Assembly (NCBI RefSeq): GCF_001421415.1
Contig: NZ_LMKH01000006.1
Span: forward strand, 40,963 to 92,896
Reading direction: 5' to 3'
DNA length: 51,934 bases
Origin: Sphingomonas sp. Leaf208
Lineage (GTDB): Bacteria; Pseudomonadota; Alphaproteobacteria; Sphingomonadales; Sphingomonadaceae
Shown here: piece by piece, positions 1-51,934 of the stretch
How the letters are laid out: the number at the start of each line of letters is the position of its first letter
How positions within the stretch are numbered: position 1 is the stretch's first letter
Position numbers and translations under genes: made by a program
The notes under the pieces: model-generated
Told to the model about the DNA's origin: nothing
The model's database searches: none
Seen by the model: the letters and a program-made list of their open reading frames with translations, nothing else

Positions 1-90
1 CCTTGCCAGCGCGGAACGCGGCCCACAGGCTATCGGTGGTGATCGCGATCAGCGACGCGCCGAGGAGCATCAGCATCACGACCCGCTCGA

Positions 91-300
91 CCTGAGTCCG
101 CGCCCGTCGACGGCAAGGTGACGTTGTCGAAGTCGGCCGACGAAGGGCGGACCGATACGCCGAAGATCGTCGACTGGTACATGAACGGGATGATCGAGAT
201 CGACCCGATGATCACGCACCGCCTGACGCTCGACGAGATCAACAAGGGCTTCGACCTGATGCACGCCGGCGAGAGCATCAGGAGCGTAGTCGTCTATTGA
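91..300 (+). pseudogene. 3' fragment of class III alcohol dehydrogenase
   Basis: The last about 55 codons match the C-terminus of S-(hydroxymethyl)glutathione dehydrogenase/class III alcohol dehydrogenase: GRTDTPKIVDWYM, then a DPMITHRLTLDEINKGFDLM-like stretch and the ending SIRSVVVY, which is close to the family terminus. The remaining roughly 300 residues, with the NAD fold and zinc ligands, are absent. Reading upstream in the same frame gives sequence unlike the family before about position 145. A GTG at 118 could begin an ORF, but it would make only a 60-residue stub. I read it as a gene broken by a rearrangement at the left edge. On the other strand, bases 1-117 encode a short hydrophobic stretch that may be the end of an unrelated membrane protein. 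Confidence 0.7.
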
Positions 301-322
301 CGACCACGAGAGGGGACGAACC

Positions 323-745
323 ATGAAAACGGTGAACGATCCGACTGCGACGGCTGCCCCAGCGCCACGGTTCCGGAAGATTTCCGGCGGCGCCTACGTC
401 CACCGTGTTCAGGCCATGCACCAGGGAGAAGGCGCGATCGACATACATCGCTTCGCCTTTTTTGCGGAACGACAGACACCTTATTTCGTGATGTTCGATA
501 TGCCGCCAGGAACTAGCGAGGGCGTGCATGTTCACGGTGTTGAGGATCCGTCCGAGGGCTGGCTCGACGAGTATTATCACATCGTCGAGGGCGCAGGCAT
601 AATGCGGATCGACGGCGAGTTCGTCGCCGTCGCGAAAGGCGATGTCATCTACACGCCGGCCGGCGTTTCTCACGGAATCGAAAACGCCGCCGAACACGGC
701 AATCTCAAGGTCATGTTGACGGTGCTCGCGGTGCTGCCGACCTGA
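323..745 (+). CDS. Small cupin-domain protein
   Basis: A 140-residue single-domain cupin. The two conserved cupin motifs are visible: HVHGVEDPSEGWLDEYYHIV (histidines and a glutamate as metal ligands) and, about 40 residues later, PAGVSHGIEN with the last histidine. The glycine-rich VEGAGIMRIDGE strand between them fits the beta-barrel. Such proteins bind a divalent metal and range from dioxygenases to sugar-binding regulators, so the substrate cannot be read from sequence. The start ATG is preceded by a purine-rich GAGAGGGG. It lies between the alcohol dehydrogenase relic and the aromatic catabolism cluster and converges with the Lrp gene; no functional link to either is evident. Confidence 0.75.
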   Translation: MKTVNDPTATAAPAPRFRKISGGAYVHRVQAMHQGEGAIDIHRFAFFAERQTPYFVMFDMPPGTSEGVHVHGVEDPSEGWLDEYYHIVEGAGIMRIDGEFVAVAKGDVIYTPAGVSHGIENAAEHGNLKVMLTVLAVLPT

Positions 746-770
746 GCACTGTGCCGTTCCACTGATCGCG

Positions 771-1244
771 TCAGGGGAGCGGAAGGGCCGTCGTATATTT
801 GGTCAACGAAAGCGCGAAATGCGAGGATGCACCGCCAACTGAGGGATGTTCGAGAAGCGTGTTCATCAGAAAATGCTCATAATCCGACACGTCTATCGCG
901 ACGATCCTTAGCAGATAATCCCAGTCACCCGACATAGAGAAGCATTCCAGAATTTCGGGGCGCCCGGCGACAAAATGCTCGAACGCACCGCGGACTTCCC
1001 GGGCGTGACTGCACACGCGGATGTTGCACAGCACGTTCACCCCGTATCCGAGCACGCTCTGATCAAGCAGCCGAACCGACTGCCGAATGAGTCCGCGCGA
1101 CTCCATCGCCTTGATCCGCCGCCAGACCGAAGCCGCTGAACTGCCGACATGCTCGGCAAGATCGCCATTGCTAATCGCAGCATTGACCTGAAGTTCGGCA
1201 AGGATTCGCCGATCGACATCATCGAGCTTGTAGGTCGATTTCAT
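771..1244 (-). CDS. Lrp/AsnC-family transcriptional regulator
   Basis: A 157-residue Lrp/AsnC protein starting at MKSTYKLDDVDRRILAEL. Residues about 8-55 form the winged HTH (helix SNGDLAEHVG, recognition helix SAASVWRRIKAMESRGLIRQ), followed by an AsnC effector-binding domain containing the family's SGDWDYLL segment. An upstream in-frame start at 1391 would add 49 residues that overlap phhA and do not resemble the family, so I took the ATG at 1244. The gene is divergent from phhA with 94 bp between them. Lrp-type proteins next to phenylalanine or tyrosine catabolic genes commonly sense the amino acid and control the cluster; that role here is inferred from position. Confidence 0.88.
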   Translation of the reverse strand: MKSTYKLDDVDRRILAELQVNAAISNGDLAEHVGSSAASVWRRIKAMESRGLIRQSVRLLDQSVLGYGVNVLCNIRVCSHAREVRGAFEHFVAGRPEILECFSMSGDWDYLLRIVAIDVSDYEHFLMNTLLEHPSVGGASSHFALSLTKYTTALPLP

Positions 1245-1338
1245 AAAGACGTCACTTATCGAAAAATTCTTTCGGTTTTTCGCATTTCTCGGTAAATATT
1301 GAAAGGCAAATTCACACGCAGAGTGCGATATTGTTCGC
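1245..1338. promoter_or_regulatory. Divergent promoter region with CGAAA/TTTCG half-sites
   Basis: This AT-rich 94-bp spacer must carry the promoters of both the Lrp gene and phhA. It contains a perfect dyad, CGAAA at 1260-1264 and TTTCG at 1270-1274 with five bases between, and a further TTTCG half-site at 1278-1282. Lrp/AsnC proteins bind arrays of short dyads, so this is a plausible operator. No clear -35/-10 pair could be fixed. Confidence 0.4.
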
Positions 1339-2205
1339 ATGACACAGGGAACGATCGATCGCCCCGCGGGCACCGCCCCGGACTGGACCATCCCGCAAGG
1401 CTGGGACCGCTATACCGCAGCCGAACACGCGATGTGGGATCATCTGTTCGAACGGCAGGCAAAGATGCTGCCCGGTCGGGTCGCGACCGAATTCATCGAC
1501 GGGCTCGACGTCTTGCGCATGTCGAAACCCGGTATTCCTGATTTTGACGAACTTTCCGAACGGCTGATGAAGGCGACGGGCTGGCAGGTGGTCGCAGTGC
1601 CGGGGTTAATTCCCGACGACGTGTTCTTCGATCATCTGGCGAACCGCCGCTTCGTCTCGGGCAATTTCATCCGCACCCCCGAACAACTCGATTATCTCCA
1701 GGAGCCAGACATCTTCCACGACGTCTTCGGCCACGTCCCCCTACTCGCGAACCCGGTCTTTGCCGATTACATGCAGGCCTACGGCATAGGCGGACAGCGC
1801 GCGGCGAATGGCGGGGTGATAGAGAAGCTGTCGCGACTCTATTGGTACACGGTCGAATTCGGGTTGATCCGTGGGGCGGCCGACGATCTGAAAATTTATG
1901 GCGCAGGCATCGTCTCGTCCTACGGCGAGTCGCTTTTCGCGCTCGACGACCCCTCACCCAACCGGCTCGGCTTCGACGTTAGGCGACTGATGCGCACCAA
2001 GTACCGGATCGACGATTATCAGCAGAACTACTTCGTCATCGACAGCTTCGAGGACCTACTCGAGCAGACGCTCAACACCGATTTTGGTCCAATCTATGCC
2101 GAACTCGCAGGCGCGCAGGACATAGAGATCGAGACCATCCTGCCGACTGACAAAGTCTACACGCACGGCACGCAGGCTTACGCCCGCGCGAAGGTGACGG
2201 CATGA
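1339..2205 (+). CDS. phhA: Phenylalanine 4-monooxygenase
   Basis: A 288-residue bacterial phenylalanine hydroxylase, a non-heme iron, tetrahydropterin-dependent enzyme that converts L-phenylalanine to L-tyrosine. The iron ligands are visible: H127 and H132 in PDIFHDVFGHVPLL and E173 in LYWYTVEFGL. Length and the compact catalytic domain without a regulatory ACT domain are typical of bacterial enzymes. It is the first gene of the catabolic operon and its stop overlaps the next start (ATGA at 2202-2205). The oxidised pterin cofactor is probably recycled by the two genes at 7628-8582. It is likely controlled by the divergent Lrp-type regulator. Confidence 0.97.
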   Translation: MTQGTIDRPAGTAPDWTIPQGWDRYTAAEHAMWDHLFERQAKMLPGRVATEFIDGLDVLRMSKPGIPDFDELSERLMKATGWQVVAVPGLIPDDVFFDHLANRRFVSGNFIRTPEQLDYLQEPDIFHDVFGHVPLLANPVFADYMQAYGIGGQRAANGGVIEKLSRLYWYTVEFGLIRGAADDLKIYGAGIVSSYGESLFALDDPSPNRLGFDVRRLMRTKYRIDDYQQNYFVIDSFEDLLEQTLNTDFGPIYAELAGAQDIEIETILPTDKVYTHGTQAYARAKVTA

Positions 2206-3407
2206 CGCTCGTCGTCAACGCGACCGCGGCACAGGCGCTGTTCAGCTCACTTGAGCGGCAACCGCCGGATGCACTCCTCGCCGTTATCGGCATGCACCGT
2301 GCGGATCCTCGGGCGGACAAGATCGACGTCGGCGTCGGCGTCTACCGCGACGAGCTTGGTGGCACGCCGGTGATGCGTGCGGTCAAAGCCGCCGAGGCAC
2401 GGCTCCTGTCCCATCAGACGAGCAAAAGCTACCTCGGTGCAGAAGGCGACCAGCAATACACGGACCTGCTCGCAACGGTCGCGCTCGGCGCATCGGCAGG
2501 CGACCCACGGATCACCGGGATCCAAACTCCGGGAGGCACCGGCGCTCTGCGGCTCGCGGCTGAGTTGATCTCCCGTATCGGCGGTACGCCCACGGTCTGG
2601 ATCGGCGCACCGACCTGGCCGAACCATGGTCCGATCTTTCGTGAGGCGGGACTTGCCGTGCGAACACATGACTATTTCGACGCCCGCCTCGGTGATATCG
2701 ATTTCGACGCGTTCATGGCGGCGCTGGTCGACGCACAAGGCGGCGATGTCGTCCTGCTACACGGTTGCTGCCACAATCCCACTGGTACCAGCTTTGATGG
2801 TGGTCAGTGGCGGGCGATCGCCGACCTCCTCATCAGGCGCGGTCTCGTTCCTTTGATCGACTTAGCTTATCAAGGGCTGGGCAGCGGTCTGGAGCAGGAT
2901 GCTGCTGGCCTGCACACGATCCTGTCGATGGTGCCAGAGGCGATGGTTGCCTACAGCTGCGACAAGAATTTCGCGCTGTATCGCGAGCGGGTTGGCGCGC
3001 TGTGGGTACAGGCGCAAACGTCCGCCGCCGCAGTGCCGGTCCGCGAAACGATGCTGGTCCTCGCGCGCAGTCTCTGGTCAATGCCCCCCGATCACGGTGC
3101 GGCGACCGTCCGGCTGATTTTGGAAGACGCAACGCTCGCTGCCGATTGGCGCCACGAACTCGGCAGTATGTGCGCACGGATAAACGCGCTTCGGTCCGCG
3201 CTTGGTGCTGCCCATCCCGCATTGTTCCGGATCTCACGCCAGCAGGGACTGTTCGCGCTGCTTCCAATCGACCGGGCGGCGGTCATCGCGCTCCGTACGG
3301 AGCACGGGATCTACATGCCTGAATCGGGACGCATCAACATCGCCGGCCTGCGCGAAGCGACGATCGCTCCGTTCGTCGCGGCGCTGACACCATATCTTCC
3401 GTTTTGA
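2202..3407 (+). CDS. tyrB: Aromatic amino acid aminotransferase
   Basis: A 401-residue class I/II PLP-dependent aminotransferase of the AspC/TyrB type. Family motifs include KIDVGVGVYRDE near the N-terminus, TPGGTGALR, the HGCCHNPTG loop, and the Schiff-base lysine K255 in SCDKNFALYRERVG. The C-terminal arginine motif (ESGRINIAGL) that binds the substrate carboxylate is present. In this context it should transaminate tyrosine to 4-hydroxyphenylpyruvate, the substrate of the next enzyme. It overlaps phhA by 4 nt, which suggests translational coupling. The symbol follows from context; an aspartate preference cannot be excluded. Confidence 0.9.
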   Translation: MTLVVNATAAQALFSSLERQPPDALLAVIGMHRADPRADKIDVGVGVYRDELGGTPVMRAVKAAEARLLSHQTSKSYLGAEGDQQYTDLLATVALGASAGDPRITGIQTPGGTGALRLAAELISRIGGTPTVWIGAPTWPNHGPIFREAGLAVRTHDYFDARLGDIDFDAFMAALVDAQGGDVVLLHGCCHNPTGTSFDGGQWRAIADLLIRRGLVPLIDLAYQGLGSGLEQDAAGLHTILSMVPEAMVAYSCDKNFALYRERVGALWVQAQTSAAAVPVRETMLVLARSLWSMPPDHGAATVRLILEDATLAADWRHELGSMCARINALRSALGAAHPALFRISRQQGLFALLPIDRAAVIALRTEHGIYMPESGRINIAGLREATIAPFVAALTPYLPF

Positions 3408-3418
3408 AAGCAACCGAC

Positions 3419-4483
3419 ATGGCAGATCTTAACGCCGCTCTGGCTAACCCGCTCGGCCTCGATGGCTTCGAATTCTGCGAGTTTACCTCGCCAAATCCCG
3501 ATACGCTTGCTCGCCAATTCGAATCTTTGGGCTTCGTACCGTCTCACCGACATCGTACGAAGGACGTAATCCGCTACAAGCAGGGGCGTATCAATCTCTT
3601 GCTCAATCGGGAAGCCGTCGGGCAGGCTGCAGACTTCCGTGCGGCCCACGGCCCCTCCGCCAGCGGTATGGCGTTCCGGGTAGCCAACGCCGCTCGCGCC
3701 TATGAGCATGCCCTGTCGGAAGGTGCGACTGCGGTCGACGCGTCGGTGGGGGTGCTTGGAGACGACAGCCACGCAATTGAAGGGATTGGCGGATCCTACC
3801 TCTACCTCGTCGAGGGCGACATCTATGCCGACTGGGACGAAATCGAGGGCTGGAGACAGGCCGAGCAGGAGAATAACGTCGGCCTCGACCTGCTCGACCA
3901 TTTGACCCACAACGTTCGCCGCGGTGAGATGCGCACGTGGTCTAGTTTCTATGGTCAGCTATTCGGATTTCAGGAGCAGAAATACTTTGACATCAAGGGC
4001 GAGGCGACCGGGCTGTTCAGCCAGGCAATGATCGCGCCCGATGGCGCAATTTGCATCCCGCTGAACGAGAGCCAGGACGAAAATAGTCAAATCGAAGAAT
4101 TCATCCGCGAATATCAGGGTGAAGGCATTCAGCACTTAGCACTCACCACCGACAATATCTTTACGACCCTCGAAAAACTGCGGGCACGTGGTGTGCGGCT
4201 ACAAGACACGATCGAGACGTATTACGAACTGGTCGACAAGCGCGTACCGGGCCATGGCGAGGATCTCGAGCGTCTGCGGAGAAACCGGATCCTGATCGAC
4301 GGCAACGTCGGCGAGGAGGGGCTCCTGCTCCAGATCTTCACCGAGAACATGGTCGGCCCGATCTTCTTCGAGATCATCCAGCGCAAGGGCAACCAAGGCT
4401 TCGGCAACGGCAACTTCCAGGCGCTGTTCGAAAGCATCGAGCTTGATCAGATTCGGCGCGGCGTCATCAGCGTCGACGCCTGA
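3419..4483 (+). CDS. hpd: 4-Hydroxyphenylpyruvate dioxygenase
   Basis: A protein of about 354 residues with the two VOC-type domains of HPPD, which converts 4-hydroxyphenylpyruvate to homogentisate. The facial triad is visible: His in LDLLDHLTHNV, His in EGIQHLALTTD, and Glu in LLLQIFTENMVGPIFFEIIQ near the C-terminus, which also shows the family's RKGNQGFGNGNFQALFESIE ending. A TTG at 3404 in the same frame overlaps the tyrB stop and would add five residues; I chose the ATG at 3419, whose product begins MADLNAALANP. It is separated from hmgA by about 120 bp. Confidence 0.96.
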   Translation: MADLNAALANPLGLDGFEFCEFTSPNPDTLARQFESLGFVPSHRHRTKDVIRYKQGRINLLLNREAVGQAADFRAAHGPSASGMAFRVANAARAYEHALSEGATAVDASVGVLGDDSHAIEGIGGSYLYLVEGDIYADWDEIEGWRQAEQENNVGLDLLDHLTHNVRRGEMRTWSSFYGQLFGFQEQKYFDIKGEATGLFSQAMIAPDGAICIPLNESQDENSQIEEFIREYQGEGIQHLALTTDNIFTTLEKLRARGVRLQDTIETYYELVDKRVPGHGEDLERLRRNRILIDGNVGEEGLLLQIFTENMVGPIFFEIIQRKGNQGFGNGNFQALFESIELDQIRRGVISVDA

Positions 4484-4564
4484 GGGAAACCACCTCGCCG
4501 CATGAGCCGGGCGGTCCGCAACCGATGGCGGCTGCTCGGTGGCAGGTTCACGTATTTCAAAGGT

Positions 4565-4582
4565 CCCCGGCCTTGTCCGGGG
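4565..4582. other. GC hairpin between hpd and hmgA
   Basis: CCCCGG (4565-4570) and CCGGGG (4577-4582) form a 6-bp GC stem with a 6-nt loop in the only substantial gap inside the operon. No U-tract follows, so it is not a classical intrinsic terminator; it could stabilise or process the hpd transcript. Confidence 0.3.
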
Positions 4583-4604
4583 CGGCACAGGTTAGGCTTC
4601 GGCG

Positions 4605-5882
4605 ATGATCGATTACGTCTCCGGCTTTGGCAACCACTTCTCGAGTGAGGCTGTCCCCGGTGCCCTTCCGATAGGGCGGAACTCGCCCCAGCGGCCTCCC
4701 TTCGGTCTATATGCCGAACAGTTGTCCGGCACCGCCTTCACCGCACCGCGACATGAGAATCGCCGCACGTGGCTCTACCGTCTGCGACCCACAGCGGAGC
4801 ATCCTCCGTTCATCCGCTACGAGCAGGCCACCCGATTTACACGCGACGTCGGTAATGCACTCCTCGCGCCCAACCGCCTGCGCTGGAATCCGATAGCGGA
4901 CGCGCTACCCGGCACCGACCTGATCGACGGCATTACAACAATGCTCGCCAATCGTGATCCGGCCGATCTGGAGGGGGTCGCCATCCACCTCTACGCCGCA
5001 ACGCTCGAGATGACCGACCGGGTCTTCATGAACGCAGATGGCGAAATGCTGTTCGTGCCGCAGGCGGGCCGGCTCGAACTGCTGACCGAGCTCGGCCGGA
5101 TTGAGGTTGCACCGGGCCAGATCGCGCTCGTCCCGCGCGGCGTTCGCTTCCGCGCACTTCTGCCGAACGGGTATGCACGCGGCTACGTATGCGAAAATCA
5201 CGGTGCGTTATTTCGGCTCCCGGACCTTGGACCCATCGGTGCCAATGGCTTGGCGAACCCGCGTGACTTCGAAACGCCGATCGCCTGGTTTGAGGATCGG
5301 GACATCCCGACCCAAGTGGTTCAGAAGTTCATGGGCGCGCTCTGGACTACGGAGCTTGACCACAGCCCCCTGGATGTCGTCGCGTGGCATGGCAACTTGA
5401 CCCCGTGTAGGTATGATATGGCGCGCTTCAACACGATCAACACCGTGTCGTTCGACCATCCCGACCCATCGATCTTTACCGTGCTGACCAGTCCCAGCGA
5501 CGTACCCGGTCGCGCCAATGCCGATTTTGTTGTCTTCCCGCCGCGCTGGATGGTGGCGGAGGACACGTTCCGCCCGCCCTGGTTCCACCGTAACGTCATG
5601 TCGGAGGCCATGGGCCTCATCACCGGCGCTTATGACGCCAAGGCGGAGGGGTTCGCCCCCGGCGGACTCTCGCTTCACAACCTGATGGCTGGACATGGCC
5701 CCGATCTCGACAGCTGGCAGGGCGCATCCGATGCCGAACTCAAGCCGCGCCGGATCGAGGGGACGATGGCGTTCATGCTGGAGAGCTGCTGGCCGTATCG
5801 CCCGACCGCCTATGCGCTCGAACACGGCCAGCCCGATTACGACGCCGTATGGGCCGATTTTCCGAAAGCCACGTTGCCATGA
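4605..5882 (+). CDS. hmgA: Homogentisate 1,2-dioxygenase
   Basis: A 425-residue homogentisate dioxygenase, the iron enzyme that opens the aromatic ring to maleylacetoacetate. The family opening [19 protein letters not shown] and the C-terminal iron-binding region ([19 protein letters not shown], then [12 protein letters not shown]) are intact, and the length is normal. It follows hpd and overlaps the start of fahA, so the genes for steps 3, 4 and 6 of the pathway lie in order. Confidence 0.97.
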
Positions 5883-7171
5883 CCATCGACCATACCCATG
5901 CCCCTGCCCTAACCAGCTGGGTCGACAGCGCTAATAGCCACGTGGACTTCCCAATCCAGAACCTCCCACTAGGCATCTTCACTCCCGCTGACGGCGTCAC
6001 GCCGCGGCCGGGTACCGCGATCGGCGACCTGATTCTCGACCTCGGCGGCGTTGTGTCGCTGCTGCACGACGCAGTGGCGCCAGCCCTCACTGGTACGACG
6101 CTGAACGCGTTGTTCGCACTGCCCGCGGAAGACCGGGTGGCGCTCCGTCGTCGCCTGTCGCAACTGTTGTCCGACCCTGCCCACCGCACCGTGATCGAGC
6201 CGATGCTCTACACCGCCGCCGACTGTACGATGCATCTACCCGCCGCGATCGGCGACTACACCGACTTCTATGTCGGCATCCATCACGCCAACAATGTCGG
6301 CCGCCAGTTTCGTCCGGACCAACCGCTGCTGCCCAACTACAAATGGGTCCCGATCGGCTATCACGGCCGCGCGTCATCGGTCCGCCCCAGCGGCGTGCCG
6401 GTGATCCGTCCAAAGGGCCAGCGCAAGCCGCCCCAGGCCGAAGTGCCCGATTACGGCCCCAGCCGCCGCCTAGATTATGAGCTAGAGATGGGTGTGTGGA
6501 TCGGCCTAGGCAACGCGCTGGGCGAGCCGATCGCGATCGCCGACGCGGGCGCGCACGTCGCCGGGCTCTCGCTATTAAACGACTGGTCGGCACGCGATTT
6601 CCAAGCATGGGAGTATCAACCGCTTGGTCCCTTCCTATCGAAGAATTTCCACACCAGCGTCAGCCCATGGGTCGTCACCGTCGAGGCATTGGCCCCGTTC
6701 CGTATCCCACAGGCGGCCCGACCGGACGGAGATCCTCAACCGCTTCGCTATCTGTGGGACGATGGAGACCAAGCATCTGGCGCACTCGCGATCGAACTGG
6801 AGGTGCACCTGACTACCGCCGCGATGCGGGCGGCGGGCACTGCGTCGCATCAACTCAGCCGGGGTGTGGCGAGCAATATGTACTGGACGATCGCGCAAAT
6901 CGTGACCCACCACGCGTCCAACGGCTGCGATTTGATGCCGGGCGACCTGCTAGGCACCGCCACCATCTCCGCGCCCGACGACAGCGGTTACGGCAGCCTG
7001 CTCGAGATATCGCGCGGCGGTAGCCAGCCGGTGAGGCTGCCTAGTGGCGAAACCCGCTTCTTCCTAGAGGATGGCGACGAGGTAACGTTGACCGCCCGCG
7101 CTGTTGCGAACGATCATGTTCCGATCGGCTTCGGCGCGTGCAGCGCCACCATCCTGCCGGCACGGCTGTGA
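5879..7171 (+). CDS. fahA: Fumarylacetoacetase
   Basis: A fumarylacetoacetate hydrolase of about 430 residues that cleaves fumarylacetoacetate to fumarate and acetoacetate. Recognisable segments are [33 protein letters not shown], the metal-binding [12 protein letters not shown], and [20 protein letters not shown]. The ATG at 5879 overlaps the hmgA stop as ATGA; an earlier in-frame ATG at 5849 would add ten residues lying inside hmgA and is less likely. The 3' end overlaps the GTG of the maiA remnant as GTGA. Confidence 0.96.
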
Positions 7172-7430
7172 CGTTGCGCTTGCACGGGCACTCGTGGCAA
7201 AGCGCGGCCTATCGAGTCCGCCTCGCGCTGGCTCTGAAAAGGCTGGACTACGAGCAGCAGCCGCACGACCTGCGCATTGGCATGCAGGGCGCGCCGGACT
7301 ATCCCGCGTTCAATCCGCAGGGACTTGTGCCCGCCCTTGAAACCACAAAGCGGGTGCTAGTGCAGAGCCCAGCTATCCTCGAATGGCTGGAGGAACGGTA
7401 CCCGTACCCCATGCTGCTTCCCGCTGCGGC
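7168..7430 (+). pseudogene. maiA: Maleylacetoacetate isomerase, truncated
   Basis: Starting at a GTG that overlaps the fahA stop, about 85 codons match the thioredoxin-like N-terminal domain of zeta-class glutathione transferases: SWQSAAYRVRLALALKRLDY, PAFNPQGLVPALET, SPAILEWLEERYP. Similarity stops abruptly near 7430, just after LLPAA, and the alpha-helical C-terminal domain is missing. The frame continues to 7617 but with unrelated arginine-rich sequence, because the DNA there belongs to a Rieske relic in another frame. The isomerase step therefore has no intact gene here. Confidence 0.85.
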
Positions 7431-7618
7431 GGGCGTCGCGCCTGCCGCTAGCGCAGACACTCGACGACTCTCTTGGCGCCGGCAGCGAACTTATCGCATG
7501 CAGCTGGCACTCGGCGCTTTTCTCGCTGGACCCCGGCATCTGCGTCAGCGGTCCATGCACGGATCAGTCGCTCACACTTTGGCTAGTCGCCGTGGTCGCC
7601 GGGATGATGGCGCATGAG
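7421..7618 (+). pseudogene. C-terminal relic of a Rieske [2Fe-2S] ferredoxin
   Basis: In the frame shifted by one from maiA, bases 7421-7618 read ...QTLDDSLGAGSELIACSWHSALFSLDPG, then ICVSGPCTDQSLTLWLVAVV. The CSWHSALFSLDPG segment is the second cluster-binding box (C-x2-H) of Rieske proteins and ends in the family's typical strand. The first C-x-H box and everything before it are gone. The frame has no stop before the SDR gene, so the relic reads into it. The junction with maiA at about 7420-7430 looks like a deletion that joined two formerly separate genes. Confidence 0.65.
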
Positions 7619-7627
7619 GAACCTGCG

Positions 7628-8278
7628 ATGAGGGTATTGATCACGGGCGCGAGTGGCGCGTTGGGACACGCGGTGGTGCGTCGCTTTGCCGAATACGGCT
7701 GGCGCGTAGCGTCGCTCGGCACGTCTGCCGACCGGGACGACGGTAGGTTCGTGGCGGGGGATCTTGCGGAGGAGCACAACGCTAAGCAAGTCGTCGACGA
7801 CGCGGCAGCGTGGCTGGGTGGGATCGATGCCTTTGTGCACCTTGCGGGCGCGTTCCGCTGGATCGAAGTCGGATCGTCCACGCTCGCCGACTGGCGGGCA
7901 CTCTTCGACGCGAACGTCGCAACAGCGGTCGCAACAACGAACGCTGTGCGTCCCCATCTCCTTGCAAGAGCATCAATGGTCTTCGTCGGGGCTCGCTCGG
8001 CAGAGCCTGCGGGAGCGGGCTTCGGCCCCTACGCCGCGGCGAAATCCGGCGTTGCCCGCCTCGCCGAGGCCCTGTCGCGGGAACTCGCACCAAGGATTCG
8101 AGTCAACGTGGTTCTGCCCGCAATCATCGACACGCCTCAGAACCGTGCCGACATGCCTGATGTCGACCCAAGCCTATGGACAAGCCCCGACGCAGTGGCA
8201 GATGCTATTGTGTTTCTCGCTACGCCGGCATCTCGAGCTGTTAACGGCGCCCTGCTTCCCGTGGGCAATCCCGCCTAG
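7628..8278 (+). CDS. Short-chain dehydrogenase, probable dihydropteridine reductase
   Basis: A 216-residue SDR with the cofactor motif TGASGALG at residues 6-13 and the catalytic Y135-x3-K139 in YAAAK. The segments MRVLITGASGALG, YGWRVASL and VVLPAIIDTPQNRADMP resemble eukaryotic-type dihydropteridine reductase (QDPR: RVLVYGGRGALG, WWVAS, LPVTLDTPMNRKSMP) more than a generic sugar or ketone reductase. It sits directly before phhB in an operon begun by phhA, so NAD(P)H-dependent reduction of quinonoid dihydropterin is the best guess. I chose the ATG at 7628, preceded by GAGGAAC; an earlier GTG at 7592 would include the end of the Rieske relic. Confidence 0.75.
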   Translation: MRVLITGASGALGHAVVRRFAEYGWRVASLGTSADRDDGRFVAGDLAEEHNAKQVVDDAAAWLGGIDAFVHLAGAFRWIEVGSSTLADWRALFDANVATAVATTNAVRPHLLARASMVFVGARSAEPAGAGFGPYAAAKSGVARLAEALSRELAPRIRVNVVLPAIIDTPQNRADMPDVDPSLWTSPDAVADAIVFLATPASRAVNGALLPVGNPA

Positions 8279-8288
8279 AAGGATAAAT

Positions 8289-8582
8289 ATGATGCACTCC
8301 GAACCAAGCGCAAATGATCTGCAGCGCTTTGCCGACACATTACCTGCGTGGAAATATAACCCGGAACGCCGTGCACTGCATCGCCGTTTGAGCTTCGCGA
8401 GCTTCGGCGAAGCGCTTGGTGCGATGGTGCGCATCGGTGTTGAGGCCGACAAGCGAGATCATCATCCCGAATGGGCAAACGTGTATAATACCGTCGATAT
8501 ATGGCTTACCACGCACGATGCTGGCGGCGTTTCGAACAAGGATGAGAATTTAGCGTCCGCGATCGACCGCATGTTCCCATGA
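8289..8582 (+). CDS. phhB: 4a-Hydroxytetrahydrobiopterin dehydratase
   Basis: A 97-residue pterin-4a-carbinolamine dehydratase. The diagnostic DKRDHHPEW, NVYNTVDIWLTTHD and GG-x-S-x2-D residues are all present. It dehydrates the 4a-carbinolamine formed by PhhA so that the cofactor can be reduced again. A GAAGGA sequence lies about 6 nt before the paired ATGs and the gene starts 10 bp after the SDR stop. It is the last gene of the cluster; the following 210 bp are AT-rich with no visible gene. Confidence 0.95.
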   Translation: MMHSEPSANDLQRFADTLPAWKYNPERRALHRRLSFASFGEALGAMVRIGVEADKRDHHPEWANVYNTVDIWLTTHDAGGVSNKDENLASAIDRMFP

Positions 8583-8794
8583 TTTTTGCGAAAGTTTAAA
8601 ATTATTACATTACTGTAACGGGAAAACACCTAATTTTAATATAATCGGATAACTGGCCAGCATTCGATCATCAATCACATATTTTTTAGATCAACGTTTA
8701 GAGGATTGGTCGCGAGACTCGACGACGAGTACAGTGTGCTCATACATCGCGAACTCAACCCGACACCCGAATAGGCTGCATCGTTTTTGCAAGT

Positions 8795-10030
8795 TCAAGC
8801 TCTAATGCGAGACAATACGCGTGCAGCAACATTACTTCTGGCCGCAAGCTTGCGCCCATAACGTAACGTGGTCGATGGCGACGACCAGCGCAGCGCCTGC
8901 GCAATGCCGACGCCGTCTTCGCCGGCCGCAAACAGGTCCTGCGTGAGCCCGACGCGCAGCGAATGGCTCGACAGCGCCCGCACCGCTTCTTCGACCTTTG
9001 CAATCGGCATCTCGACCAGCCCCTTATCAAAGGCACTCAGCGCCCTCCGCCGATAGATCCCGTTGACGCCTTGCCGGCTAAGCGAAGCCGTCCCGACGGT
9101 GTAGACCGTCCTCGCCGGCTCAGCCTTCTTGCCCTTGAGCTTCTCCTGCCAGTGCCGCGTGTGTCCTGGGATCGCCTCGTACGCCATTGGCGGAACCGCG
9201 ACGCGCAGACGGCGCCGATCAACCCCAACGCGGCGGAAGACCGGCCCCTCGGTGATGGCACTCGCTACCAGCCAGGCGCCGACCCGGCGCATCGTGTCCG
9301 CAGACAGCCAGCCCCAGGCCCCCTGCCCTTCCTGATCGGTCTTGGACGATGGGATGAACAGGAGCGCCGAGCCGTCGCTGTGCGGATCGATATGCGCGAC
9401 GGTGACGGCGACGAGCTCGCTGACCCGCAGCCCAGCGTCATAGCCGAGCGACAGCAGCGCTGCGTCCCGCAAGCCTTGTAGATCGCCGCCACAGGCCCCC
9501 AGCAGCGCCGTCAGCGTGAAGCCCTTGGTGTGGGGATCGAGCGAGGCACCGAAGCGCAAGGGCGCTGCCTGACGCTGCGCGGCGCCACGACGACGACGCA
9601 GGCCCTTGAGCGCCGCTCGCACCATGACGTGGCTGGTGGGCGCATGCCCCCTCTCCTGCAGCCCTGACAGGCTGTGGGCGGTGGCCAGGCTGGCAACCCG
9701 CCGGGCAACGGTCGCGGGCTTGGCGCCGCGCGTCTCGAGCATGGTGATGTAGCGGACCAGGTTTTCGGGCTCGGCCGGCAGCGGCGCGACCCGGATGCCC
9801 TCACACCAGCGCAGATAGCAGGCGAGGTCCGATGCAAGCGCCGCCTTGCTCGCTGCTGCCATAGCGCCAAGCTGCGCGTCGAAGCCGATCTCGCTGACAG
9901 GGCCGGCATCAGCCGGCAGTGCCAGGCCCAGCAACCGGGTAACGCGGGCATCGATCGGCTCAACGAGGCCTCGCTGTGCCCGGACCGGAAGCCCCTCCCC
10001 GTCGGTGCGATGGACGACGATTTCGCTCAC
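8795..10030 (-). CDS. Tyrosine-type site-specific recombinase
   Basis: A 411-residue tyrosine recombinase with a SAM-like core-binding domain at about 55-150 and a catalytic domain after 165. The catalytic residues can be read: R202 in GLRVSEL, H356 and R359 in SSHSLRVG, W382, and nucleophile Y391 in TLRYGRKL. A GTG start at 10030 gives the full length. Its 5' flank carries a perfect inverted repeat (10092-10116). It probably mobilises or resolves the unit that begins here, and it marks the border between the catabolic operon and the accessory region. Confidence 0.92.
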   Translation of the reverse strand: MSEIVVHRTDGEGLPVRAQRGLVEPIDARVTRLLGLALPADAGPVSEIGFDAQLGAMAAASKAALASDLACYLRWCEGIRVAPLPAEPENLVRYITMLETRGAKPATVARRVASLATAHSLSGLQERGHAPTSHVMVRAALKGLRRRRGAAQRQAAPLRFGASLDPHTKGFTLTALLGACGGDLQGLRDAALLSLGYDAGLRVSELVAVTVAHIDPHSDGSALLFIPSSKTDQEGQGAWGWLSADTMRRVGAWLVASAITEGPVFRRVGVDRRRLRVAVPPMAYEAIPGHTRHWQEKLKGKKAEPARTVYTVGTASLSRQGVNGIYRRRALSAFDKGLVEMPIAKVEEAVRALSSHSLRVGLTQDLFAAGEDGVGIAQALRWSSPSTTLRYGRKLAARSNVAARVLSRIRA

Positions 10031-10091
10031 GCGGGCCCTGCCCGCTTGTCCGACTTACCCTGCATTTGGCCTTCGTAGCACATCGCTGTAG

Positions 10092-10116
10092 TTACCATAA
10101 TTTTTGATTATGGTAA
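10092..10116. repeat. Perfect 9-7-9 inverted repeat upstream of the recombinase
   Basis: TTACCATAA (10092-10100) and TTATGGTAA (10108-10116) are exact reverse complements around the 7-nt spacer TTTTTGA. Two 9-bp arms with a 6-8 bp spacer is the usual geometry of a tyrosine recombinase core site, and the start of the recombinase gene lies about 60 bp away. An autoregulatory operator is the alternative. It is much more AT-rich than its surroundings. Confidence 0.6.
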
Positions 10117-10243
10117 GTGCTTCGGCGCTCTCTGAAAACCAAGCAAACAGAGTAGGCGTCGTCTGCATTGAGCATCGAGGTCACTACGAAATCCAAGTCT
10201 GAGGCGGGGCGTTAGTAAAGCCGCCCCGCCCGCATTTCGGTAC

Positions 10244-10762
10244 CTATTGACCGGCTCGTGCTTTGCAACAGGCTCGAACCACATCAGCTGCGGCTCGCTC
10301 AAGCCCAGCCGCACGATCGGTCCACCGGTCGAACGGTGCGATGAGCGACACCCAGATACCATCGGGGCCGACCGTGAGGAACAGGTCCTGGTGCTGTGGC
10401 ACGAGGTGGAGTTGCCCGTCCATGTCACGGAAGAGACTGAGGTCGGGGAGGAGGATCGGCCCGGTGGTCGACCTGAGGGCGACATCGACCCGCACCGGAT
10501 CGAGCGTCTCGGGGTAGAAGCCGTGACGTACAAGGAGTGTGTCACGATACTCCGCCGAGCGCAGCAGCGCCTCATCGAAAACGCGGACGCTGACCGGGGT
10601 GGCGGCCAGCACGACGTTGTGATCCAGGCTCTCGAGGGCGCCGGCGGGCAAGCCGGTGTTGCCGCCGAGCGGGTAGTAGGTTTCGCCGCCGAGCGCGGCG
10701 AGAAAATAGTCGAGCAACGCGTTCGACGTGGACGGCAGCGGTTCATGGAGCATGCGGTGCAT
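10244..10762 (-). CDS. Conserved-type hypothetical protein
   Basis: A 172-residue acidic, soluble protein that I do not recognise. It begins MHRMLHEPLPSTSNALLDYFLAALGG and has no signal peptide, membrane segment or known motif. The ATG is preceded by AAGG on the minus strand. It is the last of four leftward genes (12390 to 10244) that look like one transcription unit. Codon use is that of a real GC-rich gene, and the overlapping plus-strand frames look like shadows. Confidence 0.55.
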   Translation of the reverse strand: MHRMLHEPLPSTSNALLDYFLAALGGETYYPLGGNTGLPAGALESLDHNVVLAATPVSVRVFDEALLRSAEYRDTLLVRHGFYPETLDPVRVDVALRSTTGPILLPDLSLFRDMDGQLHLVPQHQDLFLTVGPDGIWVSLIAPFDRWTDRAAGLERAAADVVRACCKARAGQ

Positions 10763-10810
10763 GACGGTAGACCTTCTTTTTGGCGTTATCCCCGAACCGA
10801 CTGGTTCGGA

Positions 10811-11155
10811 TCAGGCCCGTTCGCTTTTCATCGCGCTTCCCGGGCTTCGCCTGCCTGTCCTGCCGATCCATTCCCCATTCCGCGGTCGCGGCAGCGTGCA
10901 GCGATTCCTACCGTTCCATCCGGTCCGATCGCCGAGAAGGGCGTAGCCCCAGCGGTCGAGCAGATGGGCGCTGTCCGCCACGGTGAGCGGGCCAGCTTCG
11001 CCACCGACGCCAGGACAATAGGAGTGCATCATGGTCACCAAAGCATAGCCATCGGCGCCAAGTGGCTGCCGCTGCCACCACTGACCGAGCACAGCAGAAC
11101 TGAGCAGCAGCATGGCGGCGAAGCGGAACACCATGGGTGGATTGCGCGCGATCAT
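10811..11155 (-). CDS. Small exported or membrane-anchored hypothetical protein
   Basis: A 114-residue protein with an N-terminal hydrophobic helix (FRFAAMLLLSSAVLGQWW) after a positively charged start, so it is probably secreted or anchored. A GGAG lies a suitable distance before the ATG. The C-terminal third is rich in arginine and glycine and unrecognised. It lies between two other unknown genes in the same direction. Confidence 0.45.
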   Translation of the reverse strand: MIARNPPMVFRFAAMLLLSSAVLGQWWQRQPLGADGYALVTMMHSYCPGVGGEAGPLTVADSAHLLDRWGYALLGDRTGWNGRNRCTLPRPRNGEWIGRTGRRSPGSAMKSERA

Positions 11156-11264
11156 CGTCTTTTCTCCATCGGGCTTGTTGCCCCATCGAGATCATCCAGC
11201 GTCTCGCCACCGGTAGCCGGATGCCGGTGGTGCCGATTGCCGGAGGCGCTCGGAACCCTCATCT

Positions 11265-11891
11265 TCAAGCCGCCGGCCTACGACGCCATGCCTCGCAGAA
11301 GTCGAGCCATCGCTCGGCCCAAGCGCCATGCTCGCTTTCGGCGAGGTCCGGATGCAGCTGAGCCCATCCGCACGCATGATGGATACGGCTGAACACGACA
11401 ATGTGAGCGTGCGGCGCTTCCGCGGCGAGTTGATCACCGGGCGCGTGCAGCACGGCAAGGCTGGTGAGTTGCCTCGCCCGCGCCAGATGCAGCATGGCCC
11501 AGGTGATCACCTTGTCGAACTGATCGTGCAGCGGTTCACCGCGAACGAATGGCAGCGTCAGGACAGCAGCGAGCAGCCGCTGGTGCTCGGGCACCGCCGC
11601 GTCATAATCAGCAAACAGCCGTTCGAGCGACACCGGGTCTGCGACACCCGGCGCGAGCAGCAGCCGGTGATCGCGGGCGGTCGTCGGCATACCGCAGCGG
11701 GTATGCGGGCTGGTAGCTCCGGGCTCGATCGGATTCATCTTGGCGAAGGCAAGCCGCGACAGACTTCGCTCCTGCCCCTTGGAGCGGGGACGCAACAGTG
11801 CGTAACCAAGCCCCGTCACGCCCGGCTGGCGCACATCGAACATCATGTCCGACGCTTCGCTGGGGCTAGCCCACAGCTTGAGCTGGCTCAT
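11265..11891 (-). CDS. Hypothetical protein with paired histidines
   Basis: A 208-residue protein of unknown function. The segment LAVLHAPGDQLAAEAPHAHI followed by VVFSRIHHACGW contains an H-x-H pair on a hydrophobic strand, which faintly recalls the three-histidine motif of MobA/MobL relaxases, but other relaxase features (N-terminal tyrosine, length) are missing. The start ATG lies just after the stop of the gene at 11893-12390, so the two are probably co-translated. Relaxase relic or unrelated protein: undecided. Confidence 0.5.
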   Translation of the reverse strand: MSQLKLWASPSEASDMMFDVRQPGVTGLGYALLRPRSKGQERSLSRLAFAKMNPIEPGATSPHTRCGMPTTARDHRLLLAPGVADPVSLERLFADYDAAVPEHQRLLAAVLTLPFVRGEPLHDQFDKVITWAMLHLARARQLTSLAVLHAPGDQLAAEAPHAHIVVFSRIHHACGWAQLHPDLAESEHGAWAERWLDFCEAWRRRPAA

Positions 11892-11892
11892 A

Positions 11893-12390
11893 TCAGCGCC
11901 CCGCCATCAAGGCCGCAAGCGCGTCGGCGCCGAGCGCGAATCCATCCTCGCGCTCCTCGTCGCTGCTCCACGGTGGCACCTCACAACCGCGCAGCCCTAC
12001 GCTGAAGAGGGCAAAGACGGTGTCGTCCGGATGATTGGGGACAAAATGCGCCGGTGCCGCTGCTCCGAGCCACAGCCGGGTAGGCGCCGACCAGAACAGG
12101 CGATGTCCATGCAGACCGACCGTAAAGCGGGCACGCGTTGCATCGGCGCCATCTGCTCGCGCCACCAGCGCGTCGCACCCGAACGCCGCCATCACCTCGC
12201 CCACGGCGGCGGCATCGCTGCCGTCCGACAGGGTTGAGGGAACAAGTAGCAGCCGCGCAGTGCGCGCGTGGAGGTAGTTGCGAATCTTCAACATCGGCAC
12301 GTCGACGTCCGGTTCGAAGCGCAATGCCGCCAGGCGCGCAACCATGAGCGCTGCCGCGATGGCGGCAGCCTCGTTCGAATGATGGTTCAT
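11893..12390 (-). CDS. Hypothetical protein
   Basis: A 165-residue protein beginning MNHHSNEAAAIAAALMVARLAALRF. It has a clean alternation of helices and strands, no membrane segment and no motif I know. It is the promoter-proximal gene of the leftward group ending at 10244, with an untranslated stretch of several hundred bases upstream that contains no convincing ORF. Confidence 0.5.
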   Translation of the reverse strand: MNHHSNEAAAIAAALMVARLAALRFEPDVDVPMLKIRNYLHARTARLLLVPSTLSDGSDAAAVGEVMAAFGCDALVARADGADATRARFTVGLHGHRLFWSAPTRLWLGAAAPAHFVPNHPDDTVFALFSVGLRGCEVPPWSSDEEREDGFALGADALAALMAGR

Positions 12391-12936
12391 TGTGTTCGTC
12401 TCTCAACGGAGCAGGCGCGCGGGCTGTTCGCGTCACCTGTCGGGATCATTTCACCTTCCGGTTCAGCCGAAAGGTTTCTCTCCCCCCTCTCGCTGTTGCT
12501 TATCTTGCCGCCCGTAGCGGCGCAGGCTCGTCTTGGTATTCGGAGGGGCTTTATTTGCTTAGAATCCTCGGCGCCGAGGCGACAATGGCGACGCTCATCG
12601 CGCGGCCTATGACCACCAGCATCGCGCTAATCGCCCATTGATCAGCAGGCGTTGAAGGGCATGTCGCTACCAGATAAGGTCGCCCGATGGTCGACGTCCC
12701 CAAAGCGCGGTCATGCTGGGACGCTAGATATGAATGCGGGAATCTGACCTTCAGCAGGGGACAGATCTTCGTCGCCGACACCTCATCCGGGCTCGACGTC
12801 ATGGCCGGGCGCGGCAGCCTGGCACAGAACGCCGACAAGGCCACAGTTGACGCGGATGCGGCCCGTCAGACATCGGCAAAATCGAAATTAGCATTCTGAT
12901 GCGGGCGGGCGATCCCAACAGCTGAGTAAATCGACC
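12391..12936. other. Gap without a convincing gene
   Basis: About 545 bp in which short ORFs on both strands overlap each other and show no coherent protein. It probably carries the promoter of the leftward unknown operon. A 70-codon plus-strand ORF at 12687-12899 is the only candidate and resembles nothing I know. Confidence 0.35.
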
Positions 12937-13214
12937 ATGCCGTCCCTACGGGGGTCCTTGTCGGACGCACGTTTGCTGTTACTCGGGCGTGTCGTCCTGT
13001 CGCATGCGATGCTGATCGCGTTCCCGTCCTATGCGGTGGCTGTGGGCGCGTTCTGGCTGACATATCAAACTTTGGTCCCGCCGCCGGTCCTTACGCCTAC
13101 GTGCTCGTGCCGGCAGCCCTGCTTGGCTGGACGCTGTGGCGGCCGGCCGAGAACAGGATCGAGCTGCAGATGTGTGACGGGTTATATGTCTCGACCCGGC
13201 TGAGGATCGCTTAA
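12937..13214 (+). pseudogene. Small two-helix membrane protein, frameshifted
   Basis: The first frame reads MPSLRGSLSDARLLLLGRVV, then a hydrophobic segment FPSYAVAVGAFWLTYQTLV ending near 13080. Sequence shifted by one frame then continues a second hydrophobic segment (YAYVLVPAALLGWTLWRPAE) and a credible C-terminus NRIELQMCDGLYVSTRLRIA with a stop at 13212. Joined, the product would be about 92 residues with two membrane helices. The shift lies in a GC-rich run, CCCGCCGCCGG, around 13078-13087, so a sequencing error or a real mutation are both possible. Confidence 0.45.
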
Positions 13215-13272
13215 GCCACGCAGATACTGGCCGTCACGTTGCTCGTGGCCCAGGGCCGGATCAAGCCATGGC

Positions 13273-13425
13273 TCAGCCAAGCTTAGCCAATGGCGCTGCT
13301 CGCCATCGCCTGCTGGCCCGCTCCAGCTTAAGATGATGCGCTGGCTGCGACAATCCCATCGCTTTGCCGGCGCCAGCGGCATAGCCGTCTAGCAGCCCCA
13401 CCACGCAGAACCCGGCAGCAATCAT
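13273..13425 (-). CDS. 50-residue hypothetical protein
   Basis: A short ORF beginning MIAAGFCVVGLLDGYAAGAG whose ATG overlaps the stop of the upstream gene as ATGA (13422-13425). The N-terminus is hydrophobic and the C-terminus basic (HLKLERASRRWR). Its reality rests mainly on the exact translational coupling of three genes in a row. Confidence 0.4.
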   Translation of the reverse strand: MIAAGFCVVGLLDGYAAGAGKAMGLSQPAHHLKLERASRRWRAAPLAKLG

Positions 13426-13751
13426 GGTTTCCACCCAGGCACGAGTGACATGAGCCGCACCACCTCGATCCGGTCGATCGCGTTGCAGCCGAGCAACGGT
13501 TCCAGGTCGGTCATACCGAGATGCCGCAACTCGGGCCGGGCGAACGGCGGTGTTTGCATCGTCGACAGGCATTCGATGATCTCGACGATCGACCACCCGC
13601 GGACATCGACCTCAATGACGCGTCGCTGTTCGAAGGTGATAATCGTCTCACTGTCGGTCAGCACGTTGCCGTGAAGGCCGGACATCCGCAGCCACAGCCC
13701 CCGCGTCGTCGTCCAGTCATGTGGCAGGGCGAGCAGACGGCCGCCCTTCAC
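13422..13751 (-). CDS. 109-residue hypothetical protein
   Basis: Begins at a GTG (VKGGRLLALPHDW) that overlaps the preceding stop as GTGA at 13748-13751. The protein reads as a compact alpha/beta fold with SETIITFEQRRVIEVDVRGW and a C-terminal helix. A longer in-frame ATG at 13802 would place 17 residues inside the upstream gene and is rejected. Function unknown. Confidence 0.5.
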   Translation of the reverse strand: MKGGRLLALPHDWTTTRGLWLRMSGLHGNVLTDSETIITFEQRRVIEVDVRGWSIVEIIECLSTMQTPPFARPELRHLGMTDLEPLLGCNAIDRIEVVRLMSLVPGWKP

Positions 13752-13963
13752 AGCGCCCCCCGCGCGATCTGACGGCGCTTGCACGCCGCATCGACGATGC
13801 AAAGCCGCTCGAAATCGGTTGCGGTCATACGCCTTTCGATCAGCGCGGCTTCCACGACCCAGCGCTCGGCCAGTATCCAGATGTGTCCTTCGAGCAGTGC
13901 GACGATGCCGCTCAGACCTGCTCCGCTGTTGTGCACTTCGCGCACGACGTAGAGTTCGTTCAT
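13748..13963 (-). CDS. 71-residue hypothetical protein
   Basis: First gene of a three-gene leftward unit with 4-nt overlaps. The product begins MNELYVVREVHNSGAGLSGI and ends ERLCIVDAACKRRQIARGAL. No motif was recognised; the length and coupling would suit a small regulator or toxin-antitoxin-like module, but nothing in the sequence proves that. Confidence 0.45.
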   Translation of the reverse strand: MNELYVVREVHNSGAGLSGIVALLEGHIWILAERWVVEAALIERRMTATDFERLCIVDAACKRRQIARGAL

Positions 13964-14094
13964 ATGTCCTCCGCGTCGCGCGGGACTTAAGGCGGACTGC
14001 CTTTTCTCCTCCCCATCACGACATCAAGGTCTGACGCTCCTCTCCGAATCTACCAGCCTTGTCCTGAAGCGCCCCGGCGTGGGTTTGCCGCCCT

Positions 14095-14253
14095 CTGAAG
14101 ACGATCGTCTTCTTGGACGGCACAGCCGTTCCCACACTCGGCCAGGGCAGCGGGATGATGGCCCAAGATCCAATCAGGCGGGTGGACGGGATCGGCGCGC
14201 TACGGACCGGCATCGGGCTTGAGCTGAGGCAGATCGGCACCGCCGCGACGTAG
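14095..14253 (+). pseudogene. N-terminal relic of an aldo/keto reductase
   Basis: Bases 14098-14253 translate to KTIVFLDGTAVPTLGQGSG, then IRRVDGIGALRTGIGLELRQIGTAAT and a stop. This matches the start of aldo/keto reductases (strand with DG-x-V-P-x-LGQG, then the helix xxxEIAALRTGIDLGMxxIDTA). The catalytic aspartate-tyrosine region and the rest of the barrel are absent, and several core residues are altered, so it is a decayed fragment. Confidence 0.5.
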
Positions 14254-14510
14254 GCGAACGAGTGAGCTGTTGGGTCGCTTCCCTTCGCACGCCTACAATC
14301 GGAATAGATGCCAAAGCCCCATCGGGCTCCTTACTCTTATAACCGGCCTACACGGTGATGCTCACCAGTCCGCCTTCCGGAGATGCCGTCGTAGCGGCAT
14401 CGGAGGACCTGGAGGCGCCGCCTCCACAGCGGCAGCAGGCCGCCTCGCGCGCACGCGCCGCCAAAGCAAAAGTGGGTGCCCCAGTTTTGCGGTATTGCGC
14501 CGCAACTGTT

Positions 14511-14640
14511 TGTGAGGGTCTGCAAGCCCCTCGGTGCTTCTTCCTGTTAGGGCGCCCTACCCCTTCTGTAAGGCCCTGCCTGATCCCTTTGTGAGGTGGC
14601 GGACGAATAAATTGTGAGGCTCGATTCACCACTTGTCAGG
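14511..14640 (+). repeat. Iteron-like array of TGTNAGG boxes
   Basis: Six copies of TGTNAGG, usually preceded by T, lie at 14511, 14545, 14567, 14590, 14613 and 14634. The last five are spaced 22, 23, 23 and 21 bp, about two helical turns, so they face the same side of the DNA. Such arrays are typical of plasmid replication origins (iterons) or of cooperative operators. They end just before the ATG at 14647 of the next gene. Confidence 0.55.
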
Positions 14641-14646
14641 CTCTAC

Positions 14647-16086
14647 ATGGCAATTTCCTGTGCCATGACCCGCAGAAATGTTGAATCCGGCGACGCAGCC
14701 GCGGAGACCGTCCTCGACCTCAATCAGCTCCTGACACCGCAGGAGGTGGAGAGCTATCGGCAGCATATGGAAATTAGGGATGACGACGGCCGGATCGTCG
14801 TTACCGCCGCTGAGATGACGAAGCGAATGCTCAACATGCTCGTCACCGAGCATGGCCACAAGAACGAGACGGGGGGCGTTCACATCGGTCGCAAAACCGT
14901 GCTGCCGCTGCTGATGGAAGCCTTGGTCGGCTCGGAGCCGGATGTCGGCGCCTGGATTGAAGCGATCGCCCATGGAGAGTTCGACGTCGCCGCTCACATC
15001 CCTGTCCGGAAACCAGGGAACGAGACAGGCTCCGCCGGCAACTATCTACCGCGGATCCTGACACGATATGAGCGGACGGCTAATAAGCGTGGTTCAGTGC
15101 ACGCAACGATAGCGCAAAAGCAGCGCACTGAATTGGGCTTGCTGATTGCCGTCACGCTGATACGCGAATTACGTAAGGCGATCGGTGCCAAAGTGGCGCT
15201 CGGCTCGGCTTGGCCGCTGATGCGAGCAGTATCCCAGCCGAAGGATGCCAAACTGCGACGGTACTTGGCCGATTTCGGCGCGGACATGGATTTCCTCGGT
15301 CACCTTCGTGCCAGCATCATCGACGCAACGCGCGAATGGGCAGAGCACGCTGGCCGTAAAAAACCACGCTCGACCAACGCTCAGGTCGCTTCAAGCCTCC
15401 CAGCCAACGCCGATCCCTCCGTTTACTTCGCCACCGTAGAAGACCGAGATAAACGCCGGGAAAACGAACTCGTGGCGTTCGGAAAGCTGATGCTAGGTTC
15501 GTCGGCCAATGGACACGATAGGCACGTGCTTGATCGGCTGGCAAATGAGGAGCCGGCCTATGCGGATTGGCGCGCCGTGATGACCGGCGCCCGCCTCCCT
15601 TCTGCAGTCTATCTGACCAGCGATCCCCTACCGCTCTCCAGCGAAATAGCCGAAGCCCACTATCGTCGGCTGCTCTACCTGATGCCGGTCGCTGCCGAGC
15701 GGGGTAGCGACCATCAGTTGATCGCTACCGCCCTCCCCGCCGTCCCCTTCGACTGCGACGACCTCGATTTAACCGCGACGGGAATTGGACTGATCGATAA
15801 ACAGCGGCATCAGCTTGGCCGCGCCGTGTTCCGGTATGCACGGGATATTGGGCCCCCGCCGCCCACCGTGCCGCTCGATCACCTTGCCCTATTTCAGGCG
15901 TCAGCTTGTTATCTCAGCCTCGCGCCGGATTGGACGGCGCGTAATAAGTGGGAAGCGGCAGGGTTCAAGCTACGCAAAGCGGACAGCGGCAGGTTTGATC
16001 TACTTCACGAGATGGCCGCAGCGATACTCGCCGACCCCATGCCAGGTCTGGGGAATTTCGATCCTTTGAACCACACACTGTACTAA
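14647..16086 (+). CDS. Large hypothetical protein, possible replication initiator
   Basis: A 479-residue soluble protein that I do not recognise. An in-frame GTG at 14614 would extend it by 11 residues but lies inside the repeat array, so the ATG at 14647 is preferred. The sequence is helical with several charged segments; residues about 40-170 include the run AEMTKRMLNMLVTEHGHKNE and a basic stretch around NKRGSVHATIAQKQRTE. Its position directly behind regularly spaced direct repeats is what one expects of an iteron-binding initiator or an autoregulated DNA-binding protein; that is inference only. No enzymatic motif is visible. Confidence 0.55.
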   Translation: MAISCAMTRRNVESGDAAAETVLDLNQLLTPQEVESYRQHMEIRDDDGRIVVTAAEMTKRMLNMLVTEHGHKNETGGVHIGRKTVLPLLMEALVGSEPDVGAWIEAIAHGEFDVAAHIPVRKPGNETGSAGNYLPRILTRYERTANKRGSVHATIAQKQRTELGLLIAVTLIRELRKAIGAKVALGSAWPLMRAVSQPKDAKLRRYLADFGADMDFLGHLRASIIDATREWAEHAGRKKPRSTNAQVASSLPANADPSVYFATVEDRDKRRENELVAFGKLMLGSSANGHDRHVLDRLANEEPAYADWRAVMTGARLPSAVYLTSDPLPLSSEIAEAHYRRLLYLMPVAAERGSDHQLIATALPAVPFDCDDLDLTATGIGLIDKQRHQLGRAVFRYARDIGPPPPTVPLDHLALFQASACYLSLAPDWTARNKWEAAGFKLRKADSGRFDLLHEMAAAILADPMPGLGNFDPLNHTLY

Positions 16087-16202
16087 TCGCTTTGTTTGGA
16101 GCTTATTACATGTTTCCGCATTCTATATTCTGATAACTTATGCATCACACATTTTTGCAGATCAGTTTCGAACCTTTCCACGCTACTCTGGTCTAAATAG
16201 GG

Positions 16203-16763
16203 TCAAAACTTCCTAGCGAAATTCAAGCTTTCAGTACACATTTCCTCGCTCAATCGCGCGCTCACGCGCTCATTGATCAATGCCGCGACGGCTGCCACGT
16301 CCTCTGTCGTCAGCGCCGCAAAGTCGTCGCGGCTCACCTCATGCTCATCGTAGAGAAGATCGATGAATCTTGCCGTATCAGCGTAGAGTCCCGTCTCTTT
16401 TTTGACCGCGCGCTCCCGCAGGATATCTTTTTCCGTATCTTCATAGAGCACCACTTCTGTCTCAGCGAGATGGATCGCCAGCTCCTTAACGAGCACCTGC
16501 TCGATCAGCGGTTTCAATTCCTCTCGCAGTTTGGCAACCAGAATCTTTCCAGCCTTGATCCGATGCGCGTTGTAGGTAGTTTTAAGCGTCAATCCTTCGA
16601 GATGTTGCCTAAATACCTCCGCTCGCCGGTTTGCTGTCAATCCGACCACTACCTCGAGCAATTTGGCGCGGCGGCTATTATATTCTGCTATCTCTGCCTC
16701 GAGCAGCGCGATGACTGTCGGCGTAGCCTCGATGCGTGCGGGAGTAGGGTTACTGTCGGACAT
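16203..16763 (-). CDS. Helical hypothetical protein
   Basis: A 186-residue, strongly alpha-helical, charged protein (LLEAEIAEYNSRRAKLLEVV and similar heptad-rich stretches), likely forming coiled coils. No catalytic motif was recognised. It has an ATG start, lies convergent to the large gene before it, and its upstream side is interrupted about 80 bp away by an IS5-family element. Confidence 0.5.
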   Translation of the reverse strand: MSDSNPTPARIEATPTVIALLEAEIAEYNSRRAKLLEVVVGLTANRRAEVFRQHLEGLTLKTTYNAHRIKAGKILVAKLREELKPLIEQVLVKELAIHLAETEVVLYEDTEKDILRERAVKKETGLYADTARFIDLLYDEHEVSRDDFAALTTEDVAAVAALINERVSARLSEEMCTESLNFARKF

Positions 16764-16842
16764 AATGCTATCTCATACAGCTATTACGGAGAATTTGATG
16801 ATGGGAACGCGGTGCCAGCTGCACAAGCCTGTGCCCAATCTA

Positions 16843-16860
16843 GGGTCAGGACCCATTGAT
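16843..16860 (+). repeat. Left terminal inverted repeat of the IS5 element
   Basis: GGGTCAGGACCCATTGAT, matching the right end at 16 of 18 positions, with TA immediately outside. Confidence 0.85.
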
Positions 16861-16903
16861 GTGAGAGGCGCGATCTAATTCAGGCTCCGTGAGGAGAGCG
16901 TGG

Positions 16904-17251
16904 ATGAGCGACCTGTACTGGCTGACGGATGAGCAGATGGCGCGTCTGCAGCCGTTCTTTCCCAAGAGCCATGGCAAGCCTCGGGTCGATGATCGGCGGG
17001 TGCTCAGCGGCATCGTTTTCGTCAATCGCAACGGGCTACGCTGGTGTGATGCGCCGAAGGACTATGGGCCGCACAAGACGCTCTACAATCGCTGGAAGCG
17101 GTGGGGCGAGAGGGGTGTCTTCTTGCGCATGATGGAGGGGCTCGCGGCAGCGGAAGCCGTACCGAAAACGGTCATGATCGACGCGACCTACCTGAAGGCA
17201 CACCGCACGGCATCGAGTCTGCGGGTAAAAAAGGGGATCTCGGCCGCCTGA
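16904..17251 (+). CDS. IS5-family transposase, first frame (OrfA)
   Basis: A 115-residue frame beginning MSDLYWLTDEQMARLQPFFP after a strong GAGGAG ribosome binding site. It carries the N-terminal DUF4096-type domain of IS5 transposases and the first catalytic aspartate in TVMIDATYLKAH. It ends at 17251, shortly after the heptamer A AAA AAG at 17227-17233, where a -1 slip would pass ribosomes into the second frame to make the full transposase. Confidence 0.88.
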   Translation: MSDLYWLTDEQMARLQPFFPKSHGKPRVDDRRVLSGIVFVNRNGLRWCDAPKDYGPHKTLYNRWKRWGERGVFLRMMEGLAAAEAVPKTVMIDATYLKAHRTASSLRVKKGISAA

Positions 17252-17661
17252 TCGGCCGCACGAAAGGCGGCATGAACACCAAACTGCACGCCGTCGGCGA
17301 TGCGGATGGGCGGCCCTTGAGCTTCTTCATGACCGCCGGGCAGGTTAGCGACTACACCGGCGCGGCAGCCTTGCTCGACGATCTGCCGAGAGCACAGTGG
17401 CTGCTTGGCGACCGTGGTTATGACGCCGATTGGTTCAGGGACGCCCTGGAAGCCAAGGGCATCCAGCCCTGCATCCCAGGCCGCAGATCGCGCAACGAGC
17501 CGGTCAGATACGACAAGCGCCGCTACCGGCGCCGCAGCCGCATCGAGATCATGTTCGGCCGTCTGAAGGATTGGCGCCGCGTCGCCACTCGCTACGGCCG
17601 CTGCCCAACCGTCTTCTTGTCTACCGTCGCGCTCGCGGCCACCGTCATCTTCTGGCTATGA
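17227..17661 (+). CDS. IS5-family transposase, second frame (OrfB)
   Basis: Entered from OrfA by -1 frameshifting at A AAA AAG, this frame reads GDLGRLIGRTKGGMNTKLHA and holds the rest of the DDE domain: the second aspartate in LLGDRGYDADWF and the glutamate in RIEIMFGRLKDWRRVATRYG. An internal start at 17101 would only add out-of-frame OrfA sequence, so OrfB is probably made only as a fusion. The frame ends 17 bp inside the right terminal repeat side. Confidence 0.88.
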   Translation, partial: KKGDLGRLIGRTKGGMNTKLHAVGDADGRPLSFFMTAGQVSDYTGAAALLDDLPRAQWLLGDRGYDADWFRDALEAKGIQPCIPGRRSRNEPVRYDKRRYRRRSRIEIMFGRLKDWRRVATRYGRCPTVFLSTVALAATVIFWL

Positions 17662-17678
17662 CCAATGAGTCCTGACCC
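17661..17678 (-). repeat. Right terminal inverted repeat of the IS5 element
   Basis: Reverse complement GGGTCAGGACTCATTGGT, followed outside by TA as target duplication. Confidence 0.85.
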
Positions 17679-18133
17679 TAGGAGCAATTGTATATTTGCA
17701 CTTGCGGCAGAAACTTCGCGAAAGGTGCCCAATGAGTCCTTCGCTATTTCTTGCGCGAGAATGGCCGGCGCCCGGTTGCCGTACGGCGACCTATTTTGCT
17801 TATCAAGGCTGTGTGACCACCAACTCATCAATAAGCAGTTCGGATCGACCGCCCGCCCTTAATAGCTGCGGCAACTTCAAACGGCTCCATTTCGCTAGAT
17901 TATTGCCCGTGATCGGTCACCCAGAAGAGCGGGAGCAGCCCGCGAGGGGCTTAGAGCGCTACTCGCAGATGACGACCCCAAGCTCCCTAGTTATCCGCCT
18001 TCTTGGCCCGTTCGTTGAAATTGACCGGTGCTGGCCGACTGGGTTGCCGCCCTGCGTCGACCGCAGACGCGCCACAGGCGTGAACTGCGCCAGGTTCGCC
18101 GGAGGCTCCAACTGCCGAGAAGGTGGAGCTTGT
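17679..18133. other. Gap between two insertion sequence remnants
   Basis: About 455 bp with no convincing gene. ORFs here have no coherent product. The last 100 bp, after about 18020, probably represent the leader of the IS3-type element whose orfA begins at 18134. Confidence 0.35.
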
Positions 18134-18361
18134 ATGAGCAAGAGGACGAACAAGTTTGCGCCGGAAGTTCGCGCAAGCGCAATGCGAATAGTCTTTGAAC
18201 ACGAGCGGGATCGTCCCTCGCGATGGGCCGCGGTGGTGTCAATCGCGGAGAAAATCGGCTGCGTTCCGCAAACGCTGCATGAGTGGGTGAAGAAAGCTGA
18301 GGTCAACAGCGGCAAAGGTGCCGGTGTCCCGGCCGAGGTTGCCGACATGGTGAAAGCAAGC
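18134..18361 (+). pseudogene. IS3-family OrfA, truncated
   Basis: The frame beginning [20 protein letters not shown] continues [20 protein letters not shown] and [12 protein letters not shown], the helix-turn-helix part of IS3-family OrfA transposase subunits. Similarity ends near VADMVKAS at about 18361, where the coiled-coil leucine zipper should follow. No OrfB is present. The remaining frame to 18520 is unrelated sequence, part of it antisense to the next gene, so the element was cut. Confidence 0.8.
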
Positions 18362-18403
18362 TTCTTAATATGCCACGTTATGGGTAGCGTACTGCTGCGC
18401 CAT

Positions 18404-18949
18404 TCATGCGGAAGTGGTGCGGGCGAGAGAAGGCCAGCCTCGCGTTATTATCGCGGGAACTGGCGCTCGCATTTTACCTTCAACCCATTCTTCAAATTGG
18501 TCTCGACTGGAAAAGCCTAAAAGTCTTATGAGATTGAAGTTTATCGGTAGTTCCTCCCAATGCAAGTCACCGAGAAGACCTCTCTCGAGGCGTGATAACA
18601 TAGCCACGCTTAGCCTGCTGTAACCCGCTGCCTGCGTGATTGTTACACGCCGTTTGCGACGTAACTCACGCATTCTCGGCCCAATACCTGCCGACAAAAT
18701 CGTCTCACCGGTCTCCCAACGTTCCACTAGCGTACCGGGTGCCAAGAGGAGAGCTTTCTCCACCCGCAAGATCGTGTCAGCAGACGTTGGTTCGCCGGCC
18801 TCCATTCGCTGAATCGTTCGAACACTTACGTCCGCTTCGGCTGCCAGCGCTGCGGTGGTCTTCCTCTGCTTTTTTCGCAGCTCTTTAACCACTTCATGAA
18901 GGTTGCTCGGGCGAGCCGAACGCGGCGTGAAGGGATTTTGTTTAGCCAT
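18404..18949 (-). CDS. XRE-family regulator with two HTH domains
   Basis: A 181-residue protein with two Cro/C1-type HTH motifs: [20 protein letters not shown] in the first half, and [20 protein letters not shown] in the second. Tandem HTHs in one chain suggest recognition of a composite operator. I took the ATG at 18949 ([14 protein letters not shown]); one at 18985 would add 12 residues. Its C-terminal end abuts the truncated IS3 orfA on the other strand. It is divergent from the methyltransferase gene at 19054 across about 100 bp and could control it. Confidence 0.82.
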
Positions 18950-19053
18950 TTGCGACAGTTTTGCAAAACCCGGTATCGAACGCAACCGCCAATCGGTAAT
19001 TACAGGAACGGAAAGAGAACTTCCTTAAACAGCAATGAAGCGGAGCTAATGAA

Positions 19054-20004
19054 ATGGTTGTGATCATGGGCATCAAAAGCGTCGCCACAGAGGTAACGAC
19101 GCATCAGGTCGGCGGATTCGGGATCGCCGCATCGCTCTCGGCGGGAACCGCGTTCAATCCGGCTTCATCGGTCGCAAGTGCAGCGTGCAACGATAATCAC
19201 GCATCGGATCGCGGACGCGACCAGTACTTCACCAAGTCGGATGTCGCCCTACATTTCTACGGCATCTTCAAATCCCACTTCAACCCGTCCGACTATAAAA
19301 TGGTCGAGCCAAGCGCCGGGACGGGAGCGTTCTTCAGCCTCCTGCCCGCGGGCAGTTTGGGCTACGACGTCGACCCTAAATATCCCGGAATAGCGACTGC
19401 CGACTTCCTGACGACTAAGATCAAGACCGATCAAAAGATCGCTATCATCGGCAACCCGCCCTTCGGCAAAAACTCCAGTACGGCGGTCAGATTTTTCAAT
19501 CATGCGGCTGATCAATCAGAATTAATTGCATTCATCCTCCCGAGAACATTCCGGAAAGCTTCCATCGAGAATCGGCTCGATCCTTCGTTCCACTTGGTCT
19601 GCGAGCATGATGTGCCCGCCAATGCCTTCCTGTTCCAGTCGAAGCCGTACAATGTGCCCGCAGTTTTCCAGATCTGGCGTCGCACCTCGCAATTCCGCAC
19701 GCCGAGGCCAGTCGCGACAAACCACCCCGATTTCGAGTTCACAACGCCGGAACGCGCGGATTTCGCGATCCAGCGGGTCGGAGAGCGGGCGGGTCGATTG
19801 CATCATAATTTCTCCGCCAGCCCGTCCGCTCACTATTTCATCCGAGGCGCTGTCGAGAACATCATGTCGCAGATCAACTTCGCCGATGTCGCAGGCGACG
19901 TCGCAGGCAATCCCAGCTTGGCAAAGTCCGAGATCGTCGCGCTGTACCGCCAATGGACTGACGGGAGTCACTGCCCGCCGCCAGTCGCACCCGGCTCAGA
20001 ATGA
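19054..20004 (+). CDS. Solitary DNA adenine methyltransferase-like protein
   Basis: A 316-residue protein with a SAM-binding motif I (MVEPSAGTGAFFSLLP) and the catalytic motif IV NPPFGK, which is typical of N6-adenine methyltransferases. DQYFTKSDVALHF precedes motif I, as in type II-like and phage or plasmid enzymes that start with Y-x-T-P/K. No restriction endonuclease is adjacent. The following gene (20237) is unknown. A role in modification or anti-restriction of the mobile unit is plausible. Confidence 0.8.
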   Translation: MVVIMGIKSVATEVTTHQVGGFGIAASLSAGTAFNPASSVASAACNDNHASDRGRDQYFTKSDVALHFYGIFKSHFNPSDYKMVEPSAGTGAFFSLLPAGSLGYDVDPKYPGIATADFLTTKIKTDQKIAIIGNPPFGKNSSTAVRFFNHAADQSELIAFILPRTFRKASIENRLDPSFHLVCEHDVPANAFLFQSKPYNVPAVFQIWRRTSQFRTPRPVATNHPDFEFTTPERADFAIQRVGERAGRLHHNFSASPSAHYFIRGAVENIMSQINFADVAGDVAGNPSLAKSEIVALYRQWTDGSHCPPPVAPGSE

Positions 20005-20236
20005 CAGCTTGACAAGATAGCCGCAGGGCGAAATGTCCAATCAGCTTCGTCTTGAGATGCGCGGACGAGGCGCTAGGTCAACAGCCGCCACCTGGAGCGG
20101 CTGCATGCAGGTCGCCGGGGCGCGCTATCAACCCCGCCTTTCCGTCTCCCGCCGCTGCGAGTGCGGGTCAGCAAACGCCCTTCGGGGTTAATCGATACGG
20201 TTCCAGGGACCGTATGCGCTGACCTGAGTATTTTCT

Positions 20237-21556
20237 ATGAGCACATACTTGAACACGGTGCCGTTCGTCGGTCGTCATCGCCCCGCGAGCCTCGTAAACC
20301 ACGCCCTCTTCTCCAGCGGCACTCCTGTGAGCCGTATCGAGGATCTGGCGGCTGCCCATATCTCCTCGGTCTTGAACGACGAGCGACAAGAGCCGGTGGC
20401 GCCTTCCGCCCTTCACGCCGACCTCACCTGGAGGAAATACACACTCAAGGTTGCCGTCGAGGGCCGGCAGCGAGACCTTCGCCATCTTTCCGGCGAGCTG
20501 CTTCTCAAGCCGCTGGTATTTCCCCGCCACTATCGCCCGTCCGGTAGCATCGGCGTATGGGTAACGCGCATGCTGACGGGCGGAACGACGATCGCCGACG
20601 TCGACCAACTACAGAAGGATCTCGGGTTCGACATCGTGCGGCACACGAAAAATCTGCAGGCGCTTCGCGCGTCATGCGCGAGTGGCTGGCGGCTGCTTCT
20701 TCAAGGCAATCTAGTCGGCCTCTACCTACTAACGCCGGACTTACCCGACCAGCGGACGCTTATCCGCGCAGTCGTACGTGATCACGCGCTGCTCCTCGGT
20801 GTCGTTCGCGCCCGACTCCTCGCCGAGTATCTACGACGCCTTGCGACCGAGCCGATGGGTCCGCGCTTCGTCGATGACGATCCAGCTTGGGCGAGGCAGG
20901 GCACCCTTCTTATCGATCGGCTCGTCAAACCCTCTAAACGCCTGGACCAGTTTCTCGGCATGGCAGGGGGCGACTCGGGCAGAAAAACGCTGGACCGCGC
21001 GATCGCCAGCGGCCGGCTCGCCTATGATCATCGGCTCCTGTCGATGGCACGCCGCATCTACCAGCGCGTCGGACCCGCCGCGTTCGACTCTACGGCGAAT
21101 CTGCGCATAGCCGCAAGCATCCAGACCGAGATCGCGCCGCTGACCGCCATCACCCCGAAGATGCTTCGCACCGATGGGATAGGTAAGGAGAGCTTCGCGC
21201 AAGCACAGCTCGGACTGTCGGTTCCCGAGGCCGTTACCATCCTGGCCATGAACCTTATCGCCCTGCCTAGCCGACTGGATGCGGCACTCCGCGCCATCGA
21301 CGAGGGACAGCCGGTGTCGATGACAGCACCGACTCCGCCTGCCTTGCCTGGCACGGCCAACCGCGTGCGTCGGATTGCCACCGCGCTGAAGGCGATCAGC
21401 GGCTGCGACTGGCGTATCGGCGATACAAGCACCGACCCCGACAATAAGGCGGGCCGAAAACTGCTGCAGCGAGTGCATAAGCTTTTGGATGACCCTACGC
21501 CGCCGCAGGGTGCGGCACTGCTTCAGATCTCGTCCGCGGAGTGGCTGGGGCGGTGA
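20237..21556 (+). CDS. Large hypothetical protein
   Basis: A 439-residue, mostly helical, soluble protein with a clear ATG start (MSTYLNTVPFVGRHRPA). I recognise no family. Arginine-rich helices (LLLGVVRARLLAEYLRRLAT) suggest nucleic-acid or protein contacts. It follows the methyltransferase gene by about 230 bp, in which nothing was found, and precedes the recombinase gene pair. Confidence 0.55.
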   Translation: MSTYLNTVPFVGRHRPASLVNHALFSSGTPVSRIEDLAAAHISSVLNDERQEPVAPSALHADLTWRKYTLKVAVEGRQRDLRHLSGELLLKPLVFPRHYRPSGSIGVWVTRMLTGGTTIADVDQLQKDLGFDIVRHTKNLQALRASCASGWRLLLQGNLVGLYLLTPDLPDQRTLIRAVVRDHALLLGVVRARLLAEYLRRLATEPMGPRFVDDDPAWARQGTLLIDRLVKPSKRLDQFLGMAGGDSGRKTLDRAIASGRLAYDHRLLSMARRIYQRVGPAAFDSTANLRIAASIQTEIAPLTAITPKMLRTDGIGKESFAQAQLGLSVPEAVTILAMNLIALPSRLDAALRAIDEGQPVSMTAPTPPALPGTANRVRRIATALKAISGCDWRIGDTSTDPDNKAGRKLLQRVHKLLDDPTPPQGAALLQISSAEWLGR

Positions 21557-21616
21557 TCGCCGCAGCGGTTTTAGGTACCCTGTCCGCTCATCGTCCGAGT
21601 CGTCATCCCATTATGG

Positions 21617-21793
21617 ATGAGACCCGCTGCCACTCCCGCTCCCGCCGACCCATCGCACGCTGCCAATCCGGCCTTCGCTATCGGCATGGCGAAACTCGTC
21701 CGGCTAATGGCGAAACAGGCCGCAGCCGACCATTATGCACGCAGCGCGTCCGCCTCGCGGGCATCCAATGATCCCGGCACGCCCGCCGCTTAA
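21617..21793 (+). CDS. 58-residue protein preceding the serine recombinase
   Basis: ATG at 21617 opens MRPAATPAPADPSHAANPAF, then AIGMAKLVRLMAKQAAADHY and an SASASRASNDPGTPAA tail, with the stop at 21791-21793. The proline/alanine N-terminus and amphipathic KLVRLMAKQAA helix resemble small proteins often found in front of recombinase genes in sphingomonads. The recombinase start follows 30 bp later, so they may be co-expressed. Confidence 0.5.
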   Translation: MRPAATPAPADPSHAANPAFAIGMAKLVRLMAKQAAADHYARSASASRASNDPGTPAA

Positions 21794-21823
21794 TATACTT
21801 CTGACAGAAGGTGCTCCTATGCC

Positions 21824-23491
21824 ATGCTGATGCGCCCTGCCCCCCGCATCGTCCTCTACGGGCGCCACTCGACCGCGATGCAGACGGTCACGTCGAGTAT
21901 TGATCAGACCGAATCGTGCATGAAGCTCGTCACCTATGTTGGCGGCACCGTGATGGCGACGTATCACGACCCCGAACAGTCCGGCTATCGCCGTGATCGG
22001 CCCGGCCTGAGGAAACTGTTGGCGGACATCGAGTCGGGAACAGTCGACTTGATCGTCTGCGAAGCGCTCGACAGGCTTGCGCGCGATGCGGAGGATGTGG
22101 CGTGGCTCGGCAAGAAGCTGGCCTACCACCGGGTGCAGTTGCACACGGTGAGCGAGGGGCATGTCGACGAGATCAAGTTCGCCGTCGCCGGGCTGCTGGG
22201 CGCGATCTTCCTTAAGCACCTCATTGACAAGACGCTGCGCGGCATGGAGGCGGCAGTGCTTGCGGGGCGGTGCGCCGGTGGTCGCTCCTACGGCTACAAG
22301 CGGGTCATCCGCCTCGATGATCGCGGTGAACGTATTCGTGGCCTGCTCGAGATCGACGAGGCGCAGGCCGCCATCGTCGAGCGCATATTCACCGAGTTCG
22401 CGGCCGGCGCTTCTTCCATCCAAATAGCTACCAAGCTGAATACCGACGGCGTGCCCGGGCCACGTGGCGGGCAGTGGAATGCCTCTACGGTCCGCGGGGA
22501 CCCGAAAAAGGCGACCGGCATTCTCAACAACCCGCTTTATGTTGGCCGGCTGGTATGGGGACGCCGGCAATGGCGTCGCAACCCTGACAGCGAAAAGCGC
22601 GAGCGACGCTATCGCCTACGCGAACATTCAGAATGGATCGAGGTTGCCGTGCCGGATCTGCGCATCGTCGATGACGCACAGTGGAGCGCGGTTCAGACAC
22701 AGATCGAGCAGCGTTCGCGTCCCAGCACCGATATTCCGGTCGCCCGTCAGAACCGCAGGAAGCACTTGCTGTCGGGACTCATCCGCTGCAGCTGTTGCGG
22801 GTCGGGCTACACTATTTCGGGCAAGGACTATTATCGCTGCGCCGGCCAGAAGGAGCGCGGCACCTGCTCGAACACGGTCTCGGTCCGAAAGGGCCCCCTC
22901 GAAACGGCGACCCTCTCGATTCTCCAGCAGCAGTTGCTGACCGAGGATCATGCCCGGTTGTTCGCCGATGAGTTCCGGCGGGAGATGGTGCGGCTGACGA
23001 GCACGTCGGCGAGGCAGGATCAATCGATCATCGACCACCTCGCCGTAGTCACCCGCGAGATCGACACGCTGGCCGCCAACATGCTGGCCGCGGTGGCGAG
23101 CCCCGCCCTGCTGAAGCTCCTTGGCGACCGCGAGGCAGAGAAAGCGCGCCTTGAAGCACAGTTGAATACGCCAACGGCGGTCGCGCCCTCCGCGACGATT
23201 CTCTCGCCTCCGGCGGTGCAGCAACTGTTCAAGGAGAAGGTCGGCCGCTTGCGCGAGGCGCTCGATGCCGAGACGGTCCGCGGCGAAGCCGCAGAGATCC
23301 TGTCGACGCTTATCGAAAGCGTGACGATCTACCCGGACGGCAGGGATGGCCCGGAGGCGGAGGTCGTCGCTAAGGTCGCAGACCTCGTCGCCTTTGCCAC
23401 AAACGACAACGCCGCCCGTGAGGGCGGCATGTCGAGTTCTATGAAGTTGGTTGCGGGGACAGGATTTGAACCTGTGACCTTCAGGTTATGA
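21824..23491 (+). CDS. Large serine recombinase
   Basis: A 555-residue large serine recombinase. The catalytic N-terminal domain shows the nucleophilic serine in LYGRHSTAMQT and the arginines in SGYRRDRPG and CEALDRLARD. It is followed by the recombinase domain (SYGYKR, the N-x-x-GVPGPRGG-x-W loop), a zinc ribbon (CSCCGSGYTISGKDYYRC and a later cysteine), and a C-terminal coiled coil. The last 15 codons (about 23448-23491) lie in a tRNA-Met fragment, giving the ending KLVAGTGFEPVTFRL. The natural end of the protein was therefore probably elsewhere, or the gene evolved to use its attachment site as 3' end. Confidence 0.92.
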   Translation: MLMRPAPRIVLYGRHSTAMQTVTSSIDQTESCMKLVTYVGGTVMATYHDPEQSGYRRDRPGLRKLLADIESGTVDLIVCEALDRLARDAEDVAWLGKKLAYHRVQLHTVSEGHVDEIKFAVAGLLGAIFLKHLIDKTLRGMEAAVLAGRCAGGRSYGYKRVIRLDDRGERIRGLLEIDEAQAAIVERIFTEFAAGASSIQIATKLNTDGVPGPRGGQWNASTVRGDPKKATGILNNPLYVGRLVWGRRQWRRNPDSEKRERRYRLREHSEWIEVAVPDLRIVDDAQWSAVQTQIEQRSRPSTDIPVARQNRRKHLLSGLIRCSCCGSGYTISGKDYYRCAGQKERGTCSNTVSVRKGPLETATLSILQQQLLTEDHARLFADEFRREMVRLTSTSARQDQSIIDHLAVVTREIDTLAANMLAAVASPALLKLLGDREAEKARLEAQLNTPTAVAPSATILSPPAVQQLFKEKVGRLREALDAETVRGEAAEILSTLIESVTIYPDGRDGPEAEVVAKVADLVAFATNDNAAREGGMSSSMKLVAGTGFEPVTFRL

Positions 23492-23492
23492 G
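23448..23492 (-). other. Attachment site: 3' fragment of a tRNA-Met gene
   Basis: Read on the minus strand, these 45 bp run from the anticodon loop CTCATAACC through the variable loop and T-arm (GGTTCAAATCC) to a 3' CGCAACCA. That is the 3' half of an elongator tRNA-Met (CAU). The 5' half is absent on the right side. Such half-tRNA copies are made when an island integrates into the 3' end of a tRNA gene. The P4-type integrase begins 190 bp away, so this is probably its att site, with the serine recombinase gene overlapping it. Confidence 0.8.
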
Positions 23493-23682
23493 TTCTGCAG
23501 ATCTAATTACGTAGTTCTTCTTAGATCTACCTTCTTCTTCGCTTTTTCAGACCGTTACCTTGACTGTATCGCAGCATTGCCGCTCGTGATGTTCTAGCGT
23601 TTTCGCCCCGTTACTCTGCACCTTGCTTCCTAGGTGCTACCTGAGAACGGCTCGGAGATGGCGCAGGTATCAGGAGACATTC

Positions 23683-25101
23683 ATGACCAAGTTGACGAAG
23701 ACCATTGTGGAAGCGGCGACTACGCACGACAAGGAGTTTCTCTGGGATGATGATGTCCGCGGCTTCGGTATTCGATTCCTGACCTCGGGCCGGCGGGTTT
23801 GGGTCTACCGCTACCGCGACGAAAGCAACCGCTGGCGTCAGCTGAAAATTGGCGAGGTAGGCGTCTTATCTCTAGCACTAGCTCGCGAACAGGCCCGCTC
23901 CGCTGCCGCGAAGGTCCAGATGGGCGGTAGCCCCGCCGCCGAGCGTGATGCAAAGCGTCGCGCCTTAAGTGTCCGGCAGCTCGCCGAGGTCTTCGACGAC
24001 CGTCACGTCGCCTTGTGGGTCAAGCCGAGCACGGCCGTGGAATACCGCCGGTCACTCAAATCCTACATTCTGCCCGCTATCGGGTCCAAGCGTGTCGACG
24101 AGGTCACGCGCCAGGACATTGCCCGACTGCACCGGGACCTTGGACACAAACCCACACAGGCCAACCGGACGATCGAGGTTGTGTCCAAGATGTTCTCGTT
24201 AGCCGAGGAATGGGGGCATCGCCCAGAAGGCACCAATCCCCGCAAGGGGATCAAGAAGTACCCGGAGAAAAAGCGGGAGCGCTTCCTCAGCGCCGCCGAG
24301 CTTAGCCGCGTCGGCGAGGTGTTGGAGGAAATGACAGCGGAGCGGATCGAGATGGCTTCCGCGATTGCCGCCGTGCGTCTGCTGATGCTGACCGGCTGTC
24401 GGTTGAACGAAATCATGACGCTTCAATGGGGATACGTCGACTTCAAGCTCGGGCTGCTAAGGCTTCCGGACTCGAAAACCGGCGCCAAGGACGTACCCGT
24501 CGGTGACCCGGTCCTGGCGGTACTGCGCGAAATCCCGCAAGTTGACGGCAACCCATGGGTGCTTACGGGCAAACTGACCGGTGGGCGTCTCACCGACCTC
24601 CAGCCATTCTGGCAACGGGTTCGGGAACGCGCCGGTCTGAACGATGCGCGCATTCACGATCTGCGCCACACCTTTGCGTCGGTAGCTGCTGCCAGCGGTA
24701 TGTCGCTCCTGGTCATCGGTAAGATCCTGGGACACTTGAGCGAGCAGACCACGAAGCGCTACGCTCACCTGGCACGCGGCACGGTCCGCGACGCCGCCAG
24801 CGACGTGTCTGGATCGATCTTCCGCAGCATGTCTCCCGGTCTCATACAGAGCCGGTTCTACCCTGACGAACAGCCCATCTCTTTCGCTGGACTAAGCGTC
24901 GCACGCTTGGCAAGCATCGGTCCCATTGCATTGATGGGACCGACTGCCCGTGAAGGAGCTAGCTCCAACTGCGTACCAGTCGGCGGAGCCTCAATGGCAA
25001 ACCTGCTCTGGCCCATGCGAGATGTCCGCAGCCGCAAGCTAGCGACCACTCGCGCGAACGAGTCTATACGCGACGCCGATGATGCCGTTTCTTGCCATTG
25101 A
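23683..25101 (+). CDS. P4-type integrase with C-terminal extension
   Basis: A 472-residue tyrosine integrase that starts MTKLTKTIVEAATTHDKEFL after a CAGGAGAC ribosome binding site. The N-terminal DUF4102 arm-binding domain (about 1-85) is followed by a SAM-like domain and the catalytic domain: R in LTGCRLNEIM, H-x-x-R in IHDLRHTFAS, H in GHLSEQTT and Y in KRYAHLARG. Most relatives end near residue 400. Here about 80 further residues follow (after FRSMSPGLIQ) with no family resemblance, containing a perfect inverted repeat, so the stop seems to have been lost or moved. It overlaps the HNH gene by 23 bp. Confidence 0.9.
   Translation: MTKLTKTIVEAATTHDKEFLWDDDVRGFGIRFLTSGRRVWVYRYRDESNRWRQLKIGEVGVLSLALAREQARSAAAKVQMGGSPAAERDAKRRALSVRQLAEVFDDRHVALWVKPSTAVEYRRSLKSYILPAIGSKRVDEVTRQDIARLHRDLGHKPTQANRTIEVVSKMFSLAEEWGHRPEGTNPRKGIKKYPEKKRERFLSAAELSRVGEVLEEMTAERIEMASAIAAVRLLMLTGCRLNEIMTLQWGYVDFKLGLLRLPDSKTGAKDVPVGDPVLAVLREIPQVDGNPWVLTGKLTGGRLTDLQPFWQRVRERAGLNDARIHDLRHTFASVAAASGMSLLVIGKILGHLSEQTTKRYAHLARGTVRDAASDVSGSIFRSMSPGLIQSRFYPDEQPISFAGLSVARLASIGPIALMGPTAREGASSNCVPVGGASMANLLWPMRDVRSRKLATTRANESIRDADDAVSCH
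24918..24942. repeat. Perfect 9-7-9 inverted repeat in the integrase tail
   Basis: CGGTCCCAT (24918-24926) and ATGGGACCG (24934-24942) flank a 7-nt spacer TGCATTG. The layout equals that of the repeat at 10092-10116, though the sequence differs. It lies in the non-conserved tail of the integrase. It may be a transcription hairpin (no T-run) or a recombination core. Confidence 0.5.
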
Positions 25102-26089
25102 GCCGACAAGCCAGAACCAGTTTCGAGCTCTGATGCTCTTCGGTCGGAATGTCGCCTCATACAAGCTCGCGCTCGCCAAGGCGCTTCTCGAGCTAGCGCG
25201 GGACGGGGCTGACCTGATCACGCTGGAAGAGCTAGCCGGTCCGTACAGCCGCCACCTGCTAACGCACCTCACACAAGCATCGAAGCAAGGTACCAGCCGG
25301 TCGAGCCGTTTTCTGGACGCATGTAAGGGTGCGAATACTGGCAGCGTCTCCGAAGACGAGCTTCGGTCGATCACGGTGGCCCTCGGCTTCGGCAACGTCA
25401 TCGACGCCTTCCACCGCCTTGGCCGCCAAGACGTCGAGCAGCGCTTCTTCCTAGACGAGCGCGCCACCGCCGGCGGCATCCGGATAACGGTTGCGCTGCA
25501 GGAACTCGCGTCTGACTCTGCCGCCGCCGACCTCGGGGCTGAAACGGAGGCGCGGTGGCGCCTGGTGGAGACCGCGTGGGAGCTGGGCGTCACCAGCTCG
25601 CTGATTGCATATAACGCCGAAGACGGATCGTTCATCGCCGCGGACGGCGCGAGACGGATAGCTGTCACGTCCGCCAGGGCAGCGCTGAATGGTTATCAGA
25701 AAGGCCGCTGCTTCTACTGCTTCACGCCAGTGACGATCGCGGCGAGGCAGCTCACCGCCGACGTCGACCACGTCTTCCCCTGGGCGCTCCGGTCGCTGCT
25801 GACAGGAAACCCGAACGGCGTGTGGAACCTCGTTCTTGCCTGCCGCGACTGCAATCGAGGCGCCGGTGGGAAGTTTGACTGCGTGCCAGCGCTCGAACTG
25901 GTATCTCGCCTGCACCGTCGCAACGAATTCCTGATCACCAGCCACCACCCGCTGCGCGAGACGTTGATGGCGCAGACTGGGTCGACTCCGGCTCTTCGAG
26001 TGGCCTTCCTGCAGGGCAACTATCACGCGGCCAAGCTGGCGCGAATTATCGAGTGGAACGCGGTCGCGCGTGACGACGCAGCCTTCTAG
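25079..26089 (+). CDS. HNH endonuclease-domain protein
   Basis: A 336-residue protein with a C-terminal HNH nuclease: CFYC (about residues 211-214), the DVDHVFPW histidine pair, WNLVLACRDCNRGAGGK with the second CxxC-like pair and the catalytic asparagine/histidine layout. The N-terminal 190 residues are helical and unrecognised; they may be a target-recognition or partner domain. It follows the integrase with overlap and converges with a methyltransferase gene with a 4-nt overlap. It could be a defence nuclease, but no companion modification enzyme is adjacent. Confidence 0.8.
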   Translation: MMPFLAIEPTSQNQFRALMLFGRNVASYKLALAKALLELARDGADLITLEELAGPYSRHLLTHLTQASKQGTSRSSRFLDACKGANTGSVSEDELRSITVALGFGNVIDAFHRLGRQDVEQRFFLDERATAGGIRITVALQELASDSAAADLGAETEARWRLVETAWELGVTSSLIAYNAEDGSFIAADGARRIAVTSARAALNGYQKGRCFYCFTPVTIAARQLTADVDHVFPWALRSLLTGNPNGVWNLVLACRDCNRGAGGKFDCVPALELVSRLHRRNEFLITSHHPLRETLMAQTGSTPALRVAFLQGNYHAAKLARIIEWNAVARDDAAF

Positions 26090-26685
26090 CTCAACGTTCT
26101 TCGCGCGGTGACCGATACCCATTGCGTCGGCTGGTCGTCGTAGCCACCGCCTTGCTGTTCATCGATCTCGAGCGACAACCAAGGCCCCGCTGCCAGATAC
26201 GCCGCGCGAAGTACCTCGCTGGACGGGTAGTTGTAGTAGCGACCAAACTGATCTCGCCCCTCCCCTACCCCGGCCTTGTAGCTAGCGTAGAAGAAGCCCC
26301 CCGGTCGGAGCGCACGATGCACACGTGCCAGAACAGTCGACAAATCAGCGAGGGGTACGTGCAGCAGGCACGCGCTGGCCCACACGCCGTCATAAGCCTC
26401 CTCACACTCGAGATCCTCAAACCTCAGCACCTGGACTGGGCGGCCTAAAAGAGATGACGCCTCCCGCGCCATTTCAGGCGATCCATCTGTGGGCACCACG
26501 TCAAAGCCGGACGCGAGCATGGCTGCCGTGTCGCCGCCACCACCGCAACCTAGCTCCAGCACGCGTCCTGGCGGTGGTAGGCGGTCGAGGAAGCCTGCTA
26601 GATCGTGGCTCTGTTCACCACGGTACCGCGCCACATACTCACATGCCTCTGAACCATAAAATGCGAGCGTCTCGGGATCGTGCAT
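26086..26685 (-). CDS. Class I SAM-dependent methyltransferase
   Basis: A 199-residue methyltransferase with motif I VLELGCGGGGDTAAM, the acidic residue in VVPTDGSPEM, and the LLHVPLADLSTVLARVHRAL and RPGGFFYASYK strands. It resembles the small-molecule/TehB-like branch; the substrate is unknown. It converges with and overlaps the HNH gene by 4 bp. The next 335 bp upstream hold no gene that I can see. Confidence 0.85.
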   Translation of the reverse strand: MHDPETLAFYGSEACEYVARYRGEQSHDLAGFLDRLPPPGRVLELGCGGGGDTAAMLASGFDVVPTDGSPEMAREASSLLGRPVQVLRFEDLECEEAYDGVWASACLLHVPLADLSTVLARVHRALRPGGFFYASYKAGVGEGRDQFGRYYNYPSSEVLRAAYLAAGPWLSLEIDEQQGGGYDDQPTQWVSVTARRTLS

Positions 26686-27021
26686 CGTGGCACTATACAG
26701 CTACACACAGCTTCTTCGAATGCCGTAATTCGTCAATGAGGCCCACAAACGGACGCTAACGCCTCTTCCTTCGCTTCCCAACTTCCGACGCTGGTTCATC
26801 TTTACGAATGACCGATTTTAACACCCGGTTATCCGCTCGCGAATGTCGTAATGGGATAGGAAAGCAAACCGGCTGCTGTTCGAGTCAGAATAGGCACAAT
26901 AGCCAATGATCGTTCGTGTGGAGCGGATGGCGATTTAGCGCCGTCAAGCGCCCTTAAAAGGCTGAGAACCGGCGCCCAGAAGCAGCAGGCGATTAGTCGT
27001 CGAGCGGCGAGAAGGTGCGCG
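26686..27021. other. Intergenic gap, nothing recognised
   Basis: About 335 bp between two leftward genes. Short ORFs are shadows without codon structure. It should contain the promoter of the methyltransferase gene, but none could be assigned. Confidence 0.4.
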
Positions 27022-28167
27022 TTACCGCGCTTTTCCCATCCCCCTGGGACTTTGCGACGACAGCGCATCTCGAAGCCAGTCGCCAACGAATGCTACAAGG
27101 CGAGGTGATCCGAGGTACGGGCCTACCTTCGACGCCTCATCCGGCGCGCCTGTGACTGCGCCTTCCTGGAACGAGTGCCCGAGTCCGTCCAGCATCACAA
27201 CTCGAGCGAGGTGGTTGCTCGCCAGAGCGGCACGTGCCGCAGGTGCGTCATCCACCACCGTATCCTTGGTCCCGTAGATCGCCAGAACGGGTATTTGCAG
27301 TTCCGTGAGATCAGAGGCCGAGCGTAATTTGCTCCCTTTCCAGGCGTCTGGAACGTCGATCATCGTGAGCGCTTGTTCCGCCTGCGCCCGCGGGAACCCC
27401 GCTGCCTCGAACCGGTCGATAGCGTTTGCGCGAAGGCGTGAGATCGTAGTCGCATCTCTGCTGTCCACGCGAGCCTGGAGCAAAGTCATAGCCGCATCCG
27501 CCGCCGGGCCGACGAGGGTGTCACGGCCGCCGACAACCATCTTCATCATCTGCCTGTAAAGCCCCTTCCTAACGTAAGGCAGCCCGTCGCCAACATTGCC
27601 CGCCAGCGTCACCACGGCCGCAATGTTTGGATCGGCAGCCGCCGCCGCGGGCGCGATTACACCGCCCCCGCTATGGCCGACCAACGCAATGCGGCTGCCA
27701 GCGATATCCGAGCGATGGCGCATCACCGCAACAGCGGCGGCAGCGTCTGCGGTCAGCCGCTCGGGATCCTCCTCATAGGTGCCGGTCGACTGCCCGACCC
27801 CGCGCTTGTCATATTCCAGAGCAGCTATACCGTCGGCCGAAAGTCGCTTGATTAGCTCGGAGAAGCCGCCACGTTTATTGGGTCCATTCCCCTGAATCAT
27901 TACGGCCAAGGGATAGGGACCTTTCCCGTGGCCTGCCGGGAGGTACAGCGTTCCCGCCAGGACAACGTCCGGTTCGGATGAAATGCGAACATCGATGGCC
28001 ATCGGCCCGGGCACAGCCAAGCCAACGCGGTTCGGTGAAGGTTTGCCGACAGCTGCCTGTGACTGCGCGTCTAAGCCGCCCGCGATGCCTGTCGCGGGGA
28101 GCAAAAGCAGGGCTGTTAATAGCCGTATGGGGGACACCCATAACATATCAGTCATGGCGTTCATCAT
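27022..28167 (-). CDS. Secreted alpha/beta hydrolase
   Basis: A 381-residue hydrolase with an N-terminal signal peptide (hydrophobic LLTALLLLPATGIAGGLDAQ) after GGAGG placed 7 nt before the ATG. The nucleophile elbow is GHSGGG with S166; an aspartate in IYGTKDTVVDD and histidine in LDGLGHSF complete the triad. Segments PLAVMIQGNGPNKRGGF and LEYDKRGVGQSTG match the dienelactone-hydrolase-like/S9 esterase group that acts outside the cytoplasm. The substrate is unknown. A copy of the 24-bp motif lies about 114 bp upstream of its start, so it probably belongs to the PadR regulon. Confidence 0.88.
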   Translation of the reverse strand: MMNAMTDMLWVSPIRLLTALLLLPATGIAGGLDAQSQAAVGKPSPNRVGLAVPGPMAIDVRISSEPDVVLAGTLYLPAGHGKGPYPLAVMIQGNGPNKRGGFSELIKRLSADGIAALEYDKRGVGQSTGTYEEDPERLTADAAAAVAVMRHRSDIAGSRIALVGHSGGGVIAPAAAAADPNIAAVVTLAGNVGDGLPYVRKGLYRQMMKMVVGGRDTLVGPAADAAMTLLQARVDSRDATTISRLRANAIDRFEAAGFPRAQAEQALTMIDVPDAWKGSKLRSASDLTELQIPVLAIYGTKDTVVDDAPAARAALASNHLARVVMLDGLGHSFQEGAVTGAPDEASKVGPYLGSPRLVAFVGDWLRDALSSQSPRGMGKAR

Positions 28168-28280
28168 TGCTCCACCTCCTCACTGTGCAGCACGGCCGGT
28201 ATGCCATGCCGATGTCTTTCCACCGTTCGCTGCCAAACTACCGCTGGTGGCATTCGGCAGCCCTCGCTCCACGCTATCGG

Positions 28281-28304
28281 AACATATATAGATTTAAGAG
28301 TTGA
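28281..28304 (-). promoter_or_regulatory. 24-bp motif, copy A (before the hydrolase)
   Basis: The plus strand begins AACATATATAGATTTA. It agrees with copy B (28830-28853) at 20 of 24 positions and with copy C (29856-29879) at 15. It lies 114 bp upstream of the hydrolase start, almost the same distance as copy B from its own gene. Confidence 0.6.
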
Positions 28305-28326
28305 AACTATGTTGGTTGGGACCAGA

Positions 28327-28719
28327 TCATTCATGCGAATTAACAGACGCCAGCCTTTTAAAGACATAGGGTGTCAAACCCTCATGAAGCGTAAGCTTTG
28401 TCGCTGAAGGTAGCCTGTCGAGCCGCAGCTTGCGCACCGAGCGCGTTCCGTCCACGTCGAGCCCTTGATCGGATACGGCGCCGACGTCAAAGCGTGGCAA
28501 GATGTACGGCCCTTCTGCATCTCTACCGACAATGTATGATATGGTTTGACGATCGTTCAGCAGCATCTCGCCGTCGGCGAGCTTTATCGTGCCGCAGAAG
28601 TCGTTTGCGAACAAGCCGTTCGCTCTGGCATCAACAACAGGCTTACGGAGATGAAGAAATAAAGCAATAAGCAAGACAGTGCCGGTTGCAACGACACCTA
28701 TGCTAATTACACGTCTCAT
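28327..28719 (-). CDS. Membrane-anchored hypothetical protein
   Basis: A 130-residue protein starting MRRVISIGVVATGTVLLIAL: one N-terminal membrane helix after two arginines, then a periplasmic domain with KLADGEMLLNDRQTISYIVG. The ATG at 28719 has GGGGAAG upstream; an ATG at 28815 would add a poorly conserved basic leader and is rejected. No family was recognised. It lies between the hydrolase and the PadR pair, in the same direction, with a copy of the 24-bp motif 111 bp upstream. Confidence 0.6.
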   Translation of the reverse strand: MRRVISIGVVATGTVLLIALFLHLRKPVVDARANGLFANDFCGTIKLADGEMLLNDRQTISYIVGRDAEGPYILPRFDVGAVSDQGLDVDGTRSVRKLRLDRLPSATKLTLHEGLTPYVFKRLASVNSHE

Positions 28720-28829
28720 CTTCGCTTCCCCTTTGCGTGTCGGACGCTCTTTCCTCTCGGCCTGTACACGGCCTCGGCGTTTCGTCGCCCCCGCTTTGAG
28801 CCTCACGCTGCTCACGCTAGACAGACAAC

Positions 28830-28853
28830 AACATATGTAGATTTATGAGTCAA
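28830..28853 (-). promoter_or_regulatory. 24-bp motif, copy B (before the membrane protein)
   Basis: On the minus strand it starts TTGACTCATAAATCTAC and ends ATATGTT. It shares 20 of 24 bases with copy A and 19 with copy C. The central ACATATGT is an 8-bp palindrome, as in many PadR operators of the ATGT/ACAT type. Confidence 0.6.
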
Positions 28854-28907
28854 GTAGGTCTGCATAGGTCTAGCCAGTAGCGTGGGTTATTGAAGGGTTC
28901 CTACAAG

Positions 28908-29546
28908 CTATCGGGCAAGCAAATCGCGCGAGGCGTCTGCAAGAACTCGCGTGTGGTACCGCGAAATAGATACCACCGCCACAAATTCGATCGCCAGCTC
29001 CGCGACTTGCGCCCTCAAGGACGACAAATCGAGCATCAATACGCCCATGAATAGCGACAGCGTGATCATTGACGCTCCGATCAGCGTGCCGCACTTCACG
29101 ATGCGCGGCCAGTCCCCCTCCACGAGCATCCATGCAAGACAAAGGTGCGCCATGCCAAGCAGCAGCCACGTGATAAGCAAGACCGGGATGGCGCTGTTCT
29201 GGGACCAGATCAAATAGAGATTCGGCCCGTCGTTGGCGCTTGGGTTGCCGAAAGGCGGACCGTCTGCCGAGGACAGGAATCCGATCCCCTGCTGGAACTG
29301 CAGAGCTGCCATCGGGATGAGTACTCCCAAGGCAAGCACGTAGGTCGCAACGATTAACCGCCCTTCGCTGTGCTTCCCGATTTCGCGCCATGCTGCGAAC
29401 AGGCAACCGAGAGCGAACAGGAATGCACGCTGATCGTCGACCGCGGTTTCGAACTCCGCTTCCATGGCCATCGCCCACGTTCGGCGATCCGAGCCGAGAG
29501 ACCGACTGGCCAATGCCAGCAAAGCCCGCGACACAGCTGCTGTCAC
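28908..29546 (-). CDS. Integral membrane partner of the PadR regulator
   Basis: A 212-residue protein from a GTG (VTAAVSRALLALASRSLGSD) that overlaps the padR stop as GTGA. It has about four to five hydrophobic helices (LIVATYVLALGVLIPMAALQ, SAIPVLLITWLLLGMAHLCL, IVKCGTLIGASMITLSLFMG and a last one). The WAMAMEAEFE motif near the start is shared by a group of small PadR-linked membrane proteins. The tight coupling suggests the regulator and this protein act together, perhaps in sensing envelope stress or a drug. Confidence 0.7.
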   Translation of the reverse strand: MTAAVSRALLALASRSLGSDRRTWAMAMEAEFETAVDDQRAFLFALGCLFAAWREIGKHSEGRLIVATYVLALGVLIPMAALQFQQGIGFLSSADGPPFGNPSANDGPNLYLIWSQNSAIPVLLITWLLLGMAHLCLAWMLVEGDWPRIVKCGTLIGASMITLSLFMGVLMLDLSSLRAQVAELAIEFVAVVSISRYHTRVLADASRDLLAR

Positions 29547-29845
29547 GCGAAGGCGGCCTTGGTGAAGGTCATTGGGCCGGCGGATGTTGCCGTCCGCGCA
29601 AATGCCACTCCAGCATTCGTCAAACGGTACGCATGTCGAGCAGGACGGCCGGGTTGTTCCGGTTCGCGCCATTCGGCCTCGACAAGCCCCTGGTCGGTCA
29701 TGCGGATCAGTAGCGGGTACAGCGTTCCAGACAGAAGCCCCGTTTCTTTCATCAGATCGTAGCCGTGGCGCCACTGCTGCGTATGCGCCGCCAGCGCTTC
29801 CAACAAAATCAGCATTTGCTTCGATGGTCGACGATTACGGCCCAT
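29543..29845 (-). CDS. PadR-family transcriptional regulator
   Basis: A 100-residue PadR protein (MGRNRRPSKQMLILLEALAA) with winged HTH GYDLMKETGLLSGTLYPLLI, RMTDQGLVEAEW and the usual short C-terminal helix. The ATG at 29845 has AGGAG upstream; an ATG at 29857 would fall in the 24-bp motif. PadR proteins usually repress their own operon and a neighbouring target. Here the shared motif suggests autorepression plus control of two further units. Confidence 0.88.
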   Translation of the reverse strand: MGRNRRPSKQMLILLEALAAHTQQWRHGYDLMKETGLLSGTLYPLLIRMTDQGLVEAEWREPEQPGRPARHAYRLTNAGVAFARTATSAGPMTFTKAAFA

Positions 29846-29855
29846 GCTCCTACTC

Positions 29856-29879
29856 AACCTAAGTAGAGTTATCTGTCAA
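29856..29879 (-). promoter_or_regulatory. 24-bp motif, copy C (before padR)
   Basis: The minus strand reads TTGACAGATAACTCTAC and ends TTAGGTT. It matches copy B at 19 of 24 positions and lies only 10 bp before the padR ATG, so bound protein should block transcription or translation initiation of the regulator. Confidence 0.6.
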
Positions 29880-30301
29880 CTGCCGAGCTGGCAGCATGGA
29901 CCTGCTATCCGCCGTTCCGGCGGTGGTGCCTGCCCGCTGGCGGTCAGCGAACGCGCATGTCACACAGCGCCAAACTATGCGCTATGCGGTAACGACGTGG
30001 ATCGACCAATGTGATCCGTTCAAATGGCTGAACTTGATCGCGGTCTGCCATCATGAAGCGAAAAGAACAAACTGCCGAAGTTGGGACAGGGAAGCACCTA
30101 ATGGATGATCGATAGCTGGCGAAACACGCGCTGCCCTCCGGCTTCCGACTAGACCCATTACCCGCCGTCTGTATGCCATTCGTCGTTCCCGAACTTCCGC
30201 CGGTCGTTCAGGCTAACTGCGCGCCACGATTTCCTTACAGTGGGTGGAGCGGAACGACACTGTCCCTTGGCAACGAGTGCCCCATTCTTCAAAACTGCGG
30301 C
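29880..30301. other. Gap between padR and the ORF-3-like gene
   Basis: About 420 bp with only shadow-like ORFs and no recognised RNA. The upstream side of the next gene has an in-frame extension from 30173, judged not to be translated because it does not resemble the family. Confidence 0.35.
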
Positions 30302-30919
30302 ATGACGCAAGAGACCATCGCGCGCGTGCGCATCAACCTTAACGACATCGGGCCTGAGATATGGCGGATCGTCGAGATGCCTGTCGCGGGCAGCCTCAAG
30401 ATGCTCCATGACGTGATCCAGGCCGCGATGGGGTGGCAGAATTATCATCTCTGGCATTTCGAGGCCGGTGAACGCCGCTACGGCATACCAAACCCAGAAT
30501 GGCCGGACCGCAACCTTGCCGCAGCCCGAAACGTAAAGCTTGGTACGCTCATCTATCGCGACGTCCGGCAGTTCACCTATACCTATGACATGGGCGATGA
30601 CTGGCGGCACACTGTCGTCGTCGAGGCAGTCGAACTGGGTGAGCACGAATTCAAATATCCCCGCTTCGTTACCGGAGAGCGACGATGCCCACCCGAGGAT
30701 GTCGGCGGCGTCCCCGGCTTTGCGCGCTTCCTCCAGGTGCTGGGCGACGTGGCCCACGAGGAACATCAACAGCTATACGAATGGTACGGCGGCCCCTTCG
30801 ACCCGCTCGACATCGATGAAGTCGCCTCGAAGAATGCAGTCGCAGCGATTGCGATCCGCCGACATACCGGCAAGGTCGCCTACGAAAAGAGTCGCAACCG
30901 CCACCGACGCAGTTGGTAG
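30302..30919 (+). CDS. Plasmid pRiA4b ORF-3 family protein
   Basis: A 205-residue protein of the pRiA4b ORF-3-like family (MTQETIARVRINLNDIGPEI, then VIQAAMGWQNYHLWHFEAGE, YTYDMGDDWRHTVVVE). The family is common on plasmids and transposons (also as IS1096 passenger) and has no proven activity. The ATG at 30302 puts the family start at residue 1; the longer ORF from 30173 adds 43 unlike residues. It lies just before the defence island. Confidence 0.85.
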   Translation: MTQETIARVRINLNDIGPEIWRIVEMPVAGSLKMLHDVIQAAMGWQNYHLWHFEAGERRYGIPNPEWPDRNLAAARNVKLGTLIYRDVRQFTYTYDMGDDWRHTVVVEAVELGEHEFKYPRFVTGERRCPPEDVGGVPGFARFLQVLGDVAHEEHQQLYEWYGGPFDPLDIDEVASKNAVAAIAIRRHTGKVAYEKSRNRHRRSW

Positions 30920-31111
30920 ATCAAGATCTGGCGCAGGAGACCCAATGCCGGTCATTCCGAAGCCACTAGGTCGATCCTGAAAGCTGCCATCTGTTCACGA
31001 AGCGGGTGTAGACCAAGTCCGGACATTTCGCCGGCGCGCGCCTCGTGCGAAAGCAGTGGAACGCGAACTCTCTCGCTTGCCAAGGGGCAGCGACCGCACG
31101 CACAAGACAGC

Positions 31112-34100
31112 GTGCAGAAGTCTGACGCCCCCGACCCTCTCCATGAACCGGTAGATCCGAGGTTCATGCTGGATCCACCGGAAGGAGCGGCTCCACGGCC
31201 ACCCGCTTCGACGCGTGCGCAGACGCTCCCGTTCCTGGAGCTTTCGCCGTTGGATTTTGAGCGGCTATGTCTACGGCTATCGCGCCTTTCCGGTAGTCCG
31301 GAGCATTGGCAGCTTTACGGCGCGACCGGTCAGGCCCAGGGCGGCATCGACATCTATGTGCGGCGCGGCGATCGTGACGGATATGACGTCTGGCAGTGCA
31401 AGCGGCACGCGCAATTCCCCGCGACCCTGATCAGGAAAGCGGTAAAGACGTTCCTCGAGGGTGGATGGGTGGATCGGACGCGGCGCTTCGTACTCTGCAC
31501 CGCCTCCCCGCTCGAGACTACAGGTCAGGCCGAGGAGATCGAGAAGCAGGCGCGGATCCTCCGTTCGCACAAGATCGAATTCGTGACGATTGACCAGCAT
31601 CGGCTATCCGAAACGCTTAAGGGACATGCCGATCTCGTCGATGACTTCTTCGGTCGACCTTGGACCGAACGGTTCTGCGGCACGGAGGCGGCCCGCGTCC
31701 TTAGCGGCAGGCTGGATCGTACGCGCATGGTCGATCTGCGCGCGGGTCTGCGGACACTATACGAACGCCAATTCGCCGCGGCGGACCCGGGCGTCCTGAG
31801 AGCGACCTCCGGGCTCGAGACGCCGCCGGTCGCGCTACCTCTAACCCGGCGCTTCGTGCCCCCCGACCTCTGGGCACCCAAGGAGGCCGACGAAGTACGC
31901 CGGCCTGACGTCAGGCCACCGTCCGAGGATGAGGACGATGGCCCACGACGCTGGCGACGAAGACGCATCGGTCCGATCAGCAGGGTCCGACGCACCGAGA
32001 CCCGATCGACCCCGCAGCGCATTAGCCTGACGCAGTGGTCCTTGACGACCGAGCGCTCCGTGATCCTCGGCGAGCCGGGGACGGGCAAGTCGACGCTGTT
32101 GCGCTTCGTCGCGCTGGACATGCTTTCACGGGAGCCGCGCCTCCAGAACTTGCGGAACCGTTGGCCAGGGCGCCTTCCCATCCTGCTTCCGTTCGCGTTC
32201 TGGACGCGGCGCCTCGCGGGAATTTCGGCAGGCCGCGAAACCTCGGTGCCCGGAGCTGTGAAGGCGTGGTTCGAGCAACTCGGAGCGGCCGACATCGCGC
32301 GTCACGTCGAGGCCGCCTTCAAGGACGGACGCGTCAGCCTGTTAGTCGACGGTGTCGACGAGTGGGCGGACGAGGCTGCGGCCGAGAGCGCGCTCACGAT
32401 CCTGCACACCTTCGCATCGGCCAGCGGCATCCCCACCATCGTCACCTCGCGACCCCACGGCTCGCGCGTGCTCGGGGCGCTCGACGCGACCTGGGTCCGG
32501 CACTCGCTGGCGCACTTCGACAGGTCGCAGCAGTGCTCCTTCGCAGAAGCCTGGTTCGAGTGGCTTGGCGAGGCTGAGGGGGGGCACAGGACGCCCGGGC
32601 AGGCTCAGGACCGCGCCGAGGCGTTTGTGGCGGAAGTCGCGAGGTCGCCCCATATCGCCATATTGGCGGGCGCGCCGCTTCTTCTAGGCGGACTGATGGC
32701 CACCGCCCGCGAGGGCGGCACGCTGCCGGGCTCGCGGAGAGAGGCATACACGGAACTGGTCGGACGCGTGCTCGAAAGCCATCCGCGAAGCCGGTCCAGG
32801 TCGGCGCTGACCCCCGTTGCACACGGCGAACTAGACGCGGCGACGCGCCGGCGAGCGCTGGCAGCGCTCGCATTCGAGATGCAGCGGGGAAGCGAACGGG
32901 CCCACGCGCCGGATGGAGCGGGCGTTGCGGAGGCCACGGTCTTCCTCCGCGACCATCTGATCGAGACGCTCGACCTTGCCGTGGAGCGTGCGCGACAACG
33001 GGCGTCCGAACTTGTGTCGGTCGGGGCCGAGGCGATCGGTATACTCGTGGAACGCGCACCCGGCGAACTCGGCTTCCTCCATCGGGCCTTCCAGGAACTG
33101 CTGGCAGCTGAACACCTCGCCGCGATGGATCTGGAGGAGCAGCGCAGGGTGTTTGCGGAAAGGGCCCACGACGCGCAATGGCGGGACGTGCTACTCTTCG
33201 CGGCGCAGATGGCGCAACGACCGGGCGACGTGGACAACCTCGTCTTGGCGCTCGAGGCCACCGAGGCGCCACCTGGTGTAGGGGTGTCCCGGGATTTGCT
33301 GCTCGCGGAGATGGCCTTCGGTCCACTGCGGCGCACCCCTGGCCTCACACGCCGTCTCACGACGAGGTTCCTGTTCGAGGTCGAGCACGGTTCCGGAAAG
33401 GCGCCCCGCTCGGAAGTGATGCGACACGCCCTACTGGGTCTGCTTTCGGAACAGACCGCCGGCATCGTGGGGCCGCGGCTGAAACGCTGGTATCCATCCC
33501 TCCATACCTACCGCTACGGCGACGCGTTCGCGATGATGGATGCGTGGCATGAGCCCGGCGTCGACGCGGCGCTGCTCCGCGCGCTCGATGCCGACGAGGA
33601 CGGTACCAGGTCCCGGGCGGCGGACGTTCTAGCCAAGCGGAGGGGCGGAGACAACGATTTTGCCGAGAAGCTGTTTGACGTGGCGTCCCGCCCCCCCTCG
33701 GTAGAGGCGGCGGCGGCGGCCGTGCGCTGCCTCGCCCGCGGGTGGCCGACAGAAGGACGGGTCCAGCGCCTAGCGGACGCCGCTGCCGCGTGCCCGACCT
33801 GGCAGATCGCCGCCGCGGGGATCGCGGCACGAATTGACTGGGGCCGTCAGACGGACGGGGAGCGGGACCGGCTCCTGGATGGCCTCACCGACTTCGGCAT
33901 CGACCGCACACACGCGTCGGTGGGGCTGTTGGCGGCGGGTTGGGCCAACGACGCCAAACTTCGCCAGTTCGTCATGGAGCGGTTGGGCAAGCCTGGGCAC
34001 CTCTTCTCGGACGTACGGCGGTTGGCGGCCGCCGCCTTCCCGGGCGACCACGAGGTCGCCATGAAACTCGCGAACGAACTCTCGTCGCCTGCCGGGCGCT

Positions 34101-36016
34101 TCGGTCTGCACGAGTGCTGGTCACTTCTCGAGCAAGCGCACGCCGGAAACGCCCTTCTAGCCGACGCCCTCGTCGCCGGACAGGACCGCTCGGACGCCCC
34201 CTACGTGCTCGCCCATGCGGCCCGGATCGCGGCAACGCCGAGGATAAGGGACGCGTTGCTGAAGGTGCTGCTCAAGCACGACAGCATAGAGTTCTGGGCG
34301 GTCGGCGCTCTGCTCGATCACTGGAGCGACGACGCCGAAGTGCGCGCAGCCCTCGCTGGCGTGCTGAAGTGGACACCGGAGCGGCTCATCCGCGTAGCCG
34401 AGCGCATCCCGGAACTCGAGGAGGACGCGGCCTTCGCCACGGCCCGCGTCCGTGAGCTCGCGCTCCTCGCCCTCGCCGCAGGTGGACGCCAGCTCGCGGG
34501 ACCGATGAACGTGCTGACATCGGCAAAGGCGATCGACGATCCACTTGCTGAGGCGTTGATCGCGGCGGCGTTAAACGTTGACCCGACGGCGGACGACGCC
34601 CCTTACTTGGTCATCGCCGCGGCACAGGCCGCACCGAAAGACCCTCGCGTGCATGCGCTTGCCTTGGATTGGTTGCGCAGGCCGGCAGGGCTGCTCGGCG
34701 TGCTCGCGCTGCTGCTTGGCGAGGTGGCCTGCGTAAGAGAGGCGGTGATCGAATCCTGCGCGCCGCTGCCACAACCGCTGCGGAGCGAGCTCACCGAGGC
34801 GCTGGCCGGGATCGCGGGCAGCAGCGGCGAGGCGCTGGAGACCTTGCGCGAAGGGGAAGGCGACGGCGACCCCGCGATCGCGGCGGACGCAACGGTGCTG
34901 CACGCCGCCGCCGTGCACCGCAGGGGAGAGATCGACGAGGTTTTGCTAAGGCGGTTGGAGGCGCAGCTGCAGGCGAAGGGCACCGACCTCGAAAACCTGC
35001 GACTCGCGGCACTGGCGGGGCTGATGGCTGCCGGACGCCCCGGGGAGGCCGCTAGAGGAGCGGCAGCGCGCGACAGCCTCAAGGTCGGGCTGTCGGGATG
35101 GAGCTCTGAGACAGACGGACCCCTGCTCGACGTGCTTGCGGCGCACTGGCCGGAAATCGAGCAGCTGTACGCCACCGGGACGACGTGGCTCGAACTTACC
35201 GACTCGGACCTGGTTAGCCGGCTGGCCCCCTGGTCGGAAGGCCGCCCACGGCTCTCGGCCGCTATCAGGGAAGCGGCCATGCGCATGGCGGAGGCGGGCA
35301 CCTCGACCCTCCACTCCCTGAAGATCCTGCTCCGCGATCCGGAAACGGCCGATCGCGCGATCGATCCGCTCGTTGCCATGCTCGGCTCGGACGGCAGCTG
35401 GGCCGGTGTAGAGGGCGCACTGGGCGCCGCGCGCGCGCTCGCGGGCACATTCGGTGGCCGGCGGGACGTGGGGGCGCTAATCGAGGCGCGTCTGCAGGCC
35501 GGCCTCACCGACGGTCCCGCCGCAGCGCTGTGCGACGGCTGGCCGGACAGCAAGGTCTTGGGGTCATGGTTCGAGACATTACGGGCGGGGCTCGCGGACC
35601 AAGACACGCTCTCGATCCCGGTCAGACTCAAGGTGATCGCCACACTGTCGGCGGCCGATGTGCTGATCGCAAACTTGGAGGCGGTGCCGGACCAAGTAGA
35701 GGAGGACGATCACGACTGGACCACCCAGTGGGCCGACAATGCCCGGAGGAGGCTCGCGGTCGACGAGGTGGCCTACGACATGGCCTGGGCGAGCTTGCGC
35801 CGCTCCAACTCACCCGGCGCGCGAGCAAGCCTCGCCTCATTGCTGGTCCAGGCTCGCGGACTGACCGCCGACCTGCGCGACTGGCTGGTCGCCGAGATGG
35901 ACTCCGATCTCGGCGACGGCCTCGCCGAGATCGGCATGGACGTCGTGGCAGGCCACCACGTCGTTACCGCACGCCGGTTCGCAGACCTCCTTTGGAACGG
36001 CGGGGCGCCGACCTGA
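31112..36016 (+). CDS. Mrr-like nuclease fused to a NACHT STAND NTPase
   Basis: A 1,634-residue protein in three parts. Residues about 40-170 form a PD-(D/E)XK restriction-endonuclease domain of Mrr type: FLELSPLDFERLCLRL, GGIDIYVRR (D80) and VWQCKRH (Q95, K97). Residues about 315-670 are a NACHT/STAND NTPase: Walker A GEPGTGKST at about 319, Walker B LLVDGVDEW at about 409, the TIVTSRPHG sensor, and FLHRAFQELLAAEH. The remaining 950 residues are alpha-helical HEAT-like repeats, the likely sensor. This is the architecture of Avs/bNACHT anti-phage proteins, where a phage product binds the repeats and switches on the nuclease. The start may be GTG 31112 or ATG 31166; the latter has GAGG just before it. 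Confidence 0.9.
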   Translation: MQKSDAPDPLHEPVDPRFMLDPPEGAAPRPPASTRAQTLPFLELSPLDFERLCLRLSRLSGSPEHWQLYGATGQAQGGIDIYVRRGDRDGYDVWQCKRHAQFPATLIRKAVKTFLEGGWVDRTRRFVLCTASPLETTGQAEEIEKQARILRSHKIEFVTIDQHRLSETLKGHADLVDDFFGRPWTERFCGTEAARVLSGRLDRTRMVDLRAGLRTLYERQFAAADPGVLRATSGLETPPVALPLTRRFVPPDLWAPKEADEVRRPDVRPPSEDEDDGPRRWRRRRIGPISRVRRTETRSTPQRISLTQWSLTTERSVILGEPGTGKSTLLRFVALDMLSREPRLQNLRNRWPGRLPILLPFAFWTRRLAGISAGRETSVPGAVKAWFEQLGAADIARHVEAAFKDGRVSLLVDGVDEWADEAAAESALTILHTFASASGIPTIVTSRPHGSRVLGALDATWVRHSLAHFDRSQQCSFAEAWFEWLGEAEGGHRTPGQAQDRAEAFVAEVARSPHIAILAGAPLLLGGLMATAREGGTLPGSRREAYTELVGRVLESHPRSRSRSALTPVAHGELDAATRRRALAALAFEMQRGSERAHAPDGAGVAEATVFLRDHLIETLDLAVERARQRASELVSVGAEAIGILVERAPGELGFLHRAFQELLAAEHLAAMDLEEQRRVFAERAHDAQWRDVLLFAAQMAQRPGDVDNLVLALEATEAPPGVGVSRDLLLAEMAFGPLRRTPGLTRRLTTRFLFEVEHGSGKAPRSEVMRHALLGLLSEQTAGIVGPRLKRWYPSLHTYRYGDAFAMMDAWHEPGVDAALLRALDADEDGTRSRAADVLAKRRGGDNDFAEKLFDVASRPPSVEAAAAAVRCLARGWPTEGRVQRLADAAAACPTWQIAAAGIAARIDWGRQTDGERDRLLDGLTDFGIDRTHASVGLLAAGWANDAKLRQFVMERLGKPGHLFSDVRRLAAAAFPGDHEVAMKLANELSSPAGRFGLHECWSLLEQAHAGNALLADALVAGQDRSDAPYVLAHAARIAATPRIRDALLKVLLKHDSIEFWAVGALLDHWSDDAEVRAALAGVLKWTPERLIRVAERIPELEEDAAFATARVRELALLALAAGGRQLAGPMNVLTSAKAIDDPLAEALIAAALNVDPTADDAPYLVIAAAQAAPKDPRVHALALDWLRRPAGLLGVLALLLGEVACVREAVIESCAPLPQPLRSELTEALAGIAGSSGEALETLREGEGDGDPAIAADATVLHAAAVHRRGEIDEVLLRRLEAQLQAKGTDLENLRLAALAGLMAAGRPGEAARGAAARDSLKVGLSGWSSETDGPLLDVLAAHWPEIEQLYATGTTWLELTDSDLVSRLAPWSEGRPRLSAAIREAAMRMAEAGTSTLHSLKILLRDPETADRAIDPLVAMLGSDGSWAGVEGALGAARALAGTFGGRRDVGALIEARLQAGLTDGPAAALCDGWPDSKVLGSWFETLRAGLADQDTLSIPVRLKVIATLSAADVLIANLEAVPDQVEEDDHDWTTQWADNARRRLAVDEVAYDMAWASLRRSNSPGARASLASLLVQARGLTADLRDWLVAEMDSDLGDGLAEIGMDVVAGHHVVTARRFADLLWNGGAPT

Positions 36017-36642
36017 GTGCGACGGGAACCGCCGGGATGCGACCGGGCTTGGGCAACGGCGCGGCCTTCGAAATCGCTGTGCACGCGGAGACGTCTTCAA
36101 CCCTTCCCCACGGCAAAGCATTAAAAGTGGACTAGTGACCATCACCTCCAGGGAGCCGGCGGCACGCCGCCCGAGCACGAAACATGTCGGCGGCTCCATA
36201 GCCCACTCCAAGAGGAGACGAATTCCTCCGTGATGATTCGTCGTTCTCTACACGTGAGCGATTTCGAGCGCCTCCCGTTTCGCCAACCGCACCCGACCTT
36301 TGGAGGTGTCGACAATATCGCTGGGGACGGAGGCGGTGGCGGCCTTGCGTTCGTGACGTAGCCGCAAGCGGATAGTTGGACGGGCCTGCGCTTCTGCACG
36401 ATCTCGGCGTATTCGCACGGCGCCGCCGACCGCAGCCGCCAAAGCTTGCCACGGGGCGATCGGTCGGATTGAGAAAATCCGCCAAGCACACCCACGTCGC
36501 GCCCGGTGCGCAATGACAAAGCGAACGCGCTTCACCGGTTTTCGTCGGTCAATCCGCCCGAAGATCATCATCCAGATTCCGAAGTGGCGATCAAGCGGCA
36601 GCTGGGCAGGCTTCGGCGTTTCCACTGGTTCCAGCCCTCCCC
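36017..36642. other. 620-bp gap upstream of the giant RT gene
   Basis: Between the STAND gene and the RT gene lie about 620 bp without a convincing gene. Minus-strand frames are open but their proteins lack any fold-like pattern. It is unusually long for a tightly packed defence island. Several defence RTs need a structured non-coding RNA encoded upstream, so this is the place to look for one; I found no clear stem-loop by eye. Confidence 0.4.
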
Positions 36643-39600
36643 TTGCGTCATGACGGTTCGAGCAGCACCCTTCGAGGTGGCGACGGGGATGGGGAACAGA
36701 GTTTGGCGCGAGCTGCAAAGAGCGGAAATGACGAGGTTGCGCGTGTCATCCAACGCGCCGACATCGAAATCGTGGCAAAATCCCTGGGCATCCAGGTTGA
36801 CAACAGGGGTCGGCAGCCACTTCGTGCGATCTGTCCGTTCCACGACGACAGCGATCCATCCCTTAACCTGTACAAGGGCGGCGCAGCAGCCGGCGAACGA
36901 GACCACTACCATTGCTTCGTCTGCAGCGCGCACGGCGATGTCGTTTCTCTCATTCAGAATTTCGAGCGGATAGGCTTCTGGGAAGCGGTTCAGAGGCTCG
37001 CAAGCATTCAAGGGGTGGAGATCGCGTCATCGCGGCGCGCACCCGTGGATCGCCGCAGCGGCTCGGCGATCGTCTCCGAGCTCATCGAGAACGCGCCTGT
37101 CGATGATCCAAGCCTCATCGCCTTCGCCGCTGATCGCGGTTTCGACGCTGACTTCATTAAGCGATCACACGCAGCCGTGGTCGATCTTCGAGAGATTTCC
37201 AGACAGGCTCAGGCTGACAGGACAATCGAAGAGCGACTGGTCGAAGCCGGCATTCTTCGTCGGGGTGAGAGAAAGGGCAACGAGCCGGAGCTCTATGGCC
37301 CCACCTTGAAGAGCTTCTTTGGCGGGCGACGTCTGGTCTTCAAGATCACGGACGTTCACGGCGAGACCGCAGGCTTCGCCGCCCGTGCGACGGGCGGCGA
37401 CGTTCCAAAATACCTATTCTCGTACGATTTTCCGCGTCGAAGCACGTTGTACGGGCTCGACAGCATTGCTCATCACGTCCGATCCACCGCGACAGACGCC
37501 TCTGCGGGGCCCATCGAGATCTACCTGGTCGAGGGAATATTCGACGTTCTCCGGTTGCGATCGTTCGGCCTCCTAGCGGCTGGTGTCCTGGGTTCAAGGA
37601 TCACATCGGGCCAGCTGGCGAACCTCAGCGGCGTCATCCAGTCCGCCCGGGATACCGGACGACAGGTCGTGCTACGCCTGCTGTTCGATCGTGACGCCGC
37701 CGGTCGGCGTGGGACGTACGACGCTGCGATCAGCTTGCTGACCTTGCTCGGTCAAACCCACCCGTTCGATCTGGAGGTGATCTGGCCGGCCGGCGACGGA
37801 GAAGCCAAGATCGATCCAGACTCGTGGCTGAAGGGGCTCGATAGAACACAGGCTCTTCAAACCCTTGCCGCCGCACGACTTCCGGCGCTGACCTTTCTTG
37901 CGGCCTTCCGCCTGGGCGCTGATCCTCACGCGATCGAATGGGAAAAGTACGGCCGACTGAAAATCGCGGCGGAGGCGCGCGCGGTCGCGCTCTCCATCCC
38001 TGGCGCACTATGGTCAAATATCCTGGCCCCGCTGGACACGGGTAGTGCGGGTGACGGCCTAGCCGAATTCTCGGCGCTGGTGCGCGGCTACGGTGGGCAC
38101 GCCATCGTGCCAGGCCAATCCGCCGAACTGCTCAAAAGGTATCGGGATCCAGCCGACGACCGCGCAGACTTGCTTTCCGCGCTCACGCTCGGGCGTTCCT
38201 CGACCTCGCGTCGAGAATATCCGCTCGACGACTACGCATGGGAACGGCTGACGGTCGCGGCTTCTCCCCTGTTCCACATCCACCGGGCCAGGCTTAAAAT
38301 CGGAGATGGGCCTTCGGCGCCGTTGCTATCCCGATCACTCCCCAAGGGAGATGATCGCTACCGACTCAAATCCGGCCCCGTTGCGGAGGATGCCCTACTC
38401 CAGCAATATGTGATGCTCGAGTTGCTCAGGGATCGCCTCGACTGCCAGTCATTCGCGGAGATGATTCCGGCTGTTCGATACGCACCGGAACGTGGCGCCG
38501 CTAAGGCACTCTACCGGACTGGATCCACTGGCGAACGCACTTCCCTGAGCTTCGCATATCAAATCGACATGGACATCGTGAACGGGGAACGTCCGCCACG
38601 ACGCGAGGGCATCTTCCGCCCTTACTTCGAATGCTGGCGGTCATTCGTCGATTTCCTCGATGACAGTATCAAGCGCTTCGAACACGAGGACTTGCAGATC
38701 CTCCGCCTCGACATAACCGGGTTCTACGACAACGTCAGGCGTGACGTCGTCTCGGGCGCATTGGTAGGGCCGCTCGAGCACGCGCTCAATCTTCTTCCCG
38801 CAGCAGATGACGACGCACCTGGATTCGCTCCGATGCTAAGACCAGATGCGGGTCACAGCACCGCAGGCCGTGCCGAGGCCGTCACCGGTTTCCTGCTCAA
38901 TCATAGCTTTGGCCTAAGCTACCTCGATCCCGAAACGGGCAAGTCCAAGATTCATGACCAGCGGCTCGGCATTCCGCAGGGCCCCGACCTCTCCGCCTAT
39001 CTAGCGAACATCGCATTGTTCGACCTAGACGACATGATGGAAGCTGAGATCGATCAGCTGGCCAAGGTCGATCGTGGAAGTACGAGCGACGACGCGTCGC
39101 CAAGGTGTGCCGCTGCATATGCGCGGTATGTGGACGACGTCGTTCTGATCTGTCGCGATCTCGAGACGGCGAACGCCTTGAGGCGAAAGGTGGAGGCGTG
39201 GCTCGCGCTGAAGGGCCTTACGCTCAATCGTAAGAATGTGACCCCGCCGCCGATGACCCGCGCCGAGGCCCGGGCCTGGCTGACTGACAACAGAGCCGGT
39301 TTCGGTTTTTCGGGACCACTTGCGGACCTGCCTAACACAGACGCGATGGACCCCCTTGCGGATGCGGGCGAGATTGACCGAAAAACCGCCCTCGGTCTAC
39401 TCTTCGATCCTGAGCTGGACGATCCCGCGAACGCCGACACAAGTATTGTCCGGTTAGGCATGGCGCTTAGCGCCCCGGACATACGGTTCAACGATAGAGC
39501 CAGCGCCTATCGGCGTTTTTGGTGTCTCGCCGCGAACAGACCTGACGTCGACGACGGGCAATCCCTCGCGGATGCCTTCTGGTCCATGCTTCTACAAGCC

Positions 39601-42600
39601 GAACCCCAAACGGCACTTTTGGCCGGCAGTGAGAAGGCTCTCGATATTGGACTGGCCTGCCTCGAAGGTCTGGATCGGGCCTTACGATCATCCACGCACA
39701 TGAACACACTGGCCGAGGAAGCGTCGGAGCAGGTTGCGGCAATTCTCCTGCGGCTGTCCGCAAATGTTCTCGACGACGTTTTCACGCCGCTCGCCAGCCA
39801 CGTGCTGGGCGGTTCGAAGATAGCGCTTCTGCTTAACCGGTTCGACATCAGATGTCAGACGGCGATCATCGCATGCCTGGCGGCACAGCGATTGCTAGAC
39901 AAGTCTAAGCCGTTTGGATTCGCTCGGGTCAGCCCGCATTTTTCCGAGACTTGGTCGGGAGAAGGTAGGCAACCACTTCCGGAGGGACTGCGCCTCTCAC
40001 TCGTCAAGTTCGATCCTGCGTTCGCCCCGGCGGCACCGCCAAGCATCCTACAGGGACAATCCAAGACAGATGCCGCCTTTGCCAACCTCAACCGAACGAT
40101 CGTTGCGCTTCAGCGTGTCGCATCCCACGGGGCGGACGAGGAGCTCATCCCCTACGACGCCGCAGTCGCCGAGGAGCTCAGCCCAATCGCCAGTCTGACA
40201 AGCTTGATCATGCGGGTGTGGACACCCTCAGACGCCGGTTCTCACGTCTCCCATTCGGCGCAGGCCATCGAGCTCGATGCCGCAGCAACACTGGTCAACA
40301 TCACCTACGCGAACTTCGCGGATGTCGCAGCGCGGCGGCCCAGGTTGATGCACCTCATAGCAAACACCTCCAACGCCGTGCCACTGCCCTCGCCGCCAGG
40401 CCTCGAGACTTCTGGAATCATGCTTTGGTGCGATGAGAACAGATTGCTCCTGGCAACCGCCGAAGGGGCAGACGCGGCGCCGGTCGGGACGAACTGGACG
40501 GACACCAGCACCCAGTCCGTCCCCGGGATACGACTTAGGGTTTCAGATCTTCCGGGCGACTACGTGCCTCTGTTCCTGATAAGACGAGAATGGACTCCCG
40601 GCGCGATAGCCACCGTCTACCGCGCGGGCTTTCCGGCGTTCGCCGCATCCTTGTTGACCGTGGACGGTCGCGTACCTGTACCCACAGCATTCTCGTTCTT
40701 CGTCAGAATGGCGTCGGAAGCTGAGGATCTTACTGCCGTAAAGCTCATCAGCTGGGACGCATCGCGCGACAGCGTCGATAGCCTCGCGTTCGTCCGCGCC
40801 GGCACCTCGCTTGGCGCGAAGAAGGTCTTCTTCGACGGCGCTGACTACTGGCGATATGGCTGGGCCGTCCGCGATGTCTGCGAGCGCGCCAATCTGGCGA
40901 CAGATGAGGAGCCTGGCATCGATGCCGACGCACTTACAAAACTTCACCGCGACATCCAGCGCCGTGAGGCGATCGTGGTTCGAGTGCTGCCAAAGCTTTC
41001 CGGTGCAGATCGATGGGGCGCCGGCGATGTCACTGCCGAGAAACCAATACCAACCCGAGTCGAACGAGCACTAAGCCTTCTAGAGCATTTCGACGCCTCC
41101 CAATCCCCCGCAAGCCACGCAGCCTATCTCGTCGCGGCGATGGCCGAGGGCATGTACATGAGCGAGAGGATCAACTCGGACGTCAATCTCGGAACGCCCG
41201 GGCAGCCCGCGGCGCTCATGGTCCGTTCCTCGCGCCGACTGACGCGAAGTCTTCCCGAGGCCGTGAAGCTCTGGCCGGGCACGATCGACGCGCCGCTTCC
41301 ATATCGGAGAAGTGCCGCAGCATGGCAAACCATAAGTGTCAAAATTGCCGACCATATCCCCGGTGTCGCCCGCAGCGCTGTTCCTCCGCTCATGAATCTT
41401 TCGCTCGGGGTCGGTATTCTCGCCGCCGTGGCCGATATCCGGGCGCTGGCGTTCGAACTGACAAGCGGCCTGCCGCGCGAAGCGATCGAGCAGTTGGAGC
41501 AGTGTGGGCTCGAGCCTTCATGGTTGAGCGATCTCGTCGGGCTTGACGTGATCCTAGTCGATGCAGACGGCAGCAATGTCGATCTCAGCCTGGATGGCCA
41601 GGCGCGCACGCTGCTCAAGACGTTCAGCCAGATCGTGCTCGGACGCAAAGGTGGCCTCGGTGCGCTGCGTGACCGCATCGCTCCGACCGGCTGGGCGGTT
41701 CTGGTCGCGATCCTCCTTCAGGTGGCGCCCTTGCGCCAGAGCAGAGAACGCCTGAGACCCCGTCTTTGGCCGATGGATGCGACCAGGCTCGCCCAAGCCG
41801 AGACCGCACTCTGCGAACTCATCCGGTTTTTCACCAGCACGTGCGAAACTCCGGAAACAGACGAGGAGTGGCCGTGGGGCGCATTCCAGGAGTTGGGACG
41901 AAACAAGCCGAGCGATCTCGCCGCCGTGCTGCGCACGCTGACCGAATGCGCTCGTCTCGACGTGACCAACGAGGAATCCTGGTCGAACCCCCGCACCGGC
42001 GAGTCGCAATCCGATCGAGCGGTCATGCGACTGGCGGACGGAAGCTCGCAGAGTCTGGCGGACTGGCAGGTCGACATCGCCCACTCGCGCGGGGAGCGAG
42101 GCACGGCGACAGAGGCCCTCTCCGTGGGGAGCCGAATGCGCTTCCGCTATTCGGTTAGCAGGCGCGAAGATCAGGTGCTCGGCATGCACCTCATCTCGCG
42201 GCAGCTCGCCGATGCCGTCTTTGGGGAGCATGGCGAGATCCCAAACACGGCAGCGACTTCCCCAACACCAATTCATGGAGGGGATCCGTTCGATGCCGGT
42301 CCGCGCAGGTCCTCATCAAACCGGGAGCGCACCGAAACGCCAGCGATCGAGATCGGAGGGGAGCCACGAGCGGATACGGAAATGGACGCAGCAGGATCGA
42401 CGCCTGCTCCAACGCCAGCGTCGGTGCAACCGACAGACGCGGACGACCTCGGAATTCCGCCGCTCGAAACGCTTCGGAGAATTCAACGCTCGTCGTGGAC
42501 AGCCCGAGGAAAGGACAAGAGCTTAACCGCACGCCGGATGGCCATCGTGCAGTGGGACGTTGCGGAGACGTACTCCTCGCCTGGAGACGGAGACGGCAAA

Positions 42601-44253
42601 CTTGAAGGATTGCTGGCCCCGGCGAGCAGCATCGTTGCCGCCAAGGGAAAAATCAAAAAAGGCGGTTTGTTCGTATCGACGACCGAGTTTAGACGGCGCG
42701 CGATCCTAAGAGAGGTTCTCGAGGCTTGTAAGCAGTTCAAGGTCGAGGGGATCGTACTTCCGGAATACAGCGCCCGCCCGGAAACGGTCAACTGGCTGGC
42801 GCGCCGCATTCGAACGATGGCGCTACCCGTTACAATCTGGTCGGGCACGTTTCGGGTGCCGTCGGGCACCCAGCTCGACCGAAACTATCTGCCAAATGCA
42901 CTGGTGCCGTTCGTGACGGCTGACCTCGCAACAGCACCCGCCGGCCGCGACCGCTGGGAAGCGCATACCGCCCTCCTGTCGTGCCTTCGAACTGTGGTGA
43001 GCAAGGACGGGCAAGGGATCGATTCCGCGCATTTCGTTAGACAGAAACGATATCCTTCCGCGGCGGCCGGCGAACTGATCAGACCGCCTCTAAACATGTC
43101 TTGGTCTCCGCAATTGGACAATGTGACGGATCCCTTCGACATCGGCACTTTTTCGCTCGAGCTCATTTGCTCGGAAATGTTTCCACATGCGAGCAGCGCG
43201 AATTTCGTCGGCGTCATAGAGGAAAATCACGAACTCGCGCGCCGCTATCAACTTCCGAATAGCAGTCTGGCACCATTCGAATATCTCAGCAACGACATCT
43301 ACGAGTTTGCCAGATGGACCGCGTACCGAAATCCATTGACGGTAGTCGGGGATCCACATGACAAACTCGCGCGAGGAAAGAAGCTTCAGCGTACGCTCGT
43401 CGTCCTGCCGGCGATGACAGCCCGCTCCGCGGATTATCACATATTCGGGCAAAACCAGTATCTCGCGACGGGCCTGGTAACGGCATTCTGCAATGCAGTG
43501 TCCCCACCATATGGATGTGGCCAGAGCGCCTTCGTCGGCCTGGACGGCTGGAAGATCACCGAAGCAATCCGCACGCCCTACGGCTCTAAGTCTCCAGGCG
43601 TATTTCAGCTCGGCAGCAGCAAACATAGCGGTCCACTAGGTAAAAACGAGTCGGCCGTCGTCATCGCCGATCTGGACCTCCTTCGAACGACCGAGCAGAA
43701 ACCGACTCCGCACTACCAGACCAAAGCATTGAAACTCGTGGCGCATCTGCCGATGATTTTTGCGACAGAACGCGGACGCGGGGGTGAGGCTGTGGGCGAC
43801 TATCCGCATAAGGATCGCCGAGTTCGCAAAAAGGCGGTGAATGGGGTCGAGAAGATCTTTGAAGAAGCCGCGTACGTTCTTCTAGCCGCCCTGCAGGCTG
43901 AGGGTTCATGGCGTTCCGTCGAGAATGTGGCAAATCCTGCAACATCCCCGTCGGCGAACTACATTGGCGCCATAGATGCTACCCGTAATGCCTTGCTCCT
44001 GCTGGAGCAGTTCGTCGACGATCCTTCATGGATGGTCAAGCGAACCGCGTCGTTCGCGGATGAACGTTACAAATTCCCCCCGGTCTCGCCGCTACCTGTC
44101 CTCGTGGACTGGATCTACGTCGACGATCGCTGGCAGCCGGATCCCCGGACGCTGGCGCAGCCCGCAGGCGAAGAAGATGCGCTTACATCTGACCGGCCGG
44201 TCCTCGCGATCCCCGCATCGATGGAGGACGACCCACGTCGCGAGGCGGGCTGA
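36643..44253 (+). CDS. Giant DnaG primase-reverse transcriptase-nitrilase fusion
   Basis: A protein of about 2,536 residues. Residues about 40-420 are a DnaG-type primase: a CHC2 zinc finger (C64, H67, C91, C94), a TOPRIM_N-like region (GRRLVFKITDVHG, VPKYLFS, STLYGLD), and TOPRIM with YLVEGIFDVL and LLFDRDAAGRRG. Residues about 600-950 are a reverse transcriptase: motif A ILRLDITGFYDNV (D690), LGIPQGPDLSAYLAN, and YVDD (D831, D832). About 1,000 unassigned, mostly helical residues follow. Residues about 1966-2250 are a nitrilase-type hydrolase with Glu (E2041 in GIVLPEYS), Lys (K2135 in FVRQKRYPS) and Cys (C2176 in LELICSEMF). RT-nitrilase pairing is that of defence RT type 1 (UG1). The first codon is TTG at 36643 or, more likely by position of the zinc finger, TTG at 36703. 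Confidence 0.92.
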   Translation: MRHDGSSSTLRGGDGDGEQSLARAAKSGNDEVARVIQRADIEIVAKSLGIQVDNRGRQPLRAICPFHDDSDPSLNLYKGGAAAGERDHYHCFVCSAHGDVVSLIQNFERIGFWEAVQRLASIQGVEIASSRRAPVDRRSGSAIVSELIENAPVDDPSLIAFAADRGFDADFIKRSHAAVVDLREISRQAQADRTIEERLVEAGILRRGERKGNEPELYGPTLKSFFGGRRLVFKITDVHGETAGFAARATGGDVPKYLFSYDFPRRSTLYGLDSIAHHVRSTATDASAGPIEIYLVEGIFDVLRLRSFGLLAAGVLGSRITSGQLANLSGVIQSARDTGRQVVLRLLFDRDAAGRRGTYDAAISLLTLLGQTHPFDLEVIWPAGDGEAKIDPDSWLKGLDRTQALQTLAAARLPALTFLAAFRLGADPHAIEWEKYGRLKIAAEARAVALSIPGALWSNILAPLDTGSAGDGLAEFSALVRGYGGHAIVPGQSAELLKRYRDPADDRADLLSALTLGRSSTSRREYPLDDYAWERLTVAASPLFHIHRARLKIGDGPSAPLLSRSLPKGDDRYRLKSGPVAEDALLQQYVMLELLRDRLDCQSFAEMIPAVRYAPERGAAKALYRTGSTGERTSLSFAYQIDMDIVNGERPPRREGIFRPYFECWRSFVDFLDDSIKRFEHEDLQILRLDITGFYDNVRRDVVSGALVGPLEHALNLLPAADDDAPGFAPMLRPDAGHSTAGRAEAVTGFLLNHSFGLSYLDPETGKSKIHDQRLGIPQGPDLSAYLANIALFDLDDMMEAEIDQLAKVDRGSTSDDASPRCAAAYARYVDDVVLICRDLETANALRRKVEAWLALKGLTLNRKNVTPPPMTRAEARAWLTDNRAGFGFSGPLADLPNTDAMDPLADAGEIDRKTALGLLFDPELDDPANADTSIVRLGMALSAPDIRFNDRASAYRRFWCLAANRPDVDDGQSLADAFWSMLLQAEPQTALLAGSEKALDIGLACLEGLDRALRSSTHMNTLAEEASEQVAAILLRLSANVLDDVFTPLASHVLGGSKIALLLNRFDIRCQTAIIACLAAQRLLDKSKPFGFARVSPHFSETWSGEGRQPLPEGLRLSLVKFDPAFAPAAPPSILQGQSKTDAAFANLNRTIVALQRVASHGADEELIPYDAAVAEELSPIASLTSLIMRVWTPSDAGSHVSHSAQAIELDAAATLVNITYANFADVAARRPRLMHLIANTSNAVPLPSPPGLETSGIMLWCDENRLLLATAEGADAAPVGTNWTDTSTQSVPGIRLRVSDLPGDYVPLFLIRREWTPGAIATVYRAGFPAFAASLLTVDGRVPVPTAFSFFVRMASEAEDLTAVKLISWDASRDSVDSLAFVRAGTSLGAKKVFFDGADYWRYGWAVRDVCERANLATDEEPGIDADALTKLHRDIQRREAIVVRVLPKLSGADRWGAGDVTAEKPIPTRVERALSLLEHFDASQSPASHAAYLVAAMAEGMYMSERINSDVNLGTPGQPAALMVRSSRRLTRSLPEAVKLWPGTIDAPLPYRRSAAAWQTISVKIADHIPGVARSAVPPLMNLSLGVGILAAVADIRALAFELTSGLPREAIEQLEQCGLEPSWLSDLVGLDVILVDADGSNVDLSLDGQARTLLKTFSQIVLGRKGGLGALRDRIAPTGWAVLVAILLQVAPLRQSRERLRPRLWPMDATRLAQAETALCELIRFFTSTCETPETDEEWPWGAFQELGRNKPSDLAAVLRTLTECARLDVTNEESWSNPRTGESQSDRAVMRLADGSSQSLADWQVDIAHSRGERGTATEALSVGSRMRFRYSVSRREDQVLGMHLISRQLADAVFGEHGEIPNTAATSPTPIHGGDPFDAGPRRSSSNRERTETPAIEIGGEPRADTEMDAAGSTPAPTPASVQPTDADDLGIPPLETLRRIQRSSWTARGKDKSLTARRMAIVQWDVAETYSSPGDGDGKLEGLLAPASSIVAAKGKIKKGGLFVSTTEFRRRAILREVLEACKQFKVEGIVLPEYSARPETVNWLARRIRTMALPVTIWSGTFRVPSGTQLDRNYLPNALVPFVTADLATAPAGRDRWEAHTALLSCLRTVVSKDGQGIDSAHFVRQKRYPSAAAGELIRPPLNMSWSPQLDNVTDPFDIGTFSLELICSEMFPHASSANFVGVIEENHELARRYQLPNSSLAPFEYLSNDIYEFARWTAYRNPLTVVGDPHDKLARGKKLQRTLVVLPAMTARSADYHIFGQNQYLATGLVTAFCNAVSPPYGCGQSAFVGLDGWKITEAIRTPYGSKSPGVFQLGSSKHSGPLGKNESAVVIADLDLLRTTEQKPTPHYQTKALKLVAHLPMIFATERGRGGEAVGDYPHKDRRVRKKAVNGVEKIFEEAAYVLLAALQAEGSWRSVENVANPATSPSANYIGAIDATRNALLLLEQFVDDPSWMVKRTASFADERYKFPPVSPLPVLVDWIYVDDRWQPDPRTLAQPAGEEDALTSDRPVLAIPASMEDDPRREAG

Positions 44254-44284
44254 ACGGCTGACGGACTAATGCTAGGGGGTGAAA

Positions 44285-45175
44285 ATGATTGATGATCCTG
44301 AAAGCGTCGTGCGAGAGCTTGAGGCGAGCGGCAAATACCGTGTGCTCCGCAGGCTCGATCTGCCTCGGCAGCTTGCGGAGAACCTCGGCACTCCAACCAA
44401 GTGCGGCATCTTCCTCGACATCGAGAGCACAGGTCTGAACCCCGTGCTGAACGAACCGATCGAGTTCGCGATGGTGCCATTCGAATATACAAAGGATGGC
44501 AGGGTGGTCGCTGTTCGCGAACCACTTCATCAGTTCAACGAACCAACGGAAGCCATCCCTTCAGAGATAACCGCCATAACCGGACTCACGGACGCCCATG
44601 TTGCGGGTCACAAACTCGATGTCTCCGCCATCGAGATGTTCGCCGCGCAGGCCGCGATCATAATCGCGCACAACGCCGCTTTCGATCGCCCATTCGCGGA
44701 ACGGATCTCGCCAGTGTTTGCCGCAAAGCCGTGGGCGTGCACGATGTGCGACGTACCGTGGAAAGAGGAAGGCATCGATGGCCGTCGACTGTCGGATCTG
44801 CTCTCGAGATTTTCATATTTCTTCGACGCGCATCGCGCCGTCGACGACTGCAATGCAGGCATTGCGTTGACCACCATGACATTGCCCGTCAGCGGTCGAA
44901 CGGTTCTCGACAGGCTTCTGGAGGTGGCGCGTCAGCCGACCTGGCGAATTTTTGCAGAAGGGGCCCCGTTTGAGACAAAGGAGGTTCTCAAACAGCGCGG
45001 TTACCGATGGAACACGGACGCTGCCGTTGGCCCGCGCGCTTGGCGCATCGACCTCGACGAAGCCAGAGTTGAAACCGAAATCGCGTTCCTCAAGACGGAC
45101 ATCCTGGGTTCGCGATCGATCCCGTCCGTGAGCGAGATAACCGCCTTCCAAAGATATTCGGCAAGAAACAGGTGA
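44285..45175 (+). CDS. DnaQ-like 3'-5' exonuclease
   Basis: A 296-residue DEDDh exonuclease: motif I GIFLDIESTGLNP (D and E), motif II AHNAAFDRPFAE, motif III HRAVDDCNAGIAL. The C-terminal 80 residues (RIFAEGAPFETKEVLKQRGY, RAWRIDLDEARVETEI) occur in exonucleases of this DnaQ subgroup. It starts 31 bp after the giant gene. The ATG at 44285 has AGGGGG five bases before it and is preferred to the GTG at 44279. It almost certainly works with the RT protein, perhaps trimming or proofreading the product, or acting as effector. Confidence 0.9.
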   Translation: MIDDPESVVRELEASGKYRVLRRLDLPRQLAENLGTPTKCGIFLDIESTGLNPVLNEPIEFAMVPFEYTKDGRVVAVREPLHQFNEPTEAIPSEITAITGLTDAHVAGHKLDVSAIEMFAAQAAIIIAHNAAFDRPFAERISPVFAAKPWACTMCDVPWKEEGIDGRRLSDLLSRFSYFFDAHRAVDDCNAGIALTTMTLPVSGRTVLDRLLEVARQPTWRIFAEGAPFETKEVLKQRGYRWNTDAAVGPRAWRIDLDEARVETEIAFLKTDILGSRSIPSVSEITAFQRYSARNR

Positions 45176-45179
45176 ACCT

Positions 45180-45194
45180 CAAGCCAGTGGCTTG
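45180..45194. terminator. Hairpin after the exonuclease gene
   Basis: CAAGCC and GGCTTG form a 6-bp stem with a 3-nt loop (AGT) five bases after the exonuclease stop. No T-run follows, so termination strength is doubtful. The next 250 bp up to mcrC contain no gene that I accept. Confidence 0.35.
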
Positions 45195-45443
45195 ACCATG
45201 GCGCGAGCGCAATCGAGCCCGATCCCCTATCCACCTTCCTGGTCTCGACGATACGGCTGTTCGCCAGCAGATGAAGCTGTTGAAGGCCGTCGAGGCCGGT
45301 GCTGGCTTCCGTGCGGCAAAGCTATTGTACTGAGGGGTAGAGCTGCCACTGAGCGCTATATGAACGAACGTCTGCTTACGCTGGCTTGGCGCTCCAAAGC
45401 GGCCAGGCCGCCGTCGACCAGTACTCAACTTAACGTGTGCGTC

Positions 45444-46484
45444 TCATAGTAGTAAATCCGTCAATCGGAGCTCAATATCGGGCCAAGCACCTGATAGATC
45501 AACAGTTGCCAACCGAACCTGATGACCGTGAACGACATACGTCGCATCAAGCACTTGCCCCACCTGAGGATAAAGCAGCATACCGTCCGCGAGCACCAAA
45601 TTCTGATTAGCGATGGCGTCGTTACGCAGATAGGCGAACAGCTGGTACAGGTTATCAGAACGAAAGCTCGGTGAACCTTGATACTGTTGGAGCGCATCGG
45701 CATAGTACTTGGTGTCTATGATGATCCGCCGGTCGGCGCTCTCAAGGTATACGTCGGTGCGCATGGCCGGGAGGCGCCCGATGCCGTTTGATGTCAGCGG
45801 TACGGCTTGCCACTCGAGCTGGTAGGGTTTGACCCGCAACGCGCGCTGGCTCACGCGGTAGTAGTTACGGATAAAATCCTCAAAAACGCGTGCCATCTTC
45901 CGCTCATCACGGAGAACGTTATGAAAGCCGTATCCCGATCCGGTTTCATCGGGGATCATGCATGCGAATGCCAACTCGCAAATCTTGAGCAGCAGATCGT
46001 AGCGCGCGTTGTTGCGATGGAGCTGAACTCGGGCAAACGCTGCCGCGCTTAACCTGATATCTGCAACATCACCCATTCGGATCCAAAGCCTGTGCAGATC
46101 TCGCGCCAGCGCCGGATCCATGCTGCTGACATTGGCCAATCGCCTCAGCGATGCTTTCAGCAGCTGATTATGCAGCAGGTCGTGGCTAAGCTCGTCATAG
46201 GTACAATGCACCCGGCGCCGATGCCGCGCCTGGAGCTGCAATGTTGGACCGAGCTCGATGAGCCCACGAATGGTGCTCAGCTCTTCTTCACGGGGCAGAT
46301 ACCCCCGATCAAGGCCGCGCTTGAGGAGAGATCGCGTGCCCTCAGACAGGACGCGAGCAAGTAGGTTAGGAAGGTCCGGGCTTTCCTCCGCTCCGGTCGA
46401 GATCGCCTGCGCCTCCTCGAACCGGTTCCACGCGTAGCAAAACAGATAGTAAAGGTTGCGGATTGGGATCGTTGGCTCGCTCAC
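45444..46484 (-). CDS. mcrC: McrC-type restriction subunit
   Basis: A 346-residue McrC protein with the N-terminal IPIRNLYYLFCYAWN signature. The C-terminal PD-(D/E)XK nuclease reads MRTDVYLESADRRIIIDTKYY at residues about 240-262 with D and the IDTK lysine. McrC is the nuclease that McrB drives along DNA carrying modified cytosine. It overlaps mcrB by 4 nt (ATGA), so the two are coupled. Confidence 0.93.
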   Translation of the reverse strand: MSEPTIPIRNLYYLFCYAWNRFEEAQAISTGAEESPDLPNLLARVLSEGTRSLLKRGLDRGYLPREEELSTIRGLIELGPTLQLQARHRRRVHCTYDELSHDLLHNQLLKASLRRLANVSSMDPALARDLHRLWIRMGDVADIRLSAAAFARVQLHRNNARYDLLLKICELAFACMIPDETGSGYGFHNVLRDERKMARVFEDFIRNYYRVSQRALRVKPYQLEWQAVPLTSNGIGRLPAMRTDVYLESADRRIIIDTKYYADALQQYQGSPSFRSDNLYQLFAYLRNDAIANQNLVLADGMLLYPQVGQVLDATYVVHGHQVRLATVDLSGAWPDIELRLTDLLL

Positions 46485-48817
46485 CAGACAGCCAGCAACC
46501 GTACTTTCCAGCGTTCGGCTTTATCCGGCGCGTCGAACCAGTATTCCTGAAGCAGTGGTACCAGCTCGGTGCGCACCACGCGACGGTACCAAGCTGCGTC
46601 ACTCTCCCCGTCGCTCGGGGCGGCGCAGAAGAAACTGTGTCCGATAGCGAAGCCAGGCCCTAAGTTGATGGTATCGCCAATGATCTCGTCGTTAAGCTCG
46701 CCAACCCGGGTGCGAAGTGTGTTGCGAACATCGGCGCCAACTCCAAGTGCCTCCAGGTGCTCGTCGAACCGAGACGAGCTGAGGTTCGGCATCAACGACA
46801 CAAACGCAAAACGACGGCGTAGCGCGTAGTCTACCACCGCTAGTGAGCGATCGGCGGTGTTCATGAGGCCCATGATGTACACATTCGGCGGTACGTGGAA
46901 CGGTACTTTACCTGATGCTAGTGGCATCGCCCATTTCGGGTCGCGCTTATCGGGCTCGATGAGGAGCATCAGCTCACCAAGAATTTTGCTCAAATTACCC
47001 CGATTGATTTCATCGATGACGAACACGTACGTGTGCGTTGGGTCAGCTTCGGCCTTCCGGCAAAACTCGACAAACTTGCCAGGCTTAAGCTCAAATCCGT
47101 GCTCGGCAGGCCGGAAGCCCTCTACGAAGTCTTCGTAAGAGTAGGACTGGTGGAACTGAACAAAGCCGACCCTTTCTCGAGCTTCGACGGCCATGAGAGC
47201 GTAAGCGAGCCGATGAGCAGCGAACGATTTTCCGACCCCGGGCGGTCCTTGGAGGATGATGTTCCGCTTGGCTCGCCAAAGCAGTAGAATGTCCTCGGCA
47301 TCTTCTCGGCTCAGGAACAGCTCCCGGAGAGCATCATCGAGCGTGTATGCCGCGGCTTCATCGCCGCCCTCTTCGAGAACAACCTGCTGCTCGTCGATGT
47401 ATGGCAAATTGCAGCCGGCAAGCTCGACATAAGCACGATTGAGGATGGATCGAAGCGTCGGGGTGGCTTCGGTGAGATACGCGCCCTGGTTCAAGCTGCG
47501 CCGGCTGTTGTAGAAAAGCCCCTTCTGCCCGCTTTCAGCTAACTCTTTGAGCTCAGTCGCAAACGGCTCAGCTTCCAAAAACGCTTCGCGCGATAATGGT
47601 GGTTCGAGCTGCTGATAGTCGATCAGGGTAATCCGATACCCTGGCTGATCAGCCCAGTCGCTGCCAGCTAAGCCAACGAAGCTCTGATCGGCAGCAGTTT
47701 CGACTACCGACACACCAGCGATCGCGTGATTGTCGACAAGGTGGAACACGATGTCTCCGGGCCGGACCTCGAGCATATTGGCATAAATATTCTTGCCGTC
47801 TTTTGAGCGCTGGGGTGACCATAGAGCTTGGCCAAGTGAATGCGCTCCAGACAACCGATCCTCACGGCCATTCACGATTGTTTTCTCGATCCAGAAGCGC
47901 TTGAGGGTCACATCCGCATTGTCACCGAACTGGACAGCCCAACCGGTGCTGTTGCGGAACCAGTCCAGGTCTTGCGGCTGGTCATTAAAGGTAAAAGCGA
48001 TGAGCCGATCGGCCATATCGTGGCCTGCAGAGACCTGCCAGATTGTCGACCTATAGGTGTAAAAATACCAGTCACGGGCGCTGAAGGTTTGATCCCACTC
48101 GACTTGAACCCGCTCGCCATCGCCAGGGTTGGCCGTGATCACGCCACGGGCTTTCATACGCATCACCGACACGCTGTTACCGCGGCTATCAAATGGCAGA
48201 TTATGCTTTTGAACGAACGCCGCCTTGATCGCGATACGCTCGCCAGGCTGCATGGATCGGACCTGTGCAGCCTCGGCGTCCGTAGGCGTACTGATTTCCC
48301 AGATGCCTTCACGCAGGAAGCGCTCGACCTGATCTTCGCGACGGCCAAACGAGGCACCGACGAACCAGTAGAATGGCCCGGAGTCTCGGGGCGTTTGGCT
48401 TTCGATCAGTTGTGTGGTGTCAGCTGCTAGCTCATCAGGCCAGTACGCGGTCCCATTTGCAAACCGTCGGAACGCGGTAGGGGCGGCTTCAAGAGCGTCA
48501 GCAAGCACCCCTAGGGCAACAGCTGAATTTTGAGGAAGGCCGAGTTCCGTACGATCACCACCCTGCCGGACCCAAGCTGTCGGCTTGAGATTACTGATTG
48601 CGAGAATTGTCTCAGTAGCGTCGATGGCACCCCTCTTTTTGCGGCCACAGCGTATCTGACGGTTGATATTGACGTGATACCAGTCGGCACCCGCCTCGTG
48701 CAGTGTGCGGGCAATCCGGAGAAATGCATGCCGGTCGGCGGCGGACCAATTTTCCCACCAACCCGCAAAATCCTCCTTGCCACTGAAATGTACGAGCAAG
48801 CCCCCATCATCAGTCAT
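46481..48817 (-). CDS. mcrB: McrB-type GTPase with EVE-like reader domain
   Basis: A 778-residue McrB. The C-terminal GTPase has Walker A QGPPGVGKSFAA at about 525, Walker B VFVIDEINRGNLSK at about 598 and the family MNTADRS at about 652. Two reader-like modules precede it: YWFVGASFGRREDQVERF with the SVSVMRMKARGVITANPGDG region (about 150-270), and ALWSPQRSKDGKNIYANMLE, RPGDIVFHL (about 325-430), which resembles an EVE/ASCH-like modified-base reader. The first 140 residues are unassigned. The target base modification cannot be predicted. Confidence 0.92.
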   Translation of the reverse strand: MTDDGGLLVHFSGKEDFAGWWENWSAADRHAFLRIARTLHEAGADWYHVNINRQIRCGRKKRGAIDATETILAISNLKPTAWVRQGGDRTELGLPQNSAVALGVLADALEAAPTAFRRFANGTAYWPDELAADTTQLIESQTPRDSGPFYWFVGASFGRREDQVERFLREGIWEISTPTDAEAAQVRSMQPGERIAIKAAFVQKHNLPFDSRGNSVSVMRMKARGVITANPGDGERVQVEWDQTFSARDWYFYTYRSTIWQVSAGHDMADRLIAFTFNDQPQDLDWFRNSTGWAVQFGDNADVTLKRFWIEKTIVNGREDRLSGAHSLGQALWSPQRSKDGKNIYANMLEVRPGDIVFHLVDNHAIAGVSVVETAADQSFVGLAGSDWADQPGYRITLIDYQQLEPPLSREAFLEAEPFATELKELAESGQKGLFYNSRRSLNQGAYLTEATPTLRSILNRAYVELAGCNLPYIDEQQVVLEEGGDEAAAYTLDDALRELFLSREDAEDILLLWRAKRNIILQGPPGVGKSFAAHRLAYALMAVEARERVGFVQFHQSYSYEDFVEGFRPAEHGFELKPGKFVEFCRKAEADPTHTYVFVIDEINRGNLSKILGELMLLIEPDKRDPKWAMPLASGKVPFHVPPNVYIMGLMNTADRSLAVVDYALRRRFAFVSLMPNLSSSRFDEHLEALGVGADVRNTLRTRVGELNDEIIGDTINLGPGFAIGHSFFCAAPSDGESDAAWYRRVVRTELVPLLQEYWFDAPDKAERWKVRLLAVW

Positions 48818-49079
48818 GTCGCCATTCCAACCTTCAGTTCAGCTCTGTAAATCATCACTGGAGCTCGGGTTTGGATTGCGCAGGTGGCACCCCATAGACC
48901 GAACCCACCGCTGACTCTGGCCGCGAACCTCCCACACGAGTTGCTTCATTTCAATGCTTGAAGGTTTGCCCAGGCTGCACGGCACGGAGAGGCTGGCAGT
49001 GCTGGTTAATTTGCGGAGTAGGAGCACACCCTCCTGAGCATGGTAAGCCTGGCGCCAGTAGCTCGTTGTTATCCGACCT
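48818..49079 (-). other. Junction between McrBC and the prophage remnant
   Basis: About 260 bp with an open minus-strand frame from the terminase stop to 48839, but with no start codon in its first third and no recognisable protein. It marks the border of island and phage DNA. Confidence 0.4.
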
Positions 49080-49106
49080 TTAATCAGCCACCCGCTCGAA
49101 TTTCAC
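49080..49106 (-). pseudogene. Start of a large terminase gene, cut after eight codons
   Basis: GTG at 49106 overlaps the small terminase stop as GTGA and reads VKFERVAD followed by a stop TAA. In P27-type phages the next gene is the large terminase, whose product commonly opens with a KF-x-R-A-x-x-type start. The stub fits such a gene interrupted by the island junction. Confidence 0.4.
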
Positions 49107-49570
49107 TCCCCAAAATAGTGAGCCAATGGGTCAGCTTCCTCCTCATCAGCGAGTGATATTCTTGCACGCGCTGCCGGCGAGAAGCCGAGTTCCGACACCA
49201 GCGACCGCATAACAATTGCCTGCTTGTTGAGAACGGAGAGCCATGGGGACTGGATCGGTGTGCCGTTAGCGGTCTTGATGATGACGGGTGTGGAATTGAC
49301 CATCTCGGTCGCCTTCCGATGCAGGCAAAGGGCAATGCACCACGTCTCAAGCACGGGACCATCGCTCGCTTTCAACAGACCCCTGGGGGCGTGCTGTATC
49401 GCATAGACCCAGATGGCCCGCTGCTGGTCGTTGAAGTGGCCGGGCGCGTCACTCAGCTCACCCATCGCGACCGGTTCGTTTTTGCGCTCGTTCAGACGGT
49501 AGTGCTGACCGTCGACCAGCTTCAACTGGGTTGGCTTGCGTTTGCGGCCCGAGTTTCCGTTTCCCGCCAT
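49103..49570 (-). CDS. Phage terminase small subunit, P27 family
   Basis: A 155-residue P27-type small terminase: MAGNGNSGRKRKPTQLKLVD, the helical KNEPVAMGELSDAPGHFNDQ and FSPAARARISLADEEEADPL ending. It recognises phage DNA for packaging. Its start overlaps the methyltransferase stop as TAATG. The presence of a small subunit without its large partner shows that the prophage is incomplete. Confidence 0.9.
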   Translation of the reverse strand: MAGNGNSGRKRKPTQLKLVDGQHYRLNERKNEPVAMGELSDAPGHFNDQQRAIWVYAIQHAPRGLLKASDGPVLETWCIALCLHRKATEMVNSTPVIIKTANGTPIQSPWLSVLNKQAIVMRSLVSELGFSPAARARISLADEEEADPLAHYFGE

Positions 49571-51027
49571 TATCGGCTGCTCGACCCGATACGCTCATCC
49601 GCGATTTCTGAGAACGTGCGACCGTCCTCGGCGAGCGTTGCGCAGCCGCTGGTGAAGTCCTGCCAACGACGCACAATCACATCAACGAACCGCGGATCCA
49701 ACTCACAGAGCCTGGCCTCCCGGCCCAGCGTCTCACAGCAAATCAACGTCGACCCCGAACCGCCAAACAGATCAAGCACGACGTCGCCGGGCTTGGTCGA
49801 GTTGCGCAGCATGCGAGCGATCAGTTCAACCGGCTTCATCGTTGGATGCTCAGCCGAGCGCGTTGGCCGATCGATCCACAAAACCGTAGGTTCGAGGGGG
49901 CGAACGTTCAGGTCGGTCCCAGAAACAATAAGGGACTCATTGCCTACCCTGACCAGGACGGTTCCGTCCGCATTTTGCGAGAACACAGACCCGCCGAGCT
50001 CACGGATGGTCGTTGCCTTACGACCACCATACCACCGATGCCGTGCCCCTGGCTTCCATCCATACAGTACCGGCTCATGCTGCCACTGATAATCGGACCG
50101 GCCGAGTACCAACGCGTTTTTACGCCAGATCAAGCAGCCGGATAGTTTGAAGCCCGCTGACCGAAAGGCAGAGCGAAATGCCAAACCTTCGGTATCGGCA
50201 TGGGCGACGTAGCACGCAGCACCTGACTGAAGGACATCGAACGCAACGGTCATGGCTTGGGTCAAGAATGTTTGGAACAGTTCCCCTTCCATGCTGTCAT
50301 TTGCGATCTTGCCGGCTTTTCCGCGGTAATCGACATTGTAGGGCGGGTCGGTCCAGCATGCGTCAGCCAGGTGTCCTGCCATGAGCTCGGCAACATGCGC
50401 CGCTGACGTGCTATCACCACAAATCACTCTGTGGACGCCAAGCTGCCAGACATCGCCAATCCTCGACACCGGAGTGGGCGCAAGGTTAGGCGCGTCGTCA
50501 GGATCCGTTAGATACTTCGATGCGGCAGGATCCATCGCCTCGAGCTCGTCGCCGGTAAAGCCCGTCAAATCCATGTCGAACCCAAGCTCAACGAGGTCCT
50601 TTAGCTCTGCAGCTAGCAATTCCTCATTCCAGCCTGCGTTGAGCGCGACTTTGTTATCAGCCAGCACATAGGCTCGGACCTGGGCGTCACTCCATCCGAC
50701 CGCCTCGAGGGTCGGGACCTCAGTCAGGCCTAGCTGCTCGGCCGCTAGCAGACGGCCGTGACCTGCGATGACACCATCGGTCTCCGCGCGCACCAACACT
50801 GGGGTGGTCCATCCGAACTCACGAATAAGCCGAGCAATCTGTTCAACCTGCTCTACGGAATGGGTGCGAGCATTTCGCGCATAAGGCACCAGGTCGGCTA
50901 CTCGTCGCATCCGGGGCCGTGACGACGGCCAGCCATCAGAACCGGAGTTGTTGGTCGTCTCGGACGCTGACAAGGCGGTGTTCGCGATCAGCTTATTCGA
51001 CTTACGTCTTGTCGTGGGATTCGTCAT
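49570..51027 (-). CDS. ParB-domain DNA methyltransferase
   Basis: A 485-residue fusion: ParB/Srx-like domain at residues about 40-135 (LVPYARNARTHSVEQVEQIA, VIAGHGRLLAAEQLG) and a class beta methyltransferase with DPPY motif at about 227-230 (CWTDPPYNVDYRGKAG) and a C-terminal SAM motif LDLFGGSGSTLICCE. The target is probably adenine or N4-cytosine; phages use such enzymes to resist host restriction. I chose the ATG at 51027 (MTNPTTRRKSN) with GGGG upstream over the ATG at 51168. Confidence 0.93.
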   Translation of the reverse strand: MTNPTTRRKSNKLIANTALSASETTNNSGSDGWPSSRPRMRRVADLVPYARNARTHSVEQVEQIARLIREFGWTTPVLVRAETDGVIAGHGRLLAAEQLGLTEVPTLEAVGWSDAQVRAYVLADNKVALNAGWNEELLAAELKDLVELGFDMDLTGFTGDELEAMDPAASKYLTDPDDAPNLAPTPVSRIGDVWQLGVHRVICGDSTSAAHVAELMAGHLADACWTDPPYNVDYRGKAGKIANDSMEGELFQTFLTQAMTVAFDVLQSGAACYVAHADTEGLAFRSAFRSAGFKLSGCLIWRKNALVLGRSDYQWQHEPVLYGWKPGARHRWYGGRKATTIRELGGSVFSQNADGTVLVRVGNESLIVSGTDLNVRPLEPTVLWIDRPTRSAEHPTMKPVELIARMLRNSTKPGDVVLDLFGGSGSTLICCETLGREARLCELDPRFVDVIVRRWQDFTSGCATLAEDGRTFSEIADERIGSSSR

Positions 51028-51115
51028 TTGACCCCCCTTCCATTTTTCGCTTTCAGACAAAATTATGACCCACGCCGGTGTCCAGCGTGCGGCGCCAGCC
51101 TTTGGTTTAGCCCCC

Positions 51116-51643
51116 TCACCGGGAACGCGCCTTTGCTTCCGCGATGAGAGGTGCAACGCAATCTCCAATGCTCATCCCCTCGGGCGGTCTGGCAGCGTGC
51201 CGCTTACTTCCTGATTCACTTCCCAGATTCTGTCGGTCAACCTGACCGGCTTCGACTGTCCAACCTGACGGCATGAGCGTACGATTTGGCCGTACGGGAG
51301 CCCGAGTTATCCACAGGTTTATGCACAGTTGGTAAGTGTTGGTTCGGCGCGTGCGCGGCGTGCAAATGATTTGCTTGATGTACGAACGTTCTTTGAGATG
51401 ATCGATCGCACGTGACGCAGTGCTTACGCTGAAACCGCACCGATCTGCCAAAGTCTGCTCTGATGCATAACAACGAAGCGATCTGTTGCCGAGACGAGCC
51501 ATGATCAGCAGCATGTGGTTAGCTGGCGCGTTACCGGTATCCACGTCGAATGCGAGATCAAGCGCGCGCGGTTTTTTCCGCAGCGGCGCAAAGCTTGAAA
51601 TCTCCCGACTTTGCGCCGGCGCTGCGGAACCGGCCGCGGTCAC
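51116..51643 (-). CDS. Helix-turn-helix protein, phage replication/regulatory type
   Basis: A 175-residue protein with a MarR/replication-type HTH: NHMLLIMARLGNRSLRCYAS, EQTLADRCGFSVSTASRAID, HLKERSYIKQI. Similar domains occur in phage replication proteins and helix-turn-helix DNA-binding proteins. The ATG overlaps the stop of the upstream regulator as ATGA. The C-terminal third is low in structure and ends in APLIAEAKARSR. Confidence 0.65.
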   Translation of the reverse strand: MTAAGSAAPAQSREISSFAPLRKKPRALDLAFDVDTGNAPANHMLLIMARLGNRSLRCYASEQTLADRCGFSVSTASRAIDHLKERSYIKQIICTPRTRRTNTYQLCINLWITRAPVRPNRTLMPSGWTVEAGQVDRQNLGSESGSKRHAARPPEGMSIGDCVAPLIAEAKARSR

Positions 51644-51828
51644 TTCGACGCTCCGTAAATTACCGGAAGCACTAGGCCATCTCGCTCGAACGCTTCGATG
51701 TCGCTTACCCGATAAACTACGCGACCGCCGATCTTGATGTAGGGTGGGCCTTTCTTCTCGTAGCGGAAGCGTTCGAGCGTACGCGGGCTAAGCTTCCACC
51801 GACGGGCGAGCTCCACCTGCAGCATCAT
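51640..51828 (-). CDS. Small MerR/AlpA-type DNA-binding protein
   Basis: A 62-residue protein with a winged HTH of the AlpA/excisionase kind: MMLQVELARRWKLSPRTLER, FRYEKKGPPYIKIGGRVVYR, VSDIEAFERDG. Such proteins regulate integrase genes or act as excisionase. It is the first gene of the minus-strand phage unit, coupled to the HTH gene. Confidence 0.85.
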   Translation of the reverse strand: MMLQVELARRWKLSPRTLERFRYEKKGPPYIKIGGRVVYRVSDIEAFERDGLVLPVIYGASK

Positions 51829-51872
51829 CTCACAAACTGAGGTGGCCCCCTAAATGACCTGACAGGGCCCCG

Positions 51873-51886
51873 CTCTTAGATAAGAG
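51873..51886. promoter_or_regulatory. Palindrome CTCTTA-GA-TAAGAG
   Basis: Six-base arms around a 2-bp centre, located between the AlpA-like gene and a possible divergent start at 51895. A symmetric operator for the AlpA-like protein is plausible. Confidence 0.4.
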
Positions 51887-51894
51887 TGAGGCAT

Positions 51895-51934
51895 ATGACT
51901 GACGGTACGACCAGGCGTTACAACGATGGCGAGG
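51895..51934 (+). CDS. Possible divergent gene, cut by the window end
   Basis: An ATG at 51895 preceded by GTGAGG opens MTDGTTRRYNDGE and runs off the window. It faces away from the AlpA-like gene, as a divergent phage gene would. Too short to assign. Confidence 0.25.
   Translation, partial: MTDGTTRRYNDGE

Follow-up and report, generated by a model that had tools for sequence, protein, structure and literature searches.

The 51,934-nucleotide stretch of Sphingomonas sp. Leaf208 DNA analyzed here (the window) contains a forward-strand open reading frame (ORF) that is open throughout from position 36643 to position 44253 and spans 2,536 codons. A preliminary description of this DNA had assigned a DnaG-like primase core, a reverse transcriptase (RT), and a nitrilase to this one chain, and profile matches, the predicted fold, and the catalytic residues confirmed that layout (Table 1). 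In three related loci (L006, L007, and L008), the start codon corresponds to window codon 21, TTG 36703, and a homologue that is 98% identical to the giant protein (P0001) is 2,516 aa long. These comparisons suggest that the giant is likely a 2,516-aa protein starting at TTG 36703; residue numbers are counted from 36643, the start of the listed ORF, rather than from that codon. A second ORF (44279 to 45175) follows on the same strand. This ORF has an ATG at 44285, 31 bp past the stop codon of the giant, in agreement with the preliminary description, and a GTG at 44279 as an alternative start.

Table 1. Features of the two-gene locus, in window positions
Feature	Position	Strand	Residues or basis
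Two-gene cassette, main block in common with S. faeni L005 (97.3%)	36553..45190	+	unlike flanks on both sides
UG29 giant	36703..44253	+	homologue starts; listed ORF from 36643
DnaG CHC2 zinc finger	36733..37029	+	residues 31-129; C64, H67, C91, C94
DnaG RNA-polymerase core with TOPRIM	37117..37905	+	~residues 159-421; E297, D301, D349, D351, D391, D393
Reverse transcriptase	38440..39522	+	~residues 600-960; D690, Q779, YVDD 829-832
S890, candidate priming residue	39310..39312	+	comparison with DRT1 S402
Middle region	39523..42216	+	residues 961-1858; predicted model covers 930-1858
Nitrilase (CN-hydrolase) domain	42529..43722	+	~residues 1963-2360; E2041, K2135, C2176
C-terminal extension past the nitrilase	43723..44250	+	predicted model
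DEDDh DnaQ-like 3'-5' exonuclease, NF006615 / PRK09182 family	44285..45175	+	profiles, motifs

The giant matched the PADLOC model RT_UG29 (PDLC03767) over its full length with 1938 bits (protein residues 29 to 2503, profile positions 3 to 2271 of 2280) and has the layout of that family from DnaG to nitrilase. The runner-up RT profile, UG10_large, scored 69 bits, and Drt1a scored 38 bits, with its best stretch at residues 657 to 855. The Drt1a match did not extend along the whole chain, and the middle region was without a match. By profile comparison, the giant is a member of the UG29 family, and the earlier assignment to the UG1/DRT1 type has to be dropped. A Polaromonas protein encoded on plasmid pPNAP05 (L042) scores 2734 bits against RT_UG29, so the window protein lies off the center of the profile. 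An archaeo-eukaryotic PrimPol domain, the mark of DRT7/UG10, had no Pfam match in the giant at E≤1, and a DnaG zinc finger and core are found instead. The presence of RVT_1 and a nitrilase fold in one chain agrees with the description of class 3 UG/Abi RTs as multidomain proteins that join an RT to a nitrilase or phosphohydrolase (PMC13275509).

A search with the giant found 106 homologues. Those numbered P0001 to P0061 are 33 to 98% identical to it, with names that include Sphingomonas, Brevundimonas, Rhizobium, Devosia, and Hoeflea; P0062 to P0106 are 26 to 34% identical, with names that include Burkholderia, Pseudomonas aeruginosa, and Methylobacter. Because 101 of the 107 aligned rows (window included) are longer than 2,300 aa, the fusion is not an assembly error, a possibility that the preliminary description had raised together with the loss of domains in homologues. 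All segments are present in 96 of these 101 long rows; the primase end is partly missing in the other five (P0037, P0052, P0053, P0055, and P0056). Since catalytic residues hold across the 107 rows, the primase, the RT, and the nitrilase all look catalytically active.

Within the primase part, the CHC2 zinc finger passed its Pfam cut-off (59.8 bits versus 24.9), whereas DNAG_N (23.2 bits versus 26) and Toprim fell below theirs, and the TIGR01391 dnaG profile scored 117.9 bits, under its own equivalog cut-off of 283.6. The same region matched a solved DnaG structure (2au3) with an E value of 1.2e-55, and a separate PADLOC model for RT-associated DnaG-like proteins scored 134 bits on the giant. 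Both the zinc finger and the acidic TOPRIM residues that define DnaG are present and conserved: C64 in 100/100 rows, H67 in 98/100, C91 in 100/100, and C94 in 101/101; E297, D301, D349, D351, and D391 each in 105/105, and D393 in 102/105. Judged by these matches, the part is a DnaG-like core and not a housekeeping DnaG. A C-terminal helicase (DnaB)-binding domain had no Pfam match at E≤1, and residues 430 to 600 lie outside the modeled regions. In a tree of DnaG cores, 25 UG29 rows were split with support of 100/100 from 16 housekeeping DnaG proteins (16 of the 26 such rows obtained, all from the order of the window), a result that counts against any recent, local capture of the primase. The 12 sampled rows from P0001 to P0061 formed a group in this tree (97/90), whereas the sampled rows from P0062 to P0106 did not.

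The RT with its YVDD motif, also part of the preliminary description, passed the Pfam cut-off for RVT_1 (34.8 bits versus 29.6), and D690, Q779, Y829, D831, and D832 were each conserved in 106/106 rows. Past these motifs, S890 drew our attention as a possible site of protein priming. Of 106 UG29 rows, 101 have Ser at this position, 4 have Tyr, and 1 has Val; it sits 26 residues past K864. In DRT1, S431 of the L044 protein is Ser in 117/117 rows and sits 27 residues past the conserved lysine of RT motif E. The lysine-to-serine distance is 29 residues in the DRT1 structure 9YFD, and a serine at about this place, 27 to 29 residues past the lysine in DRT1, is common to both families. S890 could also be no more than the FLG-like position of the primer grip. 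The DRT1 alignment comprised 116 relatives and the query (120 listed of 2,347 found, with 4 of ≤1,200 aa dropped), and HMMER aligned S402 with S431 of L044, although the confidence of the alignment is low around S402, where it also has a gap of 2 residues. DRT1 is described as making template-free DNA on Ser402, a residue for which its authors report no conservation among the remaining class 3 DRTs (PMC13275509). By analogy, S890 is a candidate priming residue, and an exchange of Ser for Tyr that keeps the hydroxyl in an otherwise variable loop fits such a role. Because this conserved Ser/Tyr is placed like the DRT1 priming serine, protein priming would be at least as likely as self-priming by the primase.

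The middle region is predicted to consist of helices, a weak kinase-like fold (approximately residues 1245 to 1482), and then further helices and a beta domain. The nitrilase domain had no Pfam match at E≤1. Its AlphaFold model was confident, had matches to CN-hydrolases, and contained the Glu-Lys-Cys set, with E2041 conserved in 104/104 rows, K2135 in 102/103, and C2176 in 103/103. The modeled fold thus showed that the giant includes a nitrilase domain, as first read from the sequence. The DRT1 protein likewise joins an RT, a further region, and a nitrilase with an E-K-C catalytic set in one chain (PMC13275509); it differs in having no primase and a length of 1,229 (9YFD) to approximately 1,300 aa. 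In hhalign comparisons, for which the 6 of 107 UG29 rows shorter than 2,300 aa were dropped, the RT regions of UG29 and DRT1 aligned over 197 columns (E = 9e-14), the nitrilases matched best at the catalytic Glu over 35 columns (E = 5e-5, probability 67%), and the middle regions had no profile match.

The second gene encodes the DEDDh exonuclease that the preliminary description had proposed as a partner of the giant, and profiles, motifs, and gene order all upheld that proposal. The protein scored 56.6 bits with RNase_T (Pfam) and 345.5 bits with NF006615, above the curated cut-off of 207, and carries the DEDDh motifs LDIESTG, HNAAFD, and HRAVDD; in PADLOC, it drew no more than a generic DEDDh match, at 83 bits, and a second, weak one. 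An exonuclease gene lies 3' of the giant, in the same orientation, in L005 (97%), in L006 and L007 (64%), whose cassettes are near-identical to each other, in L008 (50%), and on an S. aerolata plasmid (98%). With the window, it adjoins the giant in 6/6 intact alphaproteobacterial loci, in which identity of the giant goes down to 48%. Against L005, the pairwise dN/dS value was approximately 0.15 for one gene and 0.18 for the other. A decayed cassette was also observed (L061, in genome G675): the giant is reduced to its C-terminal 240 residues, with an IS-type transposase (rve) upstream, whereas the exonuclease still has an open frame. The Polaromonas UG29 locus, typical of the family, has no exonuclease of the NF006615 type within the 27 kb examined, in contrast to the branch of the window, where all readable loci have one; the exonuclease is therefore not needed across the UG29 family. 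At that Polaromonas locus, UG29 has a DNA/RNA non-specific endonuclease gene on its upstream side and an IS1182 transposase gene on its downstream side.

The borders of the conserved DNA coincide closely with the two genes. Beyond the main block, L005 shares only a 58-bp piece at 45353 to 45410, and the S. aerolata plasmid (L041 and L051) shares 36383 to 45190, with the same right edge as L005. Near-identical copies in unlike surroundings indicate that the two genes are apparently a mobile cassette. Window positions 45353 to 45420 (58 to 68 bp) are 91 to 93% conserved in L005 and L051, unlike the preceding 160 bp; this stretch is possibly a terminator or a recombination site.

Neighboring genes had been taken as support for a role in defense. 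STAND (Mrr/NACHT) and McrBC genes do exist near the cassette, but neither had a tblastn match in the available flanks of L005 to L008, L041, and L042. Because the block common to near-identical copies ends near the edges of the two genes, these neighbors carry little weight. The STAND protein, of the Mrr-NACHT type and 1,634 aa long, is encoded upstream at 31112 to 36016. A NACHT protein is encoded near the Polaromonas plasmid UG29 gene too, where the window STAND protein had no tblastn match. The window also holds two tyrosine integrases, a serine recombinase, a DNA methyltransferase, and an adjoining tyrosine-degradation cluster. At 49103 to 51168, an ORF like a phage terminase small subunit lies beside the DNA methyltransferase, which has a ParB-like N-terminal match below the cut-off; these are perhaps prophage remains.

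UG29 has a patchy distribution in the genomes that we searched. A search without the DnaG part found it in 2/385 genomes of the class, namely, the window's own genome and a fragment. Over the order, 387/396 genomes matched the UG29 profile, and the only full-length copy was that of the window. The best of the other matches listed scored 202 bits at the primase end only, and we rejected these as housekeeping DnaG. The giant was found in 2 of 72,556 plasmid records and in no phages. A query with P0075 gave 0 matches in 398 genomes of the phylum, in a search without a positive control, and a search for UG10 gave 0 matches in 190 genomes, 14 controls included.

The exonuclease family is more widespread than UG29, occurring in 9/190 alphaproteobacterial genomes and in 351 plasmid records, mostly from Rhizobium and Sinorhizobium. 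We examined 14 plasmid loci besides that of S. aerolata: 8 hand-picked from the 30 best-ranked records, among them H20, chosen for an overlapping ATPase in its listing, and 6 of the 11 other records in an evenly spread list. Gabija genes gajA-gajB lie directly downstream of the exonuclease in 4 of these loci, called by PADLOC in L088 and L090 and by annotation in L091 and L094; an annotated GajA-GajB pair lies close by on the other strand in a fifth (L093). SIR2-HerA (L092) and HipA (L087) each adjoin the exonuclease once, and 7/14 loci, including all 6 from the even spread, have no clear partner. Among the 8 genomic loci besides the window, L062 has SIR2-HerA, and no defense partner was seen at the others, of which all but L066, L067, and L069 had their neighbors scanned. 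A tree of 29 exonuclease rows placed the 7 proteins linked to UG29 in one clade (100/99), the 4 linked to Gabija in another (95/99), and the 2 linked to SIR2-HerA in a third (100/98); the row with Gabija nearby grouped with that of the HipA locus, and none of the spread-sample rows fell inside a partner clade. The Gabija and SIR2-HerA loci thus have an adjacent exonuclease of the same family as UG29, with different effectors and separate exonuclease clades. The clades suggest adaptation of the exonuclease to each system, and it is possible that the family is a shared accessory of unrelated defense systems.

A defense role for the cassette, as proposed at the outset, is likely: PADLOC lists UG29 among its DRT models, and exonucleases related to this one are found beside Gabija and SIR2-HerA. 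Our judgment is evenly balanced on the fuller reading that the locus is a mobile UG29-exonuclease cassette acting in abortive-infection phage defense, in which the RT would make DNA that permits the nitrilase to damage the infected cell, and the exonuclease would shorten or remove this DNA. In DRT1, the RT and the nitrilase are both described as required, and DNA as assembling the nitrilase (PMC13275509); DNA synthesis by UG29 may likewise assemble and activate its nitrilase. First-strand synthesis would start on S890. The DnaG part would then lay an RNA primer on the first strand for copying by the same chain, or would sense single-stranded phage DNA; its use is most likely on the DNA product, for a second strand. 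Without phage, the exonuclease would keep the DNA short, and phage proteins shielding 3' ends might tip the balance. The model for these last steps is DRT4, in which protein-primed DNA is balanced against exonucleases and a phage protein is described as shielding 3' ends from them (PMC13314766); DRT4 differs in relying on host exonucleases and a single RT, with no nitrilase or primase named in that account. The logic of DRT1 may not carry over, because the UG29 middle region has no match and the nitrilases match over 35 columns only.

A bolder version of this mechanism, which we consider unlikely, would make UG29 of the alphaproteobacterial branch a factory for double-stranded DNA and, within the same chain, a death switch. 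The RT would start on S890, DnaG would prime the second strand, the DNA would assemble the nitrilase, and the exonuclease would act as an antitoxin that erases DNA until phage proteins shield it, serving as an exchangeable safety module in Gabija and SIR2-HerA as well.

Alternatively, the RT might extend RNA primers made by DnaG, with either RNA or DNA as the template, so that cDNA would start without a separate primer and the exonuclease would proofread it. We regard this reading as possible but clearly less probable than the defense cassette with protein priming. Primer synthesis itself is probably real, because the primase residues are near-invariant, and there is precedent for the combination: DRT7/UG10 proteins also join a primase and an RT in one chain (PMC13213688, PMC13174585, PMC8934634), concerted priming and reverse transcription have been suggested for UG10 (PMC8934634), and the title of a preprint cited in PMC13174585 reports proofreading exonuclease activity for a PrimPol-RT hybrid. 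The UG10 primase, however, is of the archaeo-eukaryotic type rather than DnaG/TOPRIM, these accounts name no nitrilase, and the exonuclease activity is attributed to the hybrid itself, whereas it is a separate gene at the UG29 locus. Further, DRT1, DRT4, and DRT9 are described as protein-primed (PMC13275509, PMC13314766), and position 890 is Ser or Tyr in 105/106 rows. No template RNA was found either, since Rfam detected no known RNA in the window and the DNA upstream of the giant aligns solely with its close copies L005 and L041.

The DnaG part might instead serve chiefly as a sensor of single-stranded DNA or of phage replication proteins at forks, its TOPRIM domain unused for priming. DnaG zinc fingers and TOPRIM domains bind single-stranded DNA. 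DRT1 activity is described as requiring a phage single-stranded DNA helicase (PMC13275509). A sensor would have no need of the catalytic carboxylates, yet five of them are invariant in 105/105 rows, and a DnaB-binding domain had no Pfam match at E≤1. We consider this reading unlikely.

That the cassette serves to replicate or maintain a plasmid or island, and is not a defense system, is improbable. Primases and exonucleases are common among plasmid genes, UG29 occurs on plasmids and among integrases, and the exonuclease family is abundant in plasmid records; however, UG29 stands in the PADLOC catalogue of defense RTs, its distribution in the class is patchy, relatives of the exonuclease lie beside Gabija and SIR2-HerA, and we know of no role for a nitrilase in replication. 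Least probable, if only slightly so, is a chance association in which the exonuclease gene moves together with the giant but acts independently, as the abundance of its family, its frequent solitary occurrence, and its absence from the one betaproteobacterial UG29 locus examined might suggest, for it adjoins the giant in the same orientation in every intact alphaproteobacterial locus despite unlike flanks and belongs to a clade of its own.

The UG/Abi RT families were reportedly defined by Mestre in 2022. The presence of a primase had been considered unusual, and the DnaG-RT fusion is real, but the protein is not a UG1/DRT1 RT with an added primase. Since its architecture is catalogued in PADLOC and dnaG was listed in 2021 among domains occasionally found near RT genes (PMC8934634), the fusion is not new. 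Our search of the open-access literature found no functional account of UG29 and none of its pairing with the exonuclease or of the Gabija and SIR2-HerA links (exonuclease and SIR2-HerA not searched jointly), which is weak evidence that the pairing and the links are novel.

If the proposed mechanism is correct, an antiviral RT has captured a replication-type bacterial primase, in parallel to the PrimPol-RT of DRT7, and the combination of primase, RT, and 3'-5' exonuclease would be one at which immune systems arrive repeatedly. DNA-synthesis technology would also have an interest in a protein able both to start and to copy DNA unaided. S890 offers a one-residue test of protein priming across nitrilase-bearing DRTs. 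The Gabija and SIR2-HerA loci point to the exonuclease as an accessory common to several systems, and laboratory systems suited to testing this already exist. The genome of the window has at least three RT-based defense candidates, as it also encodes a DRT3 pair on contig 34 (L001 and L003; Drt3a, 404 bits; Drt3b, 669 bits) and a retron-type RT on contig 10 (L004; RT_VI, 189 bits).
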